Origin: a virus | Virus record (IMG/VR): IMGVR_UViG_3300030329_003264 | Span: 8,837-40,489 of that record | DNA length: 31,653 nt | Direction: 5' to 3' (one strand) | Part shown: positions 1 to 31,653 of the stretch, one piece after another | How the letters are laid out: the number at the start of each line of letters is the position of its first letter | Position numbering within the stretch: the first letter of the stretch is position 1 | The notes under the pieces: generated by a model | What the model was told of the DNA's origin: nothing | Databases searched by the model: none | Seen by the model: only the letters and a program-made list of their open reading frames with translations | Position numbers and translations under genes: made by a program

Positions 1-64
1 AGGATTTGAACCTACGACCCTCGGTTTAGAAGACCGATGCTCTATCCAACTGAGCTATCAGGGC
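1..64 (-). tRNA. tRNA-Arg(TCT), 3' end cut by window edge
   Basis: Read on the minus strand, the 5' acceptor half GCCCTGA is followed by a D arm (GCTC...GAGC), an anticodon stem TCGGT/ACCGA with loop CTTCTAA (anticodon TCT, reads AGA), a five-base variable loop, and the start of the T arm with TTCAAAT. The last T-stem bases and the 3' acceptor strand lie beyond position 1. It belongs to a four-tRNA cluster. The upstream small gene runs into its 5' end. Confidence 0.93.
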
Positions 65-281
65 TAAGATTATCAAACAGATCAATCTGCTTGTTTTCAA
101 TCGTGTCTACATATTGTACCACAGGATGATTCCCCGGCACAAGTAAAATCAGACATTCCCCATCACTTTCTTTCATGTGACATAGTTGTGCCCAGGCTTC
201 CTTCTTGTCGTTAGATGCCTGTGCGGTGTAGCGTGAGATTCGACCTTCACTGTTTTGATAGATTGCTGTGTATGGCAGCAT
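42..281 (-). CDS. Small hypothetical protein, 79 aa
   Basis: The start is the ATG at 281, because GGAGG lies 6 bases upstream; an in-frame ATG further up would place the start inside the Met tRNA. The protein begins MLPYTAIYQNSEGRIS, has a mixed helix/strand look, a hydrophobic stretch ECLILLVPG in the middle and an acidic tail. No family is recognised. Its last codons and TAG stop overlap the 5' end of the Arg tRNA by 23 bases, so tRNA processing would cut its mRNA near the stop codon. It sits between two tRNAs and is probably co-transcribed with them. Confidence 0.7.
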   Translation of the reverse strand: MLPYTAIYQNSEGRISRYTAQASNDKKEAWAQLCHMKESDGECLILLVPGNHPVVQYVDTIENKQIDLFDNLSPDSSVG

Positions 282-298
282 GTTTCCTCCTTGGTTAA

Positions 299-375
299 TG
301 GTGGGCCCTGTAGGACTTGAACCTACGACCATTCGGTTATGAGCCGAGTGCTCTGACCAACTGAGCTAAGAGCCC
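299..375 (-). tRNA. tRNA-Met(CAT)
   Basis: Full cloverleaf on the minus strand: acceptor GGGCTCT/AGGGCCC, D arm GCTC...GAGC, anticodon loop CTCATAA (anticodon CAT), T arm GTAGG-TTCAAGT-CCTAC, and an encoded 3' CCA. The top base pair of the anticodon stem (27-43) is a C-A mismatch. A CAT anticodon could be elongator Met or a lysidine-modified Ile that reads ATA; sequence alone does not settle which. Confidence 0.93.
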
Positions 376-384
376 TATGTAAAA

Positions 385-460
385 TGGTGGGTCAACTGGG
401 ACTCGAACCCAGAACCTACGGCTTAAAAGGCCGGTGCTCTACCCATTGAGCTATTGACCC
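385..460 (-). tRNA. tRNA-Lys(TTT)
   Basis: Full cloverleaf on the minus strand: acceptor GGGTCAA/TTGACCC, D arm GCTC...GAGC, anticodon stem CCGGC/GCCGT with loop CTTTTAA (anticodon TTT, reads AAA/AAG), T arm CTGGG-TTCGAGT-CCCAG, and an encoded 3' CCA. The gene upstream of it in transcription (451..687) overlaps its 5' end by 10 bases. Confidence 0.95.
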
Positions 461-687
461 GAAAATAAATCTGTATCTTCATCACAATGTCTGAGCCATT
501 CGGTGCGCTCCCAGTTAGCGGGAAGGCCGAGATCTGACCACAAAATCTGACACCAGCAGACTTGATACTCCCCGGCGGAATGATACATTGTCTCAATCGC
601 CAGAATGAGCCCAACCGCATCGGGAACACCTAAAATGCGAACAAGCTGTCCGACCTTGAATCCTCCGCACTTTTGAACGCGAGCCAT
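451..687 (-). CDS. Small SH3/KOW-like protein, 78 aa
   Basis: The N-terminal part has the pattern 'FKVGQLVRILGVPDAVGLIL', typical of small SH3-like beta barrels (VGxLV, then a short loop, then GxI/V). The rest is rich in Trp and Cys. Its ATG overlaps the TAA of the preceding gene (TAATG), which suggests translational coupling. Its stop region runs 10 bases into the Lys tRNA. At least four other small proteins in this window share the VGDLV-type opening (1169..1402, 1410..1778, 2122..2352, 11885..12109). The molecular role is unknown. Confidence 0.7.
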   Translation of the reverse strand: MARVQKCGGFKVGQLVRILGVPDAVGLILAIETMYHSAGEYQVCWCQILWSDLGLPANWERTEWLRHCDEDTDLFSGQ

Positions 688-890
688 TAAAACTCGTATT
701 CAGCTGCATCAGCGTCTTTCTCGCTGCTGTCAACTATAACACCCCCTTCTTTAAGCGCAACCAATAAGGTCGCGACAACTCCTTCAAAATAATGTAATCT
801 CTGCTCTAACTCGTCAATCTTTCGGGTCATTCGTTGGCACTGTCGCGTTAACAACTCTACCTGATTCTCCCACATATCTCTGGTGTTCAT
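687..890 (-). CDS. Small coiled-coil protein, 67 aa
   Basis: The ATG at 890 is chosen because GGAG lies 6 bases upstream; an in-frame ATG at 902 has no ribosome binding site and would overlap the preceding small ORF. The N-terminal half has heptad-like spacing (VELLTRQCQRMTRKIDELEQ), fitting a short coiled coil. It is followed by a hydrophobic strand VVATLLVALKEGGVIV and an acidic tail. No family is recognised. The TAA stop overlaps the ATG of the next gene. Confidence 0.68.
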   Translation of the reverse strand: MNTRDMWENQVELLTRQCQRMTRKIDELEQRLHYFEGVVATLLVALKEGGVIVDSSEKDADAAEYEF

Positions 891-892
891 TT

Positions 893-985
893 CTATCTCC
901 ATCGAGACTTGATATTTACAAGCTCTCCCTTATAAGTATAGACGAATACCTCCAAATCGTTTAACTTAGTCAACTCTTCTATCAT
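893..985 (-). CDS. Possible 30-aa peptide
   Basis: An ATG at 985 opens a 30-codon frame (MIEELTKLNDLEVFVYTYKG...) that stops 2 bases before the next gene's ATG. Longer versions of this frame would start inside the Leu tRNA and are not credible. The ribosome binding site is weak (GAG, 9-10 bases upstream). Otherwise the stretch from 891 to 1021 holds only the leader between the Leu tRNA and the next gene. Confidence 0.35.
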   Translation of the reverse strand: MIEELTKLNDLEVFVYTYKGELVNIKSRWR

Positions 986-1021
986 TACTGGTTTCTCGTA
1001 ATGCTCTCGATGCTCTGTAAC

Positions 1022-1107
1022 TGGTAGGAGAGGCGGGAGTCGAACCCGCACGCTCATCAGAGCAGGAGATTTTAAGTCTCCTGTGTCTACCATTCCACCA
1101 CTCTCCC
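1022..1107 (-). tRNA. tRNA-Leu(TAA)
   Basis: Class II tRNA of 86 bases on the minus strand: acceptor GGGAGAG/CTCTCCT, anticodon stem GGAGA/TCTCC with loop CTTAAAA (anticodon TAA, reads TTA/TTG), long variable arm TGCTCTGATGAGCG, T arm GCGGG-TTCGACT-CCCGC, and an encoded CCA. It is the promoter-proximal tRNA of the cluster; its 5' end lies 13 bases from the -10 box at 1120..1125. Confidence 0.95.
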
Positions 1108-1119
1108 ATTCATGCTCTT

Positions 1120-1148
1120 AATATATCATCTCGCGATCAGATTGTCAA
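1120..1148 (-). promoter_or_regulatory. Sigma-70-type promoter for the tRNA cluster
   Basis: The minus strand reads TTGACA (1143..1148), 17 bases, TATATT (1120..1125). The -35 is perfect and the -10 has one mismatch to consensus. Predicted start of RNA is near 1113, just ahead of the Leu tRNA. Confidence 0.8.
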
Positions 1149-1168
1149 GCGTTTTTTGTCACCAAATG

Positions 1169-1402
1169 TCATCGCTGGATCAGCATCAGTTCCCATTCTG
1201 CGAAGAGTCGCTGTGTGCCATCCGTACAGAGCACATCATAAATCGCATCATCTCCAAAATAATCCTCATCCCAGTACATATCTATAACGATTCCGTTCCA
1301 CGGATAAAACAAGTCATCTTCTTCATCAACATAAAAGTGATCGTAAAAGGTATAACACGCCTTAACTAAATCGCCCACTTGATATTTTGGATTGATTGCC
1401 AC
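1169..1402 (-). CDS. Small acidic SH3-like protein, 77 aa, GTG start
   Basis: The frame opens with GTG at 1402, followed by a YQVGDLVKA stretch and, after an acidic/aromatic insert (DHFYVDEEDDLFYPW), a GIVIDMYWDED strand. This is the layout of a small SH3-like barrel. A GAGGAG lies about 14 bases upstream, inside the preceding gene's end; 7 bases separate the two genes. Its start region shares 14 identical bases (TAGTTACTATGTGG) with that of 2122..2352, another SH3-like protein. Function unknown. Confidence 0.72.
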   Translation of the reverse strand: MAINPKYQVGDLVKACYTFYDHFYVDEEDDLFYPWNGIVIDMYWDEDYFGDDAIYDVLCTDGTQRLFAEWELMLIQR

Positions 1403-1412
1403 ATAGTAACTA
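1399..1412 (-). repeat. 14-base start-region repeat, copy 1
   Basis: The minus strand reads TAGTTACTATGTGG, with GTG as the start codon of the 77-aa gene and TAG as the stop of the preceding gene. An identical copy sits at 2349..2362 around the GTG of another SH3-like gene. It could be a remnant of gene duplication or a shared translation-control site. Confidence 0.7.
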
Positions 1413-1778
1413 CTTGCTCCTCACCCAATCCGCAGGATACCAGCCTTCCTTCTCTGTCATTCTTCCCTCGTAGGCGGCGGGCTGTCTAAACCATTTGATT
1501 CTAACAAAAGTAGTTTTGGGTTTTCGGCACCATTTTTCATTGTACTGAAAAAACAACTTTAAGGATGTAGAATGTACTTCTTGTCCGTCGCATAAGTCCT
1601 GAATCGCGCTTCTCTTTTCCCAATATGTTCTGCCTTGTGCGTTCTCTGCGATTTGAAAAGCAACGTGTTCATCCACCCCTGCGTGGTCTAAGATATTATC
1701 TATCTTCTCTAATACAATCCCCATTCCGGGGGTCTTGCGGCGATAGAAGCCGACAAGATCACCAACTTGTACTGGCAT
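1410..1778 (-). CDS. SH3-like hypothetical protein, 122 aa
   Basis: A strong ribosome binding site (AGGAGG, then 5 bases, then ATG) fixes the start. The protein opens MPVQVGDLVGFYRRKTPGMG and continues IVLEKID, matching the VGDLV...GIV pattern of small SH3/KOW-type barrels. The C-terminal half is basic and aromatic (WCRKPKTTFVRIKWFRQP), which would suit nucleic-acid or protein contact. It is the first gene after the promoter at 1797..1825. No named family is recognised. Confidence 0.78.
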   Translation of the reverse strand: MPVQVGDLVGFYRRKTPGMGIVLEKIDNILDHAGVDEHVAFQIAENAQGRTYWEKRSAIQDLCDGQEVHSTSLKLFFQYNEKWCRKPKTTFVRIKWFRQPAAYEGRMTEKEGWYPADWVRSK

Positions 1779-1796
1779 TTGTCCTCCTGTATTGTT

Positions 1797-1825
1797 AATG
1801 TATCACCAAACCAAACTAATGTCAA
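1797..1825 (-). promoter_or_regulatory. Sigma-70-type promoter
   Basis: The minus strand reads TTGACA (1820..1825), 17 bases, TACATT (1797..1802), in the gap between 1840..2118 and 1410..1778. A short inverted repeat AACCA-TT-TGGTT abuts the -35, and an AGTGACAA direct repeat lies just upstream; either could be an operator, but both are short. Confidence 0.75.
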
Positions 1826-1839
1826 CCAAATGGTTGTCA

Positions 1840-2118
1840 CTACTTGTCACTGTAAAATACATCAATATGACCGCGAGGGACTTTAAGCACCACCATGCGC
1901 CAGCCCATAAACTTAGCTGGAAACTTACTTCGCAACTCTGTCTCCATCAACTCTTCCGTATCATCAAACTCTAAGACAGCCTGAATATGAAAACCTCCAT
2001 CATCAGAGTGAAAGGTCACAGTAAATCTATCTTCCCAGATTTCTGCTATGTATTCCATCAAGCCTTTGCGGGCTTCGTCTTTCGGCGCCTTTTCGTCGTT
2101 CCAAAATAGATTTGCCAT
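1840..2118 (-). CDS. Hypothetical protein, 92 aa
   Basis: Starts at ATG 2118 with GAGGAG upstream. The N-terminus is charged (MANLFWNDEKAPKDEARKG) and followed by beta-strand-like segments (FTVTFHSDDGGFHIQAVLEF) and an amphipathic helix (TEELMETELRSKF). The overall look is a small alpha/beta domain. No family is recognised. Only 3 bases separate it from the preceding gene. Confidence 0.75.
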   Translation of the reverse strand: MANLFWNDEKAPKDEARKGLMEYIAEIWEDRFTVTFHSDDGGFHIQAVLEFDDTEELMETELRSKFPAKFMGWRMVVLKVPRGHIDVFYSDK

Positions 2119-2121
2119 TTT

Positions 2122-2352
2122 TTACTCCTCGCTGATTATTTGAAAGTCATCCATTGATGGACTGAGCACGATCCAGTCCAACATTTCGCAGTCGTAGCAA
2201 TACGCCACTATGCTGCTATTGTCGATTGCCACGCTTACAATGATTGCGTGGCGATAGTTGGGATCTATTCCACGCACCACCCCATTGTCGGAAGCGGTAT
2301 AGGTGTTCCAATCTTCAACCCACTTAACAAGTTGTCCCGGTTTGTAGTCCAC
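2122..2352 (-). CDS. SH3-like hypothetical protein, 76 aa, GTG start
   Basis: Opens with GTG at 2352: MDYKPGQLVKWVEDWNTY, then NGVVRGIDPNYRHAIIVSV. This again follows the small SH3-like pattern (PGQLVKW...GVV...). No Shine-Dalgarno sequence is visible, which is unusual here; instead the start codon is embedded in the 14-base element shared with 1169..1402. The C-terminal half contains YCYDCEMLDW. Ten bases separate it from the glutaredoxin gene. Function unknown. Confidence 0.72.
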   Translation of the reverse strand: MDYKPGQLVKWVEDWNTYTASDNGVVRGIDPNYRHAIIVSVAIDNSSIVAYCYDCEMLDWIVLSPSMDDFQIISEE

Positions 2353-2362
2353 ATAGTAACTA
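2349..2362 (-). repeat. 14-base start-region repeat, copy 2
   Basis: Identical on the minus strand to 1399..1412 (TAGTTACTATGTGG), and again ends on the GTG start codon of an SH3-like gene plus one base. Confidence 0.7.
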
Positions 2363-2617
2363 TCACGTTAGTGAGCCAGGGTTCTTCATATATTCTTTTA
2401 ACTGATCATAGCCCCCGATTTTGGCGACAGTATTGTAACTTTGACGTATGATAATCGGGAAGGTGGGCCACTGGTATCTGTCTTTTACGTATTCTCGATA
2501 AGTTTTCGAGAAGTCCATCTCAACAAACACGTATTCAATATCAGCCTCCATGAGATCGGCACAGGCCCGCAGACAAGACGGGCAATCGCTTATTCCATAT
2601 ACAACATACGTGCTCAT
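2363..2617 (-). CDS. Glutaredoxin-like protein, 84 aa
   Basis: Has the glutaredoxin signature: an N-terminal strand YVVYGIS followed by the dithiol motif C13-P-S-C16, then the cis-Pro segment WPTFPIII, and GGYDQLKEYM near the C-terminus, the usual substrate-groove GG-D. The length is normal for a single-domain glutaredoxin. In phages such proteins recycle ribonucleotide reductase; a class II RNR is encoded at the far end of this window. The ATG overlaps the upstream stop as ATGA. Confidence 0.88.
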   Translation of the reverse strand: MSTYVVYGISDCPSCLRACADLMEADIEYVFVEMDFSKTYREYVKDRYQWPTFPIIIRQSYNTVAKIGGYDQLKEYMKNPGSLT

Positions 2618-2877
2618 TCTTTAAGTCTCGTTTTGAAAACACGAATCATGGTTTGATGCGTTCGATATTTAACTTCAGTCTCGCATTTTCCCTTAAATAT
2701 GTTACGCAGTCGCGTTAAGCTAGGAGAACTAACGTCTGCCCCATGAACGAGGCGCACTCGCGAAGTACCTCGATTGGCCAACTTTAACGCATCTCGATGA
2801 ACCGCCTTCAGGGATGAATATACTCCTAAAAGCTCATCTGATGTATCAAACAAGCAATAAATATAAATGTTAGTCAT
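2614..2877 (-). CDS. Hypothetical protein, 87 aa
   Basis: Begins MTNIYIYCLFDTSDELLGVYSSLKAVH, a strand followed by a helix, and becomes strongly basic toward the C-terminus (RLRNIFKGKCETEVKYRTHQ, then VFKTRLKE). The N-terminal layout (bacterial-type 'YxxFxTSDELLGVYSSL' followed by helix) resembles small phage proteins of unknown role. Both ends overlap the neighbours as ATGA, so it lies inside a tightly coupled string of genes. Confidence 0.72.
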   Translation of the reverse strand: MTNIYIYCLFDTSDELLGVYSSLKAVHRDALKLANRGTSRVRLVHGADVSSPSLTRLRNIFKGKCETEVKYRTHQTMIRVFKTRLKE

Positions 2878-3134
2878 GTCGATACATCATCCATTTCATC
2901 AAACATATAAGCAGTAAGAGTAAGGGAGGTTTGAAAGGTCTGCGCTTCAAGCTGCTTCTGAGCCATAAGTTCTTCGTCCTCAAGCAGCAGCGCAGCAGCA
3001 TGATCTTTTTCGGCTTTCAACAGATTCCGCACACACTCGTCCATCATGCTGGCCAAAAAGAGATTTTGACCAAAGTTGATAGCATTTTCTCGACTCCGCG
3101 CAAAAGGCCCAGGAACTGTTGTTTTTGGAGGCAT
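2874..3134 (-). CDS. Helical hypothetical protein, 86 aa
   Basis: Mostly helical: ECVRNLLKAEKDHAAALLLE is followed by EELMAQKQLEAQTFQTSLTL, with a Pro-rich start (MPPKTTVPGPFARS) and an acidic end. No signal peptide or membrane segment is seen. The ATG follows the upstream TAG directly with only a weak G-rich ribosome binding site, so translation is probably coupled. No family is recognised. Confidence 0.68.
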   Translation of the reverse strand: MPPKTTVPGPFARSRENAINFGQNLFLASMMDECVRNLLKAEKDHAAALLLEDEELMAQKQLEAQTFQTSLTLTAYMFDEMDDVST

Positions 3135-3371
3135 CTATAGGCCCCCGCAACCTTTACACCGTCGCACGTGGGCGTGGCGCTCTTCTACAGTCAGTTCTAT
3201 CTTCTTAAAGTTCTCTATCGTGTCTTCGATCATTCGTCCTATGCCCATCGCGCGAATTTGATTTCTCTGGCGACTAAAGGAGCCGCACATTACTATCTGC
3301 CCAGTTGGCTCATGTAAAATGTATTCTCCTGGAGTCGTTATAAGATCATCCGTAATGTCAATAAACTTCAT
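3135..3371 (-). CDS. Hypothetical protein with C-terminal CxxC, 78 aa
   Basis: The ATG at 3371 has AGGA upstream. A beta-rich N-terminal half (MKFIDITDDLITTPGEYILH, then TGQIVMCGS) is followed by a helix and a tail RRCKGCGGL. A single CxxC is not enough for a zinc site unless the protein dimerises or also uses nearby His residues (RHAHVRRC). Only 3 bases separate it from the nucleotidyltransferase gene, and a good promoter lies inside that gene's 3' end. Function unknown. Confidence 0.72.
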   Translation of the reverse strand: MKFIDITDDLITTPGEYILHEPTGQIVMCGSFSRQRNQIRAMGIGRMIEDTIENFKKIELTVEERHAHVRRCKGCGGL

Positions 3372-3374
3372 TCT

Positions 3375-4322
3375 TCATCCTATGGACAAAACTTTATCAT
3401 AAGCATCATACTTCAGATCGTTGATTTTGTCAAGTGTCTCTTCTCGGCGTAGAATTTTGAAAGCGATGTTCTCCGCTGAGTATTCTTGTTCGGGACTGTG
3501 TAGGCCTGCCCTACGCATCCGTCGAATTTTATCTTTAAGTCTATCTAACGATTTGACAGCAGCGAGAGGTTTTTCGTCTACAATCTTTTCGATAAGATTG
3601 GCCTCCGCTTCAATGCCATCAGCCTTCTTGCGCGCTGTGATATAGTCATAATCAATCTTATCAGGATCAGGCTCGATAACCCATTCTTTATTTATTATCG
3701 AATAGATGCCTGCCGAATGTGTAACGTGGCCCACGTTCTCTACAAAAATTTCTATCTCATGGCCATAAATGGTAATGTCGTGTAGTTCGTTCCAGCGCCA
3801 TATGGCGCCATAGAAAAAATCTTCTACTAGTTTGGTATTCTCATCAATTTTGGAGAAGTCTACGACGATGTGGAGGTCCACATCGGAATACTTTGACCAG
3901 TTATAGTTAGCTAGACTACCAGTCAATCGCAAATCCTCCATCTCGGCGTCAATATCAAGCCCATTCAAAAACTCATTTGCAATCTTTTTTAATCTTTTAG
4001 CGATCTTAGGGTTAAGTTTTCCGGCTAGCCAGAACTTAGGCGCCAATTCTGCCTGCTTGTCAAAACTCTCTGGGTCCACCTCTTCTTCTAGGCCTCCCGG
4101 TGCGCCGGGTGGTGCCGAGATGTCATTAAACTTTTTGCGACGGAAGCTGGGGCGTTTTTTGCCTCCTGGCCACCCTCCTTTCTTTTGAGGGCCGGTATCA
4201 AGAAAGAAGTTAAGAGAACGCTCCAATCCTGCGCCTGATTTGCGCGAGGGCTTCTTGCGCTTCTTAGATTTCTTTTTACGTTTTGCTTCCGCAAGGTATT
4301 GTTGCCATTTATCCATTCTCAT
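3375..4322 (-). CDS. Nucleotidyltransferase-fold protein with capsid-targeting-like N-terminus, 315 aa
   Basis: Three parts are visible. Residues 1-12 (MRMDKWQQYLAE, then A) resemble the T4 capsid-targeting sequence, which precedes a cut after (L/I)-x-E. Residues 14-66 are extremely basic and disordered, rich in K, R, G and P, suited to binding packaged DNA. From about 105, a polymerase-beta-type nucleotidyltransferase core appears: T-G135-S136, then D147-V-D149, and a later strand HEIEIFVEN that would supply the third carboxylate. Homologous cores transfer a nucleotide to protein, RNA or a small molecule; the substrate here is unknown. Inference: it is packaged in the capsid, trimmed, and injected. 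It overlaps the upstream fibre-like gene by one base (TAATG). Confidence 0.82.
   Translation of the reverse strand: MRMDKWQQYLAEAKRKKKSKKRKKPSRKSGAGLERSLNFFLDTGPQKKGGWPGGKKRPSFRRKKFNDISAPPGAPGGLEEEVDPESFDKQAELAPKFWLAGKLNPKIAKRLKKIANEFLNGLDIDAEMEDLRLTGSLANYNWSKYSDVDLHIVVDFSKIDENTKLVEDFFYGAIWRWNELHDITIYGHEIEIFVENVGHVTHSAGIYSIINKEWVIEPDPDKIDYDYITARKKADGIEAEANLIEKIVDEKPLAAVKSLDRLKDKIRRMRRAGLHSPEQEYSAENIAFKILRREETLDKINDLKYDAYDKVLSIG
3405..3433 (-). promoter_or_regulatory. Sigma-70-type promoter inside 3' end of nucleotidyltransferase gene
   Basis: The minus strand reads TTGACA (3428..3433), 17 bases, TATGAT (3405..3410). It lies within coding sequence and would serve 3135..3371 and the small genes beyond. 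Confidence 0.55.
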
Positions 4323-4915
4323 TACCAGCTACTAAGAGCAATCCTTTTCCAAGTGTTAAGTGCGACACACACATATAAATAGTTAGTATCCCAGCAAATT
4401 TGACCTGCTTGGCCGGTATCGCTCGCACTTGAAGGCGTCTTGCTGTTGCTGACCGCGATACTATCTGACTGTATTCTCAAGCCACCATTTACGTCAAGAG
4501 CGACGATGGGGGTTTGCGTGCCGATTCCAACTCTCCCGGTCTGCGTTACTGACATTATGTTGTCGCTATTGGTCTTAAACGTAAGATTGTCGTTAGTATA
4601 GTTATTGTAGACAATCCATTTTCGTGTGCCGTTCTCATAAAGTTCCAAGCCTGGATGACTGTCGGTTTCACCATCAATCTTAATCCTGGCGTCATCTCCA
4701 ACAGCCTTAACATTCCCAGCAATATGTAACGCCTCCATGGGAGAAGTTGTGCCGATGCCTATCCTGTTGTGTTGAGCGTATAATATCTGCGAACCGCTTG
4801 GTCGCAGTGTGATGGTGTCCTGGCCAAAATCAATATAGGTTTGGGCGCCGGTGCGGTCGTCTTCAAAATAAATATCGCCGCGACGAACGCTGCCTGTGGT
4901 AAACTTATAGCTCAT
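4322..4915 (-). CDS. Fibre-like virion protein, 197 aa
   Basis: Contains two copies of a tail-fibre motif: RIGIGTTSPMEALHIAGN (residues 51-68) and VGIGTQTPIVALDVNGG (129-145). This 'GIGTxxPxxALxVxG' repeat is common in phage fibres and S74-chaperone-bearing spike proteins, but no C-terminal chaperone domain is present. The protein ends with a short domain (GQAGQICWDTNYLYVCVAL, then NTWKRI) seen at the ends of many phage structural proteins. Short for a fibre, so it may be a small tip or capsid-decorating protein. GGAGG lies upstream of its ATG. Confidence 0.82.
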   Translation of the reverse strand: MSYKFTTGSVRRGDIYFEDDRTGAQTYIDFGQDTITLRPSGSQILYAQHNRIGIGTTSPMEALHIAGNVKAVGDDARIKIDGETDSHPGLELYENGTRKWIVYNNYTNDNLTFKTNSDNIMSVTQTGRVGIGTQTPIVALDVNGGLRIQSDSIAVSNSKTPSSASDTGQAGQICWDTNYLYVCVALNTWKRIALSSW

Positions 4916-4917
4916 CT

Positions 4918-5250
4918 TTATCCTCCATCATAAATAGTCTGCTCTCCGTCTTCAAACGTGATAATCGTCTTGTTTGTAGGGTGCGGCTTAATGTGTATCT
5001 TGAGGAAATCATCAAACGCATCGAAGAACGCAATACTGCCACGCGGAGCAGGCGTCAACCAGTGAATAACTGTGTGGCCTGTCGCGAAGGTTGCGCCTTC
5101 GATTACCACGCCTTCGCCAGATATACCACTCTCGTCTGACTGTCGGCACACTGTAAAAGTTCTGATACCTTCGGGCGCACGATTACTTGGCTTCTTCGGC
5201 TTTAAGTCCTCGGCCTCAGTCGAGAACTCTTTGTCTTCGGGCGCCATCAT
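4918..5250 (-). CDS. Hypothetical phage protein with SGxSGxGVVxEG domain, 110 aa
   Basis: After a charged 30-residue head, the domain 'CRQSDESGISGEGVVIEGAT' is followed by strands TVIHWL and IAFFDAFDDFLKIHI and an ending IITFEDGE. This resembles a small beta-rich domain common in viral and environmental genomes (SGvSGtGvvaeGv...W...IHG), of unknown function. It lies in the virion block with an ATGA overlap to the gene upstream. Confidence 0.75.
   Translation of the reverse strand: MMAPEDKEFSTEAEDLKPKKPSNRAPEGIRTFTVCRQSDESGISGEGVVIEGATFATGHTVIHWLTPAPRGSIAFFDAFDDFLKIHIKPHPTNKTIITFEDGEQTIYDGG
4930..4937 (-). promoter_or_regulatory. CTATTTAT motif before the fibre-like gene
   Basis: The minus strand reads CTATTTAT, 15 bases before the ATG at 4915. 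It matches the motif at 9785..9792 and 17893..17900. Candidate late-promoter element only; here it lies inside the end of the upstream coding sequence. Confidence 0.3.
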
Positions 5251-5474
5251 GCATCACCTTTAGGCTCAACATCCAATAGCGCATCCAAACAAATCTCACC
5301 AATAGCCTCATAGGCCGCGCGGTCAGCATCAATCTCATCCTGACACACCTCATCTTCGGTTACGAAGCAGCTTTTAAGTTGCTTAATCTGTTCTTTTAAT
5401 CTCATTATTTCGCTATCCATCGCTTCAAGTTTATCAACGAGCGTAGTGTAGCATACTTTTGGGGTTTTTTTCAC
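5247..5474 (-). CDS. Small coiled-coil protein, 75 aa, GTG start
   Basis: The GTG at 5474 overlaps the upstream protease stop as GTGA and has AGGA/GGAG nearby, so it is preferred over an ATG at 5540 that would overlap the protease gene by 70 bases. The central part is a short coiled coil (MDSEIMRLKEQIKQLKSC), followed by an acidic helical tail (DEIDADRAAYEAIGEICLDA). No family is recognised. Its coupling to the membrane protease suggests related timing, not necessarily a shared function. Confidence 0.68.
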   Translation of the reverse strand: MKKTPKVCYTTLVDKLEAMDSEIMRLKEQIKQLKSCFVTEDEVCQDEIDADRAAYEAIGEICLDALLDVEPKGDA

Positions 5475-6301
5475 TGTCCTGTGTCTCCTGTATCGCCTAC
5501 GGGCGCTGGGGCATCCATTATGTCGTAGGCCGCATCCCAATCTATCATGAACAGCGGCGTAACTATAACTAGATCTTCCAATACGTCATAGCCTGCTCCG
5601 GTGAAACCTACATTCAAAGCTATGAGTATTCCAATCAAATTTCCATCATCACTAAATACCCCAGAACCCGATGATCCAGGCCAAGCGTATGAATGGAGGT
5701 AGACATAATTATCTTCAGATATTCCGGCGATAGTCCCCTCAAATGTAAGAGGACCTAGGCCATTGGGATAGCCTGTATAAAAAGTCTCATTAAGCACGGA
5801 CAGTTCTTCCTTCCATTCGCGATTACTCGGCAAAACGTCCCTGAGATTAACGGGCGTGCGGCGACTCACCCGCTCTATTTCTACGATGGCGTAATCCACT
5901 CGCTGATCAATGAGAACATATTGTATACACTCATAGATATGGTCACCATCTGTCGCTACAAAGAATTTATCGCAATTGCCAACAATTCCGTGAGCCGCCG
6001 TAATCACGTAAAAACGATCGTTGTATGTCATGTAGGTGCCCGACATTTTGGCAAAGCCATCTTCCTTTTCGTATCCCGATAAAACATGTAAAATGCTAAG
6101 TCGCGACTTCTCGACTGCGGAAGCATCCTGCTGGCTTAAATCAGATGATATGTTACTCAGTGCGCGCAATTCAGCATCAGTCGGAAAACGCAAACTCTCA
6201 CTGACGCTTATATATATTCCTAAGCTCATCGCGAATGCCAGAGCGGCCGTCACTATAAGTTGAGCGCTTATTTTAAGAATACTGGCGATCTTCTTTAACA
6301 T
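5471..6301 (-). CDS. Membrane-anchored trypsin-like serine protease, 276 aa
   Basis: An N-terminal hydrophobic segment (residues 12-32) would act as a signal anchor or uncleaved signal. The chymotrypsin-fold triad is visible: His104 in VITAAHG, Asp136 in RVDYAIVEI, and Ser211 in WPGSSGSGVF, with 107 residues from His to Ser, normal for a compact trypsin domain. The C-terminus ends in a short GDTGDTG collagen-like tail. The family cleaves proteins outside the cytoplasm; in a phage this could act in the periplasm at lysis, on superinfection receptors, or as a virion component. It sits between two putative virion cargo genes. Start ATG 6301 has AGG upstream. Confidence 0.87.
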   Translation of the reverse strand: MLKKIASILKISAQLIVTAALAFAMSLGIYISVSESLRFPTDAELRALSNISSDLSQQDASAVEKSRLSILHVLSGYEKEDGFAKMSGTYMTYNDRFYVITAAHGIVGNCDKFFVATDGDHIYECIQYVLIDQRVDYAIVEIERVSRRTPVNLRDVLPSNREWKEELSVLNETFYTGYPNGLGPLTFEGTIAGISEDNYVYLHSYAWPGSSGSGVFSDDGNLIGILIALNVGFTGAGYDVLEDLVIVTPLFMIDWDAAYDIMDAPAPVGDTGDTGQ

Positions 6302-6302
6302 T

Positions 6303-9300
6303 CTATACCTGCTTCTGGTAACTAATAAATACGGGCAATTCCTCCAGGCCGGCCTTCTTAGCGAACCATATTAAATCTTCTCCTCCTGTAATCTTTGCGC
6401 GCCCATTTTGACCGATGGCTAAGTAAACAGGGTTTTGAGCGCCATCCTTAATGAAATGGTGATAACGCCCTTGAAAATCATTCATATCTCCGCGATAGGA
6501 AGAGTTCGTGAGGGGCGCTAGCTCTTCCACTGGCATCATTACCGAATACCGCATATCCGTAGTATTCATGGGAGTGTCATAAAGTTGGACGCCACCCTCC
6601 GACCAATCATCAATCATTTTCTGAAGCGCTGGGCGTGGAGTTGGAAGCGGTGCGGAGTCGGGGCGCCCAGTATTTCCTAGCATTCCGGCTAGCCCTCCAA
6701 AATTGCCTACTTGCCACCCGCCATAGCTTTCGCGTACTGTGCGGATCGTACCACGTACATTGGTTCGATGAATAGGGCTCCAGTCCACAAGGTTGACACC
6801 CGGTACTAATCGCAATTCGGGAAAAATAACATCATCTCTAAACTCAACTCTGTTTTTTGCGCCAAGTATCTCAAACTTGATTTCAAATACATTATAGTCT
6901 GCTTGTGGGGTAAGAGGACGCTTCATCTCAGGCACAGACTTGACCGTTGTCACCCCCGGAATACCACGAATCTGAGTCTCAATCTCCATTTCTGCGCCGC
7001 CCAGATCGTTGTTCACAGAACACCCAATTTGCATAGTGTAAATCCGCAAGTCAATCGGTGACTCTTTTTCGTTTAGCAGTGCGTCTATTCTTGCGATTTG
7101 ATCTTCAACGCTCTCGTTGACTGGCGAACTATCGGCCAACCCAACACCACGGCGCTGGCGTTCGTTCTGGACTAGATCCCACCAAACACGCGGCTCGCCT
7201 GTGTCGGGATTGATTGCTGCGTTGTTTCCAAAGATGCGGAAGACTTGACCACCATCACCCAGCATCGGTCCAATGTATTTAAAGTAAGCCACGAACTTCT
7301 CAATTTCATCCATCTGTGCGTAGTTGTCGCGGATCCACATCGCAATAAGCATACGGCGCTCATCGTCATCGTTGCCGGCATCAGCGCGGGCGCCAAACCT
7401 ACTATTCATCTCGTTGTAATAGCTAACCGCTGTGTTAGGGTTTAGTATCCTTGATTTTTTAGCCTGCACAGCATCGTTTAGCTCGCTCATCGGCACTGCG
7501 ATAATGTCTCGCACAGCCTCGCGCACGATGCCTGGATTGTCGTTGACGTGTTTAGCCATAGCCAGCACGCGATCGATCTCCTCCACATCATCATCAAAGC
7601 CAACGCGGATTTGAAAGAAGAAGTCAAACGAAAGGGTCGGGACGCGATTGGGCTCTCTAACATCGTATCTAACCCTCGGATAAATAACCAACTCTATGTC
7701 TTTCGCAAGCTCCATCGCAGGCTTCGCTTCGTATTGAGGTCCAAAGTCAAACTCCTCTTGTCCAGACGCAGCCATCTTTGATCGCTGTGCTGAACCATAA
7801 GCATCGTTAAGGCGAGTTGCCATCTGCGCGTTCAACGATGGACCGCGAACTTCGGTGCCCCTTGTGCGGTAGTTTGGAAACATCGCCATTATGACGCTAT
7901 TGGTATCCGCGCGCTCGGGGGCCGTCCGATAAATCATTACCTCGGTGGGCATTGCTAATCCTGTGGGCAGCTTGTTGCCGACGTTGCCATCATTCTTCTC
8001 ATCGATGAATGTAAGTTTGGCGTCGGAACTATCAACGTAAACGCTCCAATGTTTAAGATCGTTGATCTGTTGGAGCTTGCCCATATCTTTAACGTATGCG
8101 TTCTGCTTCATATACTCTTCAGCTTGAAGCTCTGCCTGGATAGATCTGACGTGTTCTTTATACTTGTCTTCTTCATCGAAGTCATCTTGCACAGTTTGTT
8201 GGAAGTTTGAGCACTCATAAGCCGCGCTAGAGCCGCCTTGTCGTTCTTCGTCTTCAAAGGTTTCTGACGTTCTGATGGTCACGATTAGGTGTGCTGTCTC
8301 AGGATACTCTTCGTCTCCATCCCAATCATCAGGCACTTCGCCCTGTAGCATCCTAAACTCAAGTTCAATATCAACAAGTTCGCCAGGAAGTTCGTCAGCC
8401 ACAGCATCAATACCAACATCTTTCACAAACTCGTTTTGCTTGCTATAAGTTGTCGGGATCATTTGCAAGCCAGTGATTGGGTTGCCTTGTTTATCCATCG
8501 CGATGTAGCCGCCTTTGGTTTCAAAGAACATTGGCCAACCAAGATCGATTTCCATAATGGCTTCTACCGTCGCATTAACATAGATTTTGTTCTCGTCTTC
8601 GCCATAATCATCAATCTCAAAATACACTTCGCTGCGCTCTAAGCCATCCATCTCATAGCCAAGATTTTGAAGCTCGTTCTCAAGCTCATCTACGCGGGCT
8701 TGGCGATTGCCGGCAAAGCTGGCGTTGGTCTGGCTCTCAAGATAGTCATTCATGTACTCAAAGTCTTCGGGTGCGTCAGAATATTCGCCTTTCTCTTCTA
8801 CAGTGTCGATACCCATATTGTCTATGAACCATACGATGTGATTCCACATAGCTTCGGGTGGTGCGCTGTTGCCTCTGCCTTTGATTTGGTAGACAGTCTC
8901 GCCATCTGACTCAAGCGTCACGAACGACTTAGACTTGCCGCGCTTGCCTTCGGGCTTGCGGAGAGAGTAAAGGTTGCCGCCGCTCTGCCCAGCACCGCAG
9001 TGCCCCATTCGCTCACCTTCAATGTCGCACGAACCTGCCTGTAAATCATACCAATACGAGCCATCATCAAACTTGTGAAGGATCTGATCGGGATCTTCCA
9101 TCTCTGATAGTTCTGCTTCGGCTTTTTCATCAGCACCAATCATGAGTTTATACTCGTTAATAACTCTGATGTTGTCTGGATGTAGATTTAAGAACGTGAA
9201 GGTATCACGGAAGCGTGTCTCAAATGCTTTCCACGCGCGATCTTCTGTGTTCTGTAGCACCTCTTGAACAAACTCGACCACTTCGCTCTTGAGCCCCAGC

Positions 9301-9767
9301 TTGCTAAGGTTTTTTACAGCCTTCTTGAAGGCTCTCGGCCACTTGCCCAGAGACTCATCTTTAATGGTTCGGTTGATGTTCTTGAGTATTTGCTTGGTGC
9401 GATCGGCTTTCTCAGTGCTCCACTCTACACCTTCTTTAAGGATGCTCTCAAACTGAACGTCTGGGGTGGGCTCATCTAAAGGTAGATCGTCTGGCTTCGT
9501 GCCGGCTGTGTAATAGTCAAGAGCCGACAGGAGCGGCTCCATCGTCTCAAAGCGAAGGCGCTGCATTTGTATGCGGGTCATATACTGGTGGAGATGCGTT
9601 CGCTTCCACATGTGCCCCATCCACGTCTTTGCGCTCTCGGGCGCATCGTTTAACGCAGACTCAATAAAGTCAGCGATCATTTCGGTAAGCCCAATGTCTC
9701 GGACTCCCTCGTCTAATCTTACATTTTCTTTAAGGTATCTAAACCATTTATCACTTGAATAACCCAT
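6303..9767 (-). CDS. Large multidomain probable virion cargo protein, 1154 aa
   Basis: The N-terminus SSDKWFRYLKENVRL (residues 4-18) parallels the DKWQQYLAE start of 3375..4322 and resembles a T4 capsid-targeting sequence cut after L-x-E. Residues about 225-320 look like a PcfJ-type domain: CDIEGERMGHCG (247-258), then YSLR, TLES and QIKGRGNSAPP. Residues about 903-997 have a ferredoxin-like pattern (IRGIPGVTTVKSV ... VFEIKFEI ... LVPGVNLVDW). The last 44 residues resemble a ParB/sulfiredoxin-type core (PVYLAIGQNGRAKITGG, then LEELPVFI). The middle is acidic and unassigned. Start ATG 9767 has GAGG upstream. Inference: a capsid-internal protein delivered with the DNA; activity is not known. 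Confidence 0.8.
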   Translation of the reverse strand: MGYSSDKWFRYLKENVRLDEGVRDIGLTEMIADFIESALNDAPESAKTWMGHMWKRTHLHQYMTRIQMQRLRFETMEPLLSALDYYTAGTKPDDLPLDEPTPDVQFESILKEGVEWSTEKADRTKQILKNINRTIKDESLGKWPRAFKKAVKNLSKLGLKSEVVEFVQEVLQNTEDRAWKAFETRFRDTFTFLNLHPDNIRVINEYKLMIGADEKAEAELSEMEDPDQILHKFDDGSYWYDLQAGSCDIEGERMGHCGAGQSGGNLYSLRKPEGKRGKSKSFVTLESDGETVYQIKGRGNSAPPEAMWNHIVWFIDNMGIDTVEEKGEYSDAPEDFEYMNDYLESQTNASFAGNRQARVDELENELQNLGYEMDGLERSEVYFEIDDYGEDENKIYVNATVEAIMEIDLGWPMFFETKGGYIAMDKQGNPITGLQMIPTTYSKQNEFVKDVGIDAVADELPGELVDIELEFRMLQGEVPDDWDGDEEYPETAHLIVTIRTSETFEDEERQGGSSAAYECSNFQQTVQDDFDEEDKYKEHVRSIQAELQAEEYMKQNAYVKDMGKLQQINDLKHWSVYVDSSDAKLTFIDEKNDGNVGNKLPTGLAMPTEVMIYRTAPERADTNSVIMAMFPNYRTRGTEVRGPSLNAQMATRLNDAYGSAQRSKMAASGQEEFDFGPQYEAKPAMELAKDIELVIYPRVRYDVREPNRVPTLSFDFFFQIRVGFDDDVEEIDRVLAMAKHVNDNPGIVREAVRDIIAVPMSELNDAVQAKKSRILNPNTAVSYYNEMNSRFGARADAGNDDDERRMLIAMWIRDNYAQMDEIEKFVAYFKYIGPMLGDGGQVFRIFGNNAAINPDTGEPRVWWDLVQNERQRRGVGLADSSPVNESVEDQIARIDALLNEKESPIDLRIYTMQIGCSVNNDLGGAEMEIETQIRGIPGVTTVKSVPEMKRPLTPQADYNVFEIKFEILGAKNRVEFRDDVIFPELRLVPGVNLVDWSPIHRTNVRGTIRTVRESYGGWQVGNFGGLAGMLGNTGRPDSAPLPTPRPALQKMIDDWSEGGVQLYDTPMNTTDMRYSVMMPVEELAPLTNSSYRGDMNDFQGRYHHFIKDGAQNPVYLAIGQNGRAKITGGEDLIWFAKKAGLEELPVFISYQKQV

Positions 9768-9784
9768 AAATAAACCTCAACATT

Positions 9785-9792
9785 ATAAATAG
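9785..9792 (-). promoter_or_regulatory. CTATTTAT motif before the 1154-aa gene
   Basis: The minus strand reads AAACTATTTATAATG in the 39-base gap before the 1154-aa gene; the motif ends 18 bases from the ATG. No -35 box is evident. Similar elements precede 17009..17857 and other virion-type genes, so this may be a phage late-promoter element. Confidence 0.35.
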
Positions 9793-9806
9793 TTTACTAT
9801 TTTGGA

Positions 9807-10136
9807 TTATCTATCATAATCGTCCTCAAGTCTTACCACATCATCCAGGTGATTGGTGCTAACCTCCATCAGCTCAACATCCTCTTCGGCCGCACCAAAG
9901 CGATGAATCTGGTGCGGATAAATATGTAGCGACTGACCGGGCATAATGCGCTGAATCTTGTCATCCTGATCATAATTATACAAAACACCCTTCAGAACAT
10001 ATACTGTTTCTTCTTTCTGTTGGTGGTATTGCTTCGATAGGCGATTTCCAACATTAATGTGTAGCAACTTGCCAACATAATGCGGGGTCTCGGCCCAAAT
10101 TATTTCATAGCCCCAAGGCTTCTCTATTCGTCTCAT
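9807..10136 (-). CDS. Cupin, mannose-6-phosphate isomerase type II-like, 109 aa
   Basis: Single cupin domain. The opening KPWGYEIIW is followed by LLHINVGNRLSKQYHQQKEE (first cupin motif with metal-binding His and Glu), then PGQSLHIYPHQIHR (second motif) and the tail EVSTNHLDDVVRLEDDYDR. This tail is the hallmark of the isomerase domain that ends bifunctional mannose-1-phosphate guanylyltransferases. Here that domain stands alone. Expected reaction: fructose-6-phosphate to mannose-6-phosphate, or a related sugar isomerisation, in the cytoplasm. GGAG lies 6 bases before the ATG. Confidence 0.87.
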   Translation of the reverse strand: MRRIEKPWGYEIIWAETPHYVGKLLHINVGNRLSKQYHQQKEETVYVLKGVLYNYDQDDKIQRIMPGQSLHIYPHQIHRFGAAEEDVELMEVSTNHLDDVVRLEDDYDR

Positions 10137-10137
10137 G

Positions 10138-10497
10138 TTATCTCCAAAAAAGTTGAACGGCGATGATTAAGAACGACAAAAATACACACACTAGCGTCTT
10201 TGGCGTCAACATGCTCTCGCCTAAAAAGTGCCACGTTAATAGCGGAAAAGTTAAATACGATAAGGCAAAGATTAAAAAACGAGGGCCCCATACAACACCG
10301 CCCATCGCCTCATACGCTATCTTGATGCCAAACCAAAAGCAAAGCCCAACCGGAAAAGAGAAGAGCCCCACAGCTAATAGCGGGCGATCTTGCCACCATT
10401 CCCACACGAACTGGCTATTGTTTTGAAACCACGCTAGCGTTTGCCCAAGGATGAACAAGCAGCATGCAAAAAGTAAGGCACTAGAAGTTTGTGACAA
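10138..10497 (-). CDS. Small four-helix membrane protein, 119 aa, TTG start
   Basis: Four hydrophobic segments are seen (SALLFACCLFILGQTLAWF; LLAVGLFSFPVGLCFWFGI; FLIFALSYLTFPLLTWHFLG; LVCVFLSFLIIAVQLF). The size and layout recall small multidrug-resistance/DMT-type transporters, with conserved-looking 'FQNNSQFVWEWW' and 'LTWHFLGESMLTPK' loops shared with aquatic phage membrane proteins. The TTG at 10497 is preferred, since GAGG lies 6-7 bases upstream; the in-frame ATG at 10539 has no ribosome binding site and a longer overlap with the preceding gene. The transported substrate, if any, is unknown. Confidence 0.72.
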   Translation of the reverse strand: MSQTSSALLFACCLFILGQTLAWFQNNSQFVWEWWQDRPLLAVGLFSFPVGLCFWFGIKIAYEAMGGVVWGPRFLIFALSYLTFPLLTWHFLGESMLTPKTLVCVFLSFLIIAVQLFWR

Positions 10498-11245
10498 TGG
10501 CTTCCTCGTAATCTTGTTTATTGGCGCTCGGTCTTCCATACTTGTCTATTAAACGAATGTTGAACTCATCATAAAATTTTAAGAGCGCCGGATGATGATT
10601 GTAAACCAAAGCAATTTTGCTTTTCTCGTCACGTAGCTGCTCTTTTAGCTCGCTATGTTGATACGAGTAGCTATCATAACTAATGTTTTTGCCTTCTTCA
10701 AATAAATTGTAACTAAAGATTAAATTAGGCATCACAATATAATCAACGCCCGTGGGTTGGCGAGCCTGTTCTTCTATGGTTGTGGTGTGAGAGCCTATAG
10801 TCAAAGAAGGGGGCTTCTTGAACGCTTTCAAGTAATGAAGAGATAGTTTATTATAAAGGCTTGGCTCAAATTCACCAGCCGACAGACGACCATCTGAAGA
10901 GCACCTGTTAAGAAGAAAGAAAAGCGCTGACCGCATATCTTGCCCTTCAAAAGTATGAAGGCGATCCTGAAGTACCATAAACTCTCCAATTCCGTAAAAT
11001 CGAAACGACTTGTGCGTCAAGAGATCGTGTAAGCGCTCTGGATTTCGGCTTACAAAGTCCCAAAATTCCCAAATCACCGGCTGATTGGTGAAAGCAGTAA
11101 TGTTACGCCCCCCTACCGCCAGCGCAATTTCCGTTACGCCAGCAAACAACCCATAACTTTCTATGGTGGCGTCGGTGGGAATCAATTTTTTGAGGGTAGC
11201 TATCGACAGGTTCTTAAACCGGAGATCTCTAAGAGGGCTCTTCAT
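10481..11245 (-). CDS. Dam-like (D12 class) protein lacking the DPPY motif, 254 aa
   Basis: The architecture follows D12-class adenine methyltransferases: YGLFAGVTEIALAV (residues 31-44) at the place of the SAM-binding PFxGxG motif, then ALFFLLNRCSSDGRLSAGEF (107-126), which matches the Dam 'NR...G.F' region, and a C-terminal DKYGR...EEAIVTNF that resembles the Dam ending. Where DPPY should stand the sequence is DYIVMPNL (168-175), so methyl transfer is unlikely. Inference: a DNA-binding or decoy protein derived from a methyltransferase, or an unrelated enzyme on the same fold. The start codon has only a weak ribosome binding site and overlaps the upstream gene by 17 bases. Confidence 0.65.
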   Translation of the reverse strand: MKSPLRDLRFKNLSIATLKKLIPTDATIESYGLFAGVTEIALAVGGRNITAFTNQPVIWEFWDFVSRNPERLHDLLTHKSFRFYGIGEFMVLQDRLHTFEGQDMRSALFFLLNRCSSDGRLSAGEFEPSLYNKLSLHYLKAFKKPPSLTIGSHTTTIEEQARQPTGVDYIVMPNLIFSYNLFEEGKNISYDSYSYQHSELKEQLRDEKSKIALVYNHHPALLKFYDEFNIRLIDKYGRPSANKQDYEEAIVTNF

Positions 11246-11603
11246 CGCTGCTATCTTCCGCAGACGCGAGAGGGCGTATCATGCTTTGAATATTTTTTAG
11301 GGCGCCCTCGGCATCGGACAACGCTTGGGCTTGAGAATTATCTGACTCTGGAGGCCTTGTCAAATGCTGCATGTAAGATCCGATGAGCATTTCCACATCG
11401 CGTAATTGGCAATCTATATCATATAAAGAGGCGCGCAAAGCACTTACCTCTTTCAAGGTGGTCACCGACAACACCGGGCAAGATAGGAACCCTTCCGTAT
11501 CTAACTGTTGAATATTGGCACTAGTCTGTACTAAAAGACGACCAATTTCTTGCGGCAACTCTTCCATTGGAATCGTGTAGTTTATTCTTACTCTTTCTGT
11601 CAT
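11229..11603 (-). CDS. Helical hypothetical protein, 124 aa
   Basis: Opens MTERVRINYTIPMEELPQEI; the rest is helical with repeated small hydrophobics (VSALRASLYDIDCQLRDVEM) and an acidic C-terminal tail. GAGG lies 5 bases before the ATG. The protein is probably a helical-bundle oligomer. No family is recognised. It overlaps the Dam-like gene downstream by 17 bases. Confidence 0.75.
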   Translation of the reverse strand: MTERVRINYTIPMEELPQEIGRLLVQTSANIQQLDTEGFLSCPVLSVTTLKEVSALRASLYDIDCQLRDVEMLIGSYMQHLTRPPESDNSQAQALSDAEGALKNIQSMIRPLASAEDSSDEEPS

Positions 11604-11604
11604 T

Positions 11605-11895
11605 TCATCCTCGCAGTAGCTGCTTGTTGTTCTTTAAGGTTGTTTCAATAACTTCGGGGGCGCCTACCACTATAATTTCTGTGCCGGCTTGGCCTCTGTT
11701 GATTGTCAATTTGGAAAATTGATGGGCAGCATCAAGGCCGGCCGCCACCTTTCCATTCTCATTTAATTCTTTCATTCGTCTCTCTTCTCGTATCATCACT
11801 ACATGCTCGGGATTAACAAATACCTCTCTCAGTGAGTACATCTTGTTGGTGGTGACGGCGCCATTATTACACACCTCTGTAAGTTTAACCAGCAT
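11605..11895 (-). CDS. Hypothetical protein, 96 aa
   Basis: The ATG at 11895 is preferred over an in-frame ATG at 11910 because AAGGTGA lies directly upstream. The protein reads as a beta-rich fold with an early LREVFVNPEHVVMIREERRM segment and a later FSKLTINRGQAGTEIIVVG strand pair. This pattern (N-terminal 'L.EV.VNP.HVV.I' followed by a strand hairpin and 'V.G.PE.I...L') resembles small phage/bacterial proteins described only as hypothetical (flagellar FlbD-like layout). Overlaps the upstream gene by 11 bases. Confidence 0.72.
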   Translation of the reverse strand: MLVKLTEVCNNGAVTTNKMYSLREVFVNPEHVVMIREERRMKELNENGKVAAGLDAAHQFSKLTINRGQAGTEIIVVGAPEVIETTLKNNKQLLRG

Positions 11896-12109
11896 ATTCA
11901 CCTTCCACATGATAGGTAAGCATTTTGTTTACTGTCCAAACATTTCCATCCATAAAAACATCATAACTTTTCTCGCCTTCATCGCAAATAACGGCTGTGC
12001 GAGGAGCATCGGTGATCAGGTATCTCTTGTCGCTGTCTTCGCGAAGCCAATGTAACCGTGTATGTTGAGGAATCCACACTAAATCCCCCTTGTTCATGTT
12101 CTTTGTCAT
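11885..12109 (-). CDS. SH3-like hypothetical protein, 74 aa
   Basis: The ATG at 12109 is chosen since GGAG lies 7 bases upstream; a further in-frame ATG would sit inside groEL. The sequence MTKNMNKGDLVWIPQHTRLH, then APRTAVICDEGEKSYDVFMD and VWTVNKML, fits a small SH3/KOW-type barrel like those near the tRNA cluster. It follows groEL by four bases, the position where one might expect a co-chaperonin, but it lacks GroES features (no mobile loop, no IVL-type contact). Function unknown. Confidence 0.74.
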   Translation of the reverse strand: MTKNMNKGDLVWIPQHTRLHWLREDSDKRYLITDAPRTAVICDEGEKSYDVFMDGNVWTVNKMLTYHVEGEYAG

Positions 12110-12113
12110 ATAT

Positions 12114-13685
12114 TTACTCCGTTTGTATGATCCCATAATTAGTGGTAATTAAAGTGCCTGCGCAGCTAGCCGCATTTTGCAACGCTGTTCGGGTAACTTT
12201 AACGGGATCGATAATTCCACTTTTAAATAGATCAACTATCTCTCCGCTTCTAAAATTCCAGCCATAATTAAGATCAGCCTCCAAGACTTTCTCGATTATT
12301 ATGTCAGGAGACTCATTAGCATTTAGCGCCATCTGGCGCAAAGGGGCTCGGCATGCCTCTCTGATAACGGCGGCGCCGTAGGCCTGCTCATCGTGCTCAG
12401 CGGTGATAGCTATCTTTTGAGAAGCCAAAAGAAGAGCGGCGCCACCACCGCACACGATGCCTTCTTGCTGGGCAGATCGGACCGCTTCTAGCGCGTCTTC
12501 GATACGATGTTTTTTCTCGGTCATCTCAACTTCGGTAGCGCCGCCCACTCGAATAACTGCTACCCCGGATGAAAGGCGCACAACTCGCTCTTGGATACGA
12601 CTACATTCTGTCATCGAATCAGTGTCTTTAATCAGTTGCTTCAGCGAACCAATTTTTGCTTCAATATCTTCATAATCTGCGGCCCCTCCTACAATAGTCG
12701 AAACATATTTATTGCTCTCGATAAACTCCGCAGTTCCCAAATCAGTTAACTGGACCTCCGACAGTTTCGTGCCGCTCTCTCGCGTAATAAATGTTGCCCC
12801 TACAGAAAGCGCCACATCTCCTAGAATATTTCGTCGTTCTTCGCCATAGAAAGGCGCCTTGATTGCAGCAATCTTTAAAGTTCCACGCATGGCGTTCATA
12901 ATCATTGCCGCCAATGCTTGTCCTTCGATATCTTCAGCTATCACTACTAAAGGTCGATTTTCGCGAGCAATCATCTCCAAAACGGGCAAGATAGATTCAA
13001 CATTAGAAATCTTATGATCTGTCACCATAAATAAAGGCTCTTCGTATCTCATTATCCCACGGCGCTCATCCGTGACAAAAGCTCCTGCGCAAAATCCCGC
13101 ATCAAAGCGGAACCCTTCCGTCAAATCGAGAGAAGTTTCAATCGAGCGAGACTCTTCGATCGTAATAGAGCCATCCTGGCCTACTTTATCTACAGCAGTG
13201 CCAATCAGTTTTCCAATGGTTGGATCGTTATTGGCCGAAATGGTAGCCACATGTTGTATATCTGAGACACTCTTAACTGGCTGTGAGAGTTCTTCTAAGT
13301 TCAATACCACTTCCCTAACAGCCAGATCGATGCCACGTTGTAGCTCGATAGGAGATACGCCTGACGCGATAAATCGTTGGGATTCGCGCAAGATAGCTCG
13401 CGCAAGCACTGTTGACGTTGTTGTTCCATCGCCGGCCTCATTATTAGTTTCAATAGCCGCTTGACGTAAGATTTGGGCGCCCGCATTTTCAAATGGATCC
13501 TCTAGTGCTACGAACGCTGCGACTGTCACACCGTCCTTGGTAATAAATGGTTGCTTGTCTTTTTCTTTAAGCAGAACATTGCGACCTTTCGGTCCAAGTG
13601 TTGATGCTACGTTGTCTGCTAGTACGTTGGCGCCCTTAATAATCTTCTGTTGTAGAGTTTGATTGTCATCATAAGCTCTGCTCAT
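12114..13685 (-). CDS. groEL: GroEL-type chaperonin (HSP60), 523 aa
   Basis: A full-length group I chaperonin. The ATP site is intact: TLGPKGRNV (29-37), Asp51 in ITKDG, Asp86 in AGDGTTT, and Asp397 in RIEDAL, matching E. coli Asp52, Asp87 and Asp398. The apical domain is present between about 185 and 370. The Gly-Gly-Met tail of bacterial GroEL is absent; the protein ends NYGIIQTE. The role expected is folding of phage proteins, typically the major capsid protein or other large products, in the cytoplasm. GroES is not adjacent; a GroES-like gene lies about 17 kb away at 30993..31280. GAGGGA precedes the ATG, behind a perfect consensus promoter. Divergent from host-type sequences, so old phage ancestry is likely. 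Confidence 0.97.
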   Translation of the reverse strand: MSRAYDDNQTLQQKIIKGANVLADNVASTLGPKGRNVLLKEKDKQPFITKDGVTVAAFVALEDPFENAGAQILRQAAIETNNEAGDGTTTSTVLARAILRESQRFIASGVSPIELQRGIDLAVREVVLNLEELSQPVKSVSDIQHVATISANNDPTIGKLIGTAVDKVGQDGSITIEESRSIETSLDLTEGFRFDAGFCAGAFVTDERRGIMRYEEPLFMVTDHKISNVESILPVLEMIARENRPLVVIAEDIEGQALAAMIMNAMRGTLKIAAIKAPFYGEERRNILGDVALSVGATFITRESGTKLSEVQLTDLGTAEFIESNKYVSTIVGGAADYEDIEAKIGSLKQLIKDTDSMTECSRIQERVVRLSSGVAVIRVGGATEVEMTEKKHRIEDALEAVRSAQQEGIVCGGGAALLLASQKIAITAEHDEQAYGAAVIREACRAPLRQMALNANESPDIIIEKVLEADLNYGWNFRSGEIVDLFKSGIIDPVKVTRTALQNAASCAGTLITTNYGIIQTE

Positions 13686-13707
13686 TGTTCCCTCATGGTT
13701 AGTTTAT

Positions 13708-13736
13708 ATTATAATACCTCGACACTTTTTTGTCAA
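13708..13736 (-). promoter_or_regulatory. Perfect consensus sigma-70 promoter for groEL
   Basis: The minus strand reads TTGACA (13731..13736), 17 bases, TATAAT (13708..13713). Both boxes match consensus exactly and so does the spacing. It fills the gap between the 720-aa gene and groEL, and starts right after the upstream stop codon. Confidence 0.92.
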
Positions 13737-13738
13737 GG

Positions 13739-15901
13739 CTATTTGTTGGTTTTCTTTTTGCCTTCATTAAAAGTGTCGCCGCGGACCTGGGCGCCTCCCA
13801 TGGCTTGGGGGCGGCCAACGGCAGGCGGGGTCGACTGTGAGTCTGGGCGATCAAGTATTTCCTTACTGATAATATTGTTTGCGTTGCTAACCGCAAGTCG
13901 AGCGAGGCCATCTTTCTTCAATCCGCCGGCGAAAAACTTATTCAGATTATCAGAAAGTTTTTTTAGCGAATCAAAAATCTCACGAATTTCACCATTAAGA
14001 ATCTCTCTTACAGCATCTAACATTCCGACCACATACTTTGCGCCAACTTTAATCTCGCCCAAATAGTCCGCGCCGGTACCGCCTTGTACTTTGATGTCTT
14101 CTCCTGTGGTATCATCTTTATCGTACTTGACTTCGCCGGGGGGAGCGCTGTCTGTGGCCTGCGTCTGGTTAAGAGAGAAATGCATAGTAGTTAAGTAACC
14201 AAGAGTATGTTTTAAAATAATCTTTTTATATTTGTCATCTTGGCTCCCATAAAACTTCGCGGAAGCTTCAGGAGACAAAAAACCTCCTTCGGTCTCTAGG
14301 ACCGCTTTAATCATGGCCTTGCGCTCGTTATCAATCTCAGAAGCCCGAAAAACACCCAGCACGCCATTCTCATCATCCATGCGCGCATCATAGTTATCAT
14401 CCTTCTTCTCATTCTTTCCCCACGTGCGCTTCGCATTGTTGGCGCTTCGGAGTACCGCTGATAAATCATAGGCCAAGTTATCTAAGAAGGCCTTTCGCTG
14501 GCGGTCTGTCATTGGCTTATCAGTCCCCGGCTTATAATAAAGCAACTTATACAGATCTGGGTTCTTCTGAGGATCCTTTTCGATTGTTTTCCAATATGAT
14601 TCTGCCCAGTCTTTGGCCCAATCATTGGTCGCGTAATAGTCCATGGACGAAAATCCTCTAACCTTGCCCTTGTTTTCTCTTTGTTTTACGGGCTTTCCAG
14701 TGACGGGATCTAATTCCGGCTCCTCTCCTTTCTTATGCGGAATTACTATGATATAATCACCAAACAATGGATCGTTAGTGTCCCAATTAAGTTGACTGAG
14801 CATATCATCAAACTCTAAGTCGCTGCGCAAAACGTAATTTAACAGCCCCTTGGAGCCTGTCCTGGATTCGGCTTGACCGGAGCGCAACATGGCCAAGTGG
14901 CGCTTCAATTTAGGAATGTACACATCAGTGTAAATTTCCTGGGCGCTAGGCATAACGGTTTTACTCGGGAGACCTAGGATATTCTCATATTGCTCATCCG
15001 ATGCTTCGGCGCCTTTGCCGGTGATCTTGCTCACAACTGCTTGAGGGATGCGAATACACTCGGCGGACACTTGTTTGGAGTTCACCAAAATCCACATCAC
15101 ATTCCCAAGCGTGAAGTCGAACTGCCAAAATTTAATCTCGCCTTCTTGCTCTAGGCTCTCTCCCGTGAGATCTTTGGTACATACAACATATCGCATTCCC
15201 CCTCCGATAGCCTGGGGATTGTCGGGATCGACAAGATCGTTCACTAAATCCGTATAGCTTCCGCCCACTTCCAAGCCACCTTCGCGGTACAACTTTAGGC
15301 TGACTGGAATTCCAGGACCGCTCAGGTTGTCGGTATAATCAGCGATCGTGTTGTTGCCGGGCGGAATCTGCTGGCCACGACACAGTGCCGATAAAAATGA
15401 TTCAAAACTAAAACCCGCCGAAGACGCATTAAAGTTTGTAATAACCTTGGTGAGTGTTTTATAAAACACAAGGTAGGAAATAGCCTGGGTGATCTTCTGG
15501 GCTCTGTCTGAGGCTCCTGATTCAGCGATGATGCCCGTTCCGTTCTCATAAAACCGCGACACATTGTTGATACGCTCTTCAAATGTGGCTCCTTGAATAT
15601 TTTCAAGATAGTCTTCCAGCAGCGCTCTCTGGGGGCCACTAACAGTTTGTTCTTCTTCGCCTTTCTTAACCGTTCGAACATCAGACCAGCCAATCTCGGA
15701 CACCTCAATGTTAGGTATCATTTTGAGGCTCATTTCTAGTGCCTCTTCATCAGACATATTATCGACTGTGGGCACACTGTCTTCGGCAATAACCAATGGC
15801 GAATCGAGAACTTCCTCGATCATTCCCATCAACACTCTCACATCAAGCTGATTAACTTGCTTGATGTATTCCTCTCTCAAAATTTCTCGTAAGTCTGACA
15901 T
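13739..15901 (-). CDS. Large probable virion-associated protein, 720 aa
   Basis: Begins MSDLREILREEYIKQVNQL, a helical head of the kind seen on aquatic-phage virion proteins, and ends in a disordered G/P/K-rich tail. In the middle (about residues 160-240) AGFSFESFLSALCRGQQI is followed by NTIADYTD and VSLKLYREG ... VGGSYTDLV. This E...D...xLK arrangement resembles the core of restriction-type nucleases, but the match is loose. A lysine-rich region (KKGEEPELDPVTGKPVKQRE) and a helical C-terminal part follow. No named family is recognised. It lies between the ClpP-like gene and groEL; AGGA lies upstream of the ATG. Confidence 0.75.
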   Translation of the reverse strand: MSDLREILREEYIKQVNQLDVRVLMGMIEEVLDSPLVIAEDSVPTVDNMSDEEALEMSLKMIPNIEVSEIGWSDVRTVKKGEEEQTVSGPQRALLEDYLENIQGATFEERINNVSRFYENGTGIIAESGASDRAQKITQAISYLVFYKTLTKVITNFNASSAGFSFESFLSALCRGQQIPPGNNTIADYTDNLSGPGIPVSLKLYREGGLEVGGSYTDLVNDLVDPDNPQAIGGGMRYVVCTKDLTGESLEQEGEIKFWQFDFTLGNVMWILVNSKQVSAECIRIPQAVVSKITGKGAEASDEQYENILGLPSKTVMPSAQEIYTDVYIPKLKRHLAMLRSGQAESRTGSKGLLNYVLRSDLEFDDMLSQLNWDTNDPLFGDYIIVIPHKKGEEPELDPVTGKPVKQRENKGKVRGFSSMDYYATNDWAKDWAESYWKTIEKDPQKNPDLYKLLYYKPGTDKPMTDRQRKAFLDNLAYDLSAVLRSANNAKRTWGKNEKKDDNYDARMDDENGVLGVFRASEIDNERKAMIKAVLETEGGFLSPEASAKFYGSQDDKYKKIILKHTLGYLTTMHFSLNQTQATDSAPPGEVKYDKDDTTGEDIKVQGGTGADYLGEIKVGAKYVVGMLDAVREILNGEIREIFDSLKKLSDNLNKFFAGGLKKDGLARLAVSNANNIISKEILDRPDSQSTPPAVGRPQAMGGAQVRGDTFNEGKKKTNK

Positions 15902-15909
15902 TTTATTTC

Positions 15910-16536
15910 CTAAACAATGATATCGGCAATTCCAAGTTTAACTGCTTCTGTTGCAGATAAATAGACGTTAACATTGCGATTTAACATATCTTTTATATCC
16001 GCTGGAGTCATATTGGTCTCTGCCGATAAAGCATTCGTGTACATTTCCTGTAAATCGGAAATGGCCTCCAGCTCATTGGTTAAGTCCTGAAGGTTTCCGT
16101 GGTTTCCTGCCGCCACCGAGTGGATCATCACGCGGCAGTTCTTTGCTATGCGGCGTTGGCCTTTCGTTCCAGCAGCCAATAACAGCACACCCGCAGACAT
16201 AACCTTGCCTAGGCCCAGCGTGTGAATCTCGGTGTCTTGGCGAATAGTGCGCATTATATCATAGAGCGCAAACATGTCGTCAGCGCTTCCTCCATAGGTG
16301 GAGAGGTAAAATTCAATAGGGCGCTTGTTTTCTTCTTTCTTCTGTATCTTGTTCATCTCATTGAGATAAAGCATGGCGTGAATAACTTCGGCCACCTTTT
16401 CTTCATGAACATCGCAAAACATTCCGATGATGCGCAAATCAGGCTCAGGGGATTCTCCTCCCAGAGCACTAGGATCGAGCAATACGATCTGCTTGCTGTC
16501 ATCGGTCGTCAATTTATCAAGAAGTTTTTTTATCAT
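15910..16536 (-). CDS. ClpP-like protein 1, 208 aa, with Asp-to-Asn at the triad
   Basis: The ClpP/crotonase fold is clear: LSTYGGSADDMFALYD (substrate-binding glycines), nucleophile Ser114 in GKVMSAGVLLLAAG, His139 in RVMIHS, and the C-terminal SATEAVKLGIAD. The residue aligned with the catalytic Asp appears to be Asn190 (NRNVNVYLSA), which would weaken or alter activity. The length is normal for ClpP. It sits among virion-type genes, so it may process procapsid proteins or act as a structural ClpP-fold subunit. It differs strongly from the second ClpP-like protein at 23977..24585. It overlaps the upstream membrane protein gene by 20 bases. Confidence 0.88.
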   Translation of the reverse strand: MIKKLLDKLTTDDSKQIVLLDPSALGGESPEPDLRIIGMFCDVHEEKVAEVIHAMLYLNEMNKIQKKEENKRPIEFYLSTYGGSADDMFALYDIMRTIRQDTEIHTLGLGKVMSAGVLLLAAGTKGQRRIAKNCRVMIHSVAAGNHGNLQDLTNELEAISDLQEMYTNALSAETNMTPADIKDMLNRNVNVYLSATEAVKLGIADIIV

Positions 16537-16939
16537 CTGTGTCCTGATTTAAAAGCTGGAGAACATATTGTTTATTATTTTCCAAATATTCCATTGCCGA
16601 TTTCCAATTATCAAAATCTACGATAGGGTTATAAAATTTAGGATGGAGATTAAGCATCTCTTCAATTGCCTTGTTTCTATAATTAGAGATCTCCATATTA
16701 AAAGAGCGCTTTAAATCTCGGATGTTTTTTTCACTCTCATCTTGTTCTCTCATCTGCCGCACTCGGGCGGTGTGGGAATGATAAAAGTTTTCCATCGATC
16801 TCGCCAAAACCATAAGCCCTACCAACTGAGAAATTCTCACTATCCCAATACTAATCTTAGTAGAAACAATAAAATAAAACGTTTTATGAGTGAGGTACCC
16901 AAATATAAAAACCAGCAAATACAACCACCACGGGCCCAT
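16517..16939 (-). CDS. Membrane protein with cytoplasmic helical domain, 140 aa
   Basis: Two hydrophobic segments at the N-terminus (WWLYLLVFIFGYLTHKTFYF and IGIVRISQLVGLMVLA) are followed by a charged helical region with Arg/Glu heptads (VRQMREQDESEKNIRDLKRS) and a tail with FYNPIVDFDNWKSAMEYLE. GGAGG lies upstream of the ATG and a promoter lies just beyond. The role is unknown; the order (membrane anchor then coiled coil) could suit a spanin-like or membrane-remodelling protein, but no direct evidence supports this. Confidence 0.78.
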   Translation of the reverse strand: MGPWWLYLLVFIFGYLTHKTFYFIVSTKISIGIVRISQLVGLMVLARSMENFYHSHTARVRQMREQDESEKNIRDLKRSFNMEISNYRNKAIEEMLNLHPKFYNPIVDFDNWKSAMEYLENNKQYVLQLLNQDTDDKKTS

Positions 16940-16953
16940 GTGTCCTCCAAAAA

Positions 16954-16982
16954 ATTAACCACTGAGGTTATCAGTGGTTAAT
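16954..16982 (-). terminator. Rho-independent terminator overlapping a promoter
   Basis: A perfect 12-bp stem (ATTAACCACTGA / TCAGTGGTTAAT) with a five-base loop is followed on the minus strand by a run of T's. It starts 27 bases after the stop of the acidic protein gene. Its upstream arm overlaps the -10 box of the next promoter, so the stem could also act as a palindromic operator. Confidence 0.75.
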
Positions 16983-17008
16983 GTAACATATTCCTGTCGA
17001 AATGTCAA
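16980..17008 (-). promoter_or_regulatory. Sigma-70-type promoter for membrane protein/ClpP-like genes
   Basis: The minus strand reads TTGACA (17003..17008), 17 bases, TACATT (16980..16985), directly after the stop of the acidic repeat protein. Predicted RNA start falls inside the hairpin at 16954..16982, so new transcripts would lack the full stem while read-through RNA would carry it. Confidence 0.75.
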
Positions 17009-17857
17009 TTACTTTGTAAGTCTTTTCATGATACGTTCAGCTAGCTGATCGACCATTTGCTCCTTGCGGCTCTCTGCCTGGAGGCGGGCGGCGACACGCT
17101 TGGCAACCTCGTTAACGATCGCGTCCTGAGAATCAACAGACTCATCTTTCTTCTCGTAGTCTTCTTTTCCCGGATGCGTCTTGGACTTATCGCCCTTATT
17201 GCCACCTTCTGGACCTTCATAGTCCTTATAGTGGCCTTCTGGGCCTTCGCCTGTCTTAGACTCGTGACCTTCAGCATCCTCGGAACGCTTGAACTCATGT
17301 TTGCCGTGACCCCAATCTTTCTTCTTCTCGCGTAGTCTGCGAACAATTTCAGCAACTAAGTTCTCCTGATACGTGTCGCGCATGCCAGGAACCTCTTCCT
17401 CGTCTTCCACGCTCATCATCATCTCTTCGCCACCTTCGGGGCCCAGCTCTACCTCGGCATCCATCTCTACTTCTTCTTCATCTTCAGCAGGAGCGCTCTC
17501 GACGTCAACCTGATCGGAGATCCCAAGAGCGTCTGCGACAGCCATCACAACATCCGCAAGCATCTGCTCTTTCTCTGGATCAACGCCGCCTTCGGCGCCC
17601 ATATCCATCTCTTCGTCATCGAGAGCCATTTCATCGTCCATGGCCATCTCGTCATCATCCAAGGCAACCTCTTCATCGTCCATGGCCATCTCTTCGTCGC
17701 CAACATCGAGGGCCATCTCCTCGTCTTCTTCTTCATCGCGCAGTCCAGGGTAGTGATCACCCATTTCGCTAAGGCGCACCTTACTAATTGGTCGCAAGTT
17801 AGCGAGCTTCATAAATTGGCGAATCTCGCCTTCTGTTAGTAATTTCTTACGAGCCAT
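17009..17857 (-). CDS. Acidic repeat protein, probable virion/scaffold component, 282 aa
   Basis: Residues 1-33 (MARKKLLTEGEIRQFMKLAN...VRLSE) form a basic helical head with two (L)-x-E sites (LTE-G and LSE-M) that fit a prohead-protease cut. Residues 41-87 are degenerate repeats of E-M-A-(L/M)-D-D, and acidity continues to about 155. The C-terminal part carries three similar amphipathic helices: LVAEIVRRLREKK (167-179), IVNEVAKRVAARLQ (247-260) and MVDQLAERIMKRL (268-280), with a His/Gly/Lys-rich linker. A head-and-tail basic protein with an acidic middle is typical of assembly cores. AAGGAG precedes the ATG. A terminator follows the stop. Confidence 0.8.
   Translation of the reverse strand: MARKKLLTEGEIRQFMKLANLRPISKVRLSEMGDHYPGLRDEEEDEEMALDVGDEEMAMDDEEVALDDDEMAMDDEMALDDEEMDMGAEGGVDPEKEQMLADVVMAVADALGISDQVDVESAPAEDEEEVEMDAEVELGPEGGEEMMMSVEDEEEVPGMRDTYQENLVAEIVRRLREKKKDWGHGKHEFKRSEDAEGHESKTGEGPEGHYKDYEGPEGGNKGDKSKTHPGKEDYEKKDESVDSQDAIVNEVAKRVAARLQAESRKEQMVDQLAERIMKRLTK
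17601..17735 (-). repeat. Degenerate tandem coding repeat (EMA-L/M-DD units)
   Basis: On the minus strand, units coding for E-E/D-M-A-L/M-D-D recur at roughly 18-27 base spacing. The repeats keep GAT/GAC and GAA/GAG runs with GCC ATG or GCC CTC between them. This is slippage-prone and likely varies in copy number. Confidence 0.7.
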
Positions 17858-17892
17858 TGTAAATCTCCTTGTTTAATGACATAAACTCAAAA

Positions 17893-17900
17893 ATAAATAG
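17893..17900 (-). promoter_or_regulatory. CTATTTAT motif before the acidic protein gene
   Basis: The minus strand reads TTACTATTTATTTTTG in the 64-base gap before the acidic protein gene, 36 bases from its ATG. No TTGACA-N17 element is present in this gap, unlike most others in the window. Candidate late-promoter element. Confidence 0.4.
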
Positions 17901-17921
17901 TAACATCTTTCCATAATAGCA

Positions 17922-18185
17922 CTAAAATCGAAAACAACCTATTAAATTAAGAGACTTGAGTTTTTTTAATGCTTTGGTTTCTATTTGTTTAATTCTCGCG
18001 AATGATAGATGCTCCCGCTCTGCCACTTCTCGTAAAGTCATTGGTCCGTGCTCGTATACTGAAACTAAAGTACAATTATATTCCTCGGGATAATCTTGCC
18101 AGAGTCGACATTCGGTATCTTTACACTGCTTCTTTCTCCTCATACATTTACGTGCGCAGGCGCGCAAACCATCAACTTGTTTCAT
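17922..18185 (-). CDS. Sigma-70 region 4-like protein with Cys cluster, 87 aa
   Basis: The C-terminal half, GPMTLREVAEREHLSFARIK (47-66) followed by QIETKALKKL, matches sigma region 4.2: a helix-turn-helix that contacts the -35 element and ends in the usual 'QIExxALxKL'. The N-terminal half has Cys10, Cys14, Cys21, Cys26 and Cys38 among basic residues, a plausible metal-binding knuckle instead of sigma region 2. It is far too short for a full sigma factor. Inference: a phage transcription factor that redirects host RNA polymerase, perhaps for late genes; an autonomous DNA-binding repressor is the alternative. It overlaps the upstream gene as ATGA. Confidence 0.82.
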   Translation of the reverse strand: MKQVDGLRACARKCMRRKKQCKDTECRLWQDYPEEYNCTLVSVYEHGPMTLREVAEREHLSFARIKQIETKALKKLKSLNLIGCFRF

Positions 18186-18508
18186 AACTCGGGGTGCTCC
18201 TCTTCAATGAGATCGAATATATTTTCTATCTCTCCATCGTTCAATCCAAAATCTTCCATTTTCTGCTTTCCTTTGTCTCTCAACTGCTTTGATTTTGCTT
18301 TCTTCTTTTTGTTCTGCGGCTTCATATCGTCAATGTAGCTTTGTATGCGTTCATCACCATCTAGATAGCCGGCGATGATAGCGCGAAAGAACTTTGATTG
18401 TGTTACACCATCGTGACGCAACTTTAAGATAAGTTTGGCGTGTTGGTGCGTGTTCTCAACAAACGCAACCTTCTTATCCAAATGAGGATTGGCTACGTCT
18501 TCAGACAT
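18182..18508 (-). CDS. Hypothetical protein, 108 aa
   Basis: The ATG at 18508 overlaps the TAA of the IMPDH-family gene (TAATG) and has GAGG upstream; a longer frame from 18568 would overlap that gene by 61 bases. After [20 protein letters not shown] comes a helical part with 'TQSKFFRAIIAGYLDGDERI', a Lys-rich stretch (KKKKAKSKQLRDKGKQK) and an acidic end 'FDLIEEEHPEL'. The FFRAIIAGYL helix pair recalls ribbon-helix-helix or small nucleic-acid-binding proteins, but this is only a resemblance. Function unknown. Confidence 0.74.
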   Translation of the reverse strand: MSEDVANPHLDKKVAFVENTHQHAKLILKLRHDGVTQSKFFRAIIAGYLDGDERIQSYIDDMKPQNKKKKAKSKQLRDKGKQKMEDFGLNDGEIENIFDLIEEEHPEL

Positions 18509-19527
18509 TACCAATTCCTCGTATTGATATGGGTGCGACTCTCTGATAAGCCAGATGTGGTCTGGCAAACGAACTGAGCTTTCGCTTGAAGCTCTCGCAA
18601 GTTGCGCGCGCCGCTATATGAGAATCCCGATCTTATGCCCTTCTCCAGGTCTTCAAGAATTAGCTCTACAGGGCCGCGGTGCGGAACGCGGGTGGCCACG
18701 CCCTCAAACGATGAATATTTGCCGCGCCATTCTACTTGCGCCTCCTTAGAGGCCATTCCCCGATAGGTTTTCCATCGTGTCCCCTTCGCATCCATAAAAA
18801 TTTCTCCAGGCGCCTCAGTGGTTCCCGCAAGCAAAGAGCCTACCATTACCGCGTCTGCCCCTGCGGCCAGTGCCTTAACCATATCACCAGAGTTCTTGAT
18901 GCCTCCATCAGCGATAATTTTAACGTCCCTATCTGTCTTAGCACATTCGATAATGGTCTGGAGGCCGGGTAAGCCATGACCGGTCTGTATTCGCGTGGAA
19001 CAAATAGAGCCACCGCCAATATTACACCGAACACTATCGGCCCCCCAATCAGCGAGATCGTTGATGCCCTCAAGCGTTGCGACATTTCCGGCCATAATAT
19101 GATAGTCATCGCCAAACAGCCTCCTTAGCTCATAAAGAGCCTCTTTCATCATTACATGATGACCATGAGCCACATCCACGCACAAGAAGTCGGCGCCATA
19201 ATCCGCTAGCGCGCTGGCGCGCTCCAAATAGTCGCCAGAGATGCCAATCGCGGCGCCGATGATACGAGGAGACTCTACTCTATTGATCTCATTCATTTGC
19301 TCTTGAATGGTGTTGTATCGATGAATAATTGCGCTGGCGCCTGCTTTGCCCATCGCGGTGCCCATGGCGCCTTCGGATATCGTGTCCATTGGCGAAGCCA
19401 AAATAGGTAGCTGAAGTATGACGCCCTTTCCTAAATCTACACCTATATCAATTTCGGACCGGCTTCTAATGTCTGAATATTGCGGCTTCAATAACACATC
19501 GTCATATGAATAAGTATTTTTTATCAT
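18508..19527 (-). CDS. IMP dehydrogenase / GMP reductase family enzyme, no CBS domains, 339 aa
   Basis: A TIM-barrel enzyme of the guaB/guaC family: opening [31 protein letters not shown], the catalytic loop GGGSICSTR with Cys176, [18 protein letters not shown] and [10 protein letters not shown]. No CBS pair is present and the length suits GMP reductase or a minimal IMPDH. The catalytic-loop sequence and the later flap mix features of both, so the direction (IMP to XMP, or GMP to IMP) is not settled. Either reaction would alter the purine pool for phage DNA synthesis. Neighbouring thioredoxin-like gene overlaps as ATGA. Confidence 0.9.
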
Positions 19528-19895
19528 TGGATGTTATCCTGGATAAACTTAACTATGTCATCGCGGTGGTACCAACTTTCTTTATCCGCCTTGGTCGGGT
19601 CTGGATCCGATAGAAGTGTCATCTCCGCGTTACGCGACCTTACCTTTACAAAGGCAATAGAAGGCACACCGTTGACCCCAAGCCTTTCAAAATGAGCATA
19701 GTCATCTATATTAAAAGCAAAAAAATGAAGGCCTTCGTCAGATAGCTCTTCGGCAATCTCTTCATACGGCTTTTTGAGCCCACGACATAAGTGACACGAA
19801 TTGGAATAAAATTTTATTACGCAATCTGCTTCGTTAGTCAAGTCTCCATCGATAATTTTCTCAAAAGCGTTATGTGATAGTCTTTGAATCTTCAT
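19524..19895 (-). CDS. Thioredoxin-like protein, 123 aa
   Basis: Thioredoxin fold with active site C34-H-L-C37 in FYSNSCHLCRGL, and the cis-Pro loop NGVPSIAF. The motif differs from classical CGPC; the pair HL suggests a less reducing, possibly isomerase-like or dedicated redox partner. A C-terminal insert 'KVRSRNAEMTLLSDPDPTKA' is unusual. With the glutaredoxin and the class II RNR in this window, a role in reducing phage nucleotide-metabolism enzymes is likely. GGAG lies upstream of the ATG. Confidence 0.88.
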   Translation of the reverse strand: MKIQRLSHNAFEKIIDGDLTNEADCVIKFYSNSCHLCRGLKKPYEEIAEELSDEGLHFFAFNIDDYAHFERLGVNGVPSIAFVKVRSRNAEMTLLSDPDPTKADKESWYHRDDIVKFIQDNIQ

Positions 19896-20154
19896 TGGTT
19901 ATTCTCTCCTTAAAATCTTTAATTATGTTCTTTGCTGTGTCCCAACATTCGGGACAATACAAACGAACGGTATTTTCATCCTTCACTACTACATTCCAAG
20001 TCATCGCCATTTCCTTGCTCTGCTTGTCGAAAGGCTTTAAGCACGCCAAGCACTCATCTGGCAACTGTTCGAACTGGAAAATTTTTTCGGCAAGTTTTTG
20101 CGAGTTTTCTTTACCCATTTTCTTCTCCATGGCGCGGCGCTGCTTGCGGTTCAT
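19870..20154 (-). CDS. Small zinc-ribbon-like protein, 94 aa
   Basis: Two CxxC knuckles, CLAC (about 35-38) and CPEC (about 67-70), separated by about 28 residues, would form a zinc ribbon. The N-terminus MNRKQRRAMEKKMGKE is strongly basic. The middle has MTWNVVVKDENTVRLY, a strand pair between the knuckles. Such a protein would probably bind nucleic acid or RNA polymerase. It overlaps the thioredoxin-like gene by 26 bases and the upstream gene as ATGA. Confidence 0.76.
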   Translation of the reverse strand: MNRKQRRAMEKKMGKENSQKLAEKIFQFEQLPDECLACLKPFDKQSKEMAMTWNVVVKDENTVRLYCPECWDTAKNIIKDFKERITNEDSKTIT

Positions 20155-20513
20155 GATTTTGTCTTCTTTTTGGAAGCCTCCCGGGCTTCCTGTTGTTCTA
20201 CTGACTTTCTATAAGTCGAGGAACGCTTCATTAGTTCTTCATGACCTATTGTTTCTTTAGAAGGGGGCTCCTCTTCTACCTCAGCTTCTGGGGCTGGGGA
20301 CTCTTCGGCCACCTGTTTCATTATCTCGGGAGCATATTGCTCTAATGTTACAAGGCCTCCTTCAAGCTGGGCTAGTTTTACCGATAGGTTCATAATCTTA
20401 TCAACATCGCCTTCTTCGGCGGGGCGTCGATGTATATCTTTTATAAGCCCATAAACCTCAAGGGCTTTTCCTCTAAGCTGCATTATAGCAGAATTAAATC
20501 TTTCAACTGACAT
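20151..20513 (-). CDS. Helical hypothetical protein, 120 aa
   Basis: Helical first half (FNSAIMQLRGKALEVYGLIK), a middle helix pair (DKIMNLSVKLAQLEGGLVTL), then a Pro/Glu-rich linker and a basic tail ending KKKTKS. AAGGAG lies ideally placed before the ATG. A perfect consensus promoter lies about 230 bases upstream inside the Dam gene. No family is recognised. Confidence 0.75.
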   Translation of the reverse strand: MSVERFNSAIMQLRGKALEVYGLIKDIHRRPAEEGDVDKIMNLSVKLAQLEGGLVTLEQYAPEIMKQVAEESPAPEAEVEEEPPSKETIGHEELMKRSSTYRKSVEQQEAREASKKKTKS

Positions 20514-20523
20514 TTGTTTCTCC

Positions 20524-20997
20524 TTATCTGTTCATCGTTCCGAATATCTGTTGCTTGTTCATGCCATCAAAAACCACAATGGCTGACGGGAAGGGTGCGC
20601 TGTTTACGCTATCGCCAAACTTTAGCCGGCCCTTGAGGAAATAGACCTCTGAGGCCTTCATCACATAGCTGTGCCAATACTTTGTGTCAGTGCGAGCTGG
20701 GATAAGCATAACCACCTTGGAAACTCCATCCTTAGCAGTATTATAGCCTTTCTGAATCCACTTGTCAATACCTCTTCCGTATGGAGGGTTAACAAATGTG
20801 GTGTGACCGGTCCAATCCTTAGACAGTCCGTCCTCTGCTTCTGTGTAGAAATTAGCGCACTTGGTGTTGTGTGGGTTGGCGCACGGATCCAAATCAAATG
20901 GGCCGAATCGCCAGTTCAACTTATCAAAGAACTCTTGAGGGGTTGCCCACTCGCCTGTCTTTGAGCTAAACATTGTTTTTTGTGTTTCTTTATTCAT
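20524..20997 (-). CDS. Phage Dam-type DNA N6-adenine methyltransferase, 157 aa
   Basis: Matches the phage Dam family (Pfam Dam, PF05869): TPQEFFDKLNWRFGPFDLDP (19-38), then CANFYTEAEDGLSKDW, catalytic NPPY (70-73), and LIPARTDTKYWH. The length is typical. The product methylates adenine in short DNA motifs, protecting phage DNA from host nucleases or marking it for other phage processes. GAGGAT precedes the ATG, and the start overlaps the end of the beta-class methyltransferase gene by 8 bases. Confidence 0.93.
   Translation of the reverse strand: MNKETQKTMFSSKTGEWATPQEFFDKLNWRFGPFDLDPCANPHNTKCANFYTEAEDGLSKDWTGHTTFVNPPYGRGIDKWIQKGYNTAKDGVSKVVMLIPARTDTKYWHSYVMKASEVYFLKGRLKFGDSVNSAPFPSAIVVFDGMNKQQIFGTMNR
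20740..20768 (-). promoter_or_regulatory. Perfect consensus sigma-70 promoter inside dam gene
   Basis: The minus strand reads TTGACA (20763..20768), 17 bases, TATAAT (20740..20745). Both boxes are perfect. It lies within coding sequence (Asp-Lys-Trp-Ile ... Tyr-Asn) and could serve 20151..20513 onward; chance origin is possible but unlikely for a full match. Confidence 0.55.
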
Positions 20998-21850
20998 TTA
21001 TATCCTCGTTAATGTATTGTTGAATTCTTTTCTCGGAAATGCTTACGTACTTCTCCTCCCTCTCGATACCCAGGAATCTACGGCCCTCCTTCAGGGCGCC
21101 CAAGCCTGTGGATGCGCTTCCGCAAAAAGGATCTAAAACGAGCCGATCGGGAGGACAATAGATTTTAGACAAATACGCCATCAGCGCAATAGGCTTGGGT
21201 GTGGGGTGATCATTATACTCTCCTCGCTCTTTCCGAGTCACGCGAGGGGCATAAAAGTATTTCTGGTGCGGAGGCATTACTTCTCCTATAATATTAGAAG
21301 GATATCGCCCGTCTGGGTTTGCGTCCACTTTGCCGAACTCTTTCTGTGTGCCAGTTGTTTTGCCGTCTTTGCCAAAAGTGCGGCGCTTGTGGCCATCTTT
21401 AACCCACCCAGTAGGAGGTTTCCCATCCCACGGCACACGGGTATTTAAGACATCGATGGCGCCGACTCCCCACTCATCAAAATTCTGCTGAATGCTTCCC
21501 TTAAAAGGTTTTTGGGCCACTACAATGGGTTCATGCGCAGGTTTAAGGCGATTCTTCTTGGGCATCTTTGTAGTCACCATCCACATGATTTGATCTCTGA
21601 TATCAAATCCTGCGTCTTCCACAGCAGTTGCCATACGGTGATAAAGCTGTGGACTACAAAAGCTCAAACAGAATGCTCCCGGCTTTAGTACCCTTAAGAC
21701 TTCTCGCCAAATTTCAACGGACGGAACAGAATGATCCCAGTGCTCCATGCCCATTCCATAAGGCGGATCGGTTATACAGCTATCGACGGCATTATCCTTT
21801 AGCTCGCGTAAGATATCTAAGCAGTCACCATTTAGAATTTTATGCCGCAT
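20990..21850 (-). CDS. DNA methyltransferase, N4/N6 beta class, 286 aa
   Basis: Catalytic motif IV DPPYGMGM (28-35) comes before the SAM-binding motif DPFCGSASTG (240-249), the order of beta-class N6-adenine/N4-cytosine enzymes (Pfam N6_N4_Mtase). A target-recognition region lies between them (about 95-215), including RYPSNIIGEVMPP and NDHPTPKPIALM. It overlaps the nuclease gene upstream by 11 bases, which is the arrangement of a restriction-modification pair. The cognate motif cannot be read from sequence. DPPY in this class usually points to N6-adenine, while N4-cytosine enzymes more often carry SPPY. Confidence 0.92.
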   Translation of the reverse strand: MRHKILNGDCLDILRELKDNAVDSCITDPPYGMGMEHWDHSVPSVEIWREVLRVLKPGAFCLSFCSPQLYHRMATAVEDAGFDIRDQIMWMVTTKMPKKNRLKPAHEPIVVAQKPFKGSIQQNFDEWGVGAIDVLNTRVPWDGKPPTGWVKDGHKRRTFGKDGKTTGTQKEFGKVDANPDGRYPSNIIGEVMPPHQKYFYAPRVTRKERGEYNDHPTPKPIALMAYLSKIYCPPDRLVLDPFCGSASTGLGALKEGRRFLGIEREEKYVSISEKRIQQYINEDINE

Positions 21851-22472
21851 CGAGCGCTCGTTGTTCTATCCGCTTTCTTTCGGGATTGAGAAAGTAATCG
21901 TTAATCAGGCGGCCGCCTTTGTGCTGTATCATAGGTCGTGTGTAGTAAGTCAGGCCGTACAAATTGCGCCCTAGCTTGCGGTTAAGAATTTCATCATCTT
22001 TACGAGACTGGCGGATACGCTCCTCAATAAGGCGCACCTCCTTGGCGCTTAACACATCTCCACCCCAAAACATCGTGGTGCTATTATGCTTTTCGCTACA
22101 AAAGATATATAGATATTCCGATTTAGGAACACCACTATTGAACATGGGAGTGCCTCCCTTCGCGCTCTTACATTCCAAGAAGTAAACCTTACCACCGGAT
22201 TTTACAATAAAATCAGGACTATTGTGAGTGCCGCACGGCTGGGAAATATAAGTGTCATCGGCCATCGTACACAAGGATGGATCCTTCAGCCATGCGTCTC
22301 TAGTTTTCGTAAAGCCCTTGGTTACATGATCTTTAACGCAAGTCAATCCATGTTGACGCAAAACATCTTCTACGGCATCTTCATGTTTGGTTATATTATG
22401 AACGGCGCCGCTAGCAGCTGCACAATTTTCATAATAGGGCATTTTCATAAAATGCTTAAATACCTTACGCAT
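21840..22472 (-). CDS. PD-(D/E)XK nuclease, probable type II restriction enzyme, 210 aa
   Basis: The ATG at 22472 is chosen: GGGAG lies upstream and the overlap with dUTPase is then 8 bases instead of 107. The catalytic core is clear: SPDFIVKSGGKVYFLECKSA gives Pro86-Asp87 ... Glu100-Cys-Lys102, with an upstream helix carrying Glu31/Glu35 as possible extra metal ligands. The size fits a small type II enzyme. Its gene overlaps a DNA methyltransferase gene, supporting restriction-modification. The alternative is a Holliday-junction or other DNA-repair nuclease. Confidence 0.82.
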   Translation of the reverse strand: MRKVFKHFMKMPYYENCAAASGAVHNITKHEDAVEDVLRQHGLTCVKDHVTKGFTKTRDAWLKDPSLCTMADDTYISQPCGTHNSPDFIVKSGGKVYFLECKSAKGGTPMFNSGVPKSEYLYIFCSEKHNSTTMFWGGDVLSAKEVRLIEERIRQSRKDDEILNRKLGRNLYGLTYYTRPMIQHKGGRLINDYFLNPERKRIEQRALDAA

Positions 22473-22926
22473 TATCTGTGCTCCCGAGGGCTCCTGTGCC
22501 CCTGTTGCTAATTGTTTTGGGGTAATCATATAACGTACCCTCTGTGTTTTCTTGCGGCTGAAAGTGGACAACTGGCATCATTACCAATTGTGCGATCTTG
22601 TCGCCGTCTTGAATGACGCGAGTATCGCGTCCAATGTTGTGGACATTGATGAATACTTCTCCATCGTAGCCCGAGTCAATCACACAAGCGCCAACCACCA
22701 AGTTTAACTTAGCCGCCACGCTTGAACGATTCTTTACCTCAAGCATATAGCCGTGAGGCACACCAAAGCGCAAGCCAGTTGGCACTAGCATACTGGTGTT
22801 GGGATGAACCGCAATAATCTCTTGCGGCTCTGTCGCAGAGTAGAACACATCTAGCCCAGCGTCCGATGGGTTCGCACGCTGCGGGCTATGTGCGCTGTCT
22901 CGCGTCTTGGTGTACTCGATGATCAC
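22465..22926 (-). CDS. dut: dUTP diphosphatase (dUTPase), 153 aa, GTG start
   Basis: All five motifs of trimeric dUTPase are present: SDAGLDVF (I), EVKNRSSVA (II), CVIDSGYDGEVFINVHN (III), GDKIAQLVMMPV (IV) and NRGTGALGSTD (V). The enzyme converts dUTP to dUMP and pyrophosphate, preventing uracil incorporation and feeding dTMP synthesis. The GTG start overlaps the upstream stop as GTGA and has GGAG 7 bases away. Confidence 0.96.
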   Translation of the reverse strand: MIIEYTKTRDSAHSPQRANPSDAGLDVFYSATEPQEIIAVHPNTSMLVPTGLRFGVPHGYMLEVKNRSSVAAKLNLVVGACVIDSGYDGEVFINVHNIGRDTRVIQDGDKIAQLVMMPVVHFQPQENTEGTLYDYPKTISNRGTGALGSTDNA

Positions 22927-23174
22927 TCTTCGTCTCCTCCTGAGATCATGTTGAAATTTTCAACAACCTCATCGATGTTTACCTTGCCCTTATAAAGGCG
23001 ATATGCCTTGACAGCGGCTCGGATCTCGTCAGTATTGAGCCATCCGTTCTCACGGAACTCGGAACGTAGCTCTCGCTTTTGCTCCTTATACGGCTCGATA
23101 CAATCTTCAATCGCCTTCAAAGAACGAATATATTCCTTGACATAGCGCTTTCTCTCTTCATTAGTTGTAGCCAT
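22923..23174 (-). CDS. Small charged helical protein, 83 aa
   Basis: The first half is a long charged helix (ERKRYVKEYIRSLKAIEDCI, then EPYKEQKRELRSEFREN), the second half NGWLNTDEIRAAVKAYRLYK. The pattern of a coiled coil followed by 'NGxxxxxIRxxVKxxRL' resembles GapR/DUF2312 DNA-binding proteins, but the helical part is longer and the match is by eye. AAGGAGG lies upstream of the ATG, with a promoter in the gap. It is the first gene of the dUTPase/nuclease/methyltransferase operon. Confidence 0.75.
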   Translation of the reverse strand: MATTNEERKRYVKEYIRSLKAIEDCIEPYKEQKRELRSEFRENGWLNTDEIRAAVKAYRLYKGKVNIDEVVENFNMISGGDEE

Positions 23175-23197
23175 TTTCCCTCCTTGGATACTTTATT

Positions 23198-23226
23198 ATT
23201 GTAACAAACTGAGATCTGTTTGTCAA
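23198..23226 (-). promoter_or_regulatory. Sigma-70-type promoter with internal palindrome
   Basis: The minus strand reads TTGACA (23221..23226), 17 bases, TACAAT (23198..23203). The spacer carries an inverted repeat ACAAAC-N8-GTTTGT (23204..23223) that could be an operator. It serves the operon 23174 to about 20.5 kb. Confidence 0.78.
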
Positions 23227-23233
23227 CGGTTTT

Positions 23234-23947
23234 TTATAATCTTCTACCAAACATTTGTTGCGTAAAATCTTGAATGATTTTGGTTCGCTCTTCATCGGTT
23301 TCAGCTTCCGAAAAAATATAGTTGTAGGTTTGCTTTTCTTGGTTGATTTGGTGTTTTATTTTTTTAATCTCCCGCTTCATCCATCGGCTCTGTTGGCCAT
23401 AATTTCGCGGGATGGCTATCTCGTACTTTTCCGCAATTTCAATTAAGGTGAAATACTGCTTTTCTCCCAGTGCCCCGTTCGCGTCATTAAAATCTCGGGT
23501 GCGCTCTTGGCGCTCTAAAAAATCATAGTCATAAATGTTTAACTTGTCTGGATGAGTTTCCATAGCGATTTTTTTAAATAACTTAGCGAAAGCTTCGTGA
23601 AGCTCAATATCATCTTGAGAGACAGTATAATCAGCTTCTGTCTCTTCTATTTCTTCTTCGGAATACCCACCCGTATATACTATTAAATCTGTACATGTGC
23701 TAATTTTGCGGGGTGGCGCTGAAGCTTCTTGCGGTGAACCGGCGCATTGCTGAGACTTAATGCGCTTTTTGTTTTCCTTGTTTAATTGGTGTAAGTCGAG
23801 CGCTTTAGACTTTAAATATTTCTCATAGTGCTCTTGAAAATCAGGTGCGGCAGAGCGGCCGATGCTTTTAACGAGCTTTAGCTCTTCGGTTACAAATTTA
23901 AATTCGTTAACGGCTTTTTTCCACTTAAGCTTCTTGTACAGCGACAC
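23234..23947 (-). CDS. J-domain-like protein, 237 aa, GTG start
   Basis: A central segment HEAFAKLFKKIAMETHPDKL (117-136) matches helix II and the HPD loop of a DnaJ J-domain; the helix III part follows (FLERQERTRDFNDANGALGE, then KQYFTLIEIAEKY). Flanking regions are highly charged helices. J-domains stimulate DnaK ATPase, so this would recruit the host Hsp70, for instance to replication or assembly complexes. No DnaK is seen in the window. The GTG start has GGAGGG 6 bases upstream; an out-of-frame ATG next to it is ignored. Confidence 0.83.
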   Translation of the reverse strand: MSLYKKLKWKKAVNEFKFVTEELKLVKSIGRSAAPDFQEHYEKYLKSKALDLHQLNKENKKRIKSQQCAGSPQEASAPPRKISTCTDLIVYTGGYSEEEIEETEADYTVSQDDIELHEAFAKLFKKIAMETHPDKLNIYDYDFLERQERTRDFNDANGALGEKQYFTLIEIAEKYEIAIPRNYGQQSRWMKREIKKIKHQINQEKQTYNYIFSEAETDEERTKIIQDFTQQMFGRRL

Positions 23948-23976
23948 ATCACACCCTCCACTATAATTAGCGCGGG

Positions 23977-24585
23977 CTACTTGAACTCAAACTCTACTTT
24001 AACTCCAATCTTCATTTCAGGCACCTTAAGCTTGTTGGCTAGCTTGTGGCGCTTGGCCTCTTTGGCATCCAAAAACCAATCGGCATGCCCCTTTTCGTGA
24101 ACAATATCAAGAAAGTACTCTTCATGGTGGCCACAATTCTTAGCCATCATCCGATAAATCTTCTGATTTAATCTCTCGACTTCTTTTGCATCGGCTTTGA
24201 TCTCTTCGACCTTTCCCCAGCCCATTGAACTCACATCGTGGATCATAACGGTAGCGTCGGGATCCATATATCGCATACCATCAACGCCGAAACTAAACAA
24301 GATAGCTCCGCACGACATTGCTTTTCCCTGGACAATGGTAGCAACCGGGATACGCGAATGCTCAATATCCGAAATCATAGACATAAGGCTGTAGACCTGA
24401 CCGCCGTAGCTATCAATAATAACTGGGAGCACTGGCTGGCCTGTATTTTGGGCCCTTGCCACATCCTTCGAAAACTCCTGCGCAGCTTTCTCGTCAAACT
24501 TGTTGACGCGAATAACGACGGGCAAGCTCTCGCTTCTAAACTTAACTTCTTTGAGCAGTGCGCTCGGTGTATAAATAATGTTCAT
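23977..24585 (-). CDS. ClpP-like serine protease 2, 202 aa
   Basis: The ClpP fold is clear: IIDSYGGQVYSLMSMIS (substrate glycines), nucleophile Ser91 in GKAMSCGAILFSFG, His116 in ATVMIHDVSS, and Asp169 in HADWFLDAKEA. The full triad is kept, unlike ClpP-like protein 1. An insertion after the His (GWGKVEEIKADAKEVERLNQ) is typical of the head-group helix. No Clp ATPase is encoded nearby, so it would use host ClpX/ClpA or act alone. It lies directly downstream of dnaE. AGGA lies before the ATG. Confidence 0.9.
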   Translation of the reverse strand: MNIIYTPSALLKEVKFRSESLPVVIRVNKFDEKAAQEFSKDVARAQNTGQPVLPVIIDSYGGQVYSLMSMISDIEHSRIPVATIVQGKAMSCGAILFSFGVDGMRYMDPDATVMIHDVSSMGWGKVEEIKADAKEVERLNQKIYRMMAKNCGHHEEYFLDIVHEKGHADWFLDAKEAKRHKLANKLKVPEMKIGVKVEFEFK

Positions 24586-24588
24586 TTT

Positions 24589-27500
24589 TTATCCTAGTAG
24601 TCTGAATGTTTTACCTACAGCGTAGGTTGAAAAGCCCCAGTTCTCGTCGTACTTTAAGCGAGCCATGTATGGGCGGTTCAAGTGAATGCGATCCTTTTCG
24701 GGCTTGACGCCCCAACACCGGATGCGGGTGAGTTCATTGTTGCTGTCGATAACCTCGACGATCCAATAGTTCTTTCCGTTCTTTGTTTTTCTCGGAGTAA
24801 TCTTGCGCGGGATAAACCAGCACACCTGTAGTTCCTGATCGAACTCAGAGATGGGAGGTACAAACTTCTCTTGTAGTCTCTGAACTGTAGCCGGCGTGAT
24901 GACCAAGTTAATCGGGAATACGCCAGTCAAGTCAGTCTTGAACTGGATAATCTCTTCCTCGGTGAAATCTCCCTCGGGGCGGTAAAGTTCCAAATTCTCA
25001 GAAAATCTCTTGGGATTTTTTGGGCGATCTACGATACACGCAGACCAAAAGTGTTTTCTGCCAGTGAATCGATCATCTACGATGCCATCCAGCGCGCCAC
25101 CACGGCAGAGAGCATCAAGCGCCTTCTTGTTTAACTTACTGTATACTATCTCCTCTCGGAACAGCAGATCCTCTGCGTTGGTGAACGGACGATGGTCGAG
25201 CACTTGCTCGATAGCTTTCTCTCCCAGGCCCTTGATGGATGTGAGCGGCTGGATGAGTGTCTTGCCATCGTCGCTGATTTCCCACACCTTTCCTGACTTG
25301 TTGATGTCCAGGGGCGCAATCTTGAAGCCATACTTCTTGGCGATGTTGATTGCCTTTTCCTTTCTGCTCTCGGGCTCTTTGTCCAAGAACGCCGCCATCC
25401 ACTCAGCCGGGTAGTAGTTGAACAACCACGCACACTGGAACGAGATGATAGAATAGCTGACTGCGTGAGACTTGTTGAAGCCGTAGCCTGAGAAGAACTC
25501 AAACTTGTCCCACAGATCTTGAGCAGCGTCACGGGCTATACCCTTGTCAACACATCCTGTGATGAACTTCTTGTGTAGCTTGCCTTTCACGCTGTTCTTT
25601 CCAGTTCCCTTCTTCGTCAAAACCTTCCGCAAAAGGTTACCCTCGTCAAGAGTTAGACCGCCCAGCTTGTGACCCAGCAGAGCAATCTGCTCTTGGAAAA
25701 TCAAAAAGCCAAATGTCTCCTCAGTGATCTCTCGCGCATCCTCGGATAGATACGACACGTATTGCGGGTGCTCCTTGGCTTCCACATAGTCTGCGTCCAC
25801 GCCGGCCGACAATGGACCGGGGCGGAAGATGGACGTAATAGCCGAGATATCAATGATGCTGTTCGGCTTTGCCTTCGTACAGAAGTTCTGTGCTCCGTGC
25901 TCTGTGAACTGGAAGACACCAGCCCAACGGCCTGGGTGAAAAATGTTTTGATACACCTCCTCATCATTTAGATCCAGCGCATCGGGATGGAGATACTGCA
26001 TGTAGTAGTCTCGCACCTGTGCGAACGTCGGCTCTTCCACGCCATGATGACGGCGCAAAATGTGATAGATTGCGCCTTCCATCATCTTTAACGTAGATAG
26101 GCCCAGCAAGTCAAACTTAATGAACCCCATCGGCTCCAGGTGTCTGACGTTCTGGCCTTCTGCCCAGGGAGCTTGACGCACACCACCAGAGTTAATCAGC
26201 GGCATACTTTGGTCTAGGTTCTCTGCGATAACCACGCCACCAGCGTGACGTGAGCACGACCGCACCTGACCTACAAGTCCCTCAACGTGAGCCTTAACTG
26301 CTGGATACTTGGCGAGGTAGCTTTGTAGCGAAGGAGAGAACTCCATCACCTCTTCCCACGTGGGCGCATAGATACCAGCCTTGATGCCGTGCTTCTTCTT
26401 CGCCTCGGGGGTGGCCTCGCGCATCATCACGCCTGTCACTCGGTTAGCATCGGTAAATGGAATGTCATACAGCTTGGAGATATCTTTAATCAATGATCTC
26501 AGCTGAAGCGTGTTCCAGTTAGAGATTGGCGCTACGCAATCGGCACCCCACATCTCCACCAGCTTCTCCTTCAGGGCCATACTATCCGACACATCATAGT
26601 CAATGTCTGGGTAGTCTGTAGCATCTGACCGCAAGAAGCGGGAGAACAGCAGCCCATACTTGATAGGATCAACCTGCGTGATACCCAGCGCATAGGCCAC
26701 CAGCGAACCAGCCGCAGAACCACGCCCAGGACCAGTCAGCATCATTGTGGACGCCACGTCAGCGATAGACTTCATCGTTAAGAAATACTTAGAGAAGCCT
26801 CGGTCATCAATAACATCTAGTTCATGCTTAAGTCGCTGAACATACTCAGGGTTCTTGTGTAGCTGTCGCTCCTTCAATCCCTCCAGCGCATACTGAACGA
26901 GCGCCTGTGTTGCCGTGTAGCCTGCTGGAACCACGAAACTTGGTAGACGCACCGTGTTGTCTGGAAAGAACTTTTCAATGCGGTCAAACGCGATACGGTG
27001 CGACTCTTCGATACTCTCGCGCACCAAGTCATCGTCGTACTCAAAGCCGCCCTCGGAGGCATACTTCTTATAGCTCTCCCACATCTGGTCGCCGTTCTTG
27101 GGATACAGCTCGTAGCCCACTTCTTCAACGCCCTCGGGCAACTCCGACTCCATGTAATCTGGTAGACCTCCCTTACCTAGCCAGCCTAGGCGAGTGTATA
27201 GTTCCCGATCTTTCCACGCATCTGGATTGGGGTAGTGGCTATCGGCTGTGCTCAGAAGTTTAACGTTGTGCTTCTGTGCTGTGTGGATAATGTATTGGTT
27301 CAGCTTGTGCTGATCCTCCACATTATTCCATTGAATCTCGGCATACCAGCGATCACCAAAGATATCTACCATCTTCTCAGTCGTCTCACTCATCGCATTA
27401 AGCACAGCCTCATCGCCTTCTTCGCGATTCTCCCAGTAGTTTCCAGCATACACGCCACCGAGACACGCAGAGGCAGCGATGATGCCCTCGTTGTACTTCT

Positions 27501-28017
27501 TTAATAGCGCGTAATCAATGCGAGGATAGCGATAAAAGTTTTCTGGCTGGTAAGACTCAGACACCAATTTAAAGAGGTTGTTGAGCCCTGTCTGGTTCTG
27601 TGCGAGAAGAACAAGGTGGCGGCGCCGGCGAAGGATATCTTGAACTTTCTTACTGCTGCCTTCGTCTTCAACAGTTGCGCCCGATTGGTCGGCCTTTTTG
27701 ATTGATCGGGCGCGCTTCTTATCTTCCATCGCTCTTTCGTATTCCTCTCGCCACTCTTCCAGCGACGGGATGAAGTACGCTTCGCAACCATAGATAGGTT
27801 TGAAGTCCTTGCCCTCTTCCTGCATCTTCTTGGCGTGCAGAACCTGATACGCTAGCCCGTTCATGTTTCCATGATCGGTGAGCGCCAATGCCTCTCCTCC
27901 ATTGTCGTAACAAAAATCCATATGCGCCTGGGGGTATCCCAGCGCATCAAAGATGGAACCTGCTACACTATGGGCATGGAGTCCCACAAACTTGATCTTC
28001 GATGTCTTTCGACTCAT
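24589..28017 (-). CDS. dnaE: DNA polymerase III alpha subunit (DnaE-type), 1142 aa
   Basis: The ATG at 28017 is preferred because AAGGAG lies 6 bases upstream; a longer frame would begin inside a membrane-protein gene. Domain order: PHP domain at the N-terminus (LHAHS at 13-17, LTDHGNMNG at 47-54), palm with GPGRGSAAGSLVAYALGIT (429-447) and the catalytic carboxylates in DYPDIDYDVSDS (Asp471, Asp473), fingers with RSCSRHAGGVVIA, FRPGP and EEQIALL-type motifs, helix-hairpin-helix near FNKSHAVSYS ... IKGLGEKAIEQV, and an OB-type domain at the C-terminus. It copies the genome; clamp loader and clamp are not in the window. Confidence 0.97.
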   Translation of the reverse strand: MSRKTSKIKFVGLHAHSVAGSIFDALGYPQAHMDFCYDNGGEALALTDHGNMNGLAYQVLHAKKMQEEGKDFKPIYGCEAYFIPSLEEWREEYERAMEDKKRARSIKKADQSGATVEDEGSSKKVQDILRRRRHLVLLAQNQTGLNNLFKLVSESYQPENFYRYPRIDYALLKKYNEGIIAASACLGGVYAGNYWENREEGDEAVLNAMSETTEKMVDIFGDRWYAEIQWNNVEDQHKLNQYIIHTAQKHNVKLLSTADSHYPNPDAWKDRELYTRLGWLGKGGLPDYMESELPEGVEEVGYELYPKNGDQMWESYKKYASEGGFEYDDDLVRESIEESHRIAFDRIEKFFPDNTVRLPSFVVPAGYTATQALVQYALEGLKERQLHKNPEYVQRLKHELDVIDDRGFSKYFLTMKSIADVASTMMLTGPGRGSAAGSLVAYALGITQVDPIKYGLLFSRFLRSDATDYPDIDYDVSDSMALKEKLVEMWGADCVAPISNWNTLQLRSLIKDISKLYDIPFTDANRVTGVMMREATPEAKKKHGIKAGIYAPTWEEVMEFSPSLQSYLAKYPAVKAHVEGLVGQVRSCSRHAGGVVIAENLDQSMPLINSGGVRQAPWAEGQNVRHLEPMGFIKFDLLGLSTLKMMEGAIYHILRRHHGVEEPTFAQVRDYYMQYLHPDALDLNDEEVYQNIFHPGRWAGVFQFTEHGAQNFCTKAKPNSIIDISAITSIFRPGPLSAGVDADYVEAKEHPQYVSYLSEDAREITEETFGFLIFQEQIALLGHKLGGLTLDEGNLLRKVLTKKGTGKNSVKGKLHKKFITGCVDKGIARDAAQDLWDKFEFFSGYGFNKSHAVSYSIISFQCAWLFNYYPAEWMAAFLDKEPESRKEKAINIAKKYGFKIAPLDINKSGKVWEISDDGKTLIQPLTSIKGLGEKAIEQVLDHRPFTNAEDLLFREEIVYSKLNKKALDALCRGGALDGIVDDRFTGRKHFWSACIVDRPKNPKRFSENLELYRPEGDFTEEEIIQFKTDLTGVFPINLVITPATVQRLQEKFVPPISEFDQELQVCWFIPRKITPRKTKNGKNYWIVEVIDSNNELTRIRCWGVKPEKDRIHLNRPYMARLKYDENWGFSTYAVGKTFRLLG

Positions 28018-28303
28018 TCTTTCTCCTTGAAATTTTAACCCAAATTGCCCACATAACGGGCACAGCAATAGGATGAAGGCACAGTAACCAGCTTACTGGG
28101 GCCCCTGTGAGGAACCACGGATTGACATTGTTTCCCAGCCAAATAAATAGCAATGGAAACATAACGTCTTCGATGATTTCCCATATAATGAAAATCACCA
28201 AGAACGCTAAGCCGTGCTGCTTAAGGATGTTTTTAAAATGCGACCACTTGAAGTGATGCAACTTATGCGTGAGCCTATGCCACAGACTTTTAAGTATCTT
28301 CAT
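27968..28303 (-). CDS. Small membrane protein, 111 aa
   Basis: A basic amphipathic head (KSLWHRLTHKLHHFKWSHFK) is followed by two transmembrane segments (LAFLVIFIIWEIIEDVMFPL and WLLCLHPIAVPVMWAIWV) and a charged tail. The 'FIIWEIIEDVMFPLLF' and 'CLHPIAVPVMW' stretches look like conserved core elements found in aquatic phage and bacterial small membrane proteins. The end overlaps the dnaE start by 50 bases, so expression of the two is probably linked. Function unknown. Confidence 0.75.
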   Translation of the reverse strand: MKILKSLWHRLTHKLHHFKWSHFKNILKQHGLAFLVIFIIWEIIEDVMFPLLFIWLGNNVNPWFLTGAPVSWLLCLHPIAVPVMWAIWVKISRRKNESKDIEDQVCGTPCP

Positions 28304-29186
28304 TTCCTTCCTCGACCCTATATGGTATTTTAGCGTGTTTGTGAGCTGTTGTCAATGGGTGTTTTGGTTTTTCTACAATATTTTTTGAGCCCAGGTAGGC
28401 TCTGTAGTTGTCCCATTTGGATATATCGTAGTACCAATCAACGCTTTTTAGGATTTTGTTGTTCTCTGATACTTTCTTGAATATCTTGCTCAGAGGGAAG
28501 TGGCGGGCTGACCATCGCTCGTCGTATGGCAGTTTGTGCGCCGGGAAAGTTTGGCCGGGTGAACGGGGTAAATATTCCCGAGAGGTTGTTTGGTTTATGT
28601 GATTTCGGCATGCTTTAAAATCGTCTCCATTGAATGTGAATGCTATAGGCAGATCATCTTTAGCTGTCTTACCATCGTAAGAAACAAAGAAGTTGGCGTC
28701 CTTCGATGCTATTTCTATACGATGAGAACGCAGAGATGGCAAGTCGTAAGCCGACAGCGGGAAAGAAACGTAATATTTTTCTGGCAATACCCATTTTGAT
28801 ATTTTTGCTGCTACTAACCATGCGCTATATGCTCCGTAAAGAATAGACCACCCATAGGAATCGCGCTTATCACGATCGTTAGGGTGGACAGGGACATAAT
28901 AAATAGGTATTTCTTTTCGGTTTTCCGATGGAAATAGTGTTTTTGTTTCATAATAAACCGGATCGTAAATCCATTCCCCTACAGTGTTTCTAATGATTGG
29001 CGCTAAATCATTGTTGGCGACAATCCATATCGTCTGGCATCCAGCCATGGCACACTCGTAAACTGACTTCTGAATAGCGGTAAAGCCTGCGTCCACAGGC
29101 ATCATAACTTCTGGTAATTGTTGACTAAAATCAGTTTCTAAGCCGGCAACAGGAATGATGCCAGCCATGTGAATATGCTGCGGCAT
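28290..29186 (-). CDS. Nucleotidyltransferase-like conserved phage protein, 298 aa
   Basis: The N-terminal part reads MAGIIPVAGLETDFSQQLPE, then MMPVDAGFTAIQKSVYECAM and AGCQTIWIVANND, closely following the Rossmann-like opening of sugar-nucleotide transferases (IPVAG...P...MPV...ai...v...a..G...i.iv). The usual G-x-G-T-R-x(n)-K signature is not intact. It may bind a nucleotide sugar or another nucleotide without the classic reaction. The remainder has a HPNDRDKRDSYGWSILYGAY stretch and an aromatic C-terminal half. A promoter for the downstream genes lies inside its 3' end. Confidence 0.7.
   Translation of the reverse strand: MPQHIHMAGIIPVAGLETDFSQQLPEVMMPVDAGFTAIQKSVYECAMAGCQTIWIVANNDLAPIIRNTVGEWIYDPVYYETKTLFPSENRKEIPIYYVPVHPNDRDKRDSYGWSILYGAYSAWLVAAKISKWVLPEKYYVSFPLSAYDLPSLRSHRIEIASKDANFFVSYDGKTAKDDLPIAFTFNGDDFKACRNHINQTTSREYLPRSPGQTFPAHKLPYDERWSARHFPLSKIFKKVSENNKILKSVDWYYDISKWDNYRAYLGSKNIVEKPKHPLTTAHKHAKIPYRVEEGNEDT
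28327..28355 (-). promoter_or_regulatory. Sigma-70-type promoter upstream of membrane protein/dnaE genes
   Basis: The minus strand reads TTGACA (28350..28355), 17 bases, TAAAAT (28327..28332), inside the 3' end of 28290..29186. It is placed to drive 27968..28303 and dnaE. Confidence 0.68.
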
Positions 29187-30071
29187 CTACAAATACCTTA
29201 GAAATCTATCGTAGGGGGCACAAGACGCCTCAAAAACCTCAAGAAGAGATCGTGTCGATACTTTCGGAAGCGATACCCGATCGTCTTTTGATGTAATCTC
29301 CACAGGATCTCTGCGTTTTGTTCGTCTGATAGGTGTTGTTCGAAATTTATAATGTTTTGGGTTTCCGTTTGTTGAGTAGCCATTTTGCCTTCCTTTCATT
29401 CCTCTCTTCTCCATCTCGGAGATCATTTTGAATCTAGCCATAGTTTCGCTGTAGTCAAACTCCGACAGCTGATCTTGCGTCAGAGTTGATACAGCACACG
29501 CATCCTTGACGGGAGAGTTGCCGCACATACGATCCGATGAGTAGAACCAAATTTCCTTAACAAAGTCATCGCCCACCCACATGTAATCGATTTCGTGCTT
29601 GCCCCCGCTGTTGAACGCAATCCAATCATAACACGTGTAGCTCGGATTAGCAAGCTCTTTCTCTTTCACAAGACCAGAAACATTGTCATCGCCAAAATAA
29701 AAGCAATTGCGAAAGTTTAACGTAGCTATTTTGGAATACTCGTTAGAGCAAATCAAATGCTCTCCATCAAATCTCATAGACGAGCAGAGATTTGCTAGCG
29801 GAACTTTGCCATCGAGATTGAGCAAAAACATCAATCGTTCCCAAAGAAGTTCTGCCCTCGAACCAACAACTTTAACACCATTAGTTCTAGTAAGTTCTAG
29901 GCTGGGGCTCCTAGTAAGTTTAACGCACCCTAAATCTGTATTCGGCTCAAGGAAGTCGAATCGAAAAGGACGGCGAGGCTGAGAAAAAATGATGGGTAGA
30001 TTATTATTGAAGGCGAACAATGCCGCCTTTAGATCACTACCAACAACTATGCCTTCGTACTCTAGTATCAA
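29187..30071 (-). CDS. Conserved-looking hypothetical protein, 294 aa, TTG start
   Basis: TTG at 30071 overlaps the endolysin gene's stop as TTGA, with AAGGA just upstream; no ATG or GTG occurs early in the frame. The N-terminal part (VVVGSDLKAALFAFNNNLPI, then IFSQPRRPFRFDFLE) is alpha/beta. The central part has DYMWVGDDFVKEIWFYSSDR, and the C-terminal part is very basic (KGRQNGYSTNGNPKHYKFRT). It forms a close pair with the nucleotidyltransferase-like gene (no gap). The 'VGSDLKAALFAFxNxxPI' opening recalls dinucleotide-binding folds, but no family is recognised. Confidence 0.72.
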   Translation of the reverse strand: MILEYEGIVVGSDLKAALFAFNNNLPIIFSQPRRPFRFDFLEPNTDLGCVKLTRSPSLELTRTNGVKVVGSRAELLWERLMFLLNLDGKVPLANLCSSMRFDGEHLICSNEYSKIATLNFRNCFYFGDDNVSGLVKEKELANPSYTCYDWIAFNSGGKHEIDYMWVGDDFVKEIWFYSSDRMCGNSPVKDACAVSTLTQDQLSEFDYSETMARFKMISEMEKRGMKGRQNGYSTNGNPKHYKFRTTPIRRTKRRDPVEITSKDDRVSLPKVSTRSLLEVFEASCAPYDRFLRYL

Positions 30072-30976
30072 TCGTCCTTCACTTGCTCAAGGAGCTTAAC
30101 GATGTCCAAGCCGGCGCAATCAATCTTATTCTTGCTGACGTGATAATGACTGATAAATCCAGAGAACGCACCATACTTAACATCTTGCTCGTACTTGGTA
30201 GATGTAGTGCCGAACTGGCTCTTGGGTGCTTCGTATGGGATCTCGGCTGCTTTGTGTATTGCTTTCCACAAAGCCTTGAGTGCCTCAAGCTGAACGGGGT
30301 AGAAGTCTAAGTGCTCTCCCAGCTTGTTGCCATGGACCCAGGCATCATCAACCACGGGTCTGGCTCCGAATCCATTTCTCTCGTACCAGTCTTGATACTT
30401 GGTGTAGTATGCGTTGCTAATCTCAACACCAACTGATGCTCGGTTTACTCGTTCCGAACCTGCGTGCCACGCTGCGTGTTGCATATCTAAAGTTTGATAA
30501 ATTGTGCCATCATTGTCGATTAAAAAATGAACCGAGGCGCCGCGCTTATCTAAAACACGCTGGCAAGAACGGGAGGACAAACAAACGTCCCAGTGATTTA
30601 CAAAAAGGCGAATGGAGCGCTTTGGGCGGCCGGCATAGCTATAGTAGTGGCCGGGTGGTGTTTCTAATCCGCCGTCCTCTGACCATAGTACTACTTTTTT
30701 CCAATCAATTGGTACAAAAGCACCTTGATAAACAATATAGTTAGAATATCTACAGCTTATCGGCTTGTAGTCATCTATCTCTGCTTGTCTTTCTGTCCAT
30801 AAGCGACGAAACGTAGCAGGGCCACACAGCCCATCAGCGACGAGGCCCTTATCTTTTTGCCACTTTTTAATGGCTCTTGTTAACTTGTCGTCAAAATACT
30901 TTTCGCCAAACCACGTTGGATCCCATCCAAGCTTGGCGGCTGACGATTCATTGTAAAAGTTCTTGTCTATTGGCAT
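30068..30976 (-). CDS. Endolysin: peptidoglycan-binding domain plus N-acetylmuramoyl-L-alanine amidase, 302 aa
   Basis: Residues about 28-62 form a PG_binding_1-type domain (LTRAIKKWQKDKGLVADGLC, then GPATFRRLW). Residues about 120-300 are an Amidase_2 domain: zinc ligand His128 in FVNHWDV, VHFLIDNDGTIYQTLD, HAAWHAG, SVGVEISN, and the final His279 and Cys287 in HYHVSKNKIDCAG, spaced as in T7 lysozyme (H122, C130). It cleaves the amide bond between MurNAc and L-Ala in the cell wall at lysis. No signal peptide is seen, so it needs a holin. The ATG has only a weak ribosome binding site. Confidence 0.93.
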   Translation of the reverse strand: MPIDKNFYNESSAAKLGWDPTWFGEKYFDDKLTRAIKKWQKDKGLVADGLCGPATFRRLWTERQAEIDDYKPISCRYSNYIVYQGAFVPIDWKKVVLWSEDGGLETPPGHYYSYAGRPKRSIRLFVNHWDVCLSSRSCQRVLDKRGASVHFLIDNDGTIYQTLDMQHAAWHAGSERVNRASVGVEISNAYYTKYQDWYERNGFGARPVVDDAWVHGNKLGEHLDFYPVQLEALKALWKAIHKAAEIPYEAPKSQFGTTSTKYEQDVKYGAFSGFISHYHVSKNKIDCAGLDIVKLLEQVKDD

Positions 30977-30992
30977 AGTATGTTGTTCCCAT

Positions 30993-31280
30993 TTATTTGA
31001 TAATCCCCACTACATAATTATCGAGAACAACGTTTATTTTACTATTATTTATAGTAATTTCTTCAATCATCGACTTATCAACGATTACAGATGTTCCCAC
31101 GCCACCGTGCATTACCAACTGATCTTTAAACCTTACGTCTGAAGCAAACGCAACTACTTTTGCTGTTACGTGCCTTTCTTCTGGCGGCTTATAATCATCA
31201 GGCAGCACAAGACTGCTTGCTGGCTTAGACTTTGGTTTTGGTAAATTTATGTGAATATATCTATTAACTGGTTTGAACAT
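30993..31280 (-). CDS. GroES-like co-chaperonin, 95 aa
   Basis: The ATG at 31280 has GAGG 5 bases upstream; the longer frame to 31427 would overlap the ribonucleotide reductase gene. The layout is that of GroES and T4 gp31: a start MFKPVNRYIHINLPKPKSKP, a flexible loop with a hydrophobic contact (SSLVLPDD, compare GroES IVL), KVVAFASD, VMHGGVGTSVIVDKSMIEEI in the place of the GroES 'VKVGDIVIF...' strand region, and the ending VVLDNYVVGIIK (GroES: ESDILAIVE). The length is normal. Likely partner: the phage GroEL at 12114..13685, or host GroEL as for gp31. Located 17 kb from groEL. Confidence 0.8.
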   Translation of the reverse strand: MFKPVNRYIHINLPKPKSKPASSLVLPDDYKPPEERHVTAKVVAFASDVRFKDQLVMHGGVGTSVIVDKSMIEEITINNSKINVVLDNYVVGIIK

Positions 31281-31287
31281 TTCTACC

Positions 31288-31653
31288 TCATATTGTGCAA
31301 CTATCGTTTGTGCAGAACTTAGTTCCGCTTCCGCCCTCATCAGTATCAAATCTCTGAATAGGTTGGATGTTTTTAATAAGCTTCTCGTATTGCTTTTTAG
31401 TAATTGGTTCATAGGGTGCCTGGACATAGCCTGTCTCCTCGTACTTTAAAAACGAAACAGCTTTTAATCTTGTTTCATACATCTCTAATGCATCTTTAAT
31501 TTGTGGCGCCTCGTCAGGCTTGAACGTCACCGTAATAGACACCGAGTTGTCGGCCCAATAATGTTGATATTGCGCTGCCATCTCCAACTGCTCCCACATC
31601 GAGACTGATCTCTTTCCTTTTTGGAAATAAGGCTCGTGGACAGGAAACTCAAC
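31288..31653 (-). CDS. Class II (B12-dependent) ribonucleotide reductase, C-terminal part
   Basis: The open frame runs off the window; 121 residues of the C-terminus are visible. VEFPVHEPYFQKGKRSVSMW followed by EQLEMAAQYQHYWADNSVSI matches the monomeric adenosylcobalamin-dependent ribonucleoside-triphosphate reductase family. ETRLKAVSFLKYEETGYVQA and PYEPITKKQYEKL follow. The tail FCTNDSCTI holds the Cys-x4-Cys pair (equivalent to C731/C736 of the Lactobacillus enzyme) that is re-reduced by thioredoxin. The enzyme makes dNTPs from NTPs and needs B12, which the host must supply. Confidence 0.92.
   Translation of the reverse strand, partial: VEFPVHEPYFQKGKRSVSMWEQLEMAAQYQHYWADNSVSITVTFKPDEAPQIKDALEMYETRLKAVSFLKYEETGYVQAPYEPITKKQYEKLIKNIQPIQRFDTDEGGSGTKFCTNDSCTI

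What the first reader, a model, noticed from the sequence alone, without database searches (positions are those of the whole stretch)
3375..4322. Putative injected nucleotidyltransferase effector with a capsid-targeting peptide
Residues 4-12 (DKWQQYLAE, then A) closely parallel the T4 capsid-targeting sequence (KTYQEFIAE, then A) that sends Alt and the internal proteins into the prohead and is cut after (L/I)-x-E. The Lys/Arg-rich linker would hold the protein on packaged DNA, and the rest is a GS...DxD nucleotidyltransferase. T4 injects an ADP-ribosyltransferase (Alt) in this way; an injected nucleotidyltransferase that might AMPylate or otherwise modify host protein or tRNA would be a new cargo type.
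Basis: partly seen in the sequence, partly recalled or inferred. Interest (0 to 1): 0.78.

Follow-up and report, generated by a model that had tools for sequence, protein, structure and literature searches.

The report
Capsid-addressed phage nucleotidyltransferase, probably injected
This marine phage gene encodes a nucleotide-transferring enzyme whose first residues closely match the address label phage T4 uses to load proteins into its head; the same label sits on dozens of unrelated enzymes in related phages, and a relative of this enzyme has already been detected, unrecognised, in purified virus particles.

Summary
ORF 3375-4322(-) is 315 aa: head DKWQQYLAE|A, disordered basic linker, then a GS-x10-DxD nucleotidyltransferase (NTase). 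The head matches all four positions that experiments found to matter in the T4 capsid-targeting sequence (Y4, F7 targeting; I8, E10 processing). It is not chance. W..[FY][LIVM].E is 57-fold enriched at N-termini in ten related contigs. A second window protein (6303-9767) carries it. A tag-only scan of IMG/VR (MKLI.ENWRK[FY]L) found 26 distinct proteins, and all 26 have [LIM]xE next although E was not in the pattern. The only two large related contigs (171 and 190 kb) encode a gp21-type prohead protease; one also carries an NTase orthologue. Published virion proteomics of cyanophage S-CREM2 detected ORF156, a homologue of this NTase (29% identity), and four non-structural enzymes that all carry the F-type head. 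The block SAPPGAPGG-LEE|E just before the NTase looks like a second protease site. Injection itself is inferred, not shown.

The parts
3375..4322 (-). 315-aa CTS-tagged nucleotidyltransferase (phrog_36119 family, function unknown there)
   Evidence: phrog_36119 E 2e-38 over residues 90-313
4287..4313 (-). Capsid-targeting-like head, residues 4-12 DKWQQYLAE; predicted cut after E12
   Evidence: functional positions of the T4 CTS from PMC9026906; helix 3-22 in the model
4242..4286 (-). Lys/Arg-rich stretch, residues 13-27; not conserved in orthologues, disordered in the model
4083..4202 (-). Conserved basic/Pro-Gly block, residues 41-80 (LDTGPQKKGG...KRPSF..KKFNDISAPPGAPGGLEE)
   Evidence: invariant columns; the SAPPGAPGG module is found in 22 IMG/VR contigs, essentially all NTase-bearing
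4083..4091 (-). Predicted second prohead-protease site L78-E79-E80|E81; L78 and E80 invariant; LEE followed by A, S, T, D, E or V in relatives
   Evidence: cleavage rule L/I-x-E from PMC9026906; inference
3378..4067 (-). NTase core plus C-terminal helical domain, residues 86-315
3876..3920 (-). Active-site motif GSLANYNWSKYSDVD (G135-D149)
   Evidence: motif kept in 69 of 70 distinct relatives
3750..3752 (-). E191, candidate third acidic residue; position invariant in 19 proteins
   Evidence: [VI]E[IVLM][YF] found in 64 of the relatives
6303..9767 (-). 1154-aa protein of unknown function with the same head (MGYSSDKWFRYLKEN)
   Evidence: orthologues in G001, G003, G004, G007, G011 keep W-F-x-Y-[LI]-x-E
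9726..9752 (-). Second copy of the CTS-like head, DKWFRYLKE
3135..3371 (-). Downstream 78-aa gene; in L020 its homologue is fused directly to the tag-plus-linker module, the NTase being absent

Best explanation
The protein is a head-packaged enzyme of a marine T4-superfamily phage. Residues 4-12 are a T4-type capsid-targeting sequence (CTS) that recruits the protein to the prohead core through its aromatic pair (W6, Y9 in place of T4 Y4, F7). The gp21-type prohead protease then cuts after LAE12 and, I propose, also after LEE80, freeing an NTase of about 235 residues inside the head. The enzyme would be ejected with the DNA and transfer a nucleotide (most likely AMP) to a host or defence target at the start of infection, the role Alt plays with ADP-ribose. 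Shown: sequence, motif statistics, portability of the tag, presence of gp21 in two related contigs, conserved catalytic residues, and mass-spectrometric detection of a homologue in S-CREM2 virions (published). Inferred: packaging in this phage, both cuts, ejection, choice of nucleotide, target.
For: (1) The T4 CTS depends on residues 4 and 7 for targeting and 8 and 10 for processing (PMC9026906); this head has aromatic, aromatic, Leu and Glu at exactly that spacing. (2) N-terminal enrichment 57-fold, 21-fold without the two families concerned; T4 control. (3) 26 of 26 distinct proteins found by tag alone have [LIM]xE next; 25 of 26 tag DNAs differ by free synonymous change, so the peptide is under selection. 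(4) gp21 protease PF03420 in G009 (E 4e-32) and G017 (E 1e-33); G009 also carries an NTase orthologue. (5) S-CREM2 ORF156, detected in virions with 6 unique peptides and 15.2% coverage, is a homologue: 29% identity over 232 aa. (6) The virion SAM hydrolase, Cas9, APH-like kinase and cytidylyltransferase of S-CREM2 all have F..F[LM].E heads: 4 of 6 non-structural virion enzymes against 1 of 200 others, p 1e-6. (7) S-CRM01 kinase and S-SCSM1 NMNAT, both reported in virions, have it too. (8) gp156 begins MKKLISE|L, like Alt, which is cut at ITE-6, MELITE|L. (9) GS..DxD kept in 69 of 70 relatives; model core pLDDT about 90; nearest folds ANT(9)/AadA, CdnC, HEPN-MNT.
Against: The 40-kb record of this phage lacks the head genes, so gp21 is inferred from relatives. 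The S-CREM2 homologue has an Alt-like head, not the W-type head, and the authors of PMC10665884 allow that regulatory proteins might be contaminants. Much of the NTase family has no recognisable head. Foldseek TM-scores to solved structures are low (about 0.2), and matches of the window protein to known NTase families are all below curated cut-offs. No substrate evidence exists. The second cut site rests on conservation alone.
Confidence: 0.68

Rival explanations
1. The head is a prohead-core or scaffold-binding peptide without delivery: the protein helps assembly or is a scaffold-bound passenger, and its NTase acts in the producing cell or not at all.
For: T4 gp67, gp68 and gp22 are also gp21 substrates of the core and are largely destroyed (PMC9026906). 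In G009 several tagged proteins lie in the structural gene cluster beside terminase and portal.
Against: Tagged proteins include recognisable enzymes: M23 peptidase, HAD/5'-nucleotidase, protein kinase, SAM hydrolase and Cas9. Catalytic residues are kept. The S-CREM2 homologue is present in mature virions.
Confidence: 0.15
2. The head is an amphipathic N-terminal helix for another purpose (membrane, nucleoid or complex localisation) that resembles a CTS by convergence.
For: The model shows a helix at 3-22; aromatic amphipathic helices have many uses.
Against: The fixed [LIM]xE directly after the aromatic pair in 26 of 26 proteins and the coincidence with non-structural virion proteins in S-CREM2 are specific to protease processing of head proteins.
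Confidence: 0.08
3. The enzyme is virion cargo, but its job is nucleic-acid or small-molecule nucleotidylation that helps replication (for example tRNA end repair or NAD/CDP-type metabolism) rather than attack on a host protein.
For: The T4-GC190 cytidylyltransferase/NMNAT-like enzyme is co-encoded and co-packaged in S-CREM2; weak matches to poly(A)/tRNA-type palm domains (MTPAP-like_central); three tRNA genes lie 2.3 kb downstream in the window.
Against: Best folds are small-molecule and protein adenylyltransferases (ANT, MNT), not CCA enzymes; the tRNA linkage is not seen in the cyanophage loci examined.
Confidence: 0.3
4. The enzyme counters a host defence at entry, for example by adenylylating a HEPN-type toxin as MNT antitoxins do.
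For: HEPN-MNT complexes are among the fold matches; MntA_antitoxin and PADLOC PDC-S09 models match several members weakly; other tagged S-CREM2 cargo includes SAM hydrolase, an anti-restriction activity according to PMC10665884.
Against: All matches are below thresholds; no target known.
Confidence: 0.2

Closest known systems
T4 internal proteins IPII/IPIII (CTS MKTYQEFIAE)
   Same: N-terminal decapeptide-size head, aromatic pair three apart, [LI]xE then small residue, basic segment after it
   Different: Trp replaces the first aromatic and Tyr the second; the cargo is an NTase, not a small basic protein; a second LxE site is predicted at 80
T4 Alt (injected ADP-ribosyltransferase)
   Same: Enzyme with a short N-terminal propeptide; cyanophage homologues of this NTase begin like Alt (MKKLISEL vs MELITEL), and Alt is cut at ITE-6 (PMC5694885)
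   Different: Unrelated fold and chemistry; the window protein has a W-type head plus an 80-residue leader
S-CREM2 gp156 (ORF156), virion protein of unknown function
   Same: Homologous NTase core (29% identity, 232 aa), detected in virions by MS (PMC10665884)
   Different: No long leader, Alt-like head, GG instead of GS in the motif; annotated hypothetical
Cyanophage T4-GC190 cytidylyltransferase / NMNAT
   Same: CTS-like head (MKSFSQFLTE, MKNFSSFLTE) on a nucleotidylyl-transferring enzyme found in virions (PMC3037559, PMC10665884)
   Different: TagD/NMNAT-type HxGH fold, not the GS..DxD fold
ANT(9)/AadA/LinB aminoglycoside and lincosamide adenylyltransferases; CdnC; HEPN-MNT
   Same: NTase palm plus helical domain, GS..DxD
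   Different: Below family thresholds, low TM-score; substrate unknown; C-terminal domain has its own invariant K/R set
Phage P1 DarB
   Same: Large injected protein with an N-terminal packaging signal sufficient for a reporter (PMC9024508)
   Different: Signal sequence unlike this one; no gp21-type motif described

Membership tests
T4-type capsid-targeting sequence (CTS) | Within the first ~20 residues, aromatic residues at the two targeting positions three apart | tested here: met
   W6 and Y9; W-x-x-[FY] in the window protein and 12 orthologues
T4-type capsid-targeting sequence (CTS) | L/I-x-E processing motif directly after the second aromatic | tested here: met
   L10-A11-E12; exact spacing in about 8 of 13 orthologues, displaced 3-4 residues in the rest; 26 of 26 in tag-only hits
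T4-type capsid-targeting sequence (CTS) | Phage encodes a gp21-type prohead protease | tested here: inconclusive
   Absent from the 40-kb fragment of this phage; present in both large related contigs, one with an NTase orthologue
T4-type capsid-targeting sequence (CTS) | Head is portable between unrelated proteins | tested here: met
   NTase, 1154-aa protein, kinase, HAD, M23 and others; L020 fusion
T4-type capsid-targeting sequence (CTS) | Head is sufficient for packaging and is removed in virions | not testable with these tools
   Needs fusion and N-terminal proteomics
Virion (head) protein | Detected in purified particles | tested here: inconclusive
   Homologue S-CREM2 ORF156 detected in published MS; not measured for this phage
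GS..DxD nucleotidyltransferase superfamily | G[GS]-x7-11-[ST]DxD plus third acid | tested here: met
   GSLANYNWSKYSDVD, E191; 69 of 70 and 64 relatives; Pfam NTP_transf_2 matches all 19 members at E <= 0.1, best 3e-05; the window member is below the curated cut-off
Aminoglycoside/streptomycin adenylyltransferases | Match to the family model over its cut-off | tested here: not met
   Adenyl_transf matched in 1 of 19 members at 0.006; ANT_4p_II 0.013
MntA-type antitoxin | Match over cut-off and a HEPN partner gene | tested here: not met
   MntA model only 0.044; no HEPN partner was searched for specifically
T4 Alt family | ADP-ribosyltransferase domain | tested here: not met
   Core is an NTase by motif, profile and fold

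The most novel reading that the evidence does not exclude
Marine T4-superfamily phages use one portable CTS-like peptide (W-type ENWRK[FY]LxE, F-type MKxFxxFLxE) as a postal code that loads a large, variable arsenal of enzymes into the head for delivery. It includes NTases, kinases, SAM hydrolase, Cas9, M23 peptidase, HAD phosphatases and many unknown proteins. The window NTase is one cargo with two protease sites that release a free enzyme. The tag predicts virion effectors from sequence alone.
Probability: 0.6. Interest if true: 0.85.

Novelty: new variant of a known kind. Interest (0 to 1): 0.73.

Why it matters
If true, a ten-residue motif predicts which uncharacterised genes of some of the commonest ocean phages are delivered into the cell before any phage gene is read. 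It would explain why cyanophage virions contain a SAM hydrolase, a kinase, a Cas9 and a cytidylyltransferase, which their discoverers could not tell from contaminants. It would also give natural CTS variants and cargo for T4-style protein packaging, and raises the question of what an injected adenylyltransferase-like enzyme modifies.

Tried and rejected
DNA-binding role of the Lys-run at 13-28: not conserved in orthologues. T4 nrdC.11, annotated nucleotidyltransferase, has no CTS-like head; no sequence comparison with it was run. Head universal in the NTase family: no, strict motif in 9 of 70, though 0.18 were expected by chance. F- and Y-type heads in the ten contigs: none at N-termini, so the group uses W; F-type is the cyanophage form. 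In S-CREM2 as a whole the motif is only modestly enriched among all virion proteins (4 of 52 vs 1 of 154, p 0.015), because most virion proteins are structural. The 59-aa linker block has no match in cultured phages. SAPPGAPGGLEE as a widely dispersed module: rejected, essentially confined to NTase-bearing contigs. The W-only statistic was computed after the wider [WFY] test (which excluding the two families gave only 3-fold, p 0.011); W is however the residue named in the original finding. ORFs in Python were called by a simple longest-ORF picker, so counts of genes are approximate.

Full report
What is there. The ORF 3375-4322 on the minus strand encodes 315 residues beginning MRMDKWQQYLAEAKRKKK. 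The window is positions 8837-40489 of a 40,489-base IMG/VR virus record. Residues 90-313 match PHROG 36119, function unknown (E 2e-38). All 19 aligned members match Pfam NTP_transf_2, the window member just below cut-off. An AlphaFold2 model from 19 homologues has mean pLDDT 78.7, with a helix at 3-22, disorder from 23 to 79, and a confident core. Foldseek places the core nearest ANT(9)/AAD(9), CdnC, AadA, LinB and HEPN-MNT, all adenylyl- or nucleotidyltransferases, but with low whole-chain TM-scores. GS..DxD is kept in 69 of 70 distinct relatives, and [VI]E[IVLM][YF] with the candidate third acid was found in 64 of the relatives. The enzyme is therefore probably active.

The head. The T4 review (PMC9026906) reports that ten residues of IPIII suffice for packaging, that positions 4 and 7 carry targeting, and that 8 and 10 carry processing; gp21 cuts after L/I-x-E. 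In T4 these are Y4, F7, I8, E10. The window head has W6, Y9, L10, E12, the same spacing. Orthologues in L003 and L014-L027 keep W-x-x-[FY] in every case, with exact [LIV]-x-E in about 8 of the 13 and a displaced xE in the others. The 1154-aa protein at 6303-9767 in the same window begins MGYSSDKWFRYLKEN, and its orthologues keep the head.

Is it more than chance? In ten related contigs W..[FY][LIVM].E occurs 21 times in 20,000 N-terminal positions and 4 times in 215,775 internal ones; without the two families it is 8 against 4, p 1e-6. As a control, the aromatic form of the motif at T4 N-termini hits only ipII, ipIII and 61.1. A scan of IMG/VR for MKLI.ENWRK[FY]L found 32 stretches and 26 distinct proteins; all 26 have [LIM]xE next although E was not in the pattern and background E is 8.5%. 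25 of 26 tag DNAs differ, with free use of six Leu and five Arg codons, so the peptide and not the DNA is conserved. Tagged proteins include an M23 peptidase, an NT5C/HAD phosphatase and a protein kinase, with many unknowns.

Head assembly context. A gp21-type protease (PF03420) was found in the two largest related contigs, G009 (E 4e-32) and G017 (E 1e-33), and in none of the 19 shorter ones, which is expected of fragments. G009 also carries an NTase orthologue with head LRSWWEFLTEA, and two tagged proteins lie beside its terminase and portal genes. Its major capsid protein has LLRE|A where a maturation cut is expected (inference).

Virion evidence. Table 3 of PMC10665884 lists ORF156 of cyanophage S-CREM2 at 126012-126725 among proteins detected in purified virions (6 unique peptides, 15.2% coverage), as hypothetical. 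That ORF is a homologue of the window NTase: 29% identity over 232 residues. It begins MKKLISE|L, close to Alt, MELITE|L, which is cut at ITE-6. The same paper lists six non-structural virion proteins; four of them, SAM hydrolase, Cas9, APH-like kinase and cytidylyltransferase, have F..F[LM].E heads, the other two being endolysins, against 1 of 200 other ORFs, p 1e-6. Within all 52 virion proteins the enrichment is modest, p 0.015. The S-CRM01 kinase and the S-SCSM1 NMNAT, both reported in virions, also carry the head. T4-GC190 was detected in S-SM1 virions (PMC3037559), and its P-SSM2 member begins MKSFSQFLTE. The S-CREM2 authors leave contamination open; the shared head is a reason to think otherwise.

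The linker. The Lys-run 13-28 is not conserved, but residues 41-80 are, ending SAPPGAPGG-L78-E79-E80, with L78 and E80 invariant. In relatives with other domain orders the block reads LEE followed by A, S, T, D, E or V. I propose a second prohead-protease site. On the BLAST alignment a cut after E80 falls within about two residues of the cut predicted for gp156 after E7, so both would give nearly the same mature enzyme. In L020 the head and block are fused to the neighbouring gene's product without the NTase, which shows that they are a separate module.

How it probably works. Recruitment to the core by the head, cutting at E12 and E80, release of the NTase in the head, ejection with DNA, nucleotidylation of a target in the new host. 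Only the sequence-level steps and the virion presence of a homologue are shown. The target is open; a small molecule, host protein, RNA or defence toxin are all possible, and weak matches to MNT and PADLOC models only suggest the last.

Relation to the known. It works like T4 CTS cargo. As a CTS it meets every sequence criterion tested; gp21 in this very phage, packaging and cleavage were not testable. It is not an Alt homologue, nor a member of the ANT or MNT families by their models. Of 15 open-access papers that use the phrase 'capsid targeting sequence', none of the titles or abstract openings listed concerns marine phages or cyanophages, so the link between the tag and cyanophage virion enzymes seems not to have been drawn; subscription papers could not be searched.

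Noticed in passing
L104 and L113 (IMG/VR), L084-L115: Some contigs carry three copies of the MKLIFENWRKFL tag on consecutive or near-consecutive genes, suggesting cargo islands.
   Followed up: partly
L122 (S-CRM01 98000-104500): A gene cluster g125-g131 in which nearly every product has a CTS-like or Alt-like head: NTase, cytidylyltransferase, kinase and small proteins.
   Followed up: partly
T4 NC_000866.4 18966-19130 (gene 61.1): T4 gp61.1 begins MKTFKEFIKED, a CTS-like head not listed among the internal proteins in the review read.
   Followed up: no
S-CREM2 gp12 (L116:7704-10313): A phage Cas9-like nuclease in virions with a CTS-like head (FASFMAEA at about residue 20): possibly delivered as protein.
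   Followed up: no
L012 (735-kb uncultured phage): A huge-phage NTase homologue whose protein starts MLKYNSFIKEEF, with Y4, F7, I8, E10 exactly as in T4.
   Followed up: no
G017 (L033) 753-aa protein: One tagged protein combining an M23-peptidase-like segment (GSTGGSTGPHLHH, by eye) and the NTase; L028-L031 versions have a GNAT-like segment in its place (by eye).
   Followed up: partly
window 12114-13685, 15910-16536, 23977-24585, 18508-19527, 24589-28068: Phage-encoded Cpn60 chaperonin, two ClpP proteases, IMPDH-type enzyme and a bacterial-type DNA polymerase III alpha.
   Followed up: partly
G009 96424-97190 and window 13739-15901: A second head type with Leu in place of aromatics (MKITKAQLKKLIAEELEE, MSDLREILREE) on structural-region genes and on a 720-aa window protein; may be another gp21 substrate class.
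   Followed up: no
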